From Bacteroidia bacterium (GTDB lineage: Bacteria > Bacteroidota > Bacteroidia > J057), in assembly GCA_030430575.1 (NCBI GenBank), contig JAUIKF010000015.1:62001-126000 (forward strand): 64,000 nt of DNA, given 5' to 3'. Below are positions 1 through 64,000 of this stretch, piece after piece (position 1 is the first letter of the stretch; each line of letters starts with the position of its first letter). The notes below the pieces were generated by a model. It saw only the letters and a program-made list of their open reading frames with translations. It searched no databases and was not told the origin of the DNA. The translations under genes were made by a program, and so were the position numbers.

Positions 1-971
1 TTGCCACTCAGAAAAGCAATCGCTTTCCCTTTAGTATGCACTGTACCCTTGCTATTGATATTGATGGAAGCGGACAACAGCGAGTTAAACGCGCCCCAGC
101 CAGAAAGCCCCGTTCCTGCAGTATTTACCCCTAATTTCAGCACACCATGGGTTCCATTAGGCATCACAGCGTAAAGCGCTAGGCTGTCTTGGCTTTTTAA
201 CATCTCCATAGATAAGGCACGATCAATATCCAGGACCCAACGCTTCTTCTCGGAGACGGTATTGCCAGATTCCTTCAACAACATGATCTGCACTTCGGGG
301 TTGCCCGCGACAGTCATATTGACAAATAGCAAGAGGCCCGAATCTGCTAATGCGAGGTTATTGACGGGTGGGGCAAGGTTACTTTGGCTGCGATAAGCAT
401 AATGGCGTGTCCACTGGACCTGGTCATTCTTACTGACCTTGACGAGCACCGTCCGCGGATTCCCTGCTGGACTTGGCATCAAGGCCGAAAACACATAGCC
501 GCTGTCAGGCATCAGTTGCAAGCCCGTAAGCGTGCCGCCCTTGAGGTCTGCGGTCAAAAAACGACGGGCAGAAATTAAATTTCCCTGAGGATCTACTTTC
601 CCAAAAATGATAGAAGAACTATCTGCATGAGGAGCACCAGTGGAATTTACTTTGCCCCATGAATTTCCCCCAAAAAGGTATCCTTGCCCACCCGGAAGCG
701 GCCTGACAAAGTGAATCACGTCGTGTCTGGCGTAGTTGAAGGCTGCATGGAATAGGACCTTACCGCTGGTATCCAGTTTGGTGAGGTGGAAATCTCTCTC
801 AGTAGCATTTTCCTGATAAGTGCCTGCGACAATGAAATCATTTCCATCCCATTCGATGTCGGCAGAAGTGATGGCCTGATTGTATCGTTTGACAAAAACA
901 GACTGGCCTGAACTGAACAAGGGCAGTATCAGCGCCAAAATAAAAATGGAGGGGTAAAAAGTTCGTTTCAT
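1..971 (-). CDS. Secreted protein of unknown function, 3' end missing
   Basis: The minus-strand frame begins with ATG at 971 and stays open to the window edge, giving about 323 residues without a stop. It starts with a clear signal peptide (MKRTFYPSIFILALILPLFS, cleavage probably after SGQ). The mature part is rich in short blocks such as DFIVAGTY, GYLFGGNSWG and GYVFSAL that recur at intervals, as in propeller-like or delta-60-like secreted Bacteroidota proteins, but I cannot assign a family. A T9SS sorting domain may lie in the missing C-terminus; that is only inference. It is transcribed divergently from the gene at 1267. Confidence 0.75.
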   Translation of the reverse strand, partial: MKRTFYPSIFILALILPLFSSGQSVFVKRYNQAITSADIEWDGNDFIVAGTYQENATERDFHLTKLDTSGKVLFHAAFNYARHDVIHFVRPLPGGQGYLFGGNSWGKVNSTGAPHADSSSIIFGKVDPQGNLISARRFLTADLKGGTLTGLQLMPDSGYVFSALMPSPAGNPRTVLVKVSKNDQVQWTRHYAYRSQSNLAPPVNNLALADSGLLLFVNMTVAGNPEVQIMLLKESGNTVSEKKRWVLDIDRALSMEMLKSQDSLALYAVMPNGTHGVLKLGVNTAGTGLSGWGAFNSLLSASININSKGTVHTKGKAIAFLSG

Positions 972-1064
972 GACCTTGGAGTTAGCTCTATACAAATCTT
1001 ACCAAAGTGATGGAGAATGCGAAATACAAAATTGCGGTTTTATCGGGGGGATTTTTGAATTGAC

Positions 1065-1100
1065 GACACATAACAGGTTTTCTTCATCCTGTTATGTGTC
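1065..1100. repeat. 13-bp perfect inverted repeat
   Basis: The arms GACACATAACAGG (1065-1077) and its exact complement (1088-1100) are separated by 10 bp. It lies between two divergent genes, so it is not an obvious terminator. It shares the core TAACAG/CTGTTA with the next hairpin at 1161. Confidence 0.7.
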
Positions 1101-1160
1101 CAAGAATCCCCATAAGTGTTATTCATAAGTTATTGGCAAAAATAGGTGACATCGTGCATG

Positions 1161-1196
1161 AATACCTAACAGATTGAGGAAAATCTGTTAGGTATT
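1161..1196. repeat. 15-bp perfect inverted repeat
   Basis: The arms AATACCTAACAGATT (1161-1175) and complement (1182-1196) enclose a 6-base loop. It sits about 70 bp upstream of the ATG at 1267. It could be an operator, a 5' leader hairpin or a repeat element; the sequence does not decide. Confidence 0.65.
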
Positions 1197-1266
1197 GTAG
1201 GAGTTGTTTTGAAAAAGAGGCACATTTAATTCCCATATTTATCGGAAAGGTTTTATCTTAACTCCT

Positions 1267-2697
1267 ATGCACAAAAGCAAACCCCTCAGCATCTTACGCA
1301 CCCTCTCTACTTGGGAACGAAAAAACCTGGAAGAATACCTGCATTCGCCGTTTTTTAACAAAAACCAACGCATAATCGACTTCTGGGACTTGATCAAGCC
1401 GTATGCCCCCGGTTTTGACCAGGAGGATTTGGCGATGGAACGGGTATTTGGGGCAATGTTTCCAGGCGAAGATTATGACCATCAGAAGCTCCGCTACCTG
1501 ATGACGGACTTCACACGATTGTGTGAAGGGTTTTTGGCTTACAAAGTATGGGAAGCCGATCCTATCGATCACGGGCTGTACTTGCAGCGCGCCTATCAAG
1601 AGCGAGAGATTGTCAAGCCCTTTTTAGAGAAAAAACGCAAGCTTTTTCAACAAATCGATAAGCTAGACGGAAAGTCTCACCTCATCTACAATGATAAATT
1701 TCGCTACGCCGAGATGAGTTATTATGGGGAGTATGAATTGGCGATAGGCAAAAATCCTGCGGACCATATCAGCGAGGTGATGAACGCGTTGGATGAGCTT
1801 TTTTTGGTGAAAAAACTACGCTACAGTTGCGAACTCATCAACCAGTCCAATGTCCTCAATAAGCACTATGAGTTTTTCCTCACACAGGAACTGATGGACC
1901 ACATGGCGGCACATCCTGACTTTGGCAGTGACTTGGCACGGCTGTATTATCAAGCCTTGCTGACCTTGCAGGAAGACAGCGAGGAGGCGCATTTTTTTAC
2001 CCTGAAACAAATGCTTTATAAGGCGCTGGGGAATATTGACCTCGATGACCTCAGCGACTTATATACTTGCGCATTGAATTATAGCATCAAGCAGCTGAAT
2101 ACGGGAAACCAGAAGTTTGTTAGAGAATCATTTGAACTCTACAAAGTGCTGATGGAAAACAGAATCATATTTGTAAAGGGGGAACTCCCCCTCCAGCATT
2201 TCAAAAATATGATCGCCCTTGGGGTACGGGAAAAAGAATACGAATGGACAGAGGCATTTATCAATGACTTCAAGCAATTCTTGCCCCCCGATGAGGCCGA
2301 AAATGCCTTCACCTATAATATGGCCTATTTGCAAGAAGCAAAAGGGAATTATGGGCAAGTAAAACGCCTCTTGCGCACCGTGGAATACCCTGATGTATTC
2401 TATCAATTAGGCTCCCGCGCCATTCTGATCAGGACTTACTATGAGCTAGAAGATTACGAAAGCCTTTCCTACCTCCTCGATAGCTTCCGCATGTACTTGC
2501 GTCGCAACAAGGCCTTGTCCGATTATCAGCGTAAGCTTTACCTGAACCTGGACCGCATCATGCGCGCACTGGTACGCTATCAGCAGGGCGCACGCATCAC
2601 AGCGAAGGAGATCGCTGCGTTGCTGGAAAAGCACCCTGATGTGGCCGCCAGGCATTGGTTGAAGGAGAAGGTGGCGGCGATAAGGGAAGGGTTCTAG
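1267..2697 (+). CDS. Unknown 476-residue helical protein
   Basis: I do not recognise a named family. The protein has no signal peptide or membrane segment and is rich in Leu, Glu, Lys, Tyr and aromatic residues in a pattern of amphipathic helices (for example LSTWERKNLEEYLHSPFF near the N-terminus). That suggests an all-helical, TPR-like cytoplasmic repeat fold. The start is ATG at 1267. The stop TAG (2695-2697) lies in a GGTTCTAG motif that continues into the downstream hairpin. It is followed by a gene with its own predicted promoter, so it is probably monocistronic. Confidence 0.8.
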   Translation: MHKSKPLSILRTLSTWERKNLEEYLHSPFFNKNQRIIDFWDLIKPYAPGFDQEDLAMERVFGAMFPGEDYDHQKLRYLMTDFTRLCEGFLAYKVWEADPIDHGLYLQRAYQEREIVKPFLEKKRKLFQQIDKLDGKSHLIYNDKFRYAEMSYYGEYELAIGKNPADHISEVMNALDELFLVKKLRYSCELINQSNVLNKHYEFFLTQELMDHMAAHPDFGSDLARLYYQALLTLQEDSEEAHFFTLKQMLYKALGNIDLDDLSDLYTCALNYSIKQLNTGNQKFVRESFELYKVLMENRIIFVKGELPLQHFKNMIALGVREKEYEWTEAFINDFKQFLPPDEAENAFTYNMAYLQEAKGNYGQVKRLLRTVEYPDVFYQLGSRAILIRTYYELEDYESLSYLLDSFRMYLRRNKALSDYQRKLYLNLDRIMRALVRYQQGARITAKEIAALLEKHPDVAARHWLKEKVAAIREGF

Positions 2698-2699
2698 GT

Positions 2700-2743
2700 T
2701 TTAGGTTCTATGTTCTAGGTAAAAAAACACCATAGAACCTAAA
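2700..2743 (+). terminator. Stem-loop downstream of the 1267 gene
   Basis: A 13-bp perfect stem pairs TTTAGGTTCTATG (2700-2712) with 2731-2743, with an 18-base A-rich loop. It lacks a clear U tract, so termination is likely but not certain. The GGTTCTATGTTCT motif recurs twice in tandem near 14943-14970, so this is also a dispersed repeat. Confidence 0.5.
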
Positions 2744-2768
2744 TCTTAAAACTTAGAACGTAGAACTC

Positions 2769-2798
2769 TTCACCCTTTCAGGGTAATCCTTATTTTTG
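2769..2798 (+). promoter_or_regulatory. Candidate Bacteroidota promoter
   Basis: TTC (2769-2771), a 19-base spacer and TATTTTTG (2791-2798) resemble the Bacteroidota consensus TTTG-N19-TAnnTTTG. It ends only 6 bp before the ATG at 2805, which would give a very short or absent leader. Confidence 0.4.
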
Positions 2799-2804
2799 TC
2801 CCCT

Positions 2805-4070
2805 ATGAAACACTTTACGCTTATTCTTCTATGTCTACTTTGGGGGCAAAATGCCTTGAAGGGCCAGGCTCAAACCGAGAAGGTTCTATTTGTGGGTAAT
2901 AGCTATACCGGAGTGAACAACCTCCCTCAGCTCGTGAAAGATGCTGCGCTTTCGGTAGGTGATACCCTCCTCTACGATGCCCATACACCAGGCGGCAATC
3001 GCCTGTTTCAACACGCCGCTAATCCTGTGGTGATGCAAAAGATTTTTGCGGATACTTGGGACCATGTCGTGCTCCAATGCCAAAGCCAGGAGGCTGCTTT
3101 TCCCATCCAGCAAGTCCAGATGGACGTATTTCCCGCTGCAAAGACGCTTTGCGATACCATGCGGGTCAATGAACCGTGTACGCGCCCGATCTTCTATATG
3201 ACCTGGGGCCGTAAAAATGGCGACCAGCCCAATTGCCCCTTTTTCCCTCCCCTTTGTACCTACGAAGGCATGGACAGCTTGCTCAACCTTCGGTACCGAA
3301 TCATGGCCGAGGACAATGATGCCTTTGTGTCGCCTGTAGGCGCCGTATGGCACTACATCAGGGACAACTATCCACATATCGAGCTGTATCAGCCAGATGA
3401 ATCTCACCCGTCGCAGGCAGGGTCCTATGCAGCGGCGTGTACGTTTTATTCCATTATTTTTGAAAAAGACCCCACCGCGATCACCTATCAATATACCCTG
3501 GCAGATAGCATTGCAGACCAGATCAGGGCAGCTGCTAAAGCAGTCGCTTTTGATAGCTTGATGAAATGGAATGTGGGAAAATACCGACCGATAGCAGACT
3601 TCACCATTGTACAAACCGCAGACACTTTCCAGTTCCAACAGCAAGCCATCAATGCGGGGAGCTATCATTGGGATTTTGGGGATAGCACAACTTCTACCGA
3701 CCCTTCGCCTGTACACATTTTCCAACAAGGAGGCACCTATACCATCACTTTGGTCGTCGAATCTTGTGGACAGTTTGATACCCTATCTCAATCTGTCAAC
3801 TTCACACCTACGGCGCTAGACGAATCAATCATTTTGCCCAACATCATACTATTTCCTAATCCGATGGGCGATTCTTTCTCCCTCGAAGTGCCAGGTACCC
3901 ATCGCATCAAAGACTTGGTGGTTTTTGATACCCAAGGGAAGAAAATAGGGCATTTGGAACTCGGAGGAAATCAGCAGGTAGATGCTTCGGACTTGCAGCA
4001 AGGCGTCTATTTACTGGAAATTCAGTTTGACAATGGGCAGCGAGTGGTGAGGAAGGTATGGAAACAATAA
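2805..4070 (+). CDS. Secreted SGNH/DUF4886-like hydrolase with PKD and T9SS sorting domains
   Basis: About 421 residues. I chose ATG 2805 over the TTG at 2796 because it begins a normal signal peptide (MKHFTLILLCLLWG, cleavage near QAQ). The block-I motif GNSYT (residues 31-35) and the late DESHPSQAG block (about residue 203) supply the Ser and the Asp/His expected of SGNH esterase-like enzymes; the DUF4886 group shows this layout. A PKD-like domain follows (YHWDFGDSTTS, roughly 265-340), then a type-A T9SS sorting domain (LFPNPMGDSFSLEV to RKVWKQ). It is probably exported across the outer membrane and cleaved or attached there. Its substrate cannot be read from sequence. Confidence 0.82.
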   Translation: MKHFTLILLCLLWGQNALKGQAQTEKVLFVGNSYTGVNNLPQLVKDAALSVGDTLLYDAHTPGGNRLFQHAANPVVMQKIFADTWDHVVLQCQSQEAAFPIQQVQMDVFPAAKTLCDTMRVNEPCTRPIFYMTWGRKNGDQPNCPFFPPLCTYEGMDSLLNLRYRIMAEDNDAFVSPVGAVWHYIRDNYPHIELYQPDESHPSQAGSYAAACTFYSIIFEKDPTAITYQYTLADSIADQIRAAAKAVAFDSLMKWNVGKYRPIADFTIVQTADTFQFQQQAINAGSYHWDFGDSTTSTDPSPVHIFQQGGTYTITLVVESCGQFDTLSQSVNFTPTALDESIILPNIILFPNPMGDSFSLEVPGTHRIKDLVVFDTQGKKIGHLELGGNQQVDASDLQQGVYLLEIQFDNGQRVVRKVWKQ

Positions 4071-4087
4071 GTTTTTTGTACAATTCA

Positions 4088-4236
4088 CCACGGATTACAC
4101 AGATTAAGGAATGAATAAAAATTAAAATGAAAGTTAAAATCAAAGTATGAACTGATTTTCAGTGAGTTATAGATGAATAACTGAAGAGTTATTTTTTCTT
4201 CATTCCTAAAGAAAAAAAATATGTGGGAATCTGTGT
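4088..4236. repeat. CACGGATTACACAG-type repeat and AT-rich hairpin
   Basis: The gap between the hydrolase and the PIPSG operon starts with CCACGGATTACACAGATT (4088-4105), a dispersed motif found at four other sites in the window. ACACAGATT near 4095 is complementary to AATCTGTGT near 4228, and GGAATGA/TCATTCC also pair, so the whole stretch can form a long imperfect hairpin. Confidence 0.55.
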
Positions 4237-4313
4237 TTTTTTCAAAAGCGCTAATGTAACTCATCGTTGATTTTGACTTTTGAGGGGTGGGGAAAAGGTG
4301 GGAAATTGGCTGT

Positions 4314-4793
4314 ATGAAAATAATTATGAACAATCGCCAGAATAGTGGACTCAAGCACTTTGCCATCTTCCTTTTATTTATTCTGATAACCTCCTCAAGC
4401 CTGCTCGCTCAAACAGGTACCCTCAAAGGCACCGTAAAAGATCTGGATGGCGAAATAGTTGCCTATGCGACCGTCTTGGTTTTCCAGGGAGATGCATTTG
4501 TCGATGGGGCAAGGGCAGACGAGGAAGGGACTTTTCAGATAGATTCACTATCACCGGGAGCCTATGTAGTGAGTGTGAGATTTTTTTCAAATGACCATAG
4601 GGTTGAACCCGTGCAAATTGAACCAGGAGAAACGACTACCCTGGCTGTGAAAATGGATACATATGACCCCATAGACTGTGGGTTTGAAGTGTATTGGTAT
4701 CCAGATTTATACGAGGTAGACCCCATCCCTTCTGGAGCTGTCTATCGGCGCGGCAATCATTATTGGCATGCTGCTTATATTCCTCAACGATGA
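4314..4793 (+). CDS. PIPSG-box secreted protein 1 (one regulatory-like domain)
   Basis: About 159 residues. Start taken at ATG 4314; ATG 4326 is the alternative. A signal peptide (FAIFLLFILITSSSLLAQ) precedes one carboxypeptidase-regulatory-like beta-sandwich domain with the block TGTLKGTVKDLDGE and YATVLVF...GARADEEG. The C-terminus ends with DPIPSGAVY and a short aromatic tail (WHAAYIP). There is no T9SS sorting domain and no TonB-receptor or peptidase domain, which is where such domains are normally found. It is the first of four tandem paralogues with gaps of 4, 14 and 4 bp, presumably one operon. The function is unknown; a periplasmic or surface structural or binding role is plausible. 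Confidence 0.8.
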   Translation: MKIIMNNRQNSGLKHFAIFLLFILITSSSLLAQTGTLKGTVKDLDGEIVAYATVLVFQGDAFVDGARADEEGTFQIDSLSPGAYVVSVRFFSNDHRVEPVQIEPGETTTLAVKMDTYDPIDCGFEVYWYPDLYEVDPIPSGAVYRRGNHYWHAAYIPQR

Positions 4794-4797
4794 GCTT

Positions 4798-5799
4798 ATG
4801 AAATCTGGTTCTCTGACAAATTCCGTGGGAAGCTTGTCGCTTCTGGCAAAAACATCCCCGATCACACAAAGCCTCAACCCCTTCAAAGGGGTTTTCGCGC
4901 GAACTGGGGCTTGTGGGAAGTCCTCTTTGAAGAGGGAGCCTGTCCTGAGCACCGTCGAAGGGGGGCCTGTGGGGTTCAGGAGATGTTTCAGGCCCAAAGT
5001 GGAAGCTCCACTAAAATTGTCAGAGAACCTGCAATCCTTGACGTATGTATGCTGCTTGATGTTATGGGTCACTACCCTTTCAGCCCAGAAAGGAAGTTTA
5101 ATCGGGACTGTTTTAGACGAAAATGGCACAGCTATTCCTTTTGCGACGGTTTTGGTGTATGAAGGGGAAATGTTTGTGAATGGTGCAAGGGCGGATGAGA
5201 AAGGCCAATATGTGATAGATTCTTTGGAAGCAAAAAGCTACGCTATTGTCGTAAAATCCCACTATGCGGAGACACGGATAGAAAACATTCAAGTGGAACC
5301 TCGAAAAACAATTTTGTTAGACTTGAAGCTTGACTTGTCAGGTGTTTTTTATCAAGATGAAGTTGAAATAAAGATGCAAAGTGTTTATGACATGATGGTT
5401 GCCCAAGGCTTTTTTTCTGACCAATTTGGTAGCCTGACAGGAACTATAGTTGATGAGGACAGTATTCCCCTAGGTTATGTGACCGTTTTGGTTTATGATG
5501 GGGATCAATTTATAACAGGAACGAGGGCAGATGAGGAAGGAAAATTTAGGGTGGATTCTATCTTTACAGGAAGATATAGAGTGGAGGTGAAATATTTGAC
5601 TCAGGTAAAGGAGTTTGTTGGGGTCAACATATCCCCAAATAAAATGACTGTTTTGGAGGTGAAAATAAAGAACCTGCCTGGCCATCCAATGGACACACCT
5701 CTTTACATTCATCCTCCCTATGTTGAAGAACCTATTCCCTCTGGAGCGATTTATGATGGAGGGGATTTTCGTTGGAATCCCTATTATAGACATTGGTAG
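4798..5799 (+). CDS. PIPSG-box secreted protein 2 (two domains, repeat-derived leader)
   Basis: 333 residues from ATG 4798, 4 bp after gene 1. Two regulatory-like domains (KGSLIGTVLDENG and GSLTGTIVDEDS blocks) are followed by EEPIPSGAIY and an aromatic tail. The leader is odd: MKS is followed by about 75 residues encoded by an inverted-repeat element (4806-5030) before the hydrophobic segment LTYVCCLMLWVTTLSAQ. Removing exactly 225 bp restores MKSQSLTYVCCLMLW in frame, very like the leader of gene 3 (MKSLIYMLSLLFSL). Whether the long leader still works, or translation starts downstream of the insertion, cannot be told. Confidence 0.75.
   Translation: MKSGSLTNSVGSLSLLAKTSPITQSLNPFKGVFARTGACGKSSLKREPVLSTVEGGPVGFRRCFRPKVEAPLKLSENLQSLTYVCCLMLWVTTLSAQKGSLIGTVLDENGTAIPFATVLVYEGEMFVNGARADEKGQYVIDSLEAKSYAIVVKSHYAETRIENIQVEPRKTILLDLKLDLSGVFYQDEVEIKMQSVYDMMVAQGFFSDQFGSLTGTIVDEDSIPLGYVTVLVYDGDQFITGTRADEEGKFRVDSIFTGRYRVEVKYLTQVKEFVGVNISPNKMTVLEVKIKNLPGHPMDTPLYIHPPYVEEPIPSGAIYDGGDFRWNPYYRHW
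4806..5030. mobile_element. MITE-like element with 13-bp terminal inverted repeats
   Basis: The ends GGTTCTCTGACAA (4807-4819) and TTGTCAGAGAACC (5017-5029) are perfect complements, and similarity continues inwards (GTGGGAAGC against GTGGAGCTTCCAC). Inside are a near-palindrome CCCCTTCAAAGGGG and a copy of the dispersed CCTGAGC...GTCGAAGGG repeat (4944-4961). The element is open in the host reading frame. No transposase is present and no clear target duplication is visible. One end of the same sequence recurs at 34849-34861, in front of another secreted-protein gene. Confidence 0.6.
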
Positions 5800-5813
5800 T
5801 TAAAGGAATGCTT

Positions 5814-6611
5814 ATGAAATCATTGATATACATGCTTTCGCTGCTCTTTAGCCTAGTTTCTGTCCAGGCGCAGACGGGCAGTCTGAAAGGGATTGTGGTG
5901 GATGGAAAAGGCAAACCAGTTGCCTTTTCGACGGTTTTGATCTATGAAGAAGGTGAGTTTGTAAATGGAGCGAGGGCGAATGAAAAGGGTGAGTTTTTGA
6001 CTCCACTGATTGAGACTGGGAATTATGTGGTGATGGTCAAATTTTGTAATGCTGAGACAACCATCGAAGATATTCGTGTCGCACCCAATACGACAAAACT
6101 ACTGGAGATTGTTCTAGACTTGAGTGGGAATGAGATAGATTTCATTATTGATTCCCGTTACTACCCCATAAAAGATGGACGATTCATCCAAAATATAGAT
6201 ACAACTACCATTCCTCGCGATGGAACACTGAAGGGTACTGTTCTGGATCAAAAAGGCCAGCCAGTTGCCTATGCGACAGTTTTGGTCTATCAGGAGGATG
6301 AATGGGTAAATGGTGCAAGGACGGATGAGGAGGGGGAATTTAGGGTAGAACCATTGGTAGCGGGGAATTATGTGGTGAAGTTGAAATACATTCGTTATGA
6401 GTTAGTCCTTACGGGCGTCATAATTACAGCAGGAGAAATCAAGACGCTGGATTTGACTTTGGAGGTAGAAAATGAAAATGTGGAGGAGGTAGTTATCCAG
6501 ACGATGACTTTCCCCGTTCTGGATAAAGACCCCATTCCCTCAGGCGCTACTTATAACCAATTTGACAAAAACCTTTGGCACCCAGCTTATATTCCTGGTC
6601 GCCAGAAATAA
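5814..6611 (+). CDS. PIPSG-box secreted protein 3 (two domains)
   Basis: 265 residues. Start chosen at ATG 5814 (MKSLIYMLSLLFSLVSVQAQ) because it gives a compact signal peptide; ATG 5808 is also possible. Two regulatory-like domains each carry the GxLKGxVxDxxGxPVAxxTVLxY block followed by VNGAR(A/T)(N/D)E. The C-terminus has DPIPSGATY and WHPAYIPGRQK, closely matching gene 1. The two internal domains resemble the domains of the neighbours as much as each other, which suggests duplication within the cluster. Confidence 0.8.
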   Translation: MKSLIYMLSLLFSLVSVQAQTGSLKGIVVDGKGKPVAFSTVLIYEEGEFVNGARANEKGEFLTPLIETGNYVVMVKFCNAETTIEDIRVAPNTTKLLEIVLDLSGNEIDFIIDSRYYPIKDGRFIQNIDTTTIPRDGTLKGTVLDQKGQPVAYATVLVYQEDEWVNGARTDEEGEFRVEPLVAGNYVVKLKYIRYELVLTGVIITAGEIKTLDLTLEVENENVEEVVIQTMTFPVLDKDPIPSGATYNQFDKNLWHPAYIPGRQK

Positions 6612-6615
6612 TGGG

Positions 6616-7140
6616 ATGAGATTAATTATTTACATGCTTTTGTTGCTCTTCAACATAGCTTCTGCATCTGCCCAAACCGGCAGCCTAAAAGGCACTGTGT
6701 TGGATAATGATGGGGAATTACTCGCTTACGCTACCATAATTATCTTTGATGGAGAATTAGCTATTTCAACCACAAAAACAGATACCAATGGAATCTTTAA
6801 TATAGCTTCTATTGACCCTGGTACATATTGGATTAGAGTGATTTATATAGTAAGTGAAGCTGCTATGCTTAATATTCAGGTATCTAGGGGTGATATGAGT
6901 GAAATTATTATTCGCATGATTACCGAAGGTGAAGGCATGTACCCTGAAATAAATGTATTTGAGGCAGTATATGCATTTAATAAAGCTCCCATCCCTTCTG
7001 GGAGTGTAATGTTCATGGACCGCAATACGTCCTATGCTCCTTATTCAGGCCCTATCATAGATCGGGACTCTTTTATACAAAAAGAGAATCGAAGATTCTA
7101 TAGAAAAATGCGAGAAAGAGCTAGGCAAAAGAATCAATAA
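6616..7140 (+). CDS. PIPSG-box secreted protein 4 (one domain, divergent tail)
   Basis: 174 residues from ATG 6616, 4 bp after gene 3. A signal peptide (LIIYMLLLLFNIASASAQ) precedes one regulatory-like domain (TGSLKGTVLDNDGE). The box is APIPSGSVM, and the tail is longer and basic (RRFYRKMRERARQKNQ) instead of the short aromatic end of the others. This is the most divergent member, and the stretch is visibly AT-richer than the housekeeping genes nearby. Confidence 0.78.
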   Translation: MRLIIYMLLLLFNIASASAQTGSLKGTVLDNDGELLAYATIIIFDGELAISTTKTDTNGIFNIASIDPGTYWIRVIYIVSEAAMLNIQVSRGDMSEIIIRMITEGEGMYPEINVFEAVYAFNKAPIPSGSVMFMDRNTSYAPYSGPIIDRDSFIQKENRRFYRKMRERARQKNQ

Positions 7141-7167
7141 TCATTCAATCAATCATCCATAATCCTC

Positions 7168-7572
7168 TTGACACGCGTCCAACAAAGCTTTGATAACCAG
7201 CCTTTCATGCACTATATCGGTGCAAGGCTCGGCAAGGTAGAACCTGGCTACGTGGAGATCATATTACCCTACAAACCCGAACTCACCCAACAGCATGGCT
7301 TCTTCCATGGGGGCATCGTCGCGACCCTCGCCGACAATGCCGGCGGCTTTGCCGGCTTCTCCCTCATGTCCCCAGATGAGCAGCCGCTCAGCATGGAGTT
7401 CAAGATCAATCTGATCAACAAAGCTGAAGGCGACGCCCTCATCGCCCGTGCCAAAGTCCTCAAAAACGGACGACGGATCAAGGTCTGTCAGGTGGATATA
7501 TTCTGCGTGAAAAATGACGCAGAATATCAATGCGCCGTGGCATTGGTATCCGTGATCGCGACGACATTGTAG
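7168..7572 (+). CDS. PaaI-family hotdog thioesterase
   Basis: 134 residues. It matches the PaaI/YbgC-type hotdog fold: HGFFHGGIVATLADNAGGFA holds the conserved HGG and the Asp of the active-site helix, followed by EFKINLINKAEGD. It probably hydrolyses acyl-CoA thioesters in the cytoplasm; the acyl group is unknown. No in-frame ATG exists after the upstream stop, so TTG 7168 is taken as the start. The stop TAG (7570-7572) lies inside a perfect palindromic repeat. It converges with the YkgJ-type gene. Confidence 0.85.
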   Translation: MTRVQQSFDNQPFMHYIGARLGKVEPGYVEIILPYKPELTQQHGFFHGGIVATLADNAGGFAGFSLMSPDEQPLSMEFKINLINKAEGDALIARAKVLKNGRRIKVCQVDIFCVKNDAEYQCAVALVSVIATTL

Positions 7573-7599
7573 AGACGTTGCACTGCAACGTCTCTACAA
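7567..7599. repeat. 16-bp-arm palindrome TTGTAGAGACGTTGCA
   Basis: The arms 7567-7582 and 7584-7599 are perfectly complementary around one base. From memory, similar GTAGAGACGTTGCA palindromes occur dispersed in cyanobacteria and Bacteroidota. It covers the stop codon of the thioesterase gene and could be a bidirectional terminator for the convergent pair. Confidence 0.75.
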
Positions 7600-7610
7600 C
7601 GGCGTCGCAA

Positions 7611-8105
7611 TTAAATCACGGGATTTTCCATCCGTTTCAAAATATGAAACACCGCAGGACAATACTGCGCATTCGTCGCATGCAGCCGCAGGTGCTGCGA
7701 GAAGGTGGACTGGTCCGTGTGTGGATATTCGCGGCAGGCGCGGGGGCGGTGCTCATAGATCAGACAAGCGTGATCGGGTAGGAGGAATGGACAAGGTGTC
7801 GTCTTCATCACCATATCTCCATCTTCATCCATCCGCAAATATTCGGACTCAAATTGCCCTACCTTCATGCCCAGGTGCTTCGCAATGCGGTTGATGTCCG
7901 TGCGGTTGAGCATGGGCGGAATGCTGGTGCAACAATTGGCGCAGTCCAGGCAATTGATTTCGGAGAAAACTTCTTCGTGCAGGTCATTGGCCTGCTCGTC
8001 GAGCTTCTTGCCCTTCTGCCGCTTCAAGCGCGCGACTTGCTTCTTTTGGGCTTTTTTCTCCTGTGCGCGCTGGCGCTGCCATTGTTCGATGAGGGGGGAA
8101 ATCAA
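7611..8105 (-). CDS. YkgJ-family cysteine-cluster (Zn/Fe-chelating) protein
   Basis: 164 residues. The cluster CLDCANCC, the later CPFL and YEHRPRACREYPHTD, and a final C-P are the conserved Cys pattern of the YkgJ/CxxCxxCC family, thought to bind zinc or an iron-sulphur cluster. The N-terminus is a charged Lys/Gln-rich helix. The start is uncertain: only TTG (8105) and other non-ATG codons are in frame, and upstream sequence is a low-complexity AAAATG-like repeat. Cytoplasmic; biological role unknown. Confidence 0.85.
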   Translation of the reverse strand: MISPLIEQWQRQRAQEKKAQKKQVARLKRQKGKKLDEQANDLHEEVFSEINCLDCANCCTSIPPMLNRTDINRIAKHLGMKVGQFESEYLRMDEDGDMVMKTTPCPFLLPDHACLIYEHRPRACREYPHTDQSTFSQHLRLHATNAQYCPAVFHILKRMENPVI

Positions 8106-8143
8106 AATGAAAATGAAAATGAAAGTTAAAATGAAAATGAAGA

Positions 8144-8328
8144 GAGACCGCTCGGGCTTCGAAGACTCAGCCCTCGCTGTCAGATCGCTCGAAGACTCGC
8201 TGTCAGACTAAAAGAAATTTTCTTATCTGACAGTGAGGCGAGTCCTCGAGCCGAGCGGTCTCTCGTCTGACAGTGAGCGACAGCGAACGATCTGATAGCA
8301 AGGCGAGTCTTCGAGCCGAGCGGTCTCA
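8144..8328. repeat. Modular GAGACCG array, copy 1 (two-armed)
   Basis: Units start with GAGACCG(C/T)TCG, have a short palindromic core and end with CTCGCTG, then recur in inverted orientation after an AT-rich centre (AAAAGAAATTTTC). Read on the minus strand, the outermost unit starts with the stop codon of the methyltransferase gene (8326-8328). It fills the gap to the YkgJ-type gene. Confidence 0.8.
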
Positions 8329-9030
8329 CCCCTTCCAAAAACTCAAAAACAGCACCCGCCCTGTCAGGTAGTCCCAACGGTTGTGGACGGTGCGATCTAT
8401 CTTCTTTATTTTACAATACAACCAGATAAACGGCACCAAAAATCCCAGATAGCGCGACGTACTTTGACGCTTGTCAAAGCTCACGTCCATGCGGGGAAAC
8501 TGGTAGCGAATGCCCAGGTTGCGGTATTGGTCGATGGTGAGGGAAGCGAGGTGCTGAAGGCCGTCGTTGCGCTCGTGTTCGAGGGGCTTGAAGGAATAAT
8601 AAAACCCTGAGAAGAGGAATCTGACACGTGACTTGAGGGAAAGGATATTGGGGGTAGAGGCAAGGAAAAGCCCTCCTTTTTTCAAAATCCGGTTGACTTC
8701 TCGGAATAGCACCTCATGGTCATGCACATGTTCCAATACTTCTATTGCCATGACGATATCAAAGGAATTGTCCTCGTATGGGAGAGCCTGCGTGATATCG
8801 GCCTTTTTGCATTCGATTTTGTCAAAATAAAAGATCTCTGGAAAAAGATCGCAGGCTGAGATGTCGTATCCCGCGTCGTAGAGCTTTTTGGTAAAAGCGC
8901 CGTGCCCTGCGCCTATCTCCAAGACCTTTGGCTGGTCAAATCCCTGCGTGATGCGCTGGAAATGCCCCCAAAGGCGTTCGTGAATGCCAGGTATGGCGAT
9001 GGGTTTTATTTCTTGTGTGGTTGAGTCCAT
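8326..9030 (-). CDS. Class I SAM-dependent methyltransferase
   Basis: 234 residues. Motif I is VLEIGAGHGAFTKKL (SAM-binding glycine loop), followed by ACDLFP (acidic ribose contact), NSFDIVMAIEVLEHV and LKKGGLFLASTPN, which is the Methyltransf_11/25 layout. A hydrophobic segment near YLGFLVPFIWLYC may associate with membrane. The substrate is not identifiable. The stop TGA coincides with the first bases of the modular repeat array downstream. Confidence 0.88.
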   Translation of the reverse strand: MDSTTQEIKPIAIPGIHERLWGHFQRITQGFDQPKVLEIGAGHGAFTKKLYDAGYDISACDLFPEIFYFDKIECKKADITQALPYEDNSFDIVMAIEVLEHVHDHEVLFREVNRILKKGGLFLASTPNILSLKSRVRFLFSGFYYSFKPLEHERNDGLQHLASLTIDQYRNLGIRYQFPRMDVSFDKRQSTSRYLGFLVPFIWLYCKIKKIDRTVHNRWDYLTGRVLFLSFWKG

Positions 9031-9042
9031 AGGGATGAATTT

Positions 9043-9133
9043 GAACCATATAAGAAATATAAGAGCATTTAAGGGGGAAAATATGGGGACTTTATGTTTT
9101 CCTTATATGTTCTTAAATGCCTTATATGGTTTC
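9043..9133. repeat. GAACCATATAAG inverted repeat, copy 1
   Basis: GAACCATATAAG at the left pairs with CTTATATGGTTTC at the right, with further ATTTAAG/CTTAAAT complementarity inside. A second copy lies at 37737-37817. Here it is between divergent genes. Confidence 0.65.
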
Positions 9134-9219
9134 CTGAAAATGGTTATTTCACATGTCCATGTGATGATTGGGGACAAGGCTTCTGTTAATTTTAGCACAA
9201 ACCTACAAACAAAATCCCG

Positions 9220-10908
9220 ATGATGAGAACTTTTGCTATTACCTGTCTGCTGACCTTCCCCTTATGGCTCACTGCCCAGAGCTGGGTGCAAGGCGTTTCT
9301 CCTTCGCCAAACAAGATTACGGTAGCCTCACAATGGAATCTGACTGCCATTTTTTCCCAAGACATCGACCCTGCAACCCTCACTGCTGGCTCAGCCGTCG
9401 CTTATGGATACCAGTCAGGATATGATGACCAAGTAGGGCTGAGTTATGATGCGGCTCAGAAGGCGCTAACCCTCACCGCCAGTCGTGCTTTTCTGGCAGG
9501 GGAAAAGGTGTCAATATGCCTGACAGAAGCCATTCAAAATACAGGAGGGGCGCAGATGCCTCATCCATATTGTTGGGAATTCACGATCCGCACGAGTCAG
9601 TCCAATGGGCAATTGACGCAGTCAAGGACGGAGCAAGTAGGTGCTGTGCCCTATTCATTGGCATTTCTGGATGCAGATGGGGATGGAGACCTCGACATCG
9701 CAACCGGTAACCGAGGCTCCAACAATATCACCTTGCTCGTCAACGATGGGATGGGAGATTTTACCCTGTCTACCAAACGTACTTCTGTAGGCAATTTTCC
9801 AGAATTCATCATCGCTGGGGACTGGGATCACGATGGAGACTTTGACCTCGCCACTGCCAATGCTGGACCTGGCACTGTGAGTATATTGATGAATGACGGT
9901 ACGGGAGCATTCAGTATCAGTGGAACAGTCCCCGTTGGGCTAGCGCCCCATACCTTAAATACAAGTGATTTAGATGGTGACGGAGATCTTGAATTGGTTG
10001 CTTCCAATTTCAATAGCAATACCCTCTCTGTACTAACCAATAATGGCATGGGGAGTTTCTCTGTCCTCACATCTCCTAGTGTAGGGCAAGGGCCTGAGCA
10101 AGCGCAGATTGGCGATTGGGATGGCGATGGGGACCGCGATATGGCAGTATCCAACTACAGTTCGGGCAATGTCAGTGTATTGGAAAATACAGGCACCAGT
10201 TGGAGCGCTGCAGGCACCATCAACACCGGAGACTTGCCGCATTTGCCTAGCGTAGGCGACTTGGATGGAGACGGAGATTTAGACTTGCTGGCTCCTTCTG
10301 TTAATTTCAATCGTGTGTACCTCCTCTTCAATGATGGATCAGGGACCTTTTTCCCAGCCTTTGCCCCTGTTGTGGGCGGGCCATGGGCTGTCACGACAGG
10401 CGATTTTCATGGGGATGGTTTGCTTGACTTTGGCGTAGTCCTTCGCAATACGCAGGAAGTGAGTATTTTCGAAAATTCTGGCGGGAGCAATTTCAAGTTT
10501 GCCAATAGCTACCTCACTGGGAACAGCCCCCACCAACTGCTGACTGCAGACCTCAATGGAGATGAGGCTTTGGATCTGGCAGTAGCTAACGATGGTGCCT
10601 CTTCAGTGACGATTTTGATGAATACACCGACGGTCGGTTTGGCGGATGGGGCGCTTCAGCTATTTGACTTGCAGTTGATGCAAAGACAGGAAGGTCCTAC
10701 CGTGTTTATTGGACTGGAACGTCCTACCTTATTGACATTGAAGGTCGTAGACCTTCGCGGGGTGGTGGTCTACGCTTTGGACCAAAGACTGACAGAAGGG
10801 ACCCATTATTTCCCCCTTCCGTCAAATCTATGCACAGGTGTGTATGCTTATCAAATAGAAGCCTTGGGGACCAAGAGGGCAGGGAAATGGAGTATTATTG
10901 GCGATTAA
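9220..10908 (+). CDS. Secreted FG-GAP/VCBS repeat protein with T9SS sorting domain
   Basis: 562 residues with a signal peptide (AITCLLTFPLWLTAQS). An N-terminal Ig-like (Big_5-type) domain, about residues 22-130, is followed by about seven FG-GAP/VCBS repeats carrying calcium-binding-like DxDGDGDLD motifs (for example DADGDGDLDIA, DLDGDGDLELV), which usually form an integrin-like propeller. The last 80 residues are a divergent type-A sorting domain (LRGVVVYALDQ, GVYAYQIEAL). ATG 9220 and ATG 9223 are both possible starts. Surface or extracellular location is likely; ligand unknown. Confidence 0.85.
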   Translation: MMRTFAITCLLTFPLWLTAQSWVQGVSPSPNKITVASQWNLTAIFSQDIDPATLTAGSAVAYGYQSGYDDQVGLSYDAAQKALTLTASRAFLAGEKVSICLTEAIQNTGGAQMPHPYCWEFTIRTSQSNGQLTQSRTEQVGAVPYSLAFLDADGDGDLDIATGNRGSNNITLLVNDGMGDFTLSTKRTSVGNFPEFIIAGDWDHDGDFDLATANAGPGTVSILMNDGTGAFSISGTVPVGLAPHTLNTSDLDGDGDLELVASNFNSNTLSVLTNNGMGSFSVLTSPSVGQGPEQAQIGDWDGDGDRDMAVSNYSSGNVSVLENTGTSWSAAGTINTGDLPHLPSVGDLDGDGDLDLLAPSVNFNRVYLLFNDGSGTFFPAFAPVVGGPWAVTTGDFHGDGLLDFGVVLRNTQEVSIFENSGGSNFKFANSYLTGNSPHQLLTADLNGDEALDLAVANDGASSVTILMNTPTVGLADGALQLFDLQLMQRQEGPTVFIGLERPTLLTLKVVDLRGVVVYALDQRLTEGTHYFPLPSNLCTGVYAYQIEALGTKRAGKWSIIGD

Positions 10909-11376
10909 TAAATTTGAGATTCTTATTTATCGAGTATTCTTGAAGTAAAAACACGAAACAAGAAATTTAAAAGTCAAAAGGGATGAATGGAATTGGGAAA
11001 TAATATCATATCCATTGTTCTTAATTCACTTTTTACTTTGTACTTCCTTGTTAGTTATTATTACTTATTCTAAAAAAACGGGCCTTTTCCCCGTCCAAAT
11101 TGCCTTTCTCACATTTCACCGCCCATTACCGTCCGTTGGCCCTGAGGATTTCTTCGGATACAGGCGAATAGTGTATTTTGTGAAAAGTTTTGGCAAAGGA
11201 TTAAAGAATGAAATGGGAAAAGTTACTTGAGTAAAGGCTTGACCATCAGTTTTTTAATTAAAAATGCTCATCTTATACCAAATGAGCTGTCATTACGGCA
11301 TTTGGCACCCCCAACCCATCAAAAAATTATTAATTCCTCTAGTCTTATCCAGTAATTCAAACTTATTTCTCCGCTT
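10909..11376. other. 468-bp gap without a supported gene
   Basis: AT-rich. A short hairpin ACGGG-CCTTTTCC-CCGT near 11078-11094 might end the upstream transcript. A 71-codon open frame at 11015-11230 has no family features and no good context, so I do not call it. Confidence 0.6.
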
Positions 11377-12789
11377 ATGAAAAAACTATTATTCATTACC
11401 CTAGGGTTTTTACTTACCATCCCCTTTGCCAACGCAACTCACCTCATGGGGGGTGAGATCACCGCCAAGCAAATCAGCGGTGCAGATTATGAAGTGACCC
11501 TGACGACTTATCGCGATACCATCGGCATCCCTATGGCACAGACTGTCAGTTTTGATGTCAAAGACGTTACAGGAAATACAGTCCTGACATTCTCCCAAAG
11601 TCAAGATACTTCGCTTTCTGGGGGACTGCTCGCCGGCTATCCTTATGGCGTAGAAGTATATGTATTTAGAGACACGATCACCCTGCCAGGGATCGGTACG
11701 TATTTCATTTCATTCACCAATTGCTGTCGCAATGGCGCCATCCAGAATCTCTCTGCTCCTCTGAACGAAAGCATGTACCTGGAGACCATGGTGAGCTATT
11801 TTGGCGTAGCAGGTGCCAATTCGACGCCTACCTTCCTCGTCCAGCCAGTCATTTTCCTCCCTTCTAACCTGCCTTGGCAATACAATCCCCTTCCGTTTGA
11901 CGCTGACGGCGATTCATTGGTATGGAGTATAGATACTTCGCTGAATGGCTTCGGTTCCCAGGTCGCAGGCTATACGACCCCTCCAGGGGCCACGGGCAAT
12001 CCCTTCACGATCAACCCAGTAACAGGAACCATCTCATGGACAGCTACCAATTTGGGCAATTTTAATGCTTCTGTCTTAGTCGAAGAATATCGCAATGGCG
12101 GCAAAATCGGTGAGATTCGCCGAGACATGCAGTTCATTGTAGTTGCACCAGGCGGCAACTTCCTGCCTGAGTTTGACAACTTCAGTTCCATCCCAGTAGG
12201 CCCCAATGGCTATCCCTATTTGGACATCAAAGCAGGCCAAGGGTATAACCTCCGCCTCCTGGCAAGTGACCCCAACCCACAAGATGCCATTACCCTCTCT
12301 GCCTATGGCCAGCCTTTCCTCTTTGAGCAAAACAGCGCCACTTTTTTGACAAATCCTACAGGAAATGGCAATGAGGTTCAAGGGCTATTTGAATGGTATC
12401 CAGATGCAACTATGGTAAGGGATGACCCATACATCGTGGTATTCCGCGTATGGGACCACCAGTTTGCTTTTGATGAGGCGGTACTGATGAAAGTCAGCCT
12501 TGACAATACTGCAATTGACAAGCCGATCGATCTTAATATCGGACGTATATACCCGAACCCTGCCAGCTCATCTCTCTATATCCCTGTAGGGGTAGAAAAA
12601 GCTGCAGATCTTACTTTCACGGTCTATAGTACAATGGGCGCTAAAGTGCAATTACTCGGATCAGATCATTATACAGCAGGAAACCATATTATCAAGTCTG
12701 ACCTTGACCTTGCTCCAGGTGCATACTTCCTCGCGATTGAGCAGGATGGACGCATGGTTCAAGCGCAGAAGTTTGTCGTGGTAGAATAA
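11377..12789 (+). CDS. Secreted T9SS cargo protein, THLMGGE type
   Basis: 470 residues with a signal peptide (MKKLLFITLGFLLTIPFANA). The mature protein begins THLMGGEITA, a motif I know from the N-terminus of many large secreted or gliding-associated Bacteroidota proteins. The centre contains Ig/cadherin-like blocks (FDADGDSLVWSI, NPVTGTISWTATNLG, DPYIVVFRVWD). The C-terminus is a type-A sorting domain (RIYPNPASSSLYIP to AQKFVVVE). No enzymatic motif is visible; adhesion or matrix is plausible. Confidence 0.85.
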   Translation: MKKLLFITLGFLLTIPFANATHLMGGEITAKQISGADYEVTLTTYRDTIGIPMAQTVSFDVKDVTGNTVLTFSQSQDTSLSGGLLAGYPYGVEVYVFRDTITLPGIGTYFISFTNCCRNGAIQNLSAPLNESMYLETMVSYFGVAGANSTPTFLVQPVIFLPSNLPWQYNPLPFDADGDSLVWSIDTSLNGFGSQVAGYTTPPGATGNPFTINPVTGTISWTATNLGNFNASVLVEEYRNGGKIGEIRRDMQFIVVAPGGNFLPEFDNFSSIPVGPNGYPYLDIKAGQGYNLRLLASDPNPQDAITLSAYGQPFLFEQNSATFLTNPTGNGNEVQGLFEWYPDATMVRDDPYIVVFRVWDHQFAFDEAVLMKVSLDNTAIDKPIDLNIGRIYPNPASSSLYIPVGVEKAADLTFTVYSTMGAKVQLLGSDHYTAGNHIIKSDLDLAPGAYFLAIEQDGRMVQAQKFVVVE

Positions 12790-12828
12790 GGTTTTCGTAG
12801 AAAAATTTTATAGGCCAACAGTCAAAAT

Positions 12829-12863
12829 AAAAGCGGCTGTCTCTTTTGGAGGCAGCCGCTTTG
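12829..12863 (+). terminator. Rho-independent-type hairpin
   Basis: AAAGCGGCTG (12830-12839) pairs with CAGCCGCTTT (12853-12862), GC-rich with A and T flanks, 40 bp after the stop of the 11377 gene. Confidence 0.75.
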
Positions 12864-12895
12864 TTATAAAAAGGATTGTATTTAACCATTGTGTT

Positions 12896-12920
12896 GTTAC
12901 TTTTTTTAGAAAAAAGTAAC
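12896..12920. repeat. GTTACTTTTT hairpin
   Basis: GTTACTTTTT pairs with AAAAAGTAAC around a 5-base loop. It looks like a dispersed element; similar GTTACTTTTTT...AAAAAAGTAACC sequences are common between Bacteroidota genes as I remember them. Confidence 0.5.
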
Positions 12921-13030
12921 CAAAAAATCGAAGCGAGCCAACCAAGCCCATCCCTTCTATCCGTCCGCGCGCGCTCGCTTCACCCCAGCCGCACGAATTT
13001 TCTCTATTATACGCTCGCCCCCCCCTACAT

Positions 13031-13076
13031 AATTTTCTGCTTAAATTTTTTTCTAAAAAAATTTAAGCAGAAAATT
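13031..13076 (-). terminator. 22-bp-arm AT-rich terminator hairpin containing a stop codon
   Basis: The arms 13031-13052 and 13055-13076 are perfectly complementary with a 2-base loop. On the minus strand the stem starts inside the last codons of the GNAT gene, includes its TAA and ends in a long U tract, so coding sequence forms half of the terminator. Confidence 0.75.
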
Positions 13077-13920
13077 CGTTCCACATTTCATATTGCTGGA
13101 TAACCTGCTTCATGTCCATCGCCTTCAGAAATTCACTCGTGTCTTTGTCCTGGCTATCGACATTGACCAATGCAATCGGACGTTCGGTGAGGGTTTGCAT
13201 TTTTTGGAAAAGGAGTTTTCCCAATCCTTGGCGCCTGAATTCGGGAGAGATAGCAAACTGGGGCAGGAACCCGTTTTTGGGGTTGAGGATGGCATATCCC
13301 GCCAACTCATCCTTGTGCAGGATGCCGATGAGTTTCAAGGTAGGGAGGATACGGTCTACGGCAGGAATACTGCTCTGCCAAGAGGGATGGAAATTCCAGA
13401 AAGACTGGAACAAGTCCCAGTCGGGAGCGGTGAGCTCTTCGAAACTCACTTCCTGTGGCAAGCGGAATCCGCCAGTAGGGATATGAGATTTATAACAGAT
13501 GACTTCACGATCGATTTCAAAACCGACTTTATTATATACATGAAGTGCACGATGATTTGTGGTGATGCATTCAAGGAGGCTACCCTTGATACCAGCGGTT
13601 TTCAATTTGGGAAGGATGAGTTCATACATTTTGGTACCTCCCTGCTTGTCTCTGTGACCAGGGATAATAGCGGTACCTGCATTATAAGCAATGTGGCGGT
13701 CCTTCCAGACACCTGGGGCATGAAGGATAAACCCAATCAACTGATCATCATCTAAGAACATGCCTGCAGAGAGGTCTAGGCGGGCACCATCTCTTTGGAT
13801 TTTCCACAAAAATAATTCCTCACTCATAGGAGGAGTCGGCGTGAGATAATCCGAGAATGCATTATTGAAAGTCGAGAGCAGCGTAGGGGTTGGAACATGA
13901 TTGAGCGTAGAGAATTTCAT
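13063..13920 (-). CDS. Tandem-domain GNAT N-acetyltransferase
   Basis: 285 residues with two GNAT-like halves. The N-terminal half has GTAIIPGHRDKQGGTKMYE (a GNAT motif A variant) and CITTNHRALHVYNKVGFE; the C-terminal half has FAISPEFRRQGLGKLLFQ, a canonical RxxGxG acetyl-CoA loop. Only the C-terminal loop is fully canonical, so it is probably the catalytic one. Cytoplasmic; substrate unknown. The last residues EFSA and the stop lie in the terminator hairpin. Confidence 0.85.
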   Translation of the reverse strand: MKFSTLNHVPTPTLLSTFNNAFSDYLTPTPPMSEELFLWKIQRDGARLDLSAGMFLDDDQLIGFILHAPGVWKDRHIAYNAGTAIIPGHRDKQGGTKMYELILPKLKTAGIKGSLLECITTNHRALHVYNKVGFEIDREVICYKSHIPTGGFRLPQEVSFEELTAPDWDLFQSFWNFHPSWQSSIPAVDRILPTLKLIGILHKDELAGYAILNPKNGFLPQFAISPEFRRQGLGKLLFQKMQTLTERPIALVNVDSQDKDTSEFLKAMDMKQVIQQYEMWNEFSA

Positions 13921-14436
13921 GCCGAGAATAAATTCTGGTCAAATGAGTGAAAGAAAAAATGCACGCTGGTTTTGAAGGAACCTGTTAGGCACGTTTTCCT
14001 TCAGGATATGGCTCAATGGCCATATCTAAAATTGATAGGCGTTGTTCTGGCTGAATTTCGTTTCCTGTAAGATTAATGATCAAGCAGTATGCCAATTCTT
14101 AAATTTGGTAGAAAAAAATTTAAAAATTTATCAAAATCTAACAACCACTCTCACTTAGGTATATAGGTCAAATTTAATACAACATTTGGTAAATACAAAT
14201 AAATAAATGCCAAAAATGCCCCTCAATTAACTGTGGGTCCATTTTTCCTTTTATAAATAGGTATGTCGGCATGCGTAAAACTCCGACATATAAGTAGGTA
14301 ATCTTACGTATATGACTTCTGAAGGAGAAAAGGCTAACAGATGAAAGTTTTAGGAAAAAAGGGAAGGAGGTGGGGATTTTGTAGTTTTGATTCTCAAACT
14401 GAGAATCTAGTTTTCAAAATTGAAATTTATCTCCTG
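13921..14436. other. 516-bp gap with small hairpins upstream of folA
   Basis: Two short perfect stems are visible: GATATGGC/GCCATATC at 14005-14026 and TATGTCGG/CCGACATA at 14262-14290. The rest is AT-rich and I see no gene. The frame from 14341 is an upstream extension of folA without family sequence. Confidence 0.55.
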
Positions 14437-14928
14437 ATGAAACCTCTTATAGCAGCTATATTTGCCATTTCAGAGAATGGCGTGATCGGAAAGGAAAATG
14501 GTATCCCTTGGCGCCTGCCAGCAGACTTGCGACATTTCAAGAGATTGACCCTTGGAAAGCCCATTATTATGGGCCGTAAGACCTGGGAATCGCTGGGGTG
14601 CCCCCTACCCAAACGGCAAAATATTGTCGTAACCAGAAACCTGGATTTCCAAGCTGAAGGGGCAGAAGTGGTCCATTCTTTAGAAGCAGCCTTTGCGCTT
14701 TGTGCAGAGGCACCAGAGGTGTTTATTATTGGTGGAGCTGCCATTTATCATGAAACCATTCTGGGGGGCACCGTCACACGGATCTATAAAACACTGGTGC
14801 ATGCAGAGATCGATGGCGATACATTTTTGGATTTGCCCTTAGATGACTGGAAAATTCAAGAAGTAGATGCACATCAGGCAGATGAAAAAAATGAATTTGC
14901 TTATACGTTTTTGGTGTTGGAGAAATGA
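14437..14928 (+). CDS. folA: Dihydrofolate reductase
   Basis: 163 residues from ATG 14437, the usual bacterial DHFR length; earlier in-frame ATGs would add non-homologous residues. It reduces dihydrofolate to tetrahydrofolate with NADPH for thymidylate and one-carbon metabolism. Visible motifs: IAAIFAISENGVIGKENGIPW (Met20-loop region; Trp of the active site), LPADLRHFKRLT (Asp for substrate protonation), PIIMGRKTWESLG (NADPH-binding GRKT), VFIIGGAAIYHE and the late Phe-rich strand. Thymidylate synthase is not adjacent. Confidence 0.95.
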   Translation: MKPLIAAIFAISENGVIGKENGIPWRLPADLRHFKRLTLGKPIIMGRKTWESLGCPLPKRQNIVVTRNLDFQAEGAEVVHSLEAAFALCAEAPEVFIIGGAAIYHETILGGTVTRIYKTLVHAEIDGDTFLDLPLDDWKIQEVDAHQADEKNEFAYTFLVLEK

Positions 14929-15365
14929 GGAGGGGGGAGAAGGTTCTATGTTCTGGGTTCTATGTTCTAAGTCTCACAGCGCAGTGAACCTTCTACTTAC
15001 GCTGGGGGGGCTCACAAAAGCTGGGGTGGATTTCCGAACGGTGGGCTGGCTGGACGGGTAATCCGACCCTATGTCAGAAAAGACTTAGTATCTTTTATCT
15101 CATTTTCCATCGATTAAAATATTTTTTCAAAAAAACACAACAAAATCCCCTAACGCCCGTTAGCTCATCCGGTCCGTGGCTGGACACAGTTAGTAAAGGT
15201 AATCCTATTTCATGACGTTCCTGTCGCACGACAGGCTTATTCGTTGTATGACTGGTTCAAGCAGAGAAATTCACCCATGATGATTCTTGCTTTTTCAAGT
15301 CAATTACCGCGATTAATTTTGTACCTTATATCCAACTAATTGTGATTCTCAATTCCGATGTGTTT
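14929..15365. other. 437-bp gap with repeat fragments
   Basis: Contains two tandem GGTTCTATGTTCT motifs (14943-14970), a fragment resembling the modular array (TCTCACAGCG near 14971) and a perfect small inverted repeat CCTGTCG-CA-CGACAGG at 15220-15235. No gene seen. Confidence 0.6.
15314..15321 (+). promoter_or_regulatory. Candidate -7 element TAATTTTG
   Basis: An exact match to the Bacteroidota -7 consensus TAnnTTTG, 44 bp before the ATG at 15366. A -33 TTG at the usual distance is not clear; the nearest is about 24 bases upstream. Confidence 0.4.
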
Positions 15366-17471
15366 ATGAAAACATTTTTCAACGTTCTTCTCACCTTGGG
15401 CCTTTGCTTTTCTCTTATTCCTGTCTCTTTTGCCGCTGTTGTAAATGACGAATGTACGACTGCTGAACTCCTTGCATCTCCTGTTACACCCACCATCGAT
15501 TGTGGCGGGGGAAACTGGCTAACCAGTGGTACAGGTATCAATTCTATTTTTGACATAGATCAGAATGGTTCTTCAAGTGCCACCAAGTCTACGACTACCC
15601 CCCTGCCCACGTGTACCTGGGCAGCAGGTGGCCAGGAAGATGCCTGGTTCAAGATTCAGGTGCCTATGGATGCCGATGGCCTTGACATCGAATGGACCAA
15701 TGAAGGGGGGTGTTCAGGCTTTCTGTGTAGCACAGACTTGCATGTAGCAGCCTATGATGGAGGCCCAATGGGCGACTGCAGTACCCTAACTTATTTGGGG
15801 TGTGAAGAAAGTGACCGCTTTCGCATCCAGGCGATTGCAGATCCTGGTGATTGGATATTCTTGAGGGCCTGGGAAGAAGACGATCAAGGATTTGAAATCA
15901 ATTTTTCCCAAATCCGTGCTTTCAAGAATGACTGCGACGACTGTGCGGGCGCATTGGACATGCCTTTCACTGAGCAGTTCATCTGCGGCCTGGCCAATCA
16001 AAATGACGTTGCCGTAACTTATCCATTGCTCCGCTCCAATGGAGCCCGCCCCACTGCCTCAGGCGTCAGTTTCCTCCCCAGCACTTGTCCTGGACTTGCC
16101 AACCCCCAAGATATCTGGCTTACAGTGGAGTTGCCAGCAGGAACAGGAGGGGTAGAAATCCAATTTGAAAATTTGGGGAACTGTGTGACCCCTGCCTTGC
16201 TGAATATCTGTGAGACAGATGTGTCTTATGCGTGGTACACCACCAGTACAGGGGATTGTTCAGGGCTTGAATTTAGAGGATGTGACAAAGTCTCTTGCTT
16301 CATTGGTTGTAGCGATGGGGTAATCAAGGTGGACGGCCGTCCGGGCGAGCGTGTCTATGTGCGTATTTGGGAACAAGATGATCAAGGATTTGATATAGAA
16401 GTCAATCAACTGACGCCTACGGCACCTGCAGACAAGTGCTACACCGCCTTGCCGCTGAATGGCATTGGCTGCAATTATGAAGCGACTGCGCCCAAAACAG
16501 GTGACTATCCCGAGCCAGATACCTGGACGGCTCAAGCCCATACTGGCACTAGCTATTGCGACCCTCCCACGAATTCCCAATTGTGGGTCACCAATGAAAA
16601 TACGGTGTGGTACACCTTTGAACACCCCGCAGCAGGCCCGCTGAACATCAATATCCGCAACATTACATGTACTGGAGCCGGCATCACGCCTACCATGCAG
16701 ATGGGCGTTTTTTCCAATGCTGGTGGCCCTAATAATCCCACTTGTGACTTGAGCCTGGAAACGGGGTATGGCTGTGCTGTGGGGACGGGAACCATTTCCC
16801 TCAACATTGCCAACTTACCTGCGGGCGATTATATCTTGCTTGTCGATGGCACAGGTGGCAATCAGTGTGTATGGGAATTTAGGGGAAATAATGTCTTGCC
16901 GGTAGACATGGTCTATTTCAAGGTCTGGGAAGAGTCTGGGGCAGCCCATTTGCAATGGCTCAATAGCAAGGAGGTGAATAACTCAAGGTTTGAAGTGCTG
17001 AGGTCCTCAGACGGAAAGCATTATGAGGAGATCGATTTTGTAGAAGCGATGCCTACCCCCAATACAGCAGATGATCATTATGAGTACCAATACCTCGACA
17101 CAGACATAGGCTTCGGCGGACGATTTTATTATAGACTAAAGCAGGTAGATATCGATGGTTCCTATACCATGTCCAATGTGGTGGAAGTAAATATCCCCTA
17201 CCTCCAAACATCTGCCAAATTATTGCCCCTTTATCCGAATCCTGCCAACCAACAAGTGACGATTCCCTTCTTTTTGAGTCAAAGGGAAGAGGTGGATATA
17301 GCCCTCTTTGCTATAGATGGCCGTGCGACTCGCCATCTCTCTCAGCGAGGCTGGTACGACATCGGGGAGCATGAAGTTAAACTCGATCTAGCCGGTCTGC
17401 CAAAGGGATTGTACTTTTTGCGTTTCCAGACGCCAAGCCACCTAGAAACCAGGCGGTTATTGGTGAAGTAA
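15366..17471 (+). CDS. Large secreted T9SS cargo with repeated beta-sandwich domains
   Basis: 701 residues from ATG 15366, chosen because it starts a clean signal peptide (MKTFFNVLLTLGLCFSLIPV). Three related domains each start near NDECTTAxxL or similar, contain paired cysteines and the block (R)xWE(E/Q)DDQGF(E/D)I, like pre-peptidase C-terminal/CUB-like sandwiches. A region with VYFKVWEESGAAHLQW...NNSRFEVLRSSDG follows, typical of the domain before sorting signals, then a type-A sorting domain (LYPNPANQQVTIPF to RRLLVK). Extracellular; role unknown. Confidence 0.82.
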   Translation: MKTFFNVLLTLGLCFSLIPVSFAAVVNDECTTAELLASPVTPTIDCGGGNWLTSGTGINSIFDIDQNGSSSATKSTTTPLPTCTWAAGGQEDAWFKIQVPMDADGLDIEWTNEGGCSGFLCSTDLHVAAYDGGPMGDCSTLTYLGCEESDRFRIQAIADPGDWIFLRAWEEDDQGFEINFSQIRAFKNDCDDCAGALDMPFTEQFICGLANQNDVAVTYPLLRSNGARPTASGVSFLPSTCPGLANPQDIWLTVELPAGTGGVEIQFENLGNCVTPALLNICETDVSYAWYTTSTGDCSGLEFRGCDKVSCFIGCSDGVIKVDGRPGERVYVRIWEQDDQGFDIEVNQLTPTAPADKCYTALPLNGIGCNYEATAPKTGDYPEPDTWTAQAHTGTSYCDPPTNSQLWVTNENTVWYTFEHPAAGPLNINIRNITCTGAGITPTMQMGVFSNAGGPNNPTCDLSLETGYGCAVGTGTISLNIANLPAGDYILLVDGTGGNQCVWEFRGNNVLPVDMVYFKVWEESGAAHLQWLNSKEVNNSRFEVLRSSDGKHYEEIDFVEAMPTPNTADDHYEYQYLDTDIGFGGRFYYRLKQVDIDGSYTMSNVVEVNIPYLQTSAKLLPLYPNPANQQVTIPFFLSQREEVDIALFAIDGRATRHLSQRGWYDIGEHEVKLDLAGLPKGLYFLRFQTPSHLETRRLLVK

Positions 17472-17584
17472 GAACCATTTTTTGCCAAAAAGCCGTTTGT
17501 TCCTCAGAGGATTAAGTGTGATATTTCGAGCCTAAATCACAACGATCAGACATTCAGACCTTAGACAATCAAACTTTCTCAGAT

Positions 17585-18826
17585 ATGATTACAACACATG
17601 GAATTAGCTCGCAGACAGCCATAGTATTGGAAGATCGTCATGGTGCCCACAATTATCACCCCCTGCCCGTCGTCCTTTCGCGCGGTGAAGGCGTATTTGT
17701 CTGGGACCCAGAAGGCAAGCGTTATTACGACTTTCTATCTGCCTATAGCGCAGTGAACCAAGGCCATTGCCATCCCAAGATCATCAATGCCCTCAAGGCA
17801 CAGGCAGATAAGCTGACCCTTACCTCTCGGGCATTCTATAATGATGTATTGGGTAAATATGAAAAATACATCACTGAGTTATTGGGCTATGACAAGGTAT
17901 TGCCGATGAATACAGGGGTAGAGGCTGTTGAGACTGCCCTCAAGCTATGCCGCAAGTGGGCGTATCAGGTCAAGGGGTTACCCGAGCACCAAGCTAAGAT
18001 CATCTTTGTAGAAGGGAATTTTCACGGCCGAACACTCAGCGTCATTTCTGCTTCTACCGATCCTGACAGCTATGGCGGATATGGTCCCTATATGCCTGGT
18101 TTTCAGGTGATTCCATATAATGATCTCCCAGCTTTGGAAAAAGCATTGGAAGATCCCAATGTCGCAGGCTTCCTGACAGAACCGATTCAAGGAGAAGCTG
18201 GTGTAATGGTGCCAGATGATGGATATTTGAAAAAAGCGCATGCCTTGTGTAAGGAAAAAAATGTCCTCTTCATCGCCGATGAGGTTCAAACGGGCCTTGC
18301 CCGTACGGGCAAAATGCTCTGTGTAGACCATGAAGGCATTCGCCCTGATATTGTCATTCTTGGCAAAGCCCTTTCAGGCGGTGTACTGCCTGTCTCTGCG
18401 GTTTTGGCGGATGATGAGGTGATGCTGACCATCAAGCCCGGTGAACATGGCTCTACTTATGGCGGCAATCCGCTGGCTTGTGAAGTGGCAATAGCGGCAT
18501 TAGAAGTACTGATTGAAGAAGAATTAGCAGAACATGCTGAGCGCCTAGGCAAACGCTTTCGCGAGCGCATGCAGATGCTCATCGACCAGCGCCCTGACTT
18601 GCTGACCTTGGTCCGTGGCAAGGGCCTCCTAAACGCCGTCGTGGTCAACGATAGCCCCGACAGCAAAACCGCCTGGAATATGTGCCTCCAACTGGCCGAA
18701 AACGGTCTCTTGGCGAAGCCTACCCATGGCAATATCATTCGATTTGCTCCCCCATTGGTCATGACAGATGCTCAGTTGGAGGAGTGTTGCGACATTATTG
18801 AAAAGACATTATTAGCATATGGGTGA
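17585..18826 (+). CDS. rocD: Ornithine--oxo-acid aminotransferase
   Basis: 413 residues, the usual length. This PLP enzyme converts ornithine and 2-oxoglutarate to glutamate semialdehyde and glutamate in arginine/proline metabolism. The class-III aminotransferase features are clear: [31 protein letters not shown] (phosphate-binding turn), [28 protein letters not shown] (Asp contacting PLP) and [15 protein letters not shown] with the Schiff-base lysine. These match OAT rather than acetylornithine or GABA transaminases. The stop TGA (18824-18826) is the first triplet of a modular repeat array. Confidence 0.92.
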
Positions 18827-19104
18827 GACCGCTCCCTGCGGTCGCTGCGAGACCGTTCGGGCTTCGCCCTCACTGCGAGATCGTTCGCTGGCGCTCACTG
18901 CGAGACCGCTCGGCTCGAAGACTCGCCTCGCTGCGAGATTCACCCTGAGCCTGTCGAAGGGCTAAAGACAATCTTTTCTCTTGTCTCGCAGCGAGTCTTC
19001 GAGCGGTCTCGCAGTGAGGCCTTTAGGCCGAACGATCTCGCAGGGAGCCCGCAGGGCGACCGGTCTCACAGCGAGGGCTGAGTCTTCGAAGCCCGAGCGG
19101 TCTT
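18824..19104. repeat. Modular GAGACCG array, copy 2 (largest)
   Basis: Four head-to-tail units (heads GAGACCGCTC, GAGACCGTTC, GAGATCGTTC, GAGACCGCTC; tails CTGC) run to a centre that contains a CCTGAGCCTGTCGAAGGG repeat; four units then follow in inverted orientation, ending GAGCGGTCTT. The variable cores are small palindromes such as GGGCTTCGCCC and GGCTCGAAGACTCGCC. It starts at the rocD stop and ends about 25 bp before the next ATG. Confidence 0.85.
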
Positions 19105-19128
19105 CTTACTCTCTTAACCACACATTTC

Positions 19129-20082
19129 ATGAAAAACTGCCTTTCCCTATTAGCCTTTACCTTTCTACTTTTATTTGGAACCAAAACGCAAGCCCAGGTC
19201 CACGATAGCTTGATGGTCAATGTGACTGTTTTTGACAGCTCTGTGGTACCTGAAATTGAGAATTCCCTGTTTTGGGAGATTTCTGGTAATGGGTTGAAAC
19301 GCCCTTCCTACCTTTTTGGAACGATTCACCTGATTCCTCAAGACTCCTTTTTTATCCCTAAGATCATGGAAGAACGGATGCCCGAGGCGGATCGCTTGGT
19401 CTTAGAAGTAAGTTTGGACATGGGCACGATGTTGAGTGCTGCGCTTGGGGCATTTAAGCGTCCTGAAAAATCTCTTAAGGAGATTTTGAGCGAAGAAGAC
19501 TATGCTTATCTCAAAAGTTTTATTGAAGACAGCTTGCCATCTTCTGGAGGCTTTCCCATGACGATGGGGCTAGTCGAAATGCAGCGCCCTATCTTCACGG
19601 CGCAGCAAATAGCCTCTGCCTACTGTGACAACGGGTTGGATGAAAGTGGCGATCAAGTCATGTATGAAATGTACTTGGCAGAGGAATTCAAGCGGACGGA
19701 ACGCCCTGTGAGTGGCCTGGAAACCGCTCAAGACCAGCTAGGCGCGCTGGATCGAATCCCACTTGAGGAGCAAGCTCGCCAACTCATGGAGACCATTCGA
19801 AATCCTGGAGAGATGTGTGGAGGCATGGACGAACTCATCGCGGTCTACCGCCGCCAGGACCTGAGTACCCTGATGGAACTCACAGGGGAAGATCCTGGGA
19901 TCGGAGATCACCTCGATGCTCTATTGGATAATCGCAATAAAAAGTGGATTCCCGAGATTGAGGAAATGCTGAAAGACGAAGTCATATTTGTCGCTGTAGG
20001 GGCAGGGCACCTGGCAGGCAGAAACGGCGTCGTGAATCTATTGAAAGAGCGTGGCTATACACTTACGCCACTAAGAGATTGA
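19129..20082 (+). CDS. TraB/GumN-family secreted protein
   Basis: 317 residues with a signal peptide (CLSLLAFTFLLLFGTKTQAQ). The TraB/GumN signature is visible: SYLFGTIHLIP near residue 60 (GTIH with conserved His) and FVAVGAGHLAGRNGVV near the C-terminus (GAGHLxGxxGV). The family is proposed to be metal-dependent, Tiki-like proteases, but the activity is not established for such bacterial members. Probably periplasmic or lipid-free exported. The stop TGA (20080-20082) lies in a GATTGAAG repeat. Confidence 0.88.
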   Translation: MKNCLSLLAFTFLLLFGTKTQAQVHDSLMVNVTVFDSSVVPEIENSLFWEISGNGLKRPSYLFGTIHLIPQDSFFIPKIMEERMPEADRLVLEVSLDMGTMLSAALGAFKRPEKSLKEILSEEDYAYLKSFIEDSLPSSGGFPMTMGLVEMQRPIFTAQQIASAYCDNGLDESGDQVMYEMYLAEEFKRTERPVSGLETAQDQLGALDRIPLEEQARQLMETIRNPGEMCGGMDELIAVYRRQDLSTLMELTGEDPGIGDHLDALLDNRNKKWIPEIEEMLKDEVIFVAVGAGHLAGRNGVVNLLKERGYTLTPLRD

Positions 20083-20178
20083 AGAATATCGAACAAGGCA
20101 TGCCCTGAGCTTGCCGAAGGGATTGATGATTGATGAAGTAAAGAGGCTCATTCCTTCTTCAATCCTTGTTCTTCAATC
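20077..20178. terminator. Bidirectional hairpin between convergent genes
   Basis: GATTGAAGAATATCGAACAAGG (20077-20098) pairs with CCTTGTTCTTCAATC (20164-20178) with a 4-base bulge; a CCTGAGCTTGCCGAAGGG repeat sits in the loop. The stop codons of both flanking genes fall in GATTGAAG motifs. A related structure is at 26125-26219. Confidence 0.55.
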
Positions 20179-20186
20179 ATTAATCT

Positions 20187-22874
20187 TCAATCAATTCTTC
20201 CCATTCCCAACGCCTTCGTGCCAATCTTTTTTCCAGTTGAATTCATATACCGAATCTGGGTGTCTTCTATAAAGGTAAAGATACCCTGTTCATAGCGAAT
20301 CGCATCGAGGGTTGCAGGGATGAGTTGATTCCCCTGGCTGTCCATCAGGCCATAAGTTTGTGAAACTTCAGCTACCACAAACCCTTCTCTGGCAGGGGAG
20401 TAATGCTCATAGCCAAGGTTTCTTAAGGTGCGATATATAGGCTTTTTCCAATAATTAGGTTTTTCAGGAGCTATCTTGACCCTTTCTCCTTTGCTATTGA
20501 TCATAAAGGACTTTCCTGCTAATGTAACCATCGCCAGGCTGTCCCCTTGCATTTTCAGGGAAGCGTAGGGAGGCAAGGGCAGTGGTTTTCCTTTGATGTC
20601 GAGTAGACTAATGTGCTGGTCTTTGTATACCCAGATCGTCCCATCAGCAAAACAGCCGATAAATCGATATTTGATCGGACAGACCATACGGCCCTTGCGA
20701 TCCACAAATCCGTATTCTCCGCCTTTTTTCACCTTGATATATGGCCCTTCAAAATCAACCATACGGTAGTGCAATGGCACCACGGTTTTGCCTTTCTGGT
20801 CGATGACTCCATAGCCATTTTTTCCCTTGACAATGGCTAGGCCTTCTTGAAAATGGTTGACTCTCAGGTATTTAGGAGGAATCGCCCATTCACCATTGGG
20901 GTGAATATGGCCATAGCGCCTGCCTTCCTTGACCCAGGCAAGGCCCTCCTGAAAGTCACTGGCTGCACGCCATCTAGGAGAGATCGCCCATTCGCCAGAT
21001 GGGGTGATATAGCCATACAGCCCAAAGGTGTCCTGAACCAGGGCTAGCCCTTCTTGAAAATCGTTTGCCAGGCGATAACGGGAGGGGATGACCTGCCTCC
21101 CTTCCAAATCGTAATAACCCCAAAGACCTGCCTGCTTCACACGGACCCGCCCTTCATGGAAGGTGCCACAGCTCTCCGCTCGTATGGTGAATTGTAGCAT
21201 GCCTAGGGTATCGAAAAAAGCATATTTATTTCGATAATCGATGGTGACGAGGTAGTTCTTAGGTAATGTGCGATAGCCGCCACATTGGTGCCTGTCTGCA
21301 ATATAGTCCCGCAATTCATCATAGTGCGGAGGTACGATGACAGACAAAGAAGTATCTATCAATCCCCACTGGCCTCCCTGTTTGAACTGAGCGGTGCCCC
21401 CTCGAAAGGGTCCGATGAAATCGTACTGGGGTTCCATCTGCCAACGACCTTTGGCATCAATGAAGCCCCATTTGCCGCCCATTTTGCGTAAGGCCTGTGG
21501 AGATTCTCCCCAAAAGCGAATGCCTTTTTCACCCCTTTGAATGGGCTTGCCTTCTATGCATACACTGGCTAGCCCATGTGTAAATGGACCAATGTAGGTG
21601 GCTTTTCCAATGGATTTCTCCTGCCCTCGGGCATTGACGAGGACATACGTCCCATTGGGGTAATAGGCGCGAGCCACAGGGCCTGCCCCAAAATCATTTG
21701 CATAAATAGCTGCATAATTGACCTTGGTGAGGCGTCGCCCACTGCGGTGATGGACCAAGCCTTCTCGATACACATAGGCATCCGACTGAGTGGCACGAAT
21801 GTCGCGGTATTCCATGGTGACCACGGTCAGGCCATATCGCATCAGTTGATCGACCTGGTGATAGGTGGGAGAGATGAGGACACGTCCTCCTTGTTCCGCG
21901 CGTAAGCCCCATTTGGACTGCTGCTTATACCAAATATTGGATGGGTTAGGAGGGGGCGAGGTGTTCCTACGCGGTTGTCTGGGGATTTTGACTTTGGGGG
22001 AATAGGCTTTTTTCCCACGAATGACCAGGCGAGGCGGTTGTTCTCTCAAGTGACCTTCCTCATTCAGGAGATAGTGTTTCCACGTATTATCTTCCCATAC
22101 TTGTACCATCTCTTTTCCTACCTTGATCCATCGATACTGGATCGGCAAGATGACTTCTCCCGTGTGATGGATCAGCCCAAAGGCGGCGTCCTGCTTTACA
22201 ATAGCAACTGGTCCATGAAAGTCCCCCGCATAGTGAAGATCAAAGGGATACAGTACCTTATTGTTCTGATCAATCAATCCCCAGAGGTTGTCTTTCATGG
22301 CCCAAAATCGTTCGTCAGATACCATTTGGATTCCTTGATAGGCTGGAGGAATCAACCATTCATTCCCTTTTAATAGCCCTTGAAACCCATCTTTTTTAAC
22401 TAAAAAATAGGGCCCTAGTCTCGAAATTTCGTCATACAGACAGGGAATCAATAGGCTGTCAGATGGGCGAAAAGCTCCTCGTAAGGTATCTTGTTGCAAG
22501 CGGATGAAATCCTGGCCATAGGAATAGATCTTTTTATACTGAGGCGTTAAGATACAATGCCCCTCTTTGTCGTACATGCCCCATCCGCTTGTAGATTCGG
22601 CCGTGATATGACCTGTATGGGTCTTCCGGAATGACGTAAATTCAGGCGGGAGGATTTCCCCCAAGGCGCTGCTATACAGCGCTTTTTTACCCGAAACTTC
22701 TACCTCAAATAGTCCTTCTTTCCTATCCAACTCATCGATAGCATCATAGCGAATGGGGACTACGACCTGACCATTTGTATCTATCATGCCCCATTTTCCC
22801 TGGTCGTAGATGGGGAGGTTTTGGGCAAAAAGGGCCGAAGAGAGGCAGGTGAAGGTGATCAGTAGGCGGAGCAT
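20187..22874 (-). CDS. Secreted WG-repeat protein
   Basis: 895 residues with a signal peptide (MLRLLITFTCLSSALFAQ). At least a dozen WG repeats of the form WGxIDxxGxxVxPxxYDxI are visible (for example KWGMIDTNGQVVVPIRYD, KWGFIDAKGRWQMEPQYD, YGVIDQKGKTVVPLHY). A low-complexity linker with SPPPNPSN lies near residue 310 and separates two repeat blocks. WG repeats are thought to form a binding scaffold; the target is unknown. No T9SS signal is present, so periplasmic or surface location is open. Confidence 0.88.
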   Translation of the reverse strand: MLRLLITFTCLSSALFAQNLPIYDQGKWGMIDTNGQVVVPIRYDAIDELDRKEGLFEVEVSGKKALYSSALGEILPPEFTSFRKTHTGHITAESTSGWGMYDKEGHCILTPQYKKIYSYGQDFIRLQQDTLRGAFRPSDSLLIPCLYDEISRLGPYFLVKKDGFQGLLKGNEWLIPPAYQGIQMVSDERFWAMKDNLWGLIDQNNKVLYPFDLHYAGDFHGPVAIVKQDAAFGLIHHTGEVILPIQYRWIKVGKEMVQVWEDNTWKHYLLNEEGHLREQPPRLVIRGKKAYSPKVKIPRQPRRNTSPPPNPSNIWYKQQSKWGLRAEQGGRVLISPTYHQVDQLMRYGLTVVTMEYRDIRATQSDAYVYREGLVHHRSGRRLTKVNYAAIYANDFGAGPVARAYYPNGTYVLVNARGQEKSIGKATYIGPFTHGLASVCIEGKPIQRGEKGIRFWGESPQALRKMGGKWGFIDAKGRWQMEPQYDFIGPFRGGTAQFKQGGQWGLIDTSLSVIVPPHYDELRDYIADRHQCGGYRTLPKNYLVTIDYRNKYAFFDTLGMLQFTIRAESCGTFHEGRVRVKQAGLWGYYDLEGRQVIPSRYRLANDFQEGLALVQDTFGLYGYITPSGEWAISPRWRAASDFQEGLAWVKEGRRYGHIHPNGEWAIPPKYLRVNHFQEGLAIVKGKNGYGVIDQKGKTVVPLHYRMVDFEGPYIKVKKGGEYGFVDRKGRMVCPIKYRFIGCFADGTIWVYKDQHISLLDIKGKPLPLPPYASLKMQGDSLAMVTLAGKSFMINSKGERVKIAPEKPNYWKKPIYRTLRNLGYEHYSPAREGFVVAEVSQTYGLMDSQGNQLIPATLDAIRYEQGIFTFIEDTQIRYMNSTGKKIGTKALGMGRID

Positions 22875-22886
22875 GGGGGAGGGGGT

Positions 22887-22977
22887 AAATGATTAAATGA
22901 TTAAATGAGTAGATGAGGAAATGAGAAAATGGAATGAGAGGATGAGAGGATGAGAGAATGATAGGATGAGGGAATGG
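22887..22977. repeat. Degenerate 8-bp tandem repeat (GAATGAGA-like)
   Basis: Units such as AAATGATT, AAATGAGT, GGATGAGA, GAATGATA follow one another for about 90 bp, directly upstream of the WG-repeat gene start and beside a modular half-array. The same octamer family occurs at 29433 and 59914. Confidence 0.75.
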
Positions 22978-22980
22978 TTT

Positions 22981-23080
22981 TGTCTCATAGCGAGTCTTCG
23001 AGCGGTCCCACTTCCCACAGCGAGCCTACAGAGCGAGCGATCCCACAGTGAGGCGAGTCTTCGAGCCGAACGGTCCCTTA
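22981..23080. repeat. Modular GAGACCG array, copy 3 (half array)
   Basis: Only one orientation of units is present: GTCTCATAGCGAG... to CCGAACGGTCCC. Read on the minus strand, the first unit follows directly on the TAA stop (23078-23080) of the lipoprotein gene. Confidence 0.75.
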
Positions 23081-24517
23081 CTCAAATAAACCACGCACAT
23101 CAGCTACGCTGTTGACGATGGTCCCTGTAGGGCGTAGGGCAAATCGGTGCTCCTGCCCGATGTCAGAGGTAGCGAAGTCCTGGGCATCAAACAGCGCCAA
23201 TTCGTTGCCTGGCAGCAATACAGCTAAGATATTGGGCTCGTCGGGCAGGTAGGAGAAATCTTGCAAGCTGTCAGATAGATTATAATCAATCAAGGCATTT
23301 TGTGTTGGCAGGATGAGATAAACGGTGTTGACATTCGTCATCTGATCGAACCCTGATGTATCGATGTCAAAGGCAGCCATGATGTTGCGGCTGTTGCTCA
23401 GGTTGAGGATACGGTCGCAATTGTAGATGCCAAATCGTCGAATCTGAAAGTTTCGGACAAAAGTTCTTTGGGCCTTGAGGCGGGCAGTCTCCCGCTCCGC
23501 CGCCAGGCGCAACTCCGTTCTGCGGCGGATTTCGGCCAGCTTGGCCTCTTTGTGCTTTTGTGCCAATTCCTCATACAGGGCCATGGCTTCATCATAAGAA
23601 TCGCCACTCTGGACAGCTTTGGTAATCACCCTGGCTTTCTTGGTGCGATTTCTTAGCTGAAGACAATATAGCCCTTGATCGGCTTCATAAGGCAATACCT
23701 TGGCACTGTTCCAAACTATTTTTAGGGCTTCTTTTGCCTGCTTAGCCGTGAGGTAGCCCTTTTTCCCAGTTTCCACAACTTCCCATTCGATGTCTTTAAA
23801 TGGGGCCAACAGGGGATAAGCTTCATAGTCTGTTTCGAAATAAAAAACAACGCCATCTTCGCTGGCCTTGATCGGTACCTGGGGGAGGGGAGGGAGGGAT
23901 TCGGTTTCATCTGAATACCTTTCTAGTTCATTTGAATCAGGGAGAGGGGCCACAGTGTCCACTGATGGGGTCAGAGAAGCAATGGCTAAAGGAATATTTT
24001 CTTCCAAATACGTCCAGTTCCCTGCCGTAGAATCCCAATTGTACAGGTTGTAATTGCCGTCCCGAAGGGAGTTCATCGACACATCGACTAACTTGCCATC
24101 AGCAATGAAAACAGGCTTTTCTCCTTGAAAAGCGCGAATTTCCATCATGCCTGCAGATTGAAAGGGCTGGGATATACCAGCCGAGTCATAATTCATCGGA
24201 ATGCCGCTGAGGAGGATATCCGCTACATCGTGAAATTCGCGATAGTTAACGGAAACGATGCCCGTGACAGGCTGCCCAGTGGCATCGACAAGGGCCTGTG
24301 AGGGAATGGTCACTTTGCTGCCATTTGGAAGTTCGAAGCTTCCACCCGCTTCAGCATCGATCTCAAATCGCTGGAAAGCGATATCGGCTCCTGGAACAGG
24401 TGGCGCTACCTTGGGAAGGGCTTTCGGCGTAGCCTCGGCTTGGGGGTTCGTTGCTTGTTCGGTGGTGCATTGTATGAAACAAAGGCATACTAGGAGGAAG
24501 AGAAGTGTTAGGCGCAT
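23078..24517 (-). CDS. Lipoprotein of unknown function
   Basis: 479 residues from ATG 24517, chosen because MRLTLLFLLVCLCFIQC is a typical Bacteroidota lipoprotein leader; the longer frame upstream only adds repeat-derived residues. A domain around residues 50-190 has GSFELPNGSKVTIPSQALVD and YREFHDVADILLSGIPMNYD, a pattern I have seen in many unannotated Bacteroidota lipoproteins. A charged coiled-coil-like segment (EELAQKHKEAKLAEIRRRTE) lies near residue 330. No catalytic motif is visible. Confidence 0.8.
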   Translation of the reverse strand: MRLTLLFLLVCLCFIQCTTEQATNPQAEATPKALPKVAPPVPGADIAFQRFEIDAEAGGSFELPNGSKVTIPSQALVDATGQPVTGIVSVNYREFHDVADILLSGIPMNYDSAGISQPFQSAGMMEIRAFQGEKPVFIADGKLVDVSMNSLRDGNYNLYNWDSTAGNWTYLEENIPLAIASLTPSVDTVAPLPDSNELERYSDETESLPPLPQVPIKASEDGVVFYFETDYEAYPLLAPFKDIEWEVVETGKKGYLTAKQAKEALKIVWNSAKVLPYEADQGLYCLQLRNRTKKARVITKAVQSGDSYDEAMALYEELAQKHKEAKLAEIRRRTELRLAAERETARLKAQRTFVRNFQIRRFGIYNCDRILNLSNSRNIMAAFDIDTSGFDQMTNVNTVYLILPTQNALIDYNLSDSLQDFSYLPDEPNILAVLLPGNELALFDAQDFATSDIGQEHRFALRPTGTIVNSVADVRGLFE

Positions 24518-24887
24518 GTTTGGGGAATTTTGAATTAAGAATGCTTGTCCTGAGTTTATCGAAGGGATGAATTTTGAATGAAGGAGGCTGTCATTAAGAA
24601 GAGAAAAAGAAGCCACGGATTTCACAGATTTTCACGGATGAAAGCACAAAGTCTCGTATCTACTTTGAGTTTGAGTTTGAGTTTGAGTTTGAGTTTGAGT
24701 TTGAGTTTACTCTTCCCTTCGCTGCAAGAGCGCTTTTAACTGCCAATTGTTGATGCCGCCTAAGGATCTTGACAGAAAAACAGCGCCCTTTTTAGCAGCG
24801 ATTTCTTTATTCCCATAATGCAAGGGTTCCAAAAGGTTACAACTCACATTTTTCTAAACCTCCTGAAATAAGGCTAGTTATGTAGGC
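24518..24887. other. 370-bp divergent intergenic region made of repeats
   Basis: From left to right: a CCTGAGTTTATCGAAGGG repeat (about 24550-24567), a CCACGGATTTCACAGATTTTCACGGAT repeat (24613-24639) and a hexamer tract (24664-24708). No gene seen. The promoter of the metallophosphoesterase gene should lie at the right end. Confidence 0.6.
24664..24708. repeat. (TTTGAG)n tandem repeat, about 7.5 units
   Basis: A perfect hexanucleotide tract. Related, shorter TTGAGTTTGAG tracts are at about 52345-52365 and, in complement, near 37650. Such tracts are prone to slipped-strand length change. Confidence 0.9.
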
Positions 24888-26123
24888 ATGAACAAACGGA
24901 TTGTCATTCCTCTGCTAGCCTTATTTCTCCTGCTCATCGACCTCTATGCGTTTGAGGCAGTGAAAGCTGCTACGCAAGGATTCACAGCTGAAGGCCAGCA
25001 AATCGCTTATTGGATTTATTGGGGCATCAGTGCCTTGGTGATTGGCGGGGTATTTTTATACCATTTTGGCCCGCCGTATATCTTTGGCAAACATGGGCGT
25101 ACCTTCGTGATGGTGGCTGTTTTTACCCACTATTTCGCCAAAGTCTTCATCCTCCTTTTCCTCTTCATCGAAGATATCTGGCGCATGCTCAAATGGGCCT
25201 GGAATAGCCTGACAGGAGGAGATGACCTTCCCTTAGAACGATCGGAGGCTGTAGCCCAGACGAGCCTGGCGGTGGCGACAGTGCCCGTAGCAGCCATCAG
25301 CTTTGGCATCCTGACAGGGGCGCATGACTACCGCGTGCGCAAGCGAGAAGTGCATTTGCCTTCTTTGCCACGGGCATTGGATGGCTTGCGGGTCGTGCAG
25401 ATTTCAGATGTGCATTCGGGCAGTTTTTGGAACAAAAAAGCAGTCCAGGGGGGTATAGAACTGCTGAATCAGCAAAAAGGAGACGTAGTCTTTTTTACAG
25501 GAGATTTGGTGAATAATCGCGCTTCTGAGATGAAGGAATATGCAGAGGTATTTAGCAAAATAAAAGCACCGCTCGGCGTCTATTCTATTCTGGGGAACCA
25601 TGACTACGGCGACTATGTAGACTGGACGACGCCGCAAGCCAAGCAGCAAAATCTGCAAAAACTCGCCACCATCCATCGCGAGATGGGCTGGGACCTGTTG
25701 CTCAATGAATCCCGCATCCTCACAATCGAAAACGAACCCCTAGCCGTCCTCGGCATCGAAAATTGGAGCGCCAAGATGCGTTTCCCCAAATACGGCAGGC
25801 TCGCCGATGCCTATGCCCAGTCCCGCGACATTCCTACCAAGATTCTGCTTTCCCATGACCCCTCCCATTGGGATGCGGAGGTAAGGAAAGATTTTTCAGA
25901 CATTGACCTCACCCTATCAGGCCATACCCACGGCATGCAATTCGGCATTGACATCCCAGGCTTCAAATGGAGCCCTGTAAAGTATGTCTACAACCGCTGG
26001 GCGGATTTGTATCAAGAAGGAGATCAGTACTTATATGTCAATCGCGGATTTGGATACCTGGGCTTCCCTGGCCGGGTAGGTATGCCACCTGAGATCACGG
26101 TGCTGGAGCTGCGGAGCAGTTGA
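24888..26123 (+). CDS. Membrane-anchored metallophosphoesterase (YkuE/calcineurin-like)
   Basis: 411 residues. The first 150 residues contain about four hydrophobic membrane segments (for example VIPLLALFLLLIDLYAF and VFILLFLFIEDIW). The rest is a calcineurin-like phosphoesterase with the full metal-binding set: DVHSG, GDLVNN, GNHDYG, and SGHTHGMQFG. The layout matches YkuE-type enzymes, some of which act on cell-envelope or lipid phosphoesters; the actual substrate is unknown. Confidence 0.9.
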   Translation: MNKRIVIPLLALFLLLIDLYAFEAVKAATQGFTAEGQQIAYWIYWGISALVIGGVFLYHFGPPYIFGKHGRTFVMVAVFTHYFAKVFILLFLFIEDIWRMLKWAWNSLTGGDDLPLERSEAVAQTSLAVATVPVAAISFGILTGAHDYRVRKREVHLPSLPRALDGLRVVQISDVHSGSFWNKKAVQGGIELLNQQKGDVVFFTGDLVNNRASEMKEYAEVFSKIKAPLGVYSILGNHDYGDYVDWTTPQAKQQNLQKLATIHREMGWDLLLNESRILTIENEPLAVLGIENWSAKMRFPKYGRLADAYAQSRDIPTKILLSHDPSHWDAEVRKDFSDIDLTLSGHTHGMQFGIDIPGFKWSPVKYVYNRWADLYQEGDQYLYVNRGFGYLGFPGRVGMPPEITVLELRSS

Positions 26124-26124
26124 A

Positions 26125-26219
26125 TTGATTGCAGATTGATGATTGCGGAACAAGGATTTAGGAAGTAAAAAAGCAACCCTTCATCAATCTTCAATCCTTG
26201 TTCGATATTCTGCAATCAA
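26125..26219. repeat. Long imperfect inverted repeat (GATTGCAG...GAACAAGG)
   Basis: The left arm GATTGCAGATTGATGATTG continuing to GGAACAAGG pairs with CCTTGTTCGATATTCTGCAATC (26196-26217). It begins 2 bp after the upstream stop codon and resembles the structure at 20077-20178. Probably a terminator. Confidence 0.55.
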
Positions 26220-26270
26220 AACAGGCTTTAACAAAACGATTGTTAACCTCGAATGACCCCAAAAGAAAAA

Positions 26271-26300
26271 AACCGATATAAGGGCTTCCTTATCTCGGTT
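26271..26300. terminator. 13-bp hairpin AACCGATATAAGG
   Basis: The arms 26271-26283 and 26288-26300 pair with one mismatch and an A-rich left flank, in a 422-bp convergent gap with no gene. It could terminate transcription in the minus direction. Confidence 0.5.
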
Positions 26301-26545
26301 AATTCAGGCTTGGGTAATTTTTTATCGGGCTTGTGATATCAAAGAAAGCACAGAACCCTTCCTTTTTCAACCTACAATGTATACTTGGCGGGAATGGGTG
26401 TATAAGTGGTAGAGATGAACTGTCAATTGTGCTTAATCAGAATTTTGGGAAAGGCCCATACTGCCAAAATTGCCTGAAATAGGCAGTAGATCCTGAGGGT
26501 AGAAATCCGTTTTGGTGAGTTCTAACCTTCTTTTATAGACTAGTT

Positions 26546-27355
26546 TTATTCCTTAGATGGTTGATTGGTCTCCACTTTCTTAATAAATTTTCCTTCTTCA
26601 TTTATCCCAAACTGCTTATGTCCCAGAAAGTATGCATCCATTACATCCGACACATACCTAATTTTAAATTTTTTGGTATGGAGAACATCTGAGGCATCTA
26701 GATACACATATCTTTGAAGGTGTGTATCCCCCTCTCCACCTTCTAGGTATTGCATACCTAAGTCCATTTTGTCCAGAATGATGCCGTTATTGTCTACATT
26801 AATGATGCTGTAAGGGGAATACAATAGCGAATAAATGGCCTTGTTTTTTCTGAGGATTCCTCGAAAATAGTAGGGAGTGGTTTTGCCCTCCTCATTTTTC
26901 ATTAGATCCAAATGGCGATCTGCATATTGTGTTCTGAAATGGACAAAGGTTTCGGATAAATGATTTTCAAGGTGTATTACCTTATTTTGAGAAATCGTAT
27001 CCCCTGATTCTTCTCCAGTCTGAGTGTCAAAACTCGCTTCCCAATGGGCTGGATAGTCATAAAAGAAGACCTCCTTAGGGCTCAACGGTACTTTCGTTAA
27101 TGGCAGGGAGTCAAGAATTTGACCCAACCGAACGGGACCTAATCCAGTCAGGCCATCCACATTCTTGATATAAGCGAAGGATTGTAGGTAGGCTGTATGG
27201 ATGCTATCTCTTCGGTGTTTTTGGCGGGCTTCTCTTGACACCTTTTGAGGTTCTGTTTGAGAAAGAGTAGGAGGTGATGAAGATGTTTGCTCTTGCCGTT
27301 CTTGACAGGAAAAGCATAGGAAGAGGAGGAGAGTGAGGTAAATTGAGGAGGGCAT
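26546..27355 (-). CDS. Putative lipoprotein, unknown
   Basis: 269 residues. The leader IYLTLLLFLCFSC is a lipobox-type signal, with Cys about residue 17 as the lipid attachment site, followed by a Ser/Pro/Gln-rich tether. The body has no motif I recognise. It is alone between a convergent gene and the T9SS cargo downstream on the same strand. Membrane-anchored, periplasm- or surface-facing. Confidence 0.75.
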   Translation of the reverse strand: MPSSIYLTLLLFLCFSCQERQEQTSSSPPTLSQTEPQKVSREARQKHRRDSIHTAYLQSFAYIKNVDGLTGLGPVRLGQILDSLPLTKVPLSPKEVFFYDYPAHWEASFDTQTGEESGDTISQNKVIHLENHLSETFVHFRTQYADRHLDLMKNEEGKTTPYYFRGILRKNKAIYSLLYSPYSIINVDNNGIILDKMDLGMQYLEGGEGDTHLQRYVYLDASDVLHTKKFKIRYVSDVMDAYFLGHKQFGINEEGKFIKKVETNQPSKE

Positions 27356-27493
27356 TGGAAATTTTTGTTAAAGATAATGAAGAACGACCCCAAAAAACAG
27401 GAGCAAAGCGATCTTTGCTCCTGCGAATATGAGAAGTAATTACCTGATTATTAATCGATTAACTTCCCAAATCAATAAACAATCAATTAATAA

Positions 27494-29275
27494 TCAATCA
27501 TTTACCACCAATTTCTCCTGATAGTAAAGCTTATCCCCGCCCCGAACCTGCGCGAGGTAAATGCCCGGTGTCAGGCCGTCAAGGGTGAGTCGCTGATGGC
27601 TGTCAGCCGTGCTGAGGGATTGGGAGAGCACCTTACGACCCGTCATGTCGAAGAGGTAAAGGGTGGCGTCTTCAGCGAGTTGATAGTTGAGCGTGAGGGC
27701 GTCGCGAGCAGGATTGGGGTAAAGTCGGAATACAGATTCGGCGTAGGGAAGGGCGGAACGTTCGCCGCAAGGCTTGGCGTAGTAGTTGACCATGTCGGTG
27801 GCGGTACATCCGTGGGCATCCGTCACAGTGAGGGTAAGGTCATAAGAACCAGGTGAAGGCGCCGTGAAAATGGGGTCTTCGATGGCATCATCATCCAAAT
27901 CTCCACCAGGCGTCCAAGCATAGGTGAAAGGCGCATTGCCGCCTGTCACCGTCGCATCGAGCTGGAAGCCTTGCTCCGCACAGATAAAGCCGCCGTCGCC
28001 CGCGTCTACAGTCAGGGTACAGGGGACTCTTTTGATACAAACATTGTCTACCCGAACTTCAAGGGTGTTATTATCCTGATTTTTTCTGACAGGATAGATG
28101 CGGATTCGATTGAAGAAACCATTAGCGTTTACCACGATTTGATTTAGCGGGATTGTCACCCACCCTGGAGCCTGACCTGCCAAAGGCAGATCCCATAACA
28201 GCAATTCGTTTGCTTGTATTGCAGGTACTATATCATTTCCCGTGCAAGCAGTTGTATTGGTCGCTACAATCAGTAAGGCACCGTCTTCTCCATTCGTTCT
28301 CACTTGAATATGCCCTTCCAGATGCATCCCATTTGTAATAAACCCTTCACCGAGAATGCCAAATCCTCGTGCCACCTGATCAAACCACGCTCGCATGCGG
28401 GCATGAGGATTCACGTCAGCTGAAAGGAGCTGAGGGGTACCGTGAGAACACGTCCATAGGGGTACACACCCACTGGTGAAATTATTGCAAGTAGTACTAT
28501 TGACCTCAAAAGTCGGATTATACACCACATTGTCTTCGCACCAATCCTCCTCACAGGCATTGCTCAGGTATACAAATGGGTAATCTACTGTTTGACAAGT
28601 ACCATTGTCTGCCACGACGTAAACACCATTTAATCCATCCCATTCATAAGGGATCGTACATTCTGTCGTGCCTACTTCATCAATAGGGTCTGTGGGGTCT
28701 ATGGCGTTTTCATCAAGCCAGGTATAGGTAATATTCGGATCAGGATTTTGCACGCAATAGGTGAGCAAGTCGCCGGGGCAAGCCAGGTCAGGTTCTACAA
28801 ATGCGCGGACTTGGGGGCCGCAATTGACAGTCAAAAAAACCACATCATTGCAATCGGCAGAAGAACTGCCTACAGGTACCCAGCGAATCCGTATTTCATA
28901 GACGGTCTGCATACCATTTGTACAGGTAAATTCATAGGGCGTGAAGGTCCCAGGATTCGCACAATCAGGCTGGCCCATAGCTGGCCAGTCGAAGATATCC
29001 CCTGGGCCACCCGTCACCAAATCGATCAGGCCAGGGTCGTCACACCCAAAATACTTTTTGACAGGGCCATTATTGGTGAAATCACGGATTTGGAGCCTAA
29101 AATATGTACCTGGTTCGATGGTAATCGTCGTAGCTCCAAGGATGACATCGGTGCCTTCACAGATAGGATCTGCTTTGAGTTCAAGGCTACCTGAACAAGG
29201 GTTTTGCGCTAGACTCATCAACGGCGCGCACAGCAGGAGCAGCGCCCATAAGGCAGTTTGAAGGGAAGTTTTCAT
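27494..29275 (-). CDS. Secreted T9SS cargo with PKD-like domain
   Basis: 593 residues with a signal peptide (TALWALLLLCAPLMSLAQ). The N-terminal part has two Cys-rich Ig-like domains (LKADPICEGTDVILG, VEPDLACPGDLLTYC). The middle, CSHGTPQLLSADVNPHARMR onward to VRVDNVCIKRVPC, resembles a carbohydrate-binding or jelly-roll-like module. A PKD domain follows (FTYAWTPGGDLDDDA...LTVTDAHGCTA), then a type-A sorting domain (RLYPNPARDALTLNY to KLVVND). Extracellular; no enzyme motif. Confidence 0.85.
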   Translation of the reverse strand: MKTSLQTALWALLLLCAPLMSLAQNPCSGSLELKADPICEGTDVILGATTITIEPGTYFRLQIRDFTNNGPVKKYFGCDDPGLIDLVTGGPGDIFDWPAMGQPDCANPGTFTPYEFTCTNGMQTVYEIRIRWVPVGSSSADCNDVVFLTVNCGPQVRAFVEPDLACPGDLLTYCVQNPDPNITYTWLDENAIDPTDPIDEVGTTECTIPYEWDGLNGVYVVADNGTCQTVDYPFVYLSNACEEDWCEDNVVYNPTFEVNSTTCNNFTSGCVPLWTCSHGTPQLLSADVNPHARMRAWFDQVARGFGILGEGFITNGMHLEGHIQVRTNGEDGALLIVATNTTACTGNDIVPAIQANELLLWDLPLAGQAPGWVTIPLNQIVVNANGFFNRIRIYPVRKNQDNNTLEVRVDNVCIKRVPCTLTVDAGDGGFICAEQGFQLDATVTGGNAPFTYAWTPGGDLDDDAIEDPIFTAPSPGSYDLTLTVTDAHGCTATDMVNYYAKPCGERSALPYAESVFRLYPNPARDALTLNYQLAEDATLYLFDMTGRKVLSQSLSTADSHQRLTLDGLTPGIYLAQVRGGDKLYYQEKLVVND

Positions 29276-29298
29276 AAGAAAAAAAGGTTAAAGGATTC

Positions 29299-29327
29299 CC
29301 AGGGAGTTGTGTGCCTACAACTCCTGG
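29299..29327 (-). terminator. Hairpin CCAGGGAGTTGT/ACAACTCCTGG
   Basis: A GC-containing 11-bp stem with a single-base bulge and 6-base loop, between two minus-strand genes. It may terminate the upstream gene or lie in the leader of the downstream one. Confidence 0.45.
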
Positions 29328-29432
29328 AGAAAGTTCATGCCTACTCTGTTTGGAAGAATTATAGATTAATGATTGACTGATTATTAATCTACAATACGTA
29401 AGCTTTTCGGCTGCCGCTTGTTAGATAATTTT

Positions 29433-29467
29433 GAATGAGTGAATGAGTGAATGAGTGAATGAGTGAA
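29433..29467. repeat. (GAATGAGT)4 tandem repeat
   Basis: Four exact octamer units and part of a fifth in the gap between two minus-strand genes. Confidence 0.9.
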
Positions 29468-29520
29468 TTTTGAATAAAGGCCTAATTCTTAATTAACCCT
29501 TAACAATTAACCATTACTCT

Positions 29521-30093
29521 TTACCCTACTTCCACATTCCGCAACGCATACCCGATACTCACGCCAAACCAGGGTCTCCATGCGCGATCTAAACCAGCGC
29601 GATGATTGATGTAGCGGAAAATGGGGCTGTAAATGACCCGGATGACGAGGCCCCCGATGGGGGGAGAATAGCGGTAGCCGATATGAGGGACACCCATGAA
29701 TTTGACCTTGCCGCGAAAGGCAGGGTTACTGGTATTATTGTTTCCCGTGTTGAAGTCAAACTGCATGCGCATGGTAGTGCCAAGTCCGCCTTCCAATTGA
29801 TGCCTACCTTTGCCATAGGATGCTGAGAGACCAACGGGCACAGAGAAATTGTCTAGGTAATTGGGTTCCGGCGCAAAACTAAATCCGCCTTCTCCCACGC
29901 CAACATGCCAATAGAGGCGTGTTTTTTCTGAGAGATGATAACGTCTTTCGTAGTTGAGGGAAATGGTCCAGGTTTGGCCCCCCACTTCAATGTAAAAAGC
30001 ATTTCGGGCTCGGAAAGCGTTATAATTGGTTTCTTGAGCCGTAGCGAAGCAGCAGCTCAGTATGAGGGAGAGGGTGATGAGAAATCGTTTCAT
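29521..30093 (-). CDS. Small outer-membrane beta-barrel-like protein
   Basis: 190 residues with a signal peptide (FLITLSLILSCCFATAQE). The mature part alternates aromatic and small residues in strand-like segments (AFYIEVGGQTWTISLNYERRY, LGTTMRMQFDFN, HIGYRYSPP, LVIRVIYSPIFRY, WFGVSIGYALR), as in small 8-strand barrels or porin-family lipid-binding barrels. I recognise no specific family. Probably outer membrane. Confidence 0.7.
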   Translation of the reverse strand: MKRFLITLSLILSCCFATAQETNYNAFRARNAFYIEVGGQTWTISLNYERRYHLSEKTRLYWHVGVGEGGFSFAPEPNYLDNFSVPVGLSASYGKGRHQLEGGLGTTMRMQFDFNTGNNNTSNPAFRGKVKFMGVPHIGYRYSPPIGGLVIRVIYSPIFRYINHRAGLDRAWRPWFGVSIGYALRNVEVG

Positions 30094-30146
30094 TAGATAG
30101 GGATTAAGTAGTTTATGGCACTGTCCTTCTTGCTATTTGAACCCCT

Positions 30147-30355
30147 GCCAAAGCCTTTGGCTTTGGCGTCACTCCTTCGACAAGCTCAGGACATGCCTCA
30201 AGAGGGGACTTTAGAAAATGGCAAAGCCATTTTGAGGCTCGTTAGCCCTCCCTCGCGAGGGAGGGCGTCGTAACGAAAGGGTGGGTTCAATAAGACAAAG
30301 GCGAAGCCTTTCAATGTCATCTTCTTTTGGTGCTCCAAATGACGCCAAGGCGTCA
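30147..30355. repeat. Cluster of five different perfect palindromes
   Basis: In order: GCCAAAGCC/GGCTTTGGC (30147-30167); AAAATGGC/GCCATTTT (30215-30233) nested in GCCTCAA/TTGAGGC; the 20-bp palindrome CCCTCCCTCGCGAGGGAGGG (30246-30265); AAAGGC/GCCTTT (30297-30311); TGACGCC/GGCGTCA (30340-30355). A CCTTCGACAAGCTCAGG repeat lies at about 30176-30192. They fill most of the gap between two minus-strand genes. Confidence 0.8.
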
Positions 30356-30366
30356 GGGATGGAAAA

Positions 30367-31986
30367 TCAATTTTTCATCAACATAAAAAACCGATCCTGC
30401 CCGTCCATCGTCACGCGCAGCCAATACGGCCCCTGGGCCAGATGATAAGGAAGCTCAAAACTCCGTTCATAGGTGCCTTCTGGCTGGAATTCCTGGCGGA
30501 AAAAAGTCGCAGCCCTGCGCCCTTGCATGTCAAGCAATGACATGCTAACTGTCTGACTACGAGCTAGTTCATATATGACTTTGAGGTCTGTGTCAAAAGG
30601 ATTGGGGTAGGTGAGGAAAGAAATCGTTGTTTGGGGCATATCGGTAATGGCTGAAGTGATCGGCGCGTCATTCACATAGCGGCATATAAAGAAATCATGA
30701 AAAAAAGCGGTATCCGTAACCACGCCTACCGTCACAATCTTGCCATCGGGTTGTAGCGCACCCGCATACCCTCTGACAAATTTGTTGGGCATATAAACAG
30801 TCGCAGATGCCAGAACGCCAAATTCTGCGTCAGGCTTCCCGTTGGGTAGCAGGCGCATCACCAGGGCATCTGCCAACCCCGCACCTAGTGGACGGTATTC
30901 TCCTATCAAGAGAATCCTGCCATCTTCTTGTAAGATCATATCATTTATCTCTTGGCGCGGATAAGGGTCGCCCCCAAGACCCATGGTTCCATAAGTGGAA
31001 TCAACCTGGCCGTCTGGCTCCAGCTTGAGGACAAAACCTTCAATATTGGAGAAAGATTGCCCGGCCGCATAGATGGAGCCGTCTGGCGCTATGGCTAGTT
31101 TTTTGATTTCCTCACGATTGGTAGAGAAGTCAAATGCTACGTGGCCTGAATCAGCGAAAGTAGAGTCCAGCAGGCCTGCAGCCGTTAGCCGTGCGATACG
31201 AAATTGGTAGTTGACACGTGCAGGACCCAGCTCCAGGCCCTCCCTCGCAGCCATGACGATCTTGCCATCTGGCTGAAGTGCCATGGTATTGACCTGGGTG
31301 CCGAACTTCGTGATCAGGAAAAAATCATCTTGATAAACGCCATTATACCCAAACCCAAAGTCCCGTTGTCCGTCGGGATGATACCGAGAGAGGTGAACGG
31401 TAGACTCTCTATCTCGGGACGCATCATAGGCCAAGACCAAGATCTTGCCATCGGGTTGTACCAACAGGTCTGTTTGGAGGACAGTGGAATTCTGAAAAGG
31501 TTGTAAAAGAAATCCATTCCAGTGGAAAGAAGAATCTAGGGTGCCATCTGGCCAAAGGCGAGCGATAAAAATGCCTTTGTTCACGGCTCCCCAGACGAGA
31601 TAATTGCCTGCGACAAGGATTTTGCCATCAGCTTGCAAAGCGATAGAGTTGGTTTTGATATTTGAATTGGCTAATCCTAAATCATGATACAGGGCCCCGT
31701 TATCTGCAAAGGTGCTGTCCAGTTGGCCATCAGGATTAAAACCCCAAAGTGCCAGTTTGCTTTCTGCATTGGCATTTTGAGTCATTTCAAAACTGGCTAT
31801 TATCTTGCCGTTGGTTTGCACGACTACATCAGTGCCGATGATATTGGTCGGTTGAGTAGAGATCAGCCCCACACCGCCGTTGGCAAAGGTAGTGTCCAGG
31901 ATGCCTACTAATTGCGCAGAAGCATAGCTAAAAAGTAGGCATACCCATCCCACAAGGATTACTCCTTTTTTCATTAATAATTTCAT
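30367..31986 (-). CDS. Secreted delta-60 repeat protein with T9SS sorting domain
   Basis: 539 residues with a signal peptide (GVILVGWVCLLFSYASAQ). About seven delta-60-type repeats alternate two blocks: LxxDGxxDxxFxxxG and (A/V)xQxDGKIxxxG (for example FNPDGQLDSTFADNG and ALQADGKILVAGNY), likely a beta-propeller. The C-terminus is a type-A sorting domain (LTYPNPFDTDLKVIYEL to RFFMLMKN). M1 or M5 may be the true start. Surface or secreted; function unknown. Confidence 0.87.
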   Translation of the reverse strand: MKLLMKKGVILVGWVCLLFSYASAQLVGILDTTFANGGVGLISTQPTNIIGTDVVVQTNGKIIASFEMTQNANAESKLALWGFNPDGQLDSTFADNGALYHDLGLANSNIKTNSIALQADGKILVAGNYLVWGAVNKGIFIARLWPDGTLDSSFHWNGFLLQPFQNSTVLQTDLLVQPDGKILVLAYDASRDRESTVHLSRYHPDGQRDFGFGYNGVYQDDFFLITKFGTQVNTMALQPDGKIVMAAREGLELGPARVNYQFRIARLTAAGLLDSTFADSGHVAFDFSTNREEIKKLAIAPDGSIYAAGQSFSNIEGFVLKLEPDGQVDSTYGTMGLGGDPYPRQEINDMILQEDGRILLIGEYRPLGAGLADALVMRLLPNGKPDAEFGVLASATVYMPNKFVRGYAGALQPDGKIVTVGVVTDTAFFHDFFICRYVNDAPITSAITDMPQTTISFLTYPNPFDTDLKVIYELARSQTVSMSLLDMQGRRAATFFRQEFQPEGTYERSFELPYHLAQGPYWLRVTMDGQDRFFMLMKN

Positions 31987-32047
31987 GATCTTATGGTTTC
32001 AATAATACAACTGACCATAAGACGAAACGCGCGAAATCACATCACCA

Positions 32048-32082
32048 TTTTTTTTATTTTTTAGGAAAAAAAATAAAAAAAA
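32048..32082 (-). terminator. AT-rich terminator hairpin overlapping a stop codon
   Basis: TTTTTTTTATTTTTT (32048-32062) pairs with its complement (32068-32082). The TAA stop of the CHAT gene (32054-32056) and the codons for its last residues PKK lie in the stem. Confidence 0.6.
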
Positions 32083-34843
32083 GTAGAAAAAGGATGAGGC
32101 CACTGATGAGGATATAAGGCCAAAAGGGCCGTTTCTGAAGCTCATAATCTGCTCCCCAATGCGCGAAATTCGCCCAAAAATAGGGATGTGCCAGCGAAGG
32201 GGTGGCTTGCGCCAAAAAATCTCTTCTCGCCTGTCCAAAGGCTTTGCCAGAATAGGCTCCATCCTGTAGGTAGCGATAAAAAGCAGGGAAAATCCGGTCC
32301 GTCACCCGCGCATCTGCCTTCCAGCGACTGGACAGCACCGTGGCTGCGCCCGCATATCGAAATGCTCGGCTGAGACTCATCAGACCTTCGCCCGCTTCCA
32401 GCTTGCCATCTCCCACTTCACACGCGGCAAGGCTGATCAGGCTATTGAGGAGCTGCATATTGTAGAGTTCGTGACTATACAGGCGCGTATCTGCGCTGTC
32501 CGAAAGGGGGAATTGCAAATAGGCCAAAGACGGATTGGCGGTGTCGCTCTGCCCGTGAAGGGCCAGATGAAGCATGCCATATTGCTCGGCATAGGTATTG
32601 AAATGCGCTTTGGTCGCGTCAGAGAAGTCTTTTCCAGGTGCTTCCGTGAGCAAAGTGGCAGGGACGTTTTTATTCTGTGGAATGGTCAGATTTCCCGTGT
32701 ATGCCGGGGCAAAAACAGCTAATTCGGGTTCAGGGGCATGTTTAGCGGTAGGCAATTGCAATAAGGATAGCGCATGTGCATAGCGCACATCTATCTGCGT
32801 CGCGAGGTAAGGCAAGCCACGAAAAGTAGTGGCATCTGTTTTTTCGGATAAAAGGGCTTCAAAAGGAAGCGAAGCCAATTTCCCATCGGGAATGATGATG
32901 AGTTGGGCGGGGGAGATGCCTGCTAACGGCTTGGAAAGCCATTGTTGGTAGCCTTGGGCTGCCAATCGAATGAAGCGACTGACTGTCTCTTCTGCGTAGT
33001 CTACCGTTTGGAGAAGGGCCAATAAATCATTCAGTTGTTGACTGACAAGTGGCGTCAGCGCAATCTGATAGAACTCAATTTTCCCTTGAAAATACCTTAA
33101 GGAATACCCCTGATTTTTGCCCCAAAAATAGGCGATGCTTGCTGTCTGCCTCGGCAAGTCACGGAGTTGATGAAGCAGCTCCTTTTCATCGATTGCCTCG
33201 ACAGCCCCAAATGCGGGCCATTCTTCGGCCAACTGCTTGCGAAAAGCGACATAGGCTTCTCTCGCCGAAAAAAGTGCTTCGATAGCCGCTTGTACCTCTG
33301 TATCACTTCCTTGCTCTCGCTTCAGCAAAGCCTCTTTTTGCCCCAATATGCCAATTTCTATCCTGAAATTTTCATCCTTGATCTGCAAACTATCCGGCAA
33401 CTCCTGCCACTTCTGACTCCGCTGTCTTTCGGTATACAAAATACCCGTCTGGTAGCGCTCCATCCACAGCAATGCTTGTCGGAGATAGTCCTCATTTTGC
33501 GTTGCTTGATGCAAGGCATAGCAGGTCCCCAGGGCTGCTTCAAAAAGGTCCTGCATGGAGCGATTCAGCACGAGCTTATTCGCTTCTTCTATGCGCTCTT
33601 CCCGCAATTGGTGGAAAAGGCCATAGGCCAATTCACAAGCTTCAACTCCCTTTTTAAGCTTAGGGAGTTCTTTGTGTTGGGTAAATTCGTCTAGGTAGGC
33701 AAATGTCTTCGCTGACAAAATGGGGATTGCATCCGCCTGGAACAGAATCTCCTGCCGATCAGGCAGTTCCTTGCCTTTCCCTGCTTTGCTAGATAAGTGC
33801 CCAAAAGCGTAAGTAAAATGCTGATGCGCACTGTCAAACTCTGCCATTCGCGCGTATTGCTGCCCGATCTGGCGCTCGCCACGGGCGAGGTCTTGAAAGT
33901 ATTTGCTATCGATCTCCTTCCGTAGTATTTGAGCCTGTTGGTAAGCGTGTAATGCTTTTGCAGCTTCTCCTATTACGCTGAAAATATCTCCCCATAACTC
34001 CTGGACGCGTTGCGGTTTATACCTTCTCCCTTCTGAATTGGCTTGTTCCACCAACGTCAGGTAATGCTTCGCACTGTCGATTTTTCCCTCATCCACAAAA
34101 CTTTGTGCAATCCCTAGGCCTGCATTGATATGATATCTTTTGGAGGAGTGGTTCCAGATCTTTCGGTAGGCATCCCTACTTTCGACTATGTTTCCCAGTT
34201 GTGCCTGGGCCCATCCTAGCCCTGAAAAAGCCGTAGCGAAATTAGGCGTAATGCTGAGCGCTTTTTGATAATAAGAAATGGCCATCAGCCAGTCCGCTTC
34301 TGATTGATAAATGCCCCCGATAGCCGAATAAATAGCGGTAATGACATAGGTTGAAGGCTTTTTATCTGCTAAATTGATCGCCAATGACCTTTCTAAATAC
34401 CGTTTGGCTAGATCTTGCTGGCCAAGCCTTTTCAAAAAGGAACTTCTATTTTGTAGCGCATCTGCGTAGTAAAAGGAGTTCTGAGAAAGCAACAGAGGAA
34501 TACTGTCTACAGCTTCCTTGCTATAGACATTGGCCTGGTCAAACGGCACTTTACTCCTGAAAGCGGCACGCACCAGGCCATTATATGCCAAGGCATAACA
34601 TTTCCCTGCTTCTAACGCTTTGGCTTCTCCAATATATTCCTTGAAAAAGCCCATCGCAGAATCAGGATAATGCCTGATCAGCTTGACACTTGCTCGCGTT
34701 TTCTGGAGCAATGTGTCGATCGCCAGGTTGTCCTGCGCATACAGGCTTGAAAACATCAAGGGGATCAGCACGGCAAGCCATACCGATCCTTTGATCCAGG
34801 TTTTGTAGGTCCGACTTTCAAAGTCGGACCTACGGTTTTCCAT
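32054..34843 (-). CDS. Membrane-anchored TPR-CHAT caspase-like protease
   Basis: 929 residues from ATG 34843; the longer frame upstream encodes only repeat sequence. A leader helix (IKGSVWLAVLIPLMFSSLYAQ) is followed by TPR repeats (about 60-430, for example AISYYQKALSITPNFATAFSGLGWAQAQLG), a coiled-coil-like linker, and a C-terminal CHAT domain: LIIIPDGKLASLPFEALL, then MLHLALHGQ with the catalytic His (about 757) and SLAACEVGDG with the catalytic Cys (about 807), then GAATVLSSRW. A final membrane helix (WPYILISGLILFLLFFIFF) anchors it. A cleaved or anchoring leader plus C-terminal helix puts the protease on the periplasmic side if the C-terminus is cytoplasmic. CHAT proteases act after TPR sensing, e.g. 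in programmed death or gasdermin-type defence, but the partner here is unknown. A palindromic repeat encodes part of the leader (RRSDFESRTY). Confidence 0.88.
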   Translation of the reverse strand: MENRRSDFESRTYKTWIKGSVWLAVLIPLMFSSLYAQDNLAIDTLLQKTRASVKLIRHYPDSAMGFFKEYIGEAKALEAGKCYALAYNGLVRAAFRSKVPFDQANVYSKEAVDSIPLLLSQNSFYYADALQNRSSFLKRLGQQDLAKRYLERSLAINLADKKPSTYVITAIYSAIGGIYQSEADWLMAISYYQKALSITPNFATAFSGLGWAQAQLGNIVESRDAYRKIWNHSSKRYHINAGLGIAQSFVDEGKIDSAKHYLTLVEQANSEGRRYKPQRVQELWGDIFSVIGEAAKALHAYQQAQILRKEIDSKYFQDLARGERQIGQQYARMAEFDSAHQHFTYAFGHLSSKAGKGKELPDRQEILFQADAIPILSAKTFAYLDEFTQHKELPKLKKGVEACELAYGLFHQLREERIEEANKLVLNRSMQDLFEAALGTCYALHQATQNEDYLRQALLWMERYQTGILYTERQRSQKWQELPDSLQIKDENFRIEIGILGQKEALLKREQGSDTEVQAAIEALFSAREAYVAFRKQLAEEWPAFGAVEAIDEKELLHQLRDLPRQTASIAYFWGKNQGYSLRYFQGKIEFYQIALTPLVSQQLNDLLALLQTVDYAEETVSRFIRLAAQGYQQWLSKPLAGISPAQLIIIPDGKLASLPFEALLSEKTDATTFRGLPYLATQIDVRYAHALSLLQLPTAKHAPEPELAVFAPAYTGNLTIPQNKNVPATLLTEAPGKDFSDATKAHFNTYAEQYGMLHLALHGQSDTANPSLAYLQFPLSDSADTRLYSHELYNMQLLNSLISLAACEVGDGKLEAGEGLMSLSRAFRYAGAATVLSSRWKADARVTDRIFPAFYRYLQDGAYSGKAFGQARRDFLAQATPSLAHPYFWANFAHWGADYELQKRPFWPYILISGLILFLLFFIFFPKK
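34805..34833. repeat. Palindrome GTAGGTCCGACTT inside the CHAT leader
   Basis: The 13-bp arms 34805-34817 and 34821-34833 are perfect complements around TCA. It is in frame in the CHAT gene, just before the hydrophobic leader helix. GTAGGTCCGACTT-type palindromes look like dispersed REP elements. Confidence 0.75.
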
Positions 34844-34912
34844 GGTTTTTGTCAGAGAACCTGTTTTATGATTTGGCTCATCGAGGGTATTAGTGGAGGC
34901 AAGAAGAAAGAA

Positions 34913-34980
34913 CCACAGATTACCCAGATTCCCACAGATTTTCTGCTTTAATCCGTGCAAATCTGTGTAATCCATGGTGA
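34913..34980. repeat. CACAGATT repeat, direct plus inverted copy
   Basis: CCACAGATTACCCAGATTCCCACAGATT is followed by the complementary AATCCGTGCAAATCTGTGTAATCCATGG, so the pair can form a long hairpin. It is a member of the family at 4088, 24613, 37823 and 50860. Confidence 0.75.
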
Positions 34981-35075
34981 ATGTTAGGGGTAAAGTGATC
35001 ATTATACTAAATGTCTCGATGAACCAACTCTTTTTCACTTTTCCTAATTAAATATCGTGTCCTTACAACTAAGTT

Positions 35076-35203
35076 GTCATTTCGACCAACGGGAGAAATC
35101 CAACATGCCCTTCCGAATGGTTGTTTACAGGCTTCTAGACCACATTGTTAGATTTCTCCTCCCTTCGACGTGGCTCAGGGCAGGCTAGACTCGTCGAAAT
35201 GAC
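35076..35203. repeat. GTCATTTCGAC long hairpin repeat
   Basis: GTCATTTCGAC at the left pairs with GTCGAAATGAC at 35193-35203, and GGGAGAAATC/GATTTCTCC pair inside. A CCCTTCGACGTGGCTCAGGG variant of the CCTGAGC...GAAGGG family is embedded. It fills the gap between the 35241 gene end and the CHAT gene leader. Confidence 0.7.
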
Positions 35204-35240
35204 CTTTTAGAAAAGGTGTGAAAACTTTTTCCACACGATT

Positions 35241-36110
35241 TTAATCAACCTTTACCAATTTCTTGGTTTTGGGAGGGTGTAATCCATCTTCAATTCGCAG
35301 GAAATAGCATCCTGGTGAAAGCTGGGAGGTATCCCAAGATTGATTCATTTGCCCTTCTCCCATCATTTTATTTCCTAAAAAACGTCCATCTGAAGACCAT
35401 AAACTCAGGCGGATAGTGCCTGCCTCGTGTTGCTTGTGAAGGGAAAGACTTGAAGTAAAAGGATTGGGAGAGACAGTAAGGAATTCCATCTCGCGGGTGC
35501 TTTTATCCGCAAAACGTCCTCCTCCGCCTCCGTTGTTGATATTTCCGCCTACGCAAATATCAGAGGTGATGAGACCATTGGTATATATGACTTCTACCGG
35601 ACCATTCAGGACTTTGCCTTTTACGATATATTTAAATACAATCTGATCATCTGTGGGATAATTGGGGGGTAAACCTACAGACCAAGGTAAAGTAAAAGAA
35701 AGCAGGTAGCTTGCTGGGGGGTGGTAGGAATACGTATACGGTACAAGGGGGGTGCCTGAGCCGGTAAGGTCGAATTGGAGCGTATAGGGATTTCCAGTGC
35801 CTCCTGGATGATTAATGTTGAGTAAATTTCCTGCATTATCCTCTACTCTAAAGATAAAGCGAATTTCCTCATAAACGGTGTTACTCAAATAAATAAAAAA
35901 CTCGTCATTAAACTCAAGCGTTCCTGTGCTATCTGGCTTAAAGCAATCAGGAAAATAAATAGGCGGAGGGGTGTTCGTTGTTCCGCTTTGAGGATGCCCG
36001 TCATTGTCTTCGACGATGATAATCCGGTCTTCGTCATCTGCCCATACGGGCAAAAATGCAATCAATAAGCCCAATAGGGCGAGCAGGTTGAAATAAGTTT
36101 GTCTATTCAT
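35241..36110 (-). CDS. Secreted T9SS cargo protein, unknown
   Basis: 289 residues with a signal peptide (YFNLLALLGLLIAFLPVWA). The mature part starts with an acidic stretch (DDEDRIIIVEDNDG), then a beta-rich domain without recognised family, a Gly linker (NNGGGGGRFADK) and a type-A sorting domain (LTVSPNPFTSSLSL to KKLVKVD). It lies directly upstream of the CHAT gene on the same strand and divergent from the ECF sigma gene, so it may belong to that regulatory unit; the link is only positional. Confidence 0.8.
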   Translation of the reverse strand: MNRQTYFNLLALLGLLIAFLPVWADDEDRIIIVEDNDGHPQSGTTNTPPPIYFPDCFKPDSTGTLEFNDEFFIYLSNTVYEEIRFIFRVEDNAGNLLNINHPGGTGNPYTLQFDLTGSGTPLVPYTYSYHPPASYLLSFTLPWSVGLPPNYPTDDQIVFKYIVKGKVLNGPVEVIYTNGLITSDICVGGNINNGGGGGRFADKSTREMEFLTVSPNPFTSSLSLHKQHEAGTIRLSLWSSDGRFLGNKMMGEGQMNQSWDTSQLSPGCYFLRIEDGLHPPKTKKLVKVD

Positions 36111-36195
36111 GTGATAATGGTTTTTACAAAATTAAACAATAACTTTACACTACGTGCAAAGAATTGTGGACACCATTCACATGATTTGTACCGAT

Positions 36196-36220
36196 AAAGC
36201 CTCCATGCCGGGAGGCTTTT
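36196..36220 (+). terminator. Orphan rho-independent terminator
   Basis: AAAGCCTCC (36196-36204) pairs with GGAGGCTTT (36211-36219) around ATGCCG, followed by TTCTT. It lies between two divergent genes, so no protein gene should need it; it may end a short RNA starting near 36140. Confidence 0.7.
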
Positions 36221-36313
36221 CTTAATTAGTCAATCAATAATCTATCAATTAATAATTCCTCTACCCTTAACACGGTTCCCTTTGAGTGGACATCACCAGT
36301 AACTCCCAAAAAA

Positions 36314-36895
36314 TTGAAAAAAAAGATTTCAGAAGCGGAGATCATCGCCGGCATTCAAGCCACTGGGGCACAGCGGCAGCAGTACGCGGGATGGCTCTAT
36401 GAAAAATATTTCGACTTCATCTATGCAGGCGCCAAACGCTACAGCTTGTCCTTCGAACAAGCTCACGACGCCTACGGAGACGCTATCATCAAGGTCTGCC
36501 AACAAATCCAAAAAGGCGCCTATGAAGGCAAAGGGAAGCTATCTTCCTACCTTTTTCGCGCTTTTCTTAACCGATGTGTAGATATTATTCGCCGCAATGC
36601 GTCTTATATCCAACAGGAAGACATTGCTGCGCATTATGACTTGCCTGCTACGGCCAAGGGGATCTTGGAAGAAATGGAACATGCAGAGCAGTGGGAAGCA
36701 GTCAATGCCGCGATGGACGACCTGGGGGATAAGTGCAAACGCTTGCTGCTCGATACGGAGTATTATGGCTATAGCCTGGAGGAGGTCGCCCAACGAACGG
36801 GCTACAACAAAGCCGCTACCGTCGCCAATATGAAGTATCGCTGCCTCAAGCGACTCAAGGACTTATTAAAAACCAAGCAAACAGGCCAATCATGA
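36314..36895 (+). CDS. ECF-type RNA polymerase sigma factor
   Basis: 193 residues. Region 2 is visible as LYEKYFDFIYAGAKRYSL...AHDAYGDAIIKVCQQI and LSSYLFRAFLNRCVDIIRR; region 4 as LLLDTEYYGYSLEEVAQRTGY with the helix-turn-helix and KYRCLKRLKDLL. The start is TTG 36314 because there is no in-frame ATG nearby upstream. The stop overlaps the ATG of the next gene (ATGA), so the two are translationally coupled, as is usual for ECF sigma and anti-sigma pairs. Confidence 0.88.
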   Translation: MKKKISEAEIIAGIQATGAQRQQYAGWLYEKYFDFIYAGAKRYSLSFEQAHDAYGDAIIKVCQQIQKGAYEGKGKLSSYLFRAFLNRCVDIIRRNASYIQQEDIAAHYDLPATAKGILEEMEHAEQWEAVNAAMDDLGDKCKRLLLDTEYYGYSLEEVAQRTGYNKAATVANMKYRCLKRLKDLLKTKQTGQS

Positions 36896-37632
36896 AAGAC
36901 GAAAACCTCGATCAAATCACGTTATTTGATCAATATATCACCCATCAGATGAGCGAATCGGACAGATTAACATTTGAACAACGCTTGCAGGAAGACAAGA
37001 GCCTGAAGGCAGATTTTGCTGCTTTTTTGAAGAGCAAGGAATTGCTGTATAAGGCAGGGTATCAGGAGGAAAAGGCCCTTTTTGAAGCTAAGCGTGCAGG
37101 TTTGCAGCAGCGAAAAAAGCGTGTGCTCCAGCTCCGCACGCGCATGATGATTGCGGCAGCTATTACGATATTGGTCGCTTTGGCCTTTATTTTCATGCCC
37201 TCGTCAGGCCCTATAGATTCTCAGGAACTATTTGCTGCCTATTATGAGGCACCAGAAGTGCCAACGACCCTTTCTCCTGATCAAGATAGCCTACTGCGAG
37301 TCGCTGATTTGGCATTTGATGAAAAGGAATTCACGGTAGCTCATGAGGTTTATGCTACCCTTAATCTCTCTGATTTTTCGGCCGCCGAAAAATCACGAAT
37401 TGCGCTCTTCCAGGGCATCTGTGCCCTGGAGTTGAATGAATTCGGCGATGCTCGACGTTACTTCAACGATGCCGTTCAGCATGAGGAGGAAGCTCAGTGG
37501 TACAGCGCCCTGAGCTGGCTGAAGGAGCCTGATGGCCTGGAACAGGCGAAGGCGGCGCTTCAGGGGATTGTAGAGGCTGAAAGCCATTTTTATGGGGAGA
37601 AGGCGAAGGAGTTGTTGGGGGCGTTGGAGTAG
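36892..37632 (+). CDS. Putative anti-sigma factor with one membrane helix and periplasmic TPR-like domain
   Basis: 246 residues. The N-terminal cytoplasmic part (FDQYITHQMSESDRLTFEQRL, about residues 12-32) resembles the helical sigma-binding start of Bacteroidota anti-sigma proteins; it lacks a zinc HxxxCxxC motif. A single helix (MMIAAAITILVALAFIFM, about 84-101) follows, then a helical, TPR-like C-terminal domain (VADLAFDEKEFTVAHEVYATL, ALELNEFGDARRYFNDAV) probably outside the inner membrane. It likely holds the upstream sigma factor until a signal arrives; the signal is unknown. Confidence 0.78.
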   Translation: MKDENLDQITLFDQYITHQMSESDRLTFEQRLQEDKSLKADFAAFLKSKELLYKAGYQEEKALFEAKRAGLQQRKKRVLQLRTRMMIAAAITILVALAFIFMPSSGPIDSQELFAAYYEAPEVPTTLSPDQDSLLRVADLAFDEKEFTVAHEVYATLNLSDFSAAEKSRIALFQGICALELNEFGDARRYFNDAVQHEEEAQWYSALSWLKEPDGLEQAKAALQGIVEAESHFYGEKAKELLGALE

Positions 37633-37736
37633 ATACTAGGAAAGTTCAAGCTCAAACTCCAGTACAAGTTCAAGCAGATTTTCCTCTTATACTTTAGACC
37701 TGATAGAATGTCCGTTTTGACTTTTGGCCGCTTTTT

Positions 37737-37817
37737 GAACCATATAAGGCATTTAAGGGCATATAAGGTCAAAAAGGCAGTTTTCTTCTATGTTCTTATA
37801 TGCCTTATATGGTTTTC
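37737..37817. repeat. GAACCATATAAG inverted repeat, copy 2
   Basis: GAACCATATAAGGCATTTAAGG pairs with CTTATATGCCTTATATGGTTTTC. Second copy of the element at 9043-9133, here between convergent genes. Confidence 0.7.
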
Positions 37818-37822
37818 GTTAC

Positions 37823-37854
37823 CAATCTGTGAAAATCTGAGAAATCTGTGGTGA
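37823..37854. repeat. CACAGATT repeat copy
   Basis: CAATCTGTGAAAATCTGAGA followed by AATCTGTGGTGAA is the reverse orientation of the CCACGGATTACACAGATT family. Confidence 0.65.
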
Positions 37855-37885
37855 AATTTCAGGGTTATTGCCCAAATTATTTTTC

Positions 37886-39844
37886 CTACTTCTTCCTAAT
37901 AATCGCCGCATAGCCGCCGCCTTTGGCCAGCTTGGTTTCAATTTTATCCCCTTTTACCACTGACATCGTCTCTATCTTATAATCCTGGGCATTCCTCCCT
38001 GCATTGACACCATCTTTCATCGACTTCATTTCATAATTACCTTCCCCTAAAAAAGAAAGGTCTATTTCAAATTCACGGGCTACCCAATCGGTCATGCCGC
38101 CGATATACCAATTCTCTCCTCGCCGTCTAGCGACGACGATATACTCCGCCACCCTGCCGGCCAGCACCACGGTCTCATCCCACACGGTGGGGATTTCGGT
38201 AATGAAATCTACCGACTCTTGTTCCTTATAGTAGATCGTCGGCGACTCACACATCATCTGAAGCGGCGCTTCAAAGACGACGTACATCGCGACTTGATGG
38301 GCACGGGTGCCCATGCTCATGGGGCGCGACCAGCGCGGTGAATAATTGACCTTATTGGTATTGATCATGGAACCAGGGGTGAAATCCATAGGCCCGGCTG
38401 CCATTCTGATAAATGGGATCGTCACATTGTGTTTGGGGGTAATAATATCACTCCACTTGTTTTGCTCATTGCCCAAAACCCCTTCATAGTTCACCAGGTT
38501 GGGCCAAACACGCTCTATGCCCGCAGGCTTAAATGCACCATGATAGTCTACTAGAAGATGGTATTTGGCGGCTATTTCAGCAATTTTCTCATAGGATTCG
38601 ACGACATACTGATCACTGCGCTGCATGAAATCCACTTTCACCCCCGCAGCGCCCCAACTGCTGTAGAGTTTGAGAATGGTATCGGGCGTTTCGTAAAGCG
38701 GTTTCCAGAGGACCCATAAGATGATACCGACGTTTTTGCTGGTGGCATATTTGATCAATTCAGGGACATCCAGGTCTTCGTTATCATCCAAGATCTCAGT
38801 GGTAGATTTGGTCCACCCTTCGTCGAGAATGACGTATTCGATGCCGTTTTTGGAAGCAAAATCGATGTAGTATTGATAGGTCTCCATGTTGAGGCCCGCC
38901 TCGAAATCTACTCCGTAGATGTTGTTGGCATTGTACCAGTCCCAGGCGACTTTGCCGGGCCTGATCCAATCGGCATCGGGGATTTTTGAGGCTGGAGAAA
39001 GCTGGGTGACGAGGTTGCTTTCTACAAACGTGCGGTCGTCATCGCTGATGATAAACACTCGCCACGGATAGGCTCTCCCGCCATCTACCTGCGCGATATA
39101 ATCGGCTTTCTCTACCAGAAGTTGGTCCCGGTCTGGGCTTAATTGCACATTGGGAATGGCTTTTAAGACATATTTGGGGAAAGTAGCCGAAAAGCTATTT
39201 TCCTTATCCTTTTCGAGAAACATCCCTGGGTAGTTTTGAAGGGAGGCTTCGGTAAAAAGCACTTTTGCATAAGGCGTTTCAAACATCACAGGGAGGCTGC
39301 AAAAGTCCCCTTCTTTGATCTCAGCGATCTTTTTGTCCAAGTATTGGCGTTCGTTATGCGAATACATGGAGGTTTCTTGTGGGAAAAAAGAGCGGGAATC
39401 CTTTGGAAAAGTAAGGGCCATCTGCTCATGGGTTACGATGGTAGATTTGGCACTTTGATCCACAAACCGATAGCCTACGCCGTCGTCATACACCCTACAG
39501 ATCAGTTGATATTTTCCTTTAAAGGATAAGGTCAACTGGCTGTATTCACTTTCTATGTGTGCGTCTTTATTCGGTACCTGTACGGTGATAGTCTCGAATA
39601 AATCCTCTACCTCATCACGCTTCAATTGGGGAGATTTCCCCAAGACTCGCCCATTGCCCATGTCCATGGTGACTATCGCCTTTTCAATGACATTGACATG
39701 GTCTAGCCTGATTTCCATAGAGATGACCTCCGTTAGGTCAAACTCGACCTCGATTCTCCCATTGGGCGAACTGACAGAAAGTGGAAAGGCCATCCCTATA
39801 TTTGCGAGGCAAATAAGGAAGGAAAGGGTAAGGGTTAATTTCAT
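37886..39844 (-). CDS. Glycoside hydrolase family 97 (retaining-type features)
   Basis: 652 residues from ATG 39844, which starts a normal signal peptide (MKLTLTLSFLICLANIGMAF). The GH97 layout is present: N-terminal beta-sandwich (SVSSPNGRIEVEFDL), catalytic barrel with VAWDWYNANN, YVILDEGW, GIILWVLW, GVKVDFMQRSDQ, LLVDYHGAFKPAGIERVWPN and NYEGVLGNE, then a C-terminal sheet. The Asp in VKVDFM (about residue 404) and the Glu in YEGVLG (about 453) match the nucleophile and acid/base reported for the retaining alpha-galactosidase BtGH97b, so alpha-galactosidase-like activity is more likely than SusB-type alpha-glucosidase. Periplasmic. It sits 10 bp after the oxidoreductase gene. Confidence 0.9.
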   Translation of the reverse strand: MKLTLTLSFLICLANIGMAFPLSVSSPNGRIEVEFDLTEVISMEIRLDHVNVIEKAIVTMDMGNGRVLGKSPQLKRDEVEDLFETITVQVPNKDAHIESEYSQLTLSFKGKYQLICRVYDDGVGYRFVDQSAKSTIVTHEQMALTFPKDSRSFFPQETSMYSHNERQYLDKKIAEIKEGDFCSLPVMFETPYAKVLFTEASLQNYPGMFLEKDKENSFSATFPKYVLKAIPNVQLSPDRDQLLVEKADYIAQVDGGRAYPWRVFIISDDDRTFVESNLVTQLSPASKIPDADWIRPGKVAWDWYNANNIYGVDFEAGLNMETYQYYIDFASKNGIEYVILDEGWTKSTTEILDDNEDLDVPELIKYATSKNVGIILWVLWKPLYETPDTILKLYSSWGAAGVKVDFMQRSDQYVVESYEKIAEIAAKYHLLVDYHGAFKPAGIERVWPNLVNYEGVLGNEQNKWSDIITPKHNVTIPFIRMAAGPMDFTPGSMINTNKVNYSPRWSRPMSMGTRAHQVAMYVVFEAPLQMMCESPTIYYKEQESVDFITEIPTVWDETVVLAGRVAEYIVVARRRGENWYIGGMTDWVAREFEIDLSFLGEGNYEMKSMKDGVNAGRNAQDYKIETMSVVKGDKIETKLAKGGGYAAIIRKK

Positions 39845-39854
39845 TTTATAATTA

Positions 39855-41198
39855 TCAAAAATCCCTATAAGGTGCATCTAAGAAAGCATTGGCTTCTTCC
39901 TCATCAAACCTGGAAGCTTCACTGTTCCAATGAAGGGTCTTATTGGGGAAGCGCCCTGCGATCACACCTAGCAAAATAGTCTCTGTAAGCCTCGCTGCAT
40001 AGGAAAAGGGAGCGGTACATTGCCCCTCTCCCAGGCAAGCATTTACAAATTGATGGTAATGCTTTTTCCCTTCTGCTTCATAATCCCTGATCGGCGCGCC
40101 TATTTGACCTGAAGCTGTTACCTTGGCAATATCTTCGGTGAGGTCTTGGTATGCGCCATCAATGATCAACCTGGGAAGCTCCATGAAGTGAGGCAGGAGA
40201 AGCCTCCCTTTTTCCCCAACAAACATCGCCCCTTGGCTGGGAAGCTTCTGGTTATCAGGGAGTTTTAGGTCTTTGTGTTTCTTAGGCGCGCCTTCTCCGT
40301 CATACCAAACCCATTTGAACTTCTCTGTGGTGTATTGGGTTCCTGGAAATTCATAGGTGACGATATTGTGCTCTGGAAAGCCATAACCATTGGGTTTCCG
40401 GCACTTGTTTTTGATGGTTTTGGGAATGTCCAATTCGAGTGCATTATAGGGCGTATCAAAAATATGCACGCCCATATCGCCTAGTGTACCGCAGCCATAA
40501 TCCACCAGCTTTCGCCAATTGGCAGGATGATAAACGCCTTCTTTGTAGGGCCGCTCAGCAGAGGTGCCTAGCCACAGATTCCAATCCAAATGCTCGGGAA
40601 TAGGGTCTGCACCCGCAGGCGCTGGACCATCATATCCCCAGTTTTTGGGGGACCAGGCATGCACGGTTTTGACTTTTCCCACAATCCCCGATTGGATCAA
40701 CAACGTCGCCAATTTATAATCATAAAAAGAATGCACCTGAATGCCCATCTGGGTGACGAGGTTTTTGTCTTCGGCCAGTTTGCGCATCGCTCTTGCCTCA
40801 GTCACATGGTGGGTGAGCGGCTTCTGGCAATAAACGGCTTTGCCCATTTCCATGGCCATCATCGACGCTGGCGCATGGGTGTGGTCAGGCGCTGAGACCA
40901 CAACAGCATCTATCTGGCTCCCCAACTCCTTGAGCATCACGCGATAATCGGCAAATATCTTTGCGTTAGGATACAGCTTATGCGCCGCTGCCAAGGTATT
41001 GGCATCTACATCACATAAAGCGGTGATTTCTACCGCATCATGTGAAGCAAATGATTTGAGGTCTTCGGCCCCCATGCCGCCTACACCGATATGGGCTGTC
41101 CGAAGCTTGCCGTCTTTGGATAAAGCCCAAACGCCAGCAGGCAAGAGGCTCGCCGATGCGATGGCGGCGGTGTTTTTGACAAAATCTCTTCTTTTCAT
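39855..41198 (-). CDS. Gfo/Idh/MocA-family oxidoreductase with Tat-like signal
   Basis: 447 residues. The N-terminus MKRRDFVKNTAAIASASLLP is a twin-arginine type export signal. The Rossmann loop is HIGVGGMGAEDL (about 35-46) with ALCDVD as the ribose contact; VSAPDHTHAP and YCQKPLTHHV supply the conserved Lys of the family. A C-terminal substrate domain follows (NWRKLVDYGCGTLGDMGVHIFDTP). It should oxidise a sugar or sugar derivative with NAD(P). Its close linkage to GH97 suggests a shared galactoside or related substrate; this is inference. Confidence 0.9.
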   Translation of the reverse strand: MKRRDFVKNTAAIASASLLPAGVWALSKDGKLRTAHIGVGGMGAEDLKSFASHDAVEITALCDVDANTLAAAHKLYPNAKIFADYRVMLKELGSQIDAVVVSAPDHTHAPASMMAMEMGKAVYCQKPLTHHVTEARAMRKLAEDKNLVTQMGIQVHSFYDYKLATLLIQSGIVGKVKTVHAWSPKNWGYDGPAPAGADPIPEHLDWNLWLGTSAERPYKEGVYHPANWRKLVDYGCGTLGDMGVHIFDTPYNALELDIPKTIKNKCRKPNGYGFPEHNIVTYEFPGTQYTTEKFKWVWYDGEGAPKKHKDLKLPDNQKLPSQGAMFVGEKGRLLLPHFMELPRLIIDGAYQDLTEDIAKVTASGQIGAPIRDYEAEGKKHYHQFVNACLGEGQCTAPFSYAARLTETILLGVIAGRFPNKTLHWNSEASRFDEEEANAFLDAPYRDF

Positions 41199-41222
41199 GT
41201 CGGATAGGCAGTTATGATTGGA

Positions 41223-42659
41223 TTAATATTTCTTTTCTGGTGCAAACAATTCATCTAAGACTAGGGAATGCTCTACCAGCCCTAAGCTATGCATATTATG
41301 CTTGATCCCAAAGGGCGTGATCATCGTCGTTGTCACTCGTTTTTTGGTTTTAGAAAGGCGCATGAAAGCCCATAGGCGTTGGCGTAGGCGCTCGGCGTAG
41401 TCCTTGGTCAAGGTAAATTCACTGTTGTAAAATTTGATCTCAAATAGATGGATAACGCGGTCAGCTCGCTCCATGATCATGTCGATCTGCAAGCCTTTTT
41501 CTTCTTCGGTGGCTTTTTTCAAAAAGGAAAAAGAGGTCGTATACACCCCGCCAACGCCCAGGGCTTGCTTGATCTGGGGCACATGCTTCATGCAAATGCC
41601 TTCAAAGGCGTAACCGCACCAGATTTTGAAGGCTTGAGTTTGGCTTAATTGCTGCCATGTTTTTGTCTCTCCAGAAGCATTAGGTTCAATAAATTGCAAG
41701 TAAAAAAGGGAATATTCATTTGTGAGACGGTATAATTTGCCCTTTTTCTTTTTGCCAAAAGGCTGGTAGGCCATGATGAAATCTGACTGGACCAGGTCTT
41801 CCAATATCCGCGTAACAGAACCTCCATTTGGGACTTTACCATTCGCAATAATCTCGGTTCTACTGAGTCCTTTGCTGTTTTGGGACAAGGTTCGAAGGAT
41901 CTCGAAGGGATAGGGTGAATCGTCAAACAGTTCTTCATACAAACGAGAAAACTCATTTTTTAACAACTCATTTTCCCCAAAACATATCCGATCTACATTT
42001 TGAATAACACTTTCCTCTGGAACTACTGCCTCCAAATATAGTGGAATCCCTCCCATGACCATATATAGTTGTGTGATATCGTAGCGAGGGAAATTGATAT
42101 GGCGAGATGTCAGGTAGGTTTCTGTTTCTGCTAAGGTAAAAGGTTTAAGATGGATGTACTTCGTCACCCGATTGTGTAAACCGCCTTTGTCATTGATGAC
42201 TTTTTTGATAATCCAGGAAGAAACGGACCCACAAAGGACAATGACAAGGTTTTGCTGTTCCGCCCAATCATTCCAAAAATGCCCAAGGAAATCCAAAAAA
42301 CCAGATGCTGGATCAGCCAGCCAGGATAGTTCATCAAAAAACAAAACAGCCTTCCGGTCTTTTTTCAGGAGGGGTTTCAAATGAAGGCGCAATTGAAAAA
42401 AAGCATCCAGCCAATCTTTGGGTTGCTCCACTTCTTTTCCAGAAAGCAGTTGCAGGGTATTTCTGAAAGTCCTCAGTTGCTGTTCAGGGCTTGCATGTCT
42501 GACCCCAGTCTGTTTGAAAACAATATGCTTTTCATAGACAGAATTGACCAAAAAGGTCTTACCTACCCGCCGCCTTCCTACGATAGCGATCATCTCTGCC
42601 TTTTTGGATTCGAGGGCTTTTAATAGGATATTTTGCTCTTCTTTTCTGCCTATGAACAT
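41223..42659 (-). CDS. ATPase_2/DUF234-type P-loop ATPase
   Basis: 478 residues from ATG 42659, where similarity starts (MFIGRKEEQNILLKAL). Walker A is GRRRVGKT (residues 28-35), Walker B VLFFDELSWL (about 104), and ILCGS-like VIVLCGSVSSW is the sensor segment. A winged helix (LSRTEIIANGKVPNGGSVTRILEDL) and the DUF234 C-terminal nuclease-like domain (MIMERADRVIHLFEIKFYNSEF, with D/E-xK pattern) follow. Such archaeal-type ATPases are common in Bacteroidota and their role is unsettled. The promoter coincides with a perfect palindrome. Confidence 0.87.
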   Translation of the reverse strand: MFIGRKEEQNILLKALESKKAEMIAIVGRRRVGKTFLVNSVYEKHIVFKQTGVRHASPEQQLRTFRNTLQLLSGKEVEQPKDWLDAFFQLRLHLKPLLKKDRKAVLFFDELSWLADPASGFLDFLGHFWNDWAEQQNLVIVLCGSVSSWIIKKVINDKGGLHNRVTKYIHLKPFTLAETETYLTSRHINFPRYDITQLYMVMGGIPLYLEAVVPEESVIQNVDRICFGENELLKNEFSRLYEELFDDSPYPFEILRTLSQNSKGLSRTEIIANGKVPNGGSVTRILEDLVQSDFIMAYQPFGKKKKGKLYRLTNEYSLFYLQFIEPNASGETKTWQQLSQTQAFKIWCGYAFEGICMKHVPQIKQALGVGGVYTTSFSFLKKATEEEKGLQIDMIMERADRVIHLFEIKFYNSEFTLTKDYAERLRQRLWAFMRLSKTKKRVTTTMITPFGIKHNMHSLGLVEHSLVLDELFAPEKKY

Positions 42660-42670
42660 GATTAATAGCG

Positions 42671-42710
42671 TTTTGCCAAAAGTAGTAAAATAATACAACT
42701 TTTGGCAAAA
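42671..42710 (-). promoter_or_regulatory. Palindromic promoter/operator of the DUF234 ATPase gene
   Basis: TTTTGCCAAAAGT (42671-42683) and ACTTTTGGCAAAA (42698-42710) are perfect complements with a 14-base spacer. On the minus strand TTG (42708-42706), a 21-base spacer and TACTTTTG (42684-42677) match the Bacteroidota promoter consensus closely, and both boxes lie within the palindrome arms. A repressor binding the palindrome would block the promoter, so autoregulation is plausible. Confidence 0.6.
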
Positions 42711-42817
42711 ACTTGATTTGAGCAATGTTTCCAATTTTTTGGAGTACTACAATAGTTGATTCGTGTTTTATTGTTAATTTCAAAACAGGAATAATACTAC
42801 CCCCTAATTAAGGCCAA

Positions 42818-44707
42818 ATGAAGCCAGAAAAGCCAGAGCAAAAACCAGACAACATCATCAGTGAAATCGTATTTGATCCTTCTTTGAGGAATATGAATAA
42901 CCTCAAGGTATCAGGGAACAACAGAAAAGATGGGCTTGAAATAATACCCTCTTTATCCAAAGTAAACATTTTTGTGGGGGAGAATAATTCAGGGAAAAGT
43001 CGTTTGATAAGAGGGTTGTTAGGGGATAAGGATTTTTCCTTTAATTTGAGGAGGGTAAATAATGTAAAAAAGAATTTTGAGAAATCTATTACTGAGTTCA
43101 AGAAAAAAATAAATGCGCAATCTCGTATTTTTCATGGATCGATAATGGGGCGGTATTATCAAAAAATATTGGATTATGGAATCCCTGAATTTTTAAATCA
43201 AAAGTATAATATACACGAAGAACTTATTAGTCCTTTACACAATATCCTGCATAGTGGAAATAATGATGTAGAATTAAGGGGTAATCGTGATTATATTAAT
43301 TTTTCAACAAGCATTGAGATTATTATTGAAGATTTTGAACCTTTAATTCCCAAAGAACCAATTCCAAATTTTGACAAAATCTATATCCCTATATTAAGAG
43401 GGTTAAGAGCAATTGGAAATAAAAAAACAGAATCGGAATTCCATTTTAATACAGAACAAGATAATTATAGAAGAAGGACTCAAAAAGATTATTTCCTCTT
43501 CAACGGGGATGATAAATTTATGGTCGATGAAGACTCTATTTTTACAGGACTTGGATTATTTAATGACTTAAAGGCGCACTTACTGGGGTCGCATGAAAAA
43601 AGAGAAAAAGCCAGAAAATTTGAAGATTTTTTGAAGCGTTCATTTTTCAATGGGGCAAAAGTAGAACTAGTCCCAATGGTCGAAGATGATGTTGTGCATA
43701 TCAAAATTGGCGAAGGAAATGAATTTCCCATTCATCAATTAGGGGACGGCATTCAATCCATTATTATCTTAACCTACCCCATTTTCTTTTCTGAGGCAGA
43801 GAATTTATTGGTTTTTATAGAAGAACCTGAATTGCACCTTCATCCTGGGATGCAAAGGATATTGCTAGAAACCTACCTTAATGAGCCTGAATTCCAAAAA
43901 TGTCAGTTTTTCCTCACAACTCATTCCAATCACTTTCTGGACATGACACTTGATTTCGAGGATATCTCCATTTACACAGTGAAAAAAAATGGCAAAACTG
44001 AAGAATGTTTAATTGAGAATGTAAAATCCCCTGATAACAATACGCTTGAGCTTCTTGGGGTGAGGAACTCATCAGTGTATTTAACAAACTGTACCATTTG
44101 GGTGGAAGGAATTACAGATAGAATTTATATCCGCAGATTCTTAGAACTGATTCAAGAGCAAGAAAAAGAAAAAACAAACTTCAAAGAAGATATTCATTAC
44201 TCCTTTGTCGAATATGGAGGGAACAATATTACGCATTGGTCATTTCTTGAAGAGGATGAGTCAAATCCAACAAATATTGATGTTGAAACTCTCTGTGGTA
44301 AGCTCTTTTTAATTAGTGATCGTGATAAGAATAAAGAGGAAAGGCATGAAAAATTAAAGAAGGCCTTAAAGAAACGCTTTTATTTACTTGAATGCCTTGA
44401 GATTGAAAATATTTTGCCAAAAGAGACTCTTATTATGACTGTAGAGGGAATTTGTAAGAAGAAAGGGCCGAACTTTTCAGTGAATAAATTTGAGTATGCA
44501 GATTATAAGAACATGAAATTAGGCGAGTTCATAGATCAGAACTTTAAGGATCGAGGCAAAACCTTCAAAGGAAAATCAGGCTCAATTAATAGTGCCTATA
44601 AACTTGATTTTGCGAATGAGGCGGTTAAGCATTTAGGCAAACTATCTGGAGAATCGGAAAAGTTAGCAAAAGAATTACTGGCATTCATTAAAGAAAACAA
44701 TGTTTGA
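42818..44707 (+). CDS. OLD-like ATPase-TOPRIM protein
   Basis: 629 residues. An ABC-type ATPase half has Walker A GENNSGKS (54-61), the signature-like HQLGDGIQSIIIL, Walker B LLVFIEEPELHLHP (about 328-341) and the switch THSNHF (about 368). A TOPRIM half has VEGITDRIYIRRFLEL (catalytic Glu, about 428) and LISDRDKN (DxD, about 498). This matches class 1 OLD-family nucleases; a fused PARIS-type AriA-AriB protein is an alternative. No GajB-like helicase or reverse transcriptase is next to it. The gene is clearly AT-richer than its neighbours, suggesting transfer. A defence role is likely but not shown. Confidence 0.85.
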   Translation: MKPEKPEQKPDNIISEIVFDPSLRNMNNLKVSGNNRKDGLEIIPSLSKVNIFVGENNSGKSRLIRGLLGDKDFSFNLRRVNNVKKNFEKSITEFKKKINAQSRIFHGSIMGRYYQKILDYGIPEFLNQKYNIHEELISPLHNILHSGNNDVELRGNRDYINFSTSIEIIIEDFEPLIPKEPIPNFDKIYIPILRGLRAIGNKKTESEFHFNTEQDNYRRRTQKDYFLFNGDDKFMVDEDSIFTGLGLFNDLKAHLLGSHEKREKARKFEDFLKRSFFNGAKVELVPMVEDDVVHIKIGEGNEFPIHQLGDGIQSIIILTYPIFFSEAENLLVFIEEPELHLHPGMQRILLETYLNEPEFQKCQFFLTTHSNHFLDMTLDFEDISIYTVKKNGKTEECLIENVKSPDNNTLELLGVRNSSVYLTNCTIWVEGITDRIYIRRFLELIQEQEKEKTNFKEDIHYSFVEYGGNNITHWSFLEEDESNPTNIDVETLCGKLFLISDRDKNKEERHEKLKKALKKRFYLLECLEIENILPKETLIMTVEGICKKKGPNFSVNKFEYADYKNMKLGEFIDQNFKDRGKTFKGKSGSINSAYKLDFANEAVKHLGKLSGESEKLAKELLAFIKENNV

Positions 44708-44807
44708 GACTACTTGAATTTCTCCAAACTACCAAAAAAACGGGCCGCCAAAACCATGACGACCCATTCCATCAAATCTATTTTATTTCTTCAATTCAGC
44801 CCCTCAC

Positions 44808-44847
44808 TTAATTTTTTAAATTTTGTCTTCAAAATTTAAAAAATTAA
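44808..44847 (-). terminator. 18-bp AT-rich terminator overlapping a stop codon
   Basis: The arms 44808-44825 and 44830-44847 are perfect complements around TCTT. The TAA stop of the acyl-CoA dehydrogenase gene (44844-44846) lies in the stem. Confidence 0.7.
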
Positions 44848-46637
44848 TAGCAGTATTTGCCTGCTTCCAGCATCTGATCTGCGATCTCTGTCCGGAGGTT
44901 CTTTGTATTCACGATGTAAGGCTTCGTGAAGCGCTTGAGGCCCATCAGCAAGAGCTGAAGGTCGTCGCCGTCGGCGAAGGTCATGGCGGCTTCTCGGCCT
45001 GCGGCTGCGACTTTCTCTACAGCTTCGTAGAGGTAGACGCGGCTCATATTGAGGTAAGGCGTCGCTTCGGCCTCACCTTTCATTCCTACCAACTTCTCGG
45101 CACGCAGCATCGCTGACTCAGTAACATATACTTCGATGATCATATCGGCGAGGCGCATGAGCACTTCTTGCTCGTTTTGCAGCGAGGCACCAAAGGTCTG
45201 GGCGGCTTTGCCGAGGATCATCAGCGTCGCTTTTTTGAGGTTTTGAAGGACCTGCTTTTCTTTAGATAAAAGGCCCAAAGCCTCATTGCCAAAGCTAGGC
45301 AGAGACATCAGCTCTTTTGCAATGCCCTTGGCATGGTCAAATAAAGGGAGCTTCCCTTTCAAGGCGCTCTTGACGAGCATGCCTACCAACAGCATGCGGT
45401 TGATCTCATTGGTGCCTTCGTAGATGCGCGTGATGCGTGCATCGCGGTAGGCGCGCTCCATAGGGGCGTCGGCAGAGAATCCCATCCCGCCATATATTTG
45501 GACACCTTCATCTACTATATAGTCCATCACTTCAGAACCATGTACCTTCAAGATGGCACATTCAATGGAGAATTCTTCTGCACTCTTGAGGACAGCTTGC
45601 TGCTTGTCTTCGCCGTTTGCCACCAATTCAAGAATTCTGTCATCGATGTTTTGACCAGCGCGGTAGCAGGCGGATTCAGTCACGTAAGTCCTGATCGCCA
45701 TATTGGCGAGTTTCTCCTTGATGGCACCAAAGCTGCCGATGCTCACGCCAAACTGCTTACGTTCAGTAGCATAACGGGTAGCATCGTCAATGACGATTTT
45801 TCCACCGCCAATACAACCAGCCCCCAATTTGATGCGGCCGATATTCAAGATATTTACAGCGATCTTAAACCCTCTGCCTCGCTCATAAAGCATGTTTTCC
45901 ACTGGTACAGGCGTATTGTCAAAAAATACCTGACGGGTGGAAGATCCTTTGATTCCCAACTTTTTCTCCTCATCTCCAAATGTGATTCCCCCAAAGTCTT
46001 TTTCTACGATAAAAGCAGTCAGATTTTTATCATCTTCTATTTTGGCAAAAACGATGAATACATGAGCAAATCCCGCGTTGGAGATCCACATTTTCTGACC
46101 TGTGATGAGGTAATGTGTACCTGCTTCGTTGAGTACTGCACGCGTCTTGCCGCTATTGGCATCTGAGCCAGCGTCTGGCTCAGTCAGGCAATAGCATGCT
46201 TTCCATTCGGCAGAGCCTAATTTAGGGAGGTACTTTTCTTTTTGAGCTTCATTGCCATAGTATTGAATCGGCAACGTGCCGATGCCCGTATGTGCCCCAA
46301 AAGCCGTAGAAAATGACCCTGTGGCCCCCAAAACATCGGCCATCAGCATGGAAGTATTAAAATTCATGCCTAAGCCGCCATAGGCTTCAGGAACAGTCAC
46401 AGCAGTTAATCCTAATTCACCAGCTTTGCCCATTATCCCCTCTAATAATCCCTCTTCCATCGCATCTATTCTCTCTATATTGGGCTTGATTTCGGACTCG
46501 ATAAAGTCGTTGCAGGCGTCAGCCATCATATTTTGCTCTTCAGAAAATGACTCTGGAACAAATATTTCTTCAGGGTGACTTTCACGGATTAAAAATTCTC
46601 CTCCTTTGATCGCGGGTTTATTTGCTATTTTGTCCAT
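44844..46637 (-). CDS. Acyl-CoA dehydrogenase
   Basis: 597 residues, longer than short- and medium-chain enzymes (about 380) because of a C-terminal helical extension, as in VLCAD-like and many Bacteroidota enzymes. It oxidises acyl-CoA to enoyl-CoA with FAD in beta-oxidation. Visible motifs: CYCLTEPDAGSDANSGKT and MWISNAGFAHVFIVF (FAD/substrate), RKQFGVSIGSFGAIKEKLA, IYGGMGFSADAPMERAYRDARI, and YEGTNEINR carrying the catalytic Glu. It is transcribed divergently from the OmpA-family gene and no other beta-oxidation genes are adjacent. Confidence 0.93.
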   Translation of the reverse strand: MDKIANKPAIKGGEFLIRESHPEEIFVPESFSEEQNMMADACNDFIESEIKPNIERIDAMEEGLLEGIMGKAGELGLTAVTVPEAYGGLGMNFNTSMLMADVLGATGSFSTAFGAHTGIGTLPIQYYGNEAQKEKYLPKLGSAEWKACYCLTEPDAGSDANSGKTRAVLNEAGTHYLITGQKMWISNAGFAHVFIVFAKIEDDKNLTAFIVEKDFGGITFGDEEKKLGIKGSSTRQVFFDNTPVPVENMLYERGRGFKIAVNILNIGRIKLGAGCIGGGKIVIDDATRYATERKQFGVSIGSFGAIKEKLANMAIRTYVTESACYRAGQNIDDRILELVANGEDKQQAVLKSAEEFSIECAILKVHGSEVMDYIVDEGVQIYGGMGFSADAPMERAYRDARITRIYEGTNEINRMLLVGMLVKSALKGKLPLFDHAKGIAKELMSLPSFGNEALGLLSKEKQVLQNLKKATLMILGKAAQTFGASLQNEQEVLMRLADMIIEVYVTESAMLRAEKLVGMKGEAEATPYLNMSRVYLYEAVEKVAAAGREAAMTFADGDDLQLLLMGLKRFTKPYIVNTKNLRTEIADQMLEAGKYCY

Positions 46638-46765
46638 AATATTGAGCGTTTATTGTAAATAGAACTGGAAGAAAGGTTAATTTGTTATGCTTGCATACCT
46701 TTTTGTGCTAAAGTAGCAAAATTTTGTATGCATGCATCATAAAATGTTGAAAATTTTTGCTTAAC

Positions 46766-48367
46766 ATGAAGATACTCCCCATCATTTTTTCCCTAGTATT
46801 TGCCCTTTGCTATTCATCAGTAGCCCAGCAACCCACCATCAATTTGATAGAAAATTCTATCAACGGTTACAAAAAAGAAAACCTTGGTCCCCAAGTGAAT
46901 TCTCCGCAAAATGAGCTGCTACCCATTATTTCCGCTAGTGGAAAACTCTTGTACTTTGCCCGCTATGACCAGGCCTATCGCAAACGGACAGGTCGCATCA
47001 ATGAAGACATTTGGTTTTCCAAAAAATTGCCCACCCAAAAATGGAGTACAGCGCTTGACATAGGTCGTCCCCTCAACAACCGTGGCAGTAACGCTGTCAT
47101 TTCTGTGACGGCGGATGAGAATACGCTCTTTTTGGCTAATACCTATGATGATGCAGGCCTATATGCCGGCCCAGGGATTTCTGTCACCAAACGAGGGAGA
47201 GGTGGCTGGAGCATGCCTGAGAAGGTGAAAATTGAAGGGTTTTATAATAAGAGTAGGGTAGGGGGCCAAACCTTTTGCTTCTCTACCGGGCGTAGGGCCT
47301 TGATCATGAGTGTAGAACAGGATGATTCGAAGGGCAGTGTTGACTTATATGTGAGTTTTATCCAAGAAGATGGGACCTACGGGACCCCTATCAATATGGG
47401 AACAACCCTGAACTCGGTGGGGGTAGATTATGCGCCTTTTATTGCAGCAGATAATCATACGCTCTATTTTGCATCTGATGGTCATCCGGGATATGGGGAT
47501 AGCGACATCTTCATCAGCCGAAGGCTTGATGATACGTGGACCAACTGGTCTGAACCTCAAAACCTGGGACCTGAGGTAAACTCAGAAAGTTCAGATGCCT
47601 TTTACACAGTGCCAGCCTCAGGTGATTTTGCCTACATGGTGTCAAAAAATAGAGATGGAGACTCAGATATTTACCGTGTACGTGTACCCGAATCAGCACG
47701 ACCTCAACCTACAGTCTTGGTGTATGGGAAGACATTTACGCTGGAAAACCGGTCTCCTATGGCTGCTGAGATTCTTTACTATGATCTTGATACAGGCAAA
47801 GAACTGGGCCTCGCCAATTCCAATCCTGAGGATGGGAGTTATAAGATTTATCTCCCCTTAGGCCGTCAATACGGCCTGCAGGCGGATCAAGTGGGCTTCT
47901 ATGCCACGACACGAATTGTGGACCTCTCCATCGCCAATGGCCAATGGGAGATCGCTCGGAACCTTTTCCTTCGACCTAACCCCAAAGAAACAGAATTGAC
48001 ATCGGTATCGGGTTCTCGGGTAGGGCAGCCTGGGTTGTATATGGGCGAATTATTGTTTGATACAGGAAAATCTGACTTACATGAAACGGCAAAGAAGGTG
48101 TTGAATACCCTGGTCCGCATGCTAGAAAACAATCCAGAGGTGCGTATCGAAGTACAGGGCCATACAGATGATATTGGAGGAGAAGATACCAATTTGGCCT
48201 TGTCCGAAGCACGTGCACGGGCGGTGGTGGTTTATTTATTAGAAAGCGGAATACCGGGTGAACGCCTTAGTAGTAGAGGCTTCGGAGAGGAACTCCCTAT
48301 TTCGCCCAACACCACGCCCGACGGCCGCGCCCAAAATCGAAGGGTCGAGATCGTGATGATAGAATGA
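46766..48367 (+). CDS. OmpA-family protein with PD40 propeller and regulatory domain (PorE-like layout)
   Basis: 533 residues from ATG 46766 with a signal peptide (LPIIFSLVFALCYSSVAQQ). PD40/WD40-like repeats occupy about 50-310 (LLPIISASGKLLYFARYD, APFIAADNHTLYFASDG, SGDFAYMVSKNRDGDSDIY). A carboxypeptidase-regulatory-like region follows (AEILYYDLDTGKELGLA, DGSYKIYLPLG), then a C-terminal OmpA peptidoglycan-binding domain (LLFDTGKSDL, VQGHTDDIGGEDTN, LSEARARAVV, NRRVEI). This resembles PorE of the T9SS but lacks its N-terminal TPR part, so the T9SS role is only suggested. The stop overlaps a modular repeat array. Confidence 0.87.
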   Translation: MKILPIIFSLVFALCYSSVAQQPTINLIENSINGYKKENLGPQVNSPQNELLPIISASGKLLYFARYDQAYRKRTGRINEDIWFSKKLPTQKWSTALDIGRPLNNRGSNAVISVTADENTLFLANTYDDAGLYAGPGISVTKRGRGGWSMPEKVKIEGFYNKSRVGGQTFCFSTGRRALIMSVEQDDSKGSVDLYVSFIQEDGTYGTPINMGTTLNSVGVDYAPFIAADNHTLYFASDGHPGYGDSDIFISRRLDDTWTNWSEPQNLGPEVNSESSDAFYTVPASGDFAYMVSKNRDGDSDIYRVRVPESARPQPTVLVYGKTFTLENRSPMAAEILYYDLDTGKELGLANSNPEDGSYKIYLPLGRQYGLQADQVGFYATTRIVDLSIANGQWEIARNLFLRPNPKETELTSVSGSRVGQPGLYMGELLFDTGKSDLHETAKKVLNTLVRMLENNPEVRIEVQGHTDDIGGEDTNLALSEARARAVVVYLLESGIPGERLSSRGFGEELPISPNTTPDGRAQNRRVEIVMIE

Positions 48368-48593
48368 GACCGCTCGGGCTCGAAGACTCGCCCTCGCTGC
48401 GAGACCGTTCGTCGCGGAGCTCCTCACTGAGGGACCGCTCGAAGACTCGCTATGAGACTCAAGGCAGGGCATTTTTTCTTGTCTCACAGCGAGGCGAGTC
48501 TTCGAGCCGAGCGGTCTCGCAGTGAGGAGCGGAGCGCCGAACGGTCTCGCCTCTCGCAGCGAGGGCTGAGTCTTCGAAGCCCGAGCGGTCTTT
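48365..48593. repeat. Modular GAGACCG array, copy 4 (two-armed)
   Basis: Starts at the TGA stop (48365-48367) of the OmpA gene as TGAGACCGCTCGGG. Three units lead to a centre GAGACTCAAGG...CTTGTCTC and three follow in inverted orientation, ending GAGCGGTCTTT about 15 bp before the next ATG. Cores include GGGCTCGAAGACTCGCCC and GTCGCGGAGCTCC. Confidence 0.85.
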
Positions 48594-48607
48594 TTACAAC
48601 AACAACT

Positions 48608-49498
48608 ATGAAAAACACTTTACAACTACTGACTCCAGAAGGCTTCCAAGGCTATGAACTCATCGATACGGGAGGATTTGAGAAGCTAGAGCGGTTTGGA
48701 AAATATACTTTGAGGCGGCCTGAGCCGCAAGCCGTCTGGCGGAAATCTCTGGCGGAGCGTGAATGGAATCGCTTGGCAGATGCGTCTTTCTCTCAGGAAG
48801 GCAGCCATTCGGGACAATGGAAGCATAGCCCCAAAATGGAGGAGCAATGGTATCTCTCTTATCGTTATCATGAGATGAAGCTACGCTTCCGTCTGGGCAT
48901 GACGGCCTTCAAACATGTGGGTATTTTTCCAGAGCAAGCCAGCAATTGGAATTATGTCTATGATGCGCTTCAAGGAAAAAAGAGAGCGAAAGTGCTCAAC
49001 CTGTTTGCCTATACAGGCGGTGCTTCGCTGGCTGCCCGCGCTGCTGGGGCAGACGTGATTCACTGTGATTCGATCAAGAATGTCATTTCTTGGGCCAATG
49101 CCAATATGACGGCCAGTGGCCTCAAAGACATCCGCTGGCTAGTGGAAGACGCCTTCAAATTTGTGAGGCGAGAGGCCAAACGGGGCAACCTGTACCAAGG
49201 CGTGATCCTCGATCCGCCAGCCTATGGCCATGGGCCCAAAGGAGAGAAGTGGAAACTCGAAGATATGATCGACGAGCTGACACATGCAGTAGCGCAGATT
49301 CTCGACCCTAAACAACACTTCTTAGTGTTTAACAGTTATTCGCTTGGGTTTTCTCCCCTAATATTGTACAATTTAGCTCAAACTCATTTTGGTGCCCAAG
49401 CACTCCATGATGCGGAATGTGGCGAATTATTTCTCACAGAGCGCTCAGGCCGCAAACTGCCTGCAGGCATCTTTTTACGATTTCAACACTCAACTTAA
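48608..49498 (+). CDS. RlmI/RlmK-like class I SAM methyltransferase
   Basis: 296 residues from ATG 48608; the open frame further upstream is repeat array. Motif I is VLNLFAYTGGASLAARAAGA, then VIHCDSIKNVISWANAN (acidic SAM contact) and the catalytic-type motif GVILDPPAYGHGP, as in the PF10672 group of RNA methyltransferases. No PUA domain is visible. It likely methylates rRNA or another RNA in the cytoplasm. It is 8 bp ahead of the esterase gene, probably co-transcribed by chance of position. Confidence 0.88.
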   Translation: MKNTLQLLTPEGFQGYELIDTGGFEKLERFGKYTLRRPEPQAVWRKSLAEREWNRLADASFSQEGSHSGQWKHSPKMEEQWYLSYRYHEMKLRFRLGMTAFKHVGIFPEQASNWNYVYDALQGKKRAKVLNLFAYTGGASLAARAAGADVIHCDSIKNVISWANANMTASGLKDIRWLVEDAFKFVRREAKRGNLYQGVILDPPAYGHGPKGEKWKLEDMIDELTHAVAQILDPKQHFLVFNSYSLGFSPLILYNLAQTHFGAQALHDAECGELFLTERSGRKLPAGIFLRFQHST

Positions 49499-49506
49499 TT
49501 AAACCG

Positions 49507-50754
49507 ATGAAACATTTTTCTACGCTTTTTTTCATGCTTCTAGTGGGCTCTTTGGCTTTTGGCCAGGTAGATTGCGCCAATGGACGCTACAATTCTGAAA
49601 TCTTTACCAATTTCACGATTGAGCAAGATATCAAATATGGTGAGAACATTCAGCCAACGCTTACTGATCCCAATGGAACCCAAGAACTCTTCTTGGATGT
49701 GTACCAACCCTTTGAAGATACCCTGCAAAAGCGCCCCTTGATCATCTGGGCATTTGGCGGAGCCTTTGTCTTTGGGTCGCGGACTTCTGCTGACATCGTC
49801 AGACTCTCTGGTACTTTTGCGAAGATGGGCTATGTATGCGCAGCCATCGACTATCGTCTGACGACAGATCTTGCCCTCAATGGCTCGGAGCGGTTGGCTA
49901 CCATGGCGGTATTAAAAGCTACTCACGACATGCGCGCAGCTGTTCGTTTCTTCCGCCAAAATGCAGCTATGCTCAACGAATATAATATTGATCCGGATCG
50001 CATCTATGTAGGAGGCGTATCTGCTGGGGGGCTGGCAGCCTTGCACTTAGCGTATTTGGATGAACTTTCAGAGATTCCTGCTTCCATAGCTGCTGATACA
50101 GCTGGCCTGGGAGGCATTGAAGGGCTCAGTGGGAATCCAGGATATTCCTCAGAAGTTTCAGGAGTCATTAACCTGTGCGGCGCCTTAGGTGATAAGAAAA
50201 TGATGCAGGCGGGGGACGTTCCATTGGTCAGCCTTCACGGTGATGAAGACGGTACAGTACCCTATGGTTCTGACATAGTGACCCTGTTTAATATCAACTT
50301 GCCGGTAGACGGAAGTGGGGCTATTCACCCGTGGGCAGACACCGTCGGGGTACGTAATGCACTGTATACTTTTGTGGGCGCAGGTCATACGCCTTTTGTA
50401 GGATTTTCAGGGGTAGTTCCTACCTATATGGATACAGTAGTCACCTTTGTCAAGGACTTCTTGCACGAAGAACTGTGTGGACCTTCGACAGCAATTGATG
50501 ACTTTCAGGCGCTCGATATGCAAGTCTATCCCAATCCTTTTGATCGCCAAGTACGGATTCAATGGGATGGCTCAGTAGGAGTTAGCAACTTAGAAGTGTA
50601 TGATATTTCGGGCAGAAAGCAAGCCATCCAAGTAGAACGAGAGGGCAACAGTTTCTTACTTCATCGCGGAGATCTGCTTGCAGGCCTTCATTTCTATGTG
50701 ATCCGTGATCAAAAAGGAAGACAAATAGCCCAAGGAAAGATCATGGCGAGATAA
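49507..50754 (+). CDS. Secreted alpha/beta-hydrolase esterase with T9SS sorting domain
   Basis: 415 residues from ATG 49507 with a signal peptide (FSTLFFMLLVGSLAFGQ). The hydrolase core (BD-FAE/carboxylesterase-like) has the oxyanion loop IIWAFGGAFVFGS, nucleophile GVSAGGLAALH, Asp in LVSLHGDEDGTVPYGSD, and His in VGAGHTPF. A type-A sorting domain follows (QVYPNPFDRQVRIQW to AQGKIMAR). It should cleave esters outside the cell; the substrate (polysaccharide acetyl or lipid ester) is unknown. Confidence 0.88.
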   Translation: MKHFSTLFFMLLVGSLAFGQVDCANGRYNSEIFTNFTIEQDIKYGENIQPTLTDPNGTQELFLDVYQPFEDTLQKRPLIIWAFGGAFVFGSRTSADIVRLSGTFAKMGYVCAAIDYRLTTDLALNGSERLATMAVLKATHDMRAAVRFFRQNAAMLNEYNIDPDRIYVGGVSAGGLAALHLAYLDELSEIPASIAADTAGLGGIEGLSGNPGYSSEVSGVINLCGALGDKKMMQAGDVPLVSLHGDEDGTVPYGSDIVTLFNINLPVDGSGAIHPWADTVGVRNALYTFVGAGHTPFVGFSGVVPTYMDTVVTFVKDFLHEELCGPSTAIDDFQALDMQVYPNPFDRQVRIQWDGSVGVSNLEVYDISGRKQAIQVEREGNSFLLHRGDLLAGLHFYVIRDQKGRQIAQGKIMAR

Positions 50755-51129
50755 TGGAAAGAATTATTAATTGATTCATTGATTGATTATTAATTTATAA
50801 GGCAGCCATTATTAGCGATAAGCCATGGCTTACTCAGTAATTCACCGACTGAAAAAGAAATCCGTGAAAATCTGTGTAATCCGTGGCTTATTCTTTATCC
50901 AATTTTTCTCTTCCCAGAACCCGTCTCCAAATCCCCATACTCCCCCCATTTTCACTGTACAAACTGTGTACAATTAGTATACACCATTGTAGACAGTGGG
51001 ATTTTTTTCCCGATTTGGGTGATCCTGCCTGAATTACTCAAATTTTTATAAAAAATATCTTGAAAAATAAACTGCTGGTTATCAGTGTCTTAAAAATATT
51101 TTTAGCCGTTTTTTTCAATAATCCCGCAA
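50755..51129. other. Gene-free stretch with repeats
   Basis: Holds an AT-rich inverted repeat TTAATTGATTCATTGATTGATTATTAAT type element just after the esterase stop (about 50765-50795) and a CCGTGAAAATCTGTGTAATCCGTGG repeat (50860-50886). No gene seen. Confidence 0.6.
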
Positions 51130-51387
51130 AAAACATCTTCTAGCTTTCGAAATGATCACTTAAGGCATAGTTTTTGCTCCTATATTATTACCGACAATTC
51201 AATCTTGAATTCCATCAACTTTCTTTTCCTTCCGTGGGAAGTGGGAAAAGCGAGTTTCAGCTTTTTACAGAATTTGTGAAAATAAGACCCGCAAAGACGA
51301 ATGCACGTAACTTAGAGGGTTCGATTCAGCAACGTCATTGCAAGAATGCTTCATGAGAAAAAGTCCACCTGGCCGGGTGGACTTTTT
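51130..51387 (+). ncRNA. Candidate structured non-coding RNA
   Basis: No convincing protein lies here, yet it ends in a textbook terminator. Inside are a small stem AATTCAA/TTGAATT (about 51195-51211) and a stem CTTTTCCTTCC/GGAAGTGGGAAAAG (about 51225-51251). A possible -7 box TAGTTTTTG lies near 51168. A GGTTCGATTC tract at 51318 resembles a tRNA T-loop but has no supporting stem. The class (6S RNA, sRNA) is not identified; a 60-codon open frame at 51174-51356 is the alternative. Confidence 0.45.
51358..51387 (+). terminator. Strong rho-independent terminator
   Basis: AAAAAGTCCACC (51358-51369) pairs with GGTGGACTTTTT (51376-51387) around TGGCCG, followed by CCTTTTT. Confidence 0.9.
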
Positions 51388-51627
51388 CCTTTTTATATGC
51401 CCTAGAAACACTATTGAGGCCTTTTAGGGTAGCAAATACGTATTTTTGCGTAGATATAAAGGGGAAGGTATTTTATTTGAATTGACAAAATTTATTCAAT
51501 TCGCGTTTTCCAGTGGCGTAACCATCATAATTAATAAGGGTAAGAAATAAATATGCTTTGTCAAAAATTAGTGGTTTTGCGTAGGTCTTAGCATCTTTGT
51601 ATCCATGCTTTATTTCACTTTATACCC

Positions 51628-52317
51628 ATGTCAATTCCCACAAACCTTTCCACCATTCAGCAACAGATTGCCCAGTATGCCCAGGCTGTAGAACGTCCTG
51701 CAGGCGCCGTCCAACTCATCGCTGTATCGAAGACCAAGCCTATCGAACTGATCCAGCAGGCCTATGAGGCTGGCCAGCTAGACTTTGGGGAGAATCGCCC
51801 CCAAGAACTCAAAGAGAAATATCCCTTATTACCGGATGCCCGTTGGCACATGATAGGCCACCTCCAGCGCAATAAAGTCAAATACATTGCTCCTTTTGTC
51901 CACTTGATCCACGCCGTAGATACGCCACGGCTCTTGGAAGAGATCAGCAAACAAGCCGCCAAGAATGACCGTGTTATCGATTGCCTCTTGCAGCTCAATA
52001 TTTCAGATGAAGCCGCTAAATCGGGTCTGGATGAAACAGGAGCTCGAGTGATCCTTGAGGACATCGACACTTATCCGCATGTGCGGATATTAGGCTTGAT
52101 GGGCATGGCTGCCCTTAGCCAAGACGAGCAGCTCGTCCGCAGCCAGTTTCGACGCTTGCGCCTCGCTATGGAAGATTTTCAGTCTTTGTCACACCCTCGT
52201 CTCCAGCTTGAGACGCTCTCTATGGGCATGTCTGGCGACTTTGAATGGGCCATCGCCGAAGGTGCTACCATGGTGAGGATCGGCAGTGCGGTGTTTGGAA
52301 AACGTCTGAGGGTCTGA
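51628..52317 (+). CDS. yggS: YggS-family PLP-binding protein
   Basis: 229 residues, the family's usual length. It is a PLP-binding alanine-racemase-fold protein involved in vitamin B6 homeostasis, without a known reaction. Motifs: LIAVSKTKPIELI with the PLP lysine, FGENRPQELKEKY, WHMIGHLQRNKVKYI, IHAVDT, SGLDE, LGLMGMA and LSMGMSGDFEWAIAEGATMVRIGSAVFG. The stop TGA (52315-52317) lies in a GTCTGAGGGTCTGAGGG repeat. Confidence 0.95.
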   Translation: MSIPTNLSTIQQQIAQYAQAVERPAGAVQLIAVSKTKPIELIQQAYEAGQLDFGENRPQELKEKYPLLPDARWHMIGHLQRNKVKYIAPFVHLIHAVDTPRLLEEISKQAAKNDRVIDCLLQLNISDEAAKSGLDETGARVILEDIDTYPHVRILGLMGMAALSQDEQLVRSQFRRLRLAMEDFQSLSHPRLQLETLSMGMSGDFEWAIAEGATMVRIGSAVFGKRLRV

Positions 52318-52396
52318 GGGTCTATAAAAGATACTTTGAAGTTGAGCTTGAGTTTGAGTTTGAACTTCTCTTAATTACATTCAGACACTCAGACGT
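52302..52396. repeat. GTCTGAGGGTCTGAG / CTCAGACGTT inverted repeat
   Basis: AACGTCTGAG (52302-52311) is exactly complementary to CTCAGACGTT (52387-52396), with short TTGAGTTTGAG units between. It includes the yggS stop codon. A related CAGACATTCAGAC motif occurs at about 17547. Confidence 0.65.
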
Positions 52397-52417
52397 TCAG
52401 ACTTTCAATCTTTCCCC

Positions 52418-53341
52418 ATGCTTCGTACCCGAATCGCCCCCACCCCCAGCGGCTACCTTCATTTTGGCAATGCCTTCAATTTTATGTTGTGTTGGTTGGT
52501 GGCTAGGAAGGCAAATGGAAAGGTATTGCTACGGATAGATGATCTGGATACGGCGCGTTTCCGCCCAGCGTATTTGGAAGAGATTTTTCGGACATTGGAA
52601 TGGCTAGGCATTTCCTATGATGAAGGGCCGTCAGGCCCAGAAGACTTTCTGGAAAACCATTCCCAGCAAACACGCCTTCCTTTGTATCAAGATGCCTTGA
52701 AACAATTGGAATTGATGGATGATCCATTATTTGCTTGCGCTTTGTCTAGGGCGAAAATCCGCCAGATGAGTGAAGCGGGTAAGTACCCTGCCTCTGGGGT
52801 TCATCAAAACCTATCGCTACAAGCACCTGGGGTAGCGTGGCGTATCAAAACACCCTCAGGAAACCCCATCCAATTTTACGACGAAGCAATGGGACTCTGT
52901 GAGGTGGATCTATTTGAAGAAATGCGCCACTTTGTGATCAGACGTAAAGATGGGATCATTTCTTATCAATTGGCTTCCCTGGTGGACGACATCCATTATG
53001 GGATCAATTTCATTGTCAGGGGACAGGATTTGATACAGTCTACTGCTGCTCAATGTTTCCTCGCTGATAAGCTGGACTTATCTGCTTTTCGGGCTTGCCG
53101 TTTTTATCACCATCCATTGATCCAACATCCAACAGGTGAGAAATTATCCAAATCTGCGGGGGCAAATTCGATCAAGGCTTGGCGGGAATCCGGAAAGACA
53201 CCTGTTTTGTTTTTTCAATGGGTGGCAAAGGTCATCGGTTTGGAAGCAGCAGGCGTAAGAACATCGGGAGATTTGCTCGCGCAATTTGAGATGAGTCACC
53301 TTCAACAAGAATTCTCTGGTGCTTCTGGGCCAGAAATGTGA
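52418..53341 (+). CDS. Glutamyl-Q tRNA(Asp) synthetase-like protein
   Basis: 307 residues, matching stand-alone class I GluRS catalytic domains (GluQ-RS) that lack an anticodon-binding domain. These charge glutamate onto queuosine of tRNA-Asp. Motifs: RIAPTPSGYLHFGNA (HIGH equivalent), LLRIDDLDTARFRPAYLE, DGIISYQLASLVDD, IVRGQDLIQSTAAQ and GEKLSKSAG (KMSKS equivalent). The zinc-site cysteines of typical GluQ-RS are largely missing (FACALSRAK keeps one). The activity is therefore likely but unproven. Confidence 0.85.
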   Translation: MLRTRIAPTPSGYLHFGNAFNFMLCWLVARKANGKVLLRIDDLDTARFRPAYLEEIFRTLEWLGISYDEGPSGPEDFLENHSQQTRLPLYQDALKQLELMDDPLFACALSRAKIRQMSEAGKYPASGVHQNLSLQAPGVAWRIKTPSGNPIQFYDEAMGLCEVDLFEEMRHFVIRRKDGIISYQLASLVDDIHYGINFIVRGQDLIQSTAAQCFLADKLDLSAFRACRFYHHPLIQHPTGEKLSKSAGANSIKAWRESGKTPVLFFQWVAKVIGLEAAGVRTSGDLLAQFEMSHLQQEFSGASGPEM

Positions 53342-53375
53342 ACACCCCGTAGGTTGAAGAAACCTATGGGGTGTT
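53341..53375. terminator. Bidirectional terminator between convergent genes
   Basis: AACACCCCGTAGGTT (53341-53355) pairs with AACCTATGGGGTGTT (53361-53375) with one mismatch. The stem begins with the last base of the upstream TGA stop. Confidence 0.75.
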
Positions 53376-53393
53376 TGAGGAATCAAAAACACG

Positions 53394-54767
53394 CTATTTC
53401 CTCAACTGCGCCATCACCTCAGCCGCGAGTTTATTCGCCTCTTCTTGACTTTTAGCTTCTGTATAAATTCGAATGATAGGCTCAGTGTTTGACTTGCGCA
53501 GGTGCACCCATGAGTCCGCAAAATCCACTTTCACCCCGTCCACATCATTGATCTTTTTGCCCTTATGGTGTTCCTTGAAAGCTGCTAATATGGCATCTAC
53601 ATCTGTATCAGGGGTGAGTTCCACTTTTTGTTTGGCCATATAATAGTCGGGGTAGGTTGCCCGTAATTCCGAACAAGTCATCCGACTTTTGACCAAATGA
53701 GACAGGAATAGCGCGATGCCTACCAAAGCGTCTCTTCCATAATGCAATTCTGGATAAATGATCCCCCCATTGCCCTCACCGCCAATCACCGCATCTGTGC
53801 GTTTCATCATTTCGATGACATTCACTTCTCCTACTGCGGAAGCAACCCTTCGGCAGCCGTACCGCTTGGCAACGTCAGCCAAGGCCCGACTCGAAGAAAG
53901 GTTGGAGACAACCGTGCTTTTTTGATGTTGGAGGATATAATCTGCAATTGCCACCAACGTATATTCCTCCCCAAACATATGGCCCATTTCGTCGATGAAG
54001 ACCAGGCGGTCTACATCAGGATCTACCACGATCCCCAGATCGGCCCCTACCCTTGAAATATGTTCACAGATTTCGGTAAGATTTTCCTTAAGGGGTTCGG
54101 GATTATGCGCAAACCAACCGTTGGGCTGGCAGTGAATCTCGACGATGTCTTGTACCCCCATCGCCTCTAATAGCTTGGGGACATAAATGCCTCCACTACT
54201 ATTGACGCCATCAACGACGATCTTGAGACGCGCTTTCCGCACAGCATAATTATCTACCAAAGGCAACATTTGAATGGCCTTGATATGCGTCTCTCCAAAG
54301 TCACTGACTTCTCGGATAGACCCTAAATGCTCTACCGCACTAAAATCATACAACTGATTTTCAAGGATTTCCAGGATTTCCAGGCCGTTCTTCTTGGTGA
54401 CAAATTCCCCTCTGTGATTGAGCAGTTTCAGCGCATTCCATTGAACGGGGTTGTGAGAAGCCGTAATGACAATACCTCCCTGTGCCTCAAAGTGAGTCAC
54501 CGCCATCTCGACAGTAGGGGTAGTGGAGAGGCCAAGGTCTATTACTTCAAATCCGAGTCCCACGAGGGTATTGGCTACCAGGTTCTGGACCATAGGACCA
54601 GAAGGGCGTGCATCGCGACCGATAACGACCTTCTTAGGGCCAGGTTTCAAGGATAACCAGGTACCAAATGCGGCGGCATAATTGACGATGTCAATAGGGG
54701 TGAGATTCTCTGTGACTCTTCCACCGATAGTCCCACGTGTGCCTGAAATTGAAGAAATTAGGGTCAT
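53394..54767 (-). CDS. glmM: Phosphoglucosamine mutase
   Basis: 457 residues, the usual length. It interconverts glucosamine-6-phosphate and glucosamine-1-phosphate for peptidoglycan and LPS precursor synthesis. Features: SISGTRGTIGG, VVIGRDARPSG, GIVITASHNPVQWNALK with the phosphorylated Ser, metal-binding VDPDVDRLVFID, IGGEGNGGIIYP (sugar-binding GEGxGG) and C-terminal RKSNTEPIIRIYTEA (phosphate-binding loop). ASHNPxxxN with GEGNGG favours GlmM over other phosphohexomutases, though a phosphomannomutase activity cannot be excluded. Confidence 0.92.
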   Translation of the reverse strand: MTLISSISGTRGTIGGRVTENLTPIDIVNYAAAFGTWLSLKPGPKKVVIGRDARPSGPMVQNLVANTLVGLGFEVIDLGLSTTPTVEMAVTHFEAQGGIVITASHNPVQWNALKLLNHRGEFVTKKNGLEILEILENQLYDFSAVEHLGSIREVSDFGETHIKAIQMLPLVDNYAVRKARLKIVVDGVNSSGGIYVPKLLEAMGVQDIVEIHCQPNGWFAHNPEPLKENLTEICEHISRVGADLGIVVDPDVDRLVFIDEMGHMFGEEYTLVAIADYILQHQKSTVVSNLSSSRALADVAKRYGCRRVASAVGEVNVIEMMKRTDAVIGGEGNGGIIYPELHYGRDALVGIALFLSHLVKSRMTCSELRATYPDYYMAKQKVELTPDTDVDAILAAFKEHHKGKKINDVDGVKVDFADSWVHLRKSNTEPIIRIYTEAKSQEEANKLAAEVMAQLRK

Positions 54768-54835
54768 AAATGAGGTATGCTTTCTGAGATGCGGCTAATT
54801 TAGTGAAATACCAGTAAGATGCCTAATTTCGAAAA

Positions 54836-55870
54836 ATGAGACTTTCTACTGTTGATCTGGCAAATTTAGTCATTCCTCACTGTGAAATGGAACTTTTATT
54901 TCATAGTCGTGTACATTCCTTGCCCTCTTTTGGTCAGCAGGTGTATGTAAAACGGGAAGACGAGGCAGGGTTTGGCATTTCTGGAAGCAAAAAGCGAAAG
55001 TATGCTTCTTTGTTTAAATTCCTCGAACAGGAGCAAATTCAGCAAGTTGCCCTCATCGGTGGGGGCCACTCCAATCATATCGCCTCGATTTTACAATTGC
55101 TCAATGAACGGCGGATCAATCCCTTCCTTTTCCTCAAAAAGAATAACCATAAGACTTTGGGGGGAAATAGCCTCTTGATCGGACTGCTCAGCAAGGCCAA
55201 GCAGATTTTCCAGCTAGGGCAGGAAGACTGGCCGACGGTCATGTTGTATGCAGAGGAGTTTGCTGCACAAATGGACACCCAGACAATGGTCATTCCAGAA
55301 GGCGGGAGTTGTAGGGAATCGCTGGCAGGGGCATGTACCTTGATGTTGGATATTTGTAAAAATGAGTCTGACCAAAATCTTACTTTTGACCACATCTGGA
55401 TAGATTCAGGAACTGGATTTACGGCGGCAGTATTGTGCTTAATGAATGAACTGTTGGGGCGTAAGACACAGATTCATGTGGTGTTGACAGCAGGTGATCC
55501 CGATTTTTTTGAACAAAAGCTTCATGAAGTGGGAGCCTGGTGGGAGGAATTGACCCAAATACCTTTGCCAAATGGCTTTATTCGCCTGCCTGCCCTTTAT
55601 CCCCCAGCTACCGCACGATCCTTTGGCAGTGTCAATCAGCAGGTCTTGAAGACGGTGAGAGAATTGGCTGTGACTGAAGGGTTGCTGGTGGACCCTGTTT
55701 ATACAGCGAAGCTATTTTATACAGCCAAGACGCATATTGCGGCAGAGAAGGCAATTGGTAACACCCTGATCGTGCATACAGGCGGCGGGACAGGGCTGAT
55801 GGGCTTTGGAGAAAAGTTGGGGGAAATGATGAATTTTTCTATAGAAAAACCCTCCCAAGAAAGCTCTTGA
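54836..55870 (+). CDS. ACC deaminase/D-cysteine desulfhydrase-family PLP protein
   Basis: 344 residues. Fold-type II PLP enzyme family: VKREDEAGFGISGSKKRKY carries the PLP lysine, ALIGGGHSNHIASIL the conserved SNH segment, IPEGGSCRESLAGA, IWIDSGTGFTAAVL and VHTGGGTGLMGF the phosphate loop. Known members deaminate 1-aminocyclopropane-1-carboxylate or desulfhydrate D-cysteine; which applies is not decidable here. The stop TGA lies inside the terminator hairpin. Confidence 0.88.
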   Translation: MRLSTVDLANLVIPHCEMELLFHSRVHSLPSFGQQVYVKREDEAGFGISGSKKRKYASLFKFLEQEQIQQVALIGGGHSNHIASILQLLNERRINPFLFLKKNNHKTLGGNSLLIGLLSKAKQIFQLGQEDWPTVMLYAEEFAAQMDTQTMVIPEGGSCRESLAGACTLMLDICKNESDQNLTFDHIWIDSGTGFTAAVLCLMNELLGRKTQIHVVLTAGDPDFFEQKLHEVGAWWEELTQIPLPNGFIRLPALYPPATARSFGSVNQQVLKTVRELAVTEGLLVDPVYTAKLFYTAKTHIAAEKAIGNTLIVHTGGGTGLMGFGEKLGEMMNFSIEKPSQESS

Positions 55871-55879
55871 GAGGGTTTT
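55846..55879 (+). terminator. Terminator overlapping the last codons
   Basis: AAAACCCTCCCAAGA (55846-55860) pairs with TCTTGAGAGGGTTTT (55865-55879) with one G-U type mismatch. The last eight codons and the TGA (55868-55870) of the upstream gene are in the hairpin. Confidence 0.8.
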
Positions 55880-55923
55880 ATGAATTAATCAAACAAATGA
55901 TCAATCAATAGTTTATCATCTAT

Positions 55924-58218
55924 TTATAACGCAATTCGCTCTTCCTTATAGAGGACTACGTCCGCGTCATTCATGACTGCTTCTTCGATAGCAGGTACGT
56001 CTTCGACGATTTCGATTTGATTTTGAGGAACAACCTCCAATTGACCATGGGCATCACCATGTGCTGGCCCTCCTACACGGATGTGAGGCGCGATGATCAA
56101 TGCGACAATAGACGTCAATTTGATCAAGATATTCATAGAAGGACCAGAAGTATCCTTGAAAGGGTCTCCTACGGTGTCACCTGTTACAGATGCTTTGTGA
56201 GGCTCAGAACCTTTATAATACATTTCACCTTCAATCTCTACGCCTGTTTCAAAAGACTTCTTGGCATTGTCCCACGCACCACCTGCATTGTTTTGGAAGA
56301 TTCCCATGAGGACACCAGAAACAGTGATACCTGCGAGCATGCCACCCAATACCTCAGGGCCAAAGAGGAAACCAACTACAACTGGAGAAATCAAAGCAAT
56401 CGCACCAGGAGCAATCATCTGACGGATAGAGGCTTTGGTAGAAATATCTACACATTTTTCATATTCTGGCTCGGCTTTGCCTTCCATGATGCCAGGAATC
56501 TCTTTGAATTGGCGGCGAACTTCGTTCACCATTTCCATGGCAGCGCTGCCTACCGCTGAGATCGCGAGGGATGAGAAAATGAATGGAATCATTCCCCCTA
56601 CAAATAGCCCAGCCAATACGTCTGCTTTGTATATATCAATGTGCTGATTGTCAGGCATTGCTACGCCTACAAAGGCTGCGAACAGTGCCAGCGCAGTCAA
56701 GGCTGCAGAAGCAATGGCAAAGCCTTTACCTGAAGCTGCTGTGGTGTTACCTACAGCGTCGAGGTTATCGGTACGTCCACGTACTTCCTTCGGAAGGCCG
56801 CTCATTTCGGCGATACCACCAGCATTATCCGCAATCGGGCCAAAGGCGTCAATCGCCAACTGCATTGCAGTGGTGGCCATCATACCTGCGGCAGTGATCG
56901 CTACCCCATAAAGCCCTGCAAGGCTATAAGAGATAAAGATACCAGCACCGAGCGTCAAGATTGGAATAACCGTAGATTCCATGCCTACTGCCAATCCACC
57001 AATGATATTGGTTGCGTGACCTGTAGAAGATTGTCTAATGATACGATTAACTGGGTTTTTGCCCATAGAGGTGTAAAACTCGGTCACAAGGCTCATGATG
57101 GCCCCTACTACCAATCCTAAGACAATACATAGGAAGACATCCATTCGGTTGAATTCATATCCACGAATGTCTAATTGACCTTCAGGGAAGAGATAATTTA
57201 CCGCAAAATAGGAAGCAATAACCGTCAAGATTACAGAACCCCAGTTGCCCAAGTTGAGGGCTTGCATGACGCTTGAGGTTTCGCTTTTGATGCGTACAAA
57301 GAATCCACCAATGACAGAGAAGAGTAGCCCAAGTCCTGCGATGAACATGGGGAGCAAAATGGGGCTTAAGCCGCCAAAATTGTCAGCTACTGCTGTCCGA
57401 GTAGTCTCAATGCCATCAATGTTATTGATGATGACTTCCCGTCCTAGTACCATGGTTGCGAGGATAGTAGCTACATAAGAGCCAAACAGGTCAGCACCCA
57501 TTCCTGCTACGTCACCTACGTTATCACCGACGTTGTCGGCGATGGTAGCAGGGTTACGTGGGTCATCCTCAGGGATACCTGCTTCTACTTTTCCTACCAG
57601 GTCAGCTCCGACGTCAGCCGCTTTGGTATAAATACCGCCACCGACACGGGCAAACAAGGCGATAGACTCAGCACCAAGGGAGAATCCTGCCAGGACTTCC
57701 AATGCTTTTTCCATTGGAAACCCAATGACATCTCCTGTAGCGCTCACATACATTTGGTAAAAAACGATGAACAGGCCACCCAATCCTAGCACTGCAAGAC
57801 CTGCAACACCAAGGCCCATGACCATTCCACCACGGAAAGACACATTGAGGGCATTAGAAAGACTTGTACGAGCAGCTTGTGTGGTACGTACATTCGCCTT
57901 GGTGGCGATGGTCATACCGATATATCCTGCAAGGGCAGAAAGGAATGCACCCAACAAGAAAGACAAGGCGATTACAGGGCTGGAAGTTTCGACACTGCTC
58001 CCTAAGTAAGCAAGCAATGCGGCAGCAATAGCTGCAAAAATTCCCAACACCTTCCACTCAGCCTTCAAAAAAGCAAGTGCTCCTGCTGCGATGTAATTGG
58101 CAAGTTTTTTCATTTGGTCCTCTCCAGCATCCTGGCGGGATACCCAGGCTGCGTGATAGCCCATTACGGCAAGACCGATTACACCTAATAAAGGAATGAT
58201 AAAGACAAAATTTCCCAT
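55924..58218 (-). CDS. hppA: Membrane-bound ion-pumping pyrophosphatase
   Basis: 764 residues with about 16 membrane helices. It couples pyrophosphate hydrolysis to H+ and/or Na+ export across the inner membrane. The catalytic region [20 protein letters not shown] and [18 protein letters not shown] binds Mg-pyrophosphate; the second acidic cluster is [16 protein letters not shown]. The Ala in [10 protein letters not shown] marks the K+-dependent class, and [14 protein letters not shown] is typical of the Na+-transporting enzymes. A -7 box TAGATTTG lies 62 bp upstream. Confidence 0.95.
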
Positions 58219-58279
58219 GTATTATCTATATTTTTGGTTAAACTCGGGATTAAAATTTCAATTTCGTTAAATAAGGCTG

Positions 58280-58287
58280 CAAATCTA
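58280..58287 (-). promoter_or_regulatory. Candidate -7 element of hppA (TAGATTTG)
   Basis: Read on the minus strand it is an exact TAnnTTTG match. A TTTCC sequence lies near the expected -33 distance, a partial match to TTTG. Confidence 0.45.
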
Positions 58288-58324
58288 TTGTATATTTCTT
58301 AAAAGAGGAAATTTTATGTGAGAA

Positions 58325-58568
58325 GAGACCGCTCAGGCCGAAGACGGCCTTCGCTGCGAGACCGGTCGCCCTAAAGGGCTCCCTGCGAGATCGTTCGTCG
58401 CAAGCTCCTCACTGTGAGACCGCTCGAAGAATCGCTACGAGACTAAAGGCTTGAATTCTTCTCTTTTCTCATAGCGAGCCTGAAAGGCGAGCGGTCTCGC
58501 AGTGAGTCGCGAAGCGACGAACGGTCTCGGTTCTCGCAGTGAGGGCCGTCTTCGGCCCGAACGGTCTT
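58325..58568. repeat. Modular GAGACCG array, copy 5 (two-armed)
   Basis: Four units with cores such as AGGCCGAAGACGGCCT and GCCCTAAAGGGCTC lead to a centre GAGACTAAAGG...CTTTTCTC and are followed by inverted units ending GAACGGTCTT. It lies between hppA and the Plug gene, which are divergent; it does not touch a stop codon here, and it ends about 30 bp before the Plug ATG. Confidence 0.85.
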
Positions 58569-58600
58569 AAAATTCTTTATTCTTCTATTCTCCATTTTCT

Positions 58601-59920
58601 ATGAAAAACTTTCTTTCCCTCCTGATCACTGCCCTCCTGTTCACAACCTGCGTCTCTACGCAGGAAATCGCAAATGGCGATGACAATGATGACACTGTCC
58701 AACAACTCGTCTACGACGACTTTATTTATGATAAAAACATCAAGACCGTCCAGTTTTATCGGGGGCAGTTTGAGAATGCCTATCCAGTGAAATACAAAGG
58801 CGACCCTGTGCCGCTGACCATAGAGTTTGATGAACTATTGCCAGAAGAATCCATCGAGTCAGACCTCTGGGCGGACTTTATCGCCTGTGACCATAATTGG
58901 AAGCCTACCAATGAGTTGCCCATCGCCTTCTACGAAGGATATAGCCAGCAGCGCATTCCCTATTTTATGCGGTCGCAAAACACCAAAGTGCCTTATGTGC
59001 ATTATCAGTATTCCTTTCCCCAGGAGGAAAGCTTCTTTAAGATTGCGGGCAATTATATTCTGAAAATCTATCGAAATGATAGCAAAAGGGAAGCGGTGCT
59101 TACCAGGCGCTTTGTGGTAGCTGAGAAGCAGCAAGTATTTATTGCGCCTACGGGCATTTTGAATGCACGGATCGAGCGGCTCAACCTCAAGGAGCTTCGC
59201 TTTACCGTGACGCCTTCAGCTTCGCTTAATATCATCAACCCTGCCAATGACCTGGAGGTCAAGGTCTTGCAGAATTGGCGATGGGACAATGCCTTGACAG
59301 GCTTGGCGCCCAGATTTATCGGAAATGGCAAATTCGAATACCTCATCAACCTGGAGGAGCAGTTCCAAAGTGGCAACGAATTTCGATTGCACGACAATCG
59401 CTCTACGCGCTTTTTCTCCCAATCTGTCAAGCAGATAGAGGAGTACGACGACTATTATTCCGTCACCCTATTTGAAGACAAACCCCGCCTTAAAAATGAA
59501 CATGGTAGCCGCCTCGACCTCAATGGCAGCTATGTCATCGATGTTCAGGAATGGCAAAACCCCGATTACGAGGCAGACTATGTCATCAACCATTTTAGGC
59601 TGGATTATAGCCCAGCCATCGAAAATGCGCGCGTTTTTGTATTCGGAGAATTGTCCATGTGGCAGCCTCAGCCCGATTTTAAAATGGATTTCAACGAAGC
59701 TTCCCAACGCTACGAAGGCGAGATCTTGCTCAAACAAGGTATTTATGACTACCAATATGTTGTCATGGACAACACGACTGGCAAGCTCGATGAGCTTCGA
59801 ATTGAAGGCATGAATGTAGATTTAGAAGATTATTACACTGTGCTGGTGTATTATCGTGCACCGATAGATCGCGCTCATCGTCTGGTAGGCTACCAGACGA
59901 TGAATTATTATGATGAATGA
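58601..59920 (+). CDS. Type IX secretion system Plug-family protein (DUF5103)
   Basis: 439 residues, a length and layout I recognise from the DUF5103/T9SS plug family: a leader (FLSLLITALLFTTC, possibly a lipoprotein), VYDDFIYDKNIKTVQFYR, a first beta-domain with WADFIACDHNWKPTNELP, and repeated C-terminal domains (ENARVFVFGELSMWQPQPDF, YDYQYVVMDN). In Flavobacterium the Plug protein caps the periplasmic side of the SprA translocon. The assignment agrees with the many T9SS cargoes nearby. The stop TGA (59918-59920) lies in an octamer tandem repeat, and a perfect hairpin lies in its last coding bases. Confidence 0.85.
   Translation: MKNFLSLLITALLFTTCVSTQEIANGDDNDDTVQQLVYDDFIYDKNIKTVQFYRGQFENAYPVKYKGDPVPLTIEFDELLPEESIESDLWADFIACDHNWKPTNELPIAFYEGYSQQRIPYFMRSQNTKVPYVHYQYSFPQEESFFKIAGNYILKIYRNDSKREAVLTRRFVVAEKQQVFIAPTGILNARIERLNLKELRFTVTPSASLNIINPANDLEVKVLQNWRWDNALTGLAPRFIGNGKFEYLINLEEQFQSGNEFRLHDNRSTRFFSQSVKQIEEYDDYYSVTLFEDKPRLKNEHGSRLDLNGSYVIDVQEWQNPDYEADYVINHFRLDYSPAIENARVFVFGELSMWQPQPDFKMDFNEASQRYEGEILLKQGIYDYQYVVMDNTTGKLDELRIEGMNVDLEDYYTVLVYYRAPIDRAHRLVGYQTMNYYDE
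59876..59902. repeat. 12-bp perfect inverted repeat in coding sequence
   Basis: CATCGTCTGGTA and TACCAGACGATG flank GGC near the 3' end of the Plug gene, encoding HRLVGYQTM. An attenuator-like or repeat-derived structure. Confidence 0.7.
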
Positions 59921-60005
59921 TAGAATGAGGGGATGAGAGAATGAGAGAATGAGAGAATGATAGAATGAGAGAATGAGAGAATGAGAGAATGAAATGAGTA
60001 GATGA
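59914..60005. repeat. GAATGAGA octamer tandem repeat
   Basis: Around ten near-identical octamers (GAATGATA, GAATGAGG, GAATGAGA) start at the Plug stop codon and run towards a modular half-array. Confidence 0.9.
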
Positions 60006-60044
60006 GTAAATGATAAAATGATAAAATAGGATGAGAAAGTCTCT

Positions 60045-60175
60045 TGTCTCATAGCGAGGGCTGAGCTTGTCGAAGCCCGAGCGATCTCGCAGTGAGTGCC
60101 GCAGGCGCGAACGGTCTGACAGTGAGGGCTTCGCCCGAACGATCTGACAGCGAGCCCGCAGGGCGAGCGGTCTCA
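60045..60175. repeat. Modular GAGACCG array, copy 6 (half array)
   Basis: Only one orientation is present (TGTCTCATAGCGAGGG ... GAGCGGTCTCA), four units with cores such as GGGCTTCGCCC and GCCCGCAGGGC. On the minus strand the array begins with the stop codon TGA (60173-60175) of the PKD protein gene. Confidence 0.85.
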
Positions 60176-63100
60176 CCGCAAGAGCGTCAGCGACCCACGG
60201 AGCAGCATAGGCTGCCCATTGAACCCTTCGCCCCGCGCTACAAAGACATATACACCCTCAGGGACTTCCAGCCCCTTGTACTTGCCATCCCATGGCTCGT
60301 CTATGCGGCGCGTTTCAAATACTTTCATGCCCCAGCGGCTATAAATCTGTAGATGGTAATCCCCCATAAAGACGCCCTTTATAATGAACTCATCATTATT
60401 GCCATCATTATTGGGAGTAAAAGCATTTGGGGTAAATAATTGGGGTTCTATCGAGACACAGGCTTCATTGGAGAGGCTGAGAGTATCATTTCCTCCTAAT
60501 TCATAGGCACGGATACGGTAGCAGTAGAAGCCTTGCTGTAAATCTGTATGGATGTCAGCATAACTAGTAATATCCCCACTGACAATTGCTACAGATTCAA
60601 ACCGAGCATCTTCATCGTCAAATACCTCGATCTCATAGGATGCCACGCCATTTTCCCAAGTCTCATAAGGCGTCCAGGAAAGGGTGATCAGGCCACGAGT
60701 CCGCTCTGCGGTCAGGAAGATACTGGTCGCATCTCGTCCAATAGGCGTCAAGTCGCCACAACTATCTTGCACAAATGCACGATAGCGATAAGGCTGCAAA
60801 GCAACTTCCACATCGAGGTCCACATAGCTTGTGACGGAATCATCGGCATATTGCTGATAGACAAGCTTGTATCCACGGCCTGCATCTTTTTCCAAAAGCA
60901 ATTTGTCCTGCTGAACAACAGACGGGGGCGTCCATTCTACTAGGATTCCCTGATTGTCCACTACTGTGGCACGTACCAGATTTAAAGGATCTTCAGGAGG
61001 GAAGTGTAAAGGAATTGACTTGCTGATATTACTCCTTGACCATTGGCCATCACTGGCACGAATCGCCTCTATGCGATAGGTGACGGCATCATAACAGAAC
61101 ATCTGAGAATCTACCCACTGTGTTACTGTGGGAGGAACTTTGGCAACTAGCGTAGCGGTAGCCATATTGTAACTGACGACACGGTAGATATTGTACTGTG
61201 CAATGGAGTCCCAGCCGATATATGGCGACCAGTCTACCAGTATTTGGTCCTGTTGCGGGATTGGGCTTAGCAACATGGAACAATGTGCTTTTGTACTGGC
61301 GAGTTCGGAGCTATTATTACAATAATTGACCACCTGAACCTTATAGCAGTAAGAGGAGGCTTGTGTATTTAATCCCCGGTCCGTAAAGCTCGTGGCCAGG
61401 CGATTGGTCGTCGTGTGAACTTGGGTAAAGGTTCCCGAAGCATCCTGACGGTATAAAATATAGTGGTCAAAGTCTTTGAGCGAATCGTTATATGGCCGCC
61501 AACGGATCAAAATACTTTGATCACTGACTACCGTCACATAATTGATGCTAGGGGTAGCAGGTTGGATATTGTCTACGATCTCTACCACTGCATCTTTCAC
61601 GATAGTATGCATACACCCAAACACATCAGTGATGGTCAGGGTCACATTAAAAATACCACTGGTATTAAAGGCATGCTGTACTTGGGCGCCGCTACCTGTA
61701 CCTCCATCTCCAAAGTCCCACTGCCAGTCGACGATGGTGGTATCAGTCATGCTTTGGTCCGTAAAGGTGATCACCAGTCCCGGGCATCCGCTGAAGAGGT
61801 CCTGACTGAAGTCGGCGACCGGGTGACTCAGGTTAATGTATTGGGGTTTCATCAAGCTATCGATACAGCCATTTCCATCCCAAACAATCAGCTGTACCCC
61901 ATACTGTCCATCCTGATTATAGGTGTGAAAGGGTTGTTCCAATGTGCTGGATCCTCCATCCCCAAAATCCCATTGCCACTGAACTGCCGTAGCCGACTGA
62001 CTGATAAACTGCAAATTGGCAGGCGCACATCCAAAACTGTCAGGCAGCACCGTGAAGTCAGGGCGGGGCAATGGCCAAACCGTGATCGTGGTGTCTTGAT
62101 ACCCTTGACAGCCAAGGCTGTCAGTGATCAGCAAGCTCACGACATAAGCCCCAGCTTGGTTATAGGTATAGGTTGCTTTTTCCAGGGTAGATGTTGCGCC
62201 TGGAACCCCAAAACCCCACAGATACTGTTGGATTGGCCCTCCAGCAGGCATAGAACGATCATCTACACTGAGGGTAAATGAAACGCAATCTGCCGTATCT
62301 GAAAGCCCGATCTGGGCATTGGGTAAATTACTAGAGGTGATGAAATTGACTTTTTCCAAAGAGTCTATACAGCCATGTATCGTCGTCACGATGAGCTTTA
62401 CAGTGTAATTGCCAGGTTGGCTATAGGTATGGGTCGGTGACTGAGCATTGGATGTACTGCCATCCCCAAAGTCCCAAAACCATCCCATAATCGGTGCATT
62501 GCTGATGCTAAAATCGGTAAAACTAATCGCACCAGAGTCACATAGCTGTTGCGTATTTGCGCCGAAGTTGACGATCGGAACAGGGTGTACCACTACGCTG
62601 TCAGGGCTGGTAATCGGCAATTGACAGCCATTGCCATCGTCCAGGATGATGACGGGCTTGTATGTACCAGGGATAGTGTAGGTATGGGAAAAATTTCGGA
62701 GTAAAGGCGCCCCATTGATCAGGGTACCATCGCGCATATCGGCGATATTAGTAGTAGTATTAGAATCCTGAACCGTGAAATTGACTGTCAGGTCTGGGCA
62801 TCCCTGATTGGGCTGGAAGGTGAATGAGCCTGTCGGTCCCAAGACTGTAATAGGTACGGCCAGGGTAGCACTATCTACACAGCCTGCGCCAGAAGTCGCT
62901 TTTACCGTTACTGTATAGCTGCCAGGATTGATGTAGAAATTATTGGGACTTTGCACCCCAGAAGTATTGCCATCCCCAAAGTCCCAATCCCAGGTCGGGA
63001 AGGAGTGTGGGGAATTAATCACCCCCGTAAACTGCACCAAGAGCGGCGGACAACTCGCAAAGGTCGTATCTGCCAGGAGGTCTATATCAGCATCGGCGAT

Positions 63101-64000
63101 GGTGATCGGAACCGTATGCGTACTCATACAGTTAATGCTATCTACAATTGTCAACGACGCCTGGTATACCCCATTCATGGTATAAGAATGAACCATCCCA
63201 GGTTGAGGAGAAGTGGTCCCATCGTCCATGTCCCACAAGTAGTTGAGGGGAGATTGAGAAGTAGAAATATTGTTAAAAGTGATGGGATTATTGGTACAAT
63301 TGACAGGATGAGCGACGGTGAAATTGGCATTGGGGTCACTCACATAGATATATTGCTGGCGGGTAAGCGTGGCCTGGCACCCGTGGGTATCAGTCACCGT
63401 CAGGGTCACCGTATGATTCCCCGGTGTTGTATATAGAGGGGTAGGATTCTGGGCGCCTGAAGTAGTGCCATTGCCAAAGTTCCACGCCCACGTAGCTACA
63501 GGTGAGATGGAGATGGTATTATTGAATACCATGGGCTGATAAGGAGCACATCCACTGGTGTCTGCGACCGAAAAATTGACCAGAGGCATATAGGCACTGA
63601 TGGCGATAGTCGTATCTAATCGGCACCCTATATTATTAAACACAATCAATTTGGATGAATAAATGCCGGGATTGGCGAAGGTGTGTTGTGTGTTAAAATT
63701 GCTAGAAACACTTCCATCCCCAAAACTCCACAGCCAACTCGTGGCATTCACTGTACTGCCCGTGAAAGTCACAGCTAATGGCGCACAACCACTTGTGATA
63801 TTGGTCGCCCCCATCAGGTCTATGAGTTGTACATTGACTACCTCAGATGCCGTATCTGAACAGCCAGTGGTATAATTATGGGTAATTAAGGTGACCGTAT
63901 AGCTTCCGACATGTGTATAGGTGAAAGTAGGGGTAAACGCATTGGAGGTGTCTGCCGGATTGCCTGTACCAAAGTCCCAATGGTAGGCATCCGCACCGAT
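60173..64000 (-). CDS. Giant PKD-repeat surface protein with CHU_C type-B sorting domain, 5' end missing
   Basis: The frame stays open to the right edge (ATG 63814 is internal: the codons upstream encode a further PKD domain, YHWDFGTGN), giving at least 1275 residues. About ten PKD domains are visible by WxFGDG-like cores (SWLWSFGDG, TWAWNFGNG, TWDWDFGDG, GWFWDFGDG, VQWQWDFGDG and others). Three to four fibronectin-III-like domains follow (ILIRWRPYNDS, GILVEWTPPS, ITLSWTPYET). The C-terminus is a gliding-motility-type domain (LFTPNAFTPNNDGNNDEFII, YSRWGMKVFETR, WDGKYKGLEVPEGVYVF), the type-B T9SS signal known from SprB. A surface adhesin or matrix role is likely. Confidence 0.92.
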   Translation of the reverse strand: MGADAYHWDFGTGNPADTSNAFTPTFTYTHVGSYTVTLITHNYTTGCSDTASEVVNVQLIDLMGATNITSGCAPLAVTFTGSTVNATSWLWSFGDGSVSSNFNTQHTFANPGIYSSKLIVFNNIGCRLDTTIAISAYMPLVNFSVADTSGCAPYQPMVFNNTISISPVATWAWNFGNGTTSGAQNPTPLYTTPGNHTVTLTVTDTHGCQATLTRQQYIYVSDPNANFTVAHPVNCTNNPITFNNISTSQSPLNYLWDMDDGTTSPQPGMVHSYTMNGVYQASLTIVDSINCMSTHTVPITIADADIDLLADTTFASCPPLLVQFTGVINSPHSFPTWDWDFGDGNTSGVQSPNNFYINPGSYTVTVKATSGAGCVDSATLAVPITVLGPTGSFTFQPNQGCPDLTVNFTVQDSNTTTNIADMRDGTLINGAPLLRNFSHTYTIPGTYKPVIILDDGNGCQLPITSPDSVVVHPVPIVNFGANTQQLCDSGAISFTDFSISNAPIMGWFWDFGDGSTSNAQSPTHTYSQPGNYTVKLIVTTIHGCIDSLEKVNFITSSNLPNAQIGLSDTADCVSFTLSVDDRSMPAGGPIQQYLWGFGVPGATSTLEKATYTYNQAGAYVVSLLITDSLGCQGYQDTTITVWPLPRPDFTVLPDSFGCAPANLQFISQSATAVQWQWDFGDGGSSTLEQPFHTYNQDGQYGVQLIVWDGNGCIDSLMKPQYINLSHPVADFSQDLFSGCPGLVITFTDQSMTDTTIVDWQWDFGDGGTGSGAQVQHAFNTSGIFNVTLTITDVFGCMHTIVKDAVVEIVDNIQPATPSINYVTVVSDQSILIRWRPYNDSLKDFDHYILYRQDASGTFTQVHTTTNRLATSFTDRGLNTQASSYCYKVQVVNYCNNSSELASTKAHCSMLLSPIPQQDQILVDWSPYIGWDSIAQYNIYRVVSYNMATATLVAKVPPTVTQWVDSQMFCYDAVTYRIEAIRASDGQWSRSNISKSIPLHFPPEDPLNLVRATVVDNQGILVEWTPPSVVQQDKLLLEKDAGRGYKLVYQQYADDSVTSYVDLDVEVALQPYRYRAFVQDSCGDLTPIGRDATSIFLTAERTRGLITLSWTPYETWENGVASYEIEVFDDEDARFESVAIVSGDITSYADIHTDLQQGFYCYRIRAYELGGNDTLSLSNEACVSIEPQLFTPNAFTPNNDGNNDEFIIKGVFMGDYHLQIYSRWGMKVFETRRIDEPWDGKYKGLEVPEGVYVFVARGEGFNGQPMLLRGSLTLLR

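Follow-up and report, generated by a model that had tools for sequence, protein, structure and literature searches.

The window, a 64,000 nt stretch of DNA, contains four genes on two divergent arms, and all four ORFs were confirmed in place. The minus strand encodes a TPR-CHAT protein of 929 aa (32054..34843), for which we have taken the ATG at 34843; the exact start is not certain, and the ORF as listed (994 aa) corresponds to a GTG start inside repeat-like intergenic DNA. A leader (~aa 13-36) and a TPR region (~aa 40-350) precede the protease region, which is followed by a C-terminal membrane helix (32069..32122, minus strand; aa 908-925 in the model) and a short basic tail. The Pfam CHAT domain spans aa 634-897 (32153..32944, minus strand) and includes H763 (32555-32557, minus strand) and C808 (32420-32422, minus strand), the predicted catalytic dyad. 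Also on the minus strand are a secreted protein of 289 aa with a T9SS type A sorting tail (35241..36110), which occupies a variable slot between the sigma and CHAT genes, and, as the next gene on the CHAT strand, a delta-60/DUF5122 repeat protein with a T9SS tail (30367..31986). An intergenic region (36111..36313) containing a terminator-like hairpin (36196-36219) separates the two arms. The plus-strand arm consists of an ECF sigma factor of 193 aa with a TTG start (36314..36895) and an anti-sigma factor of 246 aa (36892..37632), the two genes overlapping. Based on charge rules and the model, the anti-sigma factor would have a cytoplasmic N-terminal domain (~aa 1-80), a membrane helix (aa 85-103) and a periplasmic TPR (~aa 110-246). 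Two ATPase genes matching defence models lie at least 3.6 kb beyond the anti-sigma gene.

The CHAT protein matched Pfam CHAT (PF12770) with an E-value of 9.2e-38 (130.7 bits versus a gathering score of 24) and TPR_2 with an E-value of 1.1e-9, and hydropathy indicated the hydrophobic leader and the C-terminal helix. As the original prediction had it, the His and Cys motifs are intact: H763 and C808 are invariant in the alignment of CHAT proteins from the window's own genome (29/29), and both residues are present in 148 out of 149 aligned rows, the remaining row being an ORF cut by the end of its locus. Judged from its sequence, this is a CHAT-family member and putative protease with an intact predicted dyad. 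The secreted protein matched Por_Secre_tail (E 2.6e-7, 31.3 bits versus 27) and the TIGR04183 sorting tail (28.7 bits versus a cut-off of 23), and the sigma factor matched TIGR02937 (E 1.2e-18, 67.3 bits versus a cut-off of 42.9). Matches of the anti-sigma factor fall far below the curated cut-offs (NF052375, 24.4 bits versus 100; NF047528, 21.9 versus 200) and its Pfam TPR match is weak (E 0.008). Its identity is firm because 23 proteins of the same genome resemble it and the structure model has N-terminal helices and a membrane helix. The gene overlap, together with the tree correlation described below, suggests that it binds and inhibits the adjoining sigma factor. None of the four proteins had a PADLOC match at E 0.01. 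Our own HMMs were built iteratively from the window proteins and their E-values are therefore valid for these sets only.

The location of the protease was predicted from hydropathy thresholds, rather than a trained predictor, and from charge. A C-terminal helix is present in 131 CHAT proteins, and the tail behind it is net positive in 127 and negative in one. In 85 out of 92 anti-sigma factors Lys and Arg are more frequent before the helix than after it, and one shows the reverse. By these charge rules, the CHAT protease and the anti-sigma TPRs are both predicted to be periplasmic. These results agree with the export-type leader and C-terminal helix originally described for the CHAT protein, to which the basic tail can be added, and with an external TPR on an N-in anti-sigma factor; the composition points to a periplasmic and not a cytoplasmic CHAT domain. 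A periplasmic CHAT protein had been considered unusual. The opposite appears to be the case, as a C-terminal hydrophobic helix is found in 74 of the 79 named loci (the best 79 among the matches listed), and the exported, membrane-anchored form is, by sequence features, the rule among relatives. We considered that the helix might be a sorting signal of the PEP-CTERM-like type. By eye, the alignment contains no constant motif directly before the helix, which we therefore take to be a plain anchor.

A TPR-anti-sigma gene lies within 10 kb of 19 out of 30 strong CHAT matches in the window's own genome, versus ~1.9 expected upon random placement, and near 8 out of 11 CHAT matches in a genome of five contigs (G010). 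In the own genome CHAT is located near 17 of the 23 sigma genes with a TPR-anti-sigma and near 3 of the 33 sigma genes without one; this control used 56 of 68 sigma matches, leaving out the 12 weakest (E above 1e-6), with 30 of 39 CHAT matches and 26 of 33 own-genome anti-sigma matches. Per-genome counts of the CHAT and anti-sigma families are strongly correlated (Spearman 0.957, 13 genomes), and among 23 other genomes of the class CHAT is present in 8 out of 10 with the anti-sigma factor versus 1 out of 13 without (p 0.0007). A chance neighbourhood is ruled out by the counts, the per-genome correlation and the sigma negative control. The recurrent tie between CHAT proteins and sigma pairs is thus confirmed, here and in the 92 sets collected, but for the statement that it was already known in Bacteroidota, we found no paper describing it among those searched.

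Conservation of the neighbourhood held in part: the pair is frequent and not universal. A sigma pair is found within 10 kb of 59 out of 132 CHAT matches across 13 family genomes, of which several are badly fragmented, and contig ends cut many of the CHAT surroundings; this count used 132 of 140 CHAT matches and, after weaker or partial anti-sigma matches had been dropped, 103 of 129 of those. The pair is present in 41 of the 79 named loci, and in 24 of the 35 whose two flanks each extend 5 kb or more (both from the best 79 among the matches listed). About half of the CHAT genes therefore have no pair nearby. Where a genome had no strong anti-sigma match, 20 loci were examined; the CHAT ORF was recovered in 18, and in six a weaker anti-sigma factor was located no more than ~3 kb from CHAT. 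A search of the phylum, with up to 27 candidates scored per genome, gave matches in at least 12 out of 99 genomes, own genome included, and the subsequent CHAT search covered 80 of the 98 other genomes. The window locus is one of many copies of a set that recurs across Bacteroidota, with loci in culturable strains, for example of Marinifilum or Labilibaculum (L135, L142, L124). CHAT matches reach 39 and 42 in single genomes, and tandem arrays also occur.

The secreted T9SS protein does not behave as a fixed member of the set. A T9SS tail is found within 3 kb of CHAT in 10 out of 18 own-genome sets and in 10 out of 37 named sets (from the best 79 loci among the matches listed), and a search of 22 genomes from the order found the core of the window's own T9SS protein in two, each belonging to the same genus as the window. 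In own-genome stretches, ORFs with a T9SS tail number 20 within 3.5 kb of CHAT (0.101 per kb) versus 17 at 3.5-10 kb (0.064 per kb). Nearby tails are weak evidence because the genome has at least 150 of them. With a partner that varies across sets and a density only somewhat raised near CHAT, we rejected the T9SS protein as a core part.

Since the same set occurs in many copies, with relatives across the phylum, the protease probably releases the sigma factor upon envelope sensing. We give about an even chance to the full reading, an envelope-signaling set in which the CHAT protein inactivates the anti-sigma factor, presumably by cleavage, and so frees the sigma factor. The arrangement of the genes bears on an alternative, in which the protease lies downstream of the sigma factor, as a periplasmic enzyme made together with secreted partners once sigma is free, to process exported proteins, for example, or to kill the cell. 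Within the own genome CHAT is on the arm divergent from sigma in 12 of 18 sets, among them the one in the window, often behind secreted genes, as an output gene might be. Over all 92 sets, however, CHAT is convergent with the pair in 40, divergent in 39 and on the same strand in 13, and a convergent CHAT gene is not readable from a promoter between them. Of these, the 37 named sets (from the best 79 loci among the matches listed) have a median gap of 125 bp and include 22 convergent ones; the 37 sets of the family stretches, which were fetched for carrying both genes, give orientation counts of descriptive value. Adjacency is kept in all orientations, more than a shared divergent promoter by itself would call for. 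At four loci (L143, L147, L155 and L173) an opposite-strand CHAT gene separates the sigma gene from the anti-sigma gene, again at odds with a simple output. A search for a promoter shared by the divergent arms established no common motif: over 44 regions the mean best match was 10.9 versus 10.4 in controls, in a comparison where a palindrome, for example the hairpin at 36196-36219, also matches itself.

A natural fusion argues further against the protease as an output. At locus L186 a single ORF, 2 bp behind a sigma gene, encodes an anti-sigma domain, a helix, a TPR and CHAT, with that one helix between the anti-sigma and CHAT domains. The sigma gene is below the curated cut-off (30.9 bits versus 42.9), and the fused protein matches NF041237, the Csx29 model, with an E-value of 3.5e-6 (26.2 bits versus a cut-off of 300). 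The fusion is a single case from one MAG: in 20 further stretches of that genome it was found once, as the same ORF, and a scripted scan for an N-terminal anti-sigma domain on a CHAT ORF returned only L186 among the loci collected. When the fused protein was searched against 22 genomes of the order (E 1e-60, up to 37 candidates scored per genome), no match started before residue 298. With its first 127 residues as query, 295 genomes of the class yielded a single match, where a sigma gene stands beside a 528-aa protein with no CHAT seen; at E 1e-7 this query missed even the anti-sigma factors of the window's own genome, so only near relatives are findable with it. Taking these arrangements together, we regard the output explanation as unlikely.

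Consistent with a lasting partnership, the trees of the sigma factor, anti-sigma factor and CHAT protein track each other, and the three are co-inherited. In 90 of the 92 sets, from many genomes (two were left out with a CHAT ORF below 600 aa), tree-distance correlations were 0.638 for sigma/anti-sigma, 0.537 for sigma/CHAT and 0.55 for anti-sigma/CHAT, all beyond 2000 within-genome shuffles, the last by a narrow margin (null maximum 0.536). The mirror test confined to the own genome gave r 0.25 (p 0.04) for anti-sigma/CHAT, falling to 0.17 (p 0.16) without one paralogue, and r 0.11 (p 0.25) for sigma/CHAT; it says little because the sigma/anti-sigma positive control is also weak (r 0.26, p 0.05). 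Tree agreement is more readily explained by long joint inheritance than by frequent exchange, and so counts against a conflict or defence system whose parallel copies would watch the envelope for attack by phage or competitors and trigger a response or death. The high copy numbers, the tandem arrays, the two defence-model ATPase genes and a fold relative in type III-E CRISPR, a cytoplasmic TPR-CHAT protein, would suit such a role, but PADLOC recognized none of the four proteins, and we consider it the least probable of the explanations weighed here.

In the signaling reading that we prefer, the N-terminal domain of the anti-sigma factor would hold the sigma factor at the inner membrane while its TPR part reaches into the periplasm. 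Export of the TPR-CHAT protein and its anchoring in the same membrane would place a caspase/separase-like protease in the periplasm as well. The TPRs may sense an envelope cue, which could be the variable secreted partner encoded in the set or a failure to export it. CHAT would then cut or otherwise inactivate the periplasmic part of the anti-sigma factor, as DegS acts on RseA and Csx29 on Csx30, and further proteolysis would free the sigma factor to transcribe its own divergent arm. Whereas the set and its recurrence, the charge-based topology, the conserved dyad, the co-inheritance, the one fusion and the predicted fold are read from the sequences, we infer that the anti-sigma factor is what CHAT acts on, as we do the nature of the cue, the autoregulation and the part played by the T9SS protein. 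TPRs on both partners, on the same membrane side by predicted topology, would also allow a non-cleaving co-sensor, close to what was first proposed for this locus, in which TPR-TPR contact alters the hold of the anti-sigma factor on sigma and the protease cuts another target. Retention of the dyad in 148 out of 149 rows indicates that catalysis matters for something, and we think a pure co-sensor improbable, more so than the output explanation.

Comparison with known structures gave Csx29 chains and separases as the top fold matches of the window CHAT model. For Csx29, 8eey_B aligned over 576 residues (E 4.5e-16, Z 31.4, rmsd 10.7) and 8eex_B over 413 (Z 27.6, rmsd 3.5), and H763/C808 align with H615/C658 of Csx29 in a weak alignment. 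Protease-free TPR proteins reach Z 24.8 on this model, and the TPR thus accounts for part of the Csx29 score. Sequence similarity to Csx29 is not significant (E 0.96), and NF041237 gave no match to the window CHAT protein at E 0.1. The window protein is nevertheless predicted to have a Csx29-type TPR-CHAT fold. The separase 5fby_A superposes on the protease part (Z 25.8, 320 residues, 3.7 A); separases are eukaryotic intracellular cohesin proteases and have no known sigma link. The transmembrane anti-sigma factor DdvA (8rw5, 8rot) appears at ranks 6 and 8 with a TM-score of only 0.23, presumably via helical repeats. We know of no protease for DdvA, and a literature search found no dedicated paper on it, name mention aside.

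HetF of Anabaena, which acts in cell division and heterocyst formation, likewise unites CHAT with TPR and a single predicted membrane segment, and loses function upon a change in the active site (PMC8406250). It differs in that CHAT lies within the N-terminal part (aa 1-555), and the portion of that paper available describes no signal peptide or sigma pair (PMC8406250). EACC2-caspase systems bring a caspase domain, an ECF sigma factor and a TPR protein close together, but with other partner domains, and the words 'CHAT' and 'anti-sigma' are absent from the available text (PMC8195603).

DegS is a PDZ trypsin-like serine protease, whereas the proposed set would use a Cys protease of the caspase-like type that carries TPRs and whose gene is linked to each sigma factor. 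The DegS/RseA/RpoE pathway of E. coli resembles the proposed set in that a membrane anti-sigma factor is cut by an envelope protease (PMC10028731, as available in part). In the type III-E CRISPR CASP/Craspase system, according to the same partial source, the TPR-CHAT protease Csx29 cleaves the sigma inhibitor Csx30, with CASP-sigma as third partner, and its authors regarded the mechanisms as convergent with DegS and RseA (PMC10028731). Both this system and the window set have a TPR-CHAT protease, a sigma inhibitor and an ECF sigma factor in one locus. In the window set, by contrast, the protease is predicted to be exported and membrane-anchored, the anti-sigma factor would sit in the membrane and carry TPRs, the set occurs in multiple copies and in many lineages of the phylum, and no Cas family was found among 11 window proteins scanned with Pfam. 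We tentatively suggest, while thinking it rather doubtful, that in Bacteroidota each of tens of parallel sigma/anti-sigma channels in a cell has a periplasmic, caspase-like TPR-CHAT protease of its own to make the first cut, and that the type III-E set, instead of being a convergent invention, branched off into the cytoplasm from this envelope system, which would be older and free of CRISPR. If so, a large family of exported caspase-like proteases would gain a function and Bacteroidota an anti-sigma family, in a phylum where, in the part of a survey available, class I anti-sigma domains lie beside only 6% of ECF factors (PMC7406223). A widespread periplasmic set, which can reach tens of copies and is fused into one protein in a single case, would then be a plausible source of the CRISPR version.

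The TPR-CHAT gene of the window lies on the minus strand (32054-34843, from a likely ATG), downstream of a same-strand gene for a T9SS-tailed secreted protein (35241-36110). Both are divergent from the plus-strand ECF sigma gene (36314-36895), which overlaps the membrane anti-sigma gene (36892-37632, plus) by 4 bp. The exact CHAT start is uncertain, with the ATG at 34843 the likely choice, because repeat-like DNA precedes it and an inverted repeat of 15 pairs (34803-34835) lies inside the first codons; whichever start is used, a hydrophobic leader ending in SLYAQ is present. No other copy of the exact 14-base arm of this repeat was found in the window or the stretches of its genome examined. 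Repeat-like intergenic segments occupy 34880-35240 upstream of CHAT, some words recurring at other loci of the genome, and a strong terminator-like hairpin lies between the divergent genes (36196-36219, fold z-score -3.85). Adjoining the anti-sigma gene are a glycoside hydrolase 97 and a Gfo/Idh/MocA oxidoreductase (37886-41198), which seem unrelated to the set. Two divergent ATPase genes follow (41223-44707), perhaps a defence pair: a 503-aa ATPase_2 protein matches the PADLOC candidate PDC-S27 (E 3e-185) and a 629-aa AAA_21 protein matches AriA, GajA and PtuA models.

The four-gene set is real and recurrent. A search of the window's genome (8.16 Mb, 127 contigs) gave 39 CHAT matches, of which about 30 are long ORFs of the same build; we took stretches around all 39 as well as six anti-sigma genes without CHAT in those stretches. 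In a frequent plan anti-sigma and sigma share a strand, and the opposite strand carries at least one secreted gene, often T9SS-tailed, followed by CHAT; other gene orders are also present. The closest paralogue locus (L060, contig C59) has the same four gene kinds in the order seen in the window. When 29 CHAT proteins from this genome are aligned, the predicted catalytic residues H763 and C808 do not vary; all 29 have a leader (by eye) except one ORF beginning at a contig end. The 21 anti-sigmas scanned each have a single hydrophobic helix, mostly near residues 80-110, then a TPR part.

In this genome a TPR-anti-sigma is found within 10 kb of 19 out of 30 CHAT genes, with about 1.9 expected by random placement. 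CHAT lies within 10 kb of 17 of the 23 sigma genes with a TPR-anti-sigma, but only 3 of the 33 without, and one of these three borders a contig end that may have cut off its anti-sigma. CHAT and anti-sigma numbers rise together across 13 genomes of the family (Spearman 0.957), with an anti-sigma near 59 of 132 CHAT. Among 23 other genomes of the class, CHAT was detected in 8 of 10 with the anti-sigma versus 1 of 13 without, and of the 23 anti-sigmas that a phylum search listed outside the window's genome, 15 have CHAT within 10 kb. CHAT, present in 40 of 80 genomes, is also seen where no strong anti-sigma match exists; most of those 40 belong to other classes, with almost no such anti-sigma among the matches listed. 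At 20 loci from genomes lacking a strong match, the CHAT ORF was recovered in 18, and six of the 20 have a weaker anti-sigma about 3 kb or less from CHAT (four sigma-paired).

Named relatives are the best 79 of the loci listed by a CHAT-pattern scan of public genomes; they fall in Saprospiraceae, Bacteroidales (Labilibaculum, Marinifilum, Prolixibacter), Cyclobacteriaceae, Flavobacteriaceae and others. The C-terminal hydrophobic helix is present in 74 of these 79, and sigma and anti-sigma together lie within 10 kb of CHAT in 41 (24 of the 35 having 5 kb on both sides). In at least four further such loci (L143, L147, L155, L173) the CHAT gene separates sigma from anti-sigma and runs on the strand opposite to them. 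Orientation varies among 92 sets (40 convergent, 39 divergent, 13 same strand), being mostly divergent in the window's genome (12/18) and mostly convergent in named relatives (22/37; median gap 125 bp). In 90 sets the tree distances of sigma, anti-sigma and CHAT correlate above all 2000 within-genome shuffles, the anti-sigma/CHAT correlation by a narrow margin only. We read the varying orientations and correlated distances as suggesting selection for the three products to stay together, beyond a shared promoter. Other builds were also seen: anti-sigma proteins of 503-516 aa near CHAT with three consecutive anti-sigma-domain matches, the third of them followed by the membrane helix and TPR (L139 6543-8054, L144 14789-16300, L155 6733-8283); tandem arrays of seven and four CHAT genes (L261 and L262, G381 C619; L266), with leaders present and the C-terminal helix absent by the hydropathy threshold used; and, behind a sigma gene, a 528-aa protein whose anti-sigma domain and membrane helix are similar but whose outer part differs (L248 925-3072).

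Topology was assigned from composition and charge rules in our own script. Of 148 distinct CHAT proteins of at least 800 aa, 140 have an N-terminal hydrophobic stretch and 131 a C-terminal helix, followed by a net positive tail in 127; anti-sigmas are N-in by charge in 85 of 92 and opposite in one. These patterns would place the protease and the anti-sigma TPR part opposite each other in the periplasm, in agreement with the original prediction of a periplasm-facing CHAT domain and an external anti-sigma TPR.

A single case, L186 (Saprospiraceae bacterium MAG, JANQRV010000157.1), ties the two functions physically. Starting 2 bp behind a sigma gene (TIGR02937 and Pfam region 2 and 4 matches, all below cut-offs), one 1008-aa ORF encodes an anti-sigma domain (E 2.9e-10, residues 5-100) with membrane helix (78-96), TPR, then CHAT (E 4.2e-62). 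Neither leader nor C-terminal helix was found in this ORF, and the fusion would set the protease across the membrane from the anti-sigma domain. L264, the same ORF re-read from a whole-genome copy, does not count as a second case. CHAT is matched 42 times in the genome of L186, which also carries several unfused sets, including sigma, anti-sigma, CHAT operons (L270, L271), an arrangement from which the fusion could have arisen.

The window CHAT model (mean pLDDT 88.3, pTM 0.86) best matches Csx29 of the type III-E CRISPR Craspase (E 4.5e-16, Z 31.4; 576 residues, rmsd 10.7), then separases. Because proteins with TPRs alone already reach Z 24.8, part of the long-range score comes from the TPR, and the matches over the protease half are the informative ones (residues 350-899 versus Csx29 chain 8eex_B: 413 residues, rmsd 3.5). 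In a weak sequence alignment (E 0.96), H763 and C808 pair with Csx29 H615 and C658, named catalytic in PMC10028731. Nothing in the PDB matched the anti-sigma model (pLDDT 90.5, pTM 0.60) at E 0.001; TPR proteins came closest.

The secreted slot is variable, with PKD, subtilase and DUF7619 domains, as well as a CBM6 below threshold, among ten neighbours scanned. The core of the window T9SS protein occurs in two further places, both within such a set in the sister genome G009; the protein in this slot at L060 is about as long, and its link to the window protein comes solely from an iterated profile in which the tail is included. We speculate that the T9SS protein is a signal made by the cell itself, or a cargo whose state of export is being monitored. 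Sensor and protease would lie on one side of the membrane, with the inhibitor spanning it and sigma inside. The parts are compatible with a protease-released sigma, in which, we infer, CHAT would cleave the anti-sigma; a known case is Csx29, a TPR-CHAT protease that cuts another sigma inhibitor, Csx30. No description of this set was found in the literature searched. Its parts are of known kinds; together they would form a new version of protease-controlled anti-sigma signalling, with putative cleavage and a testable prediction.
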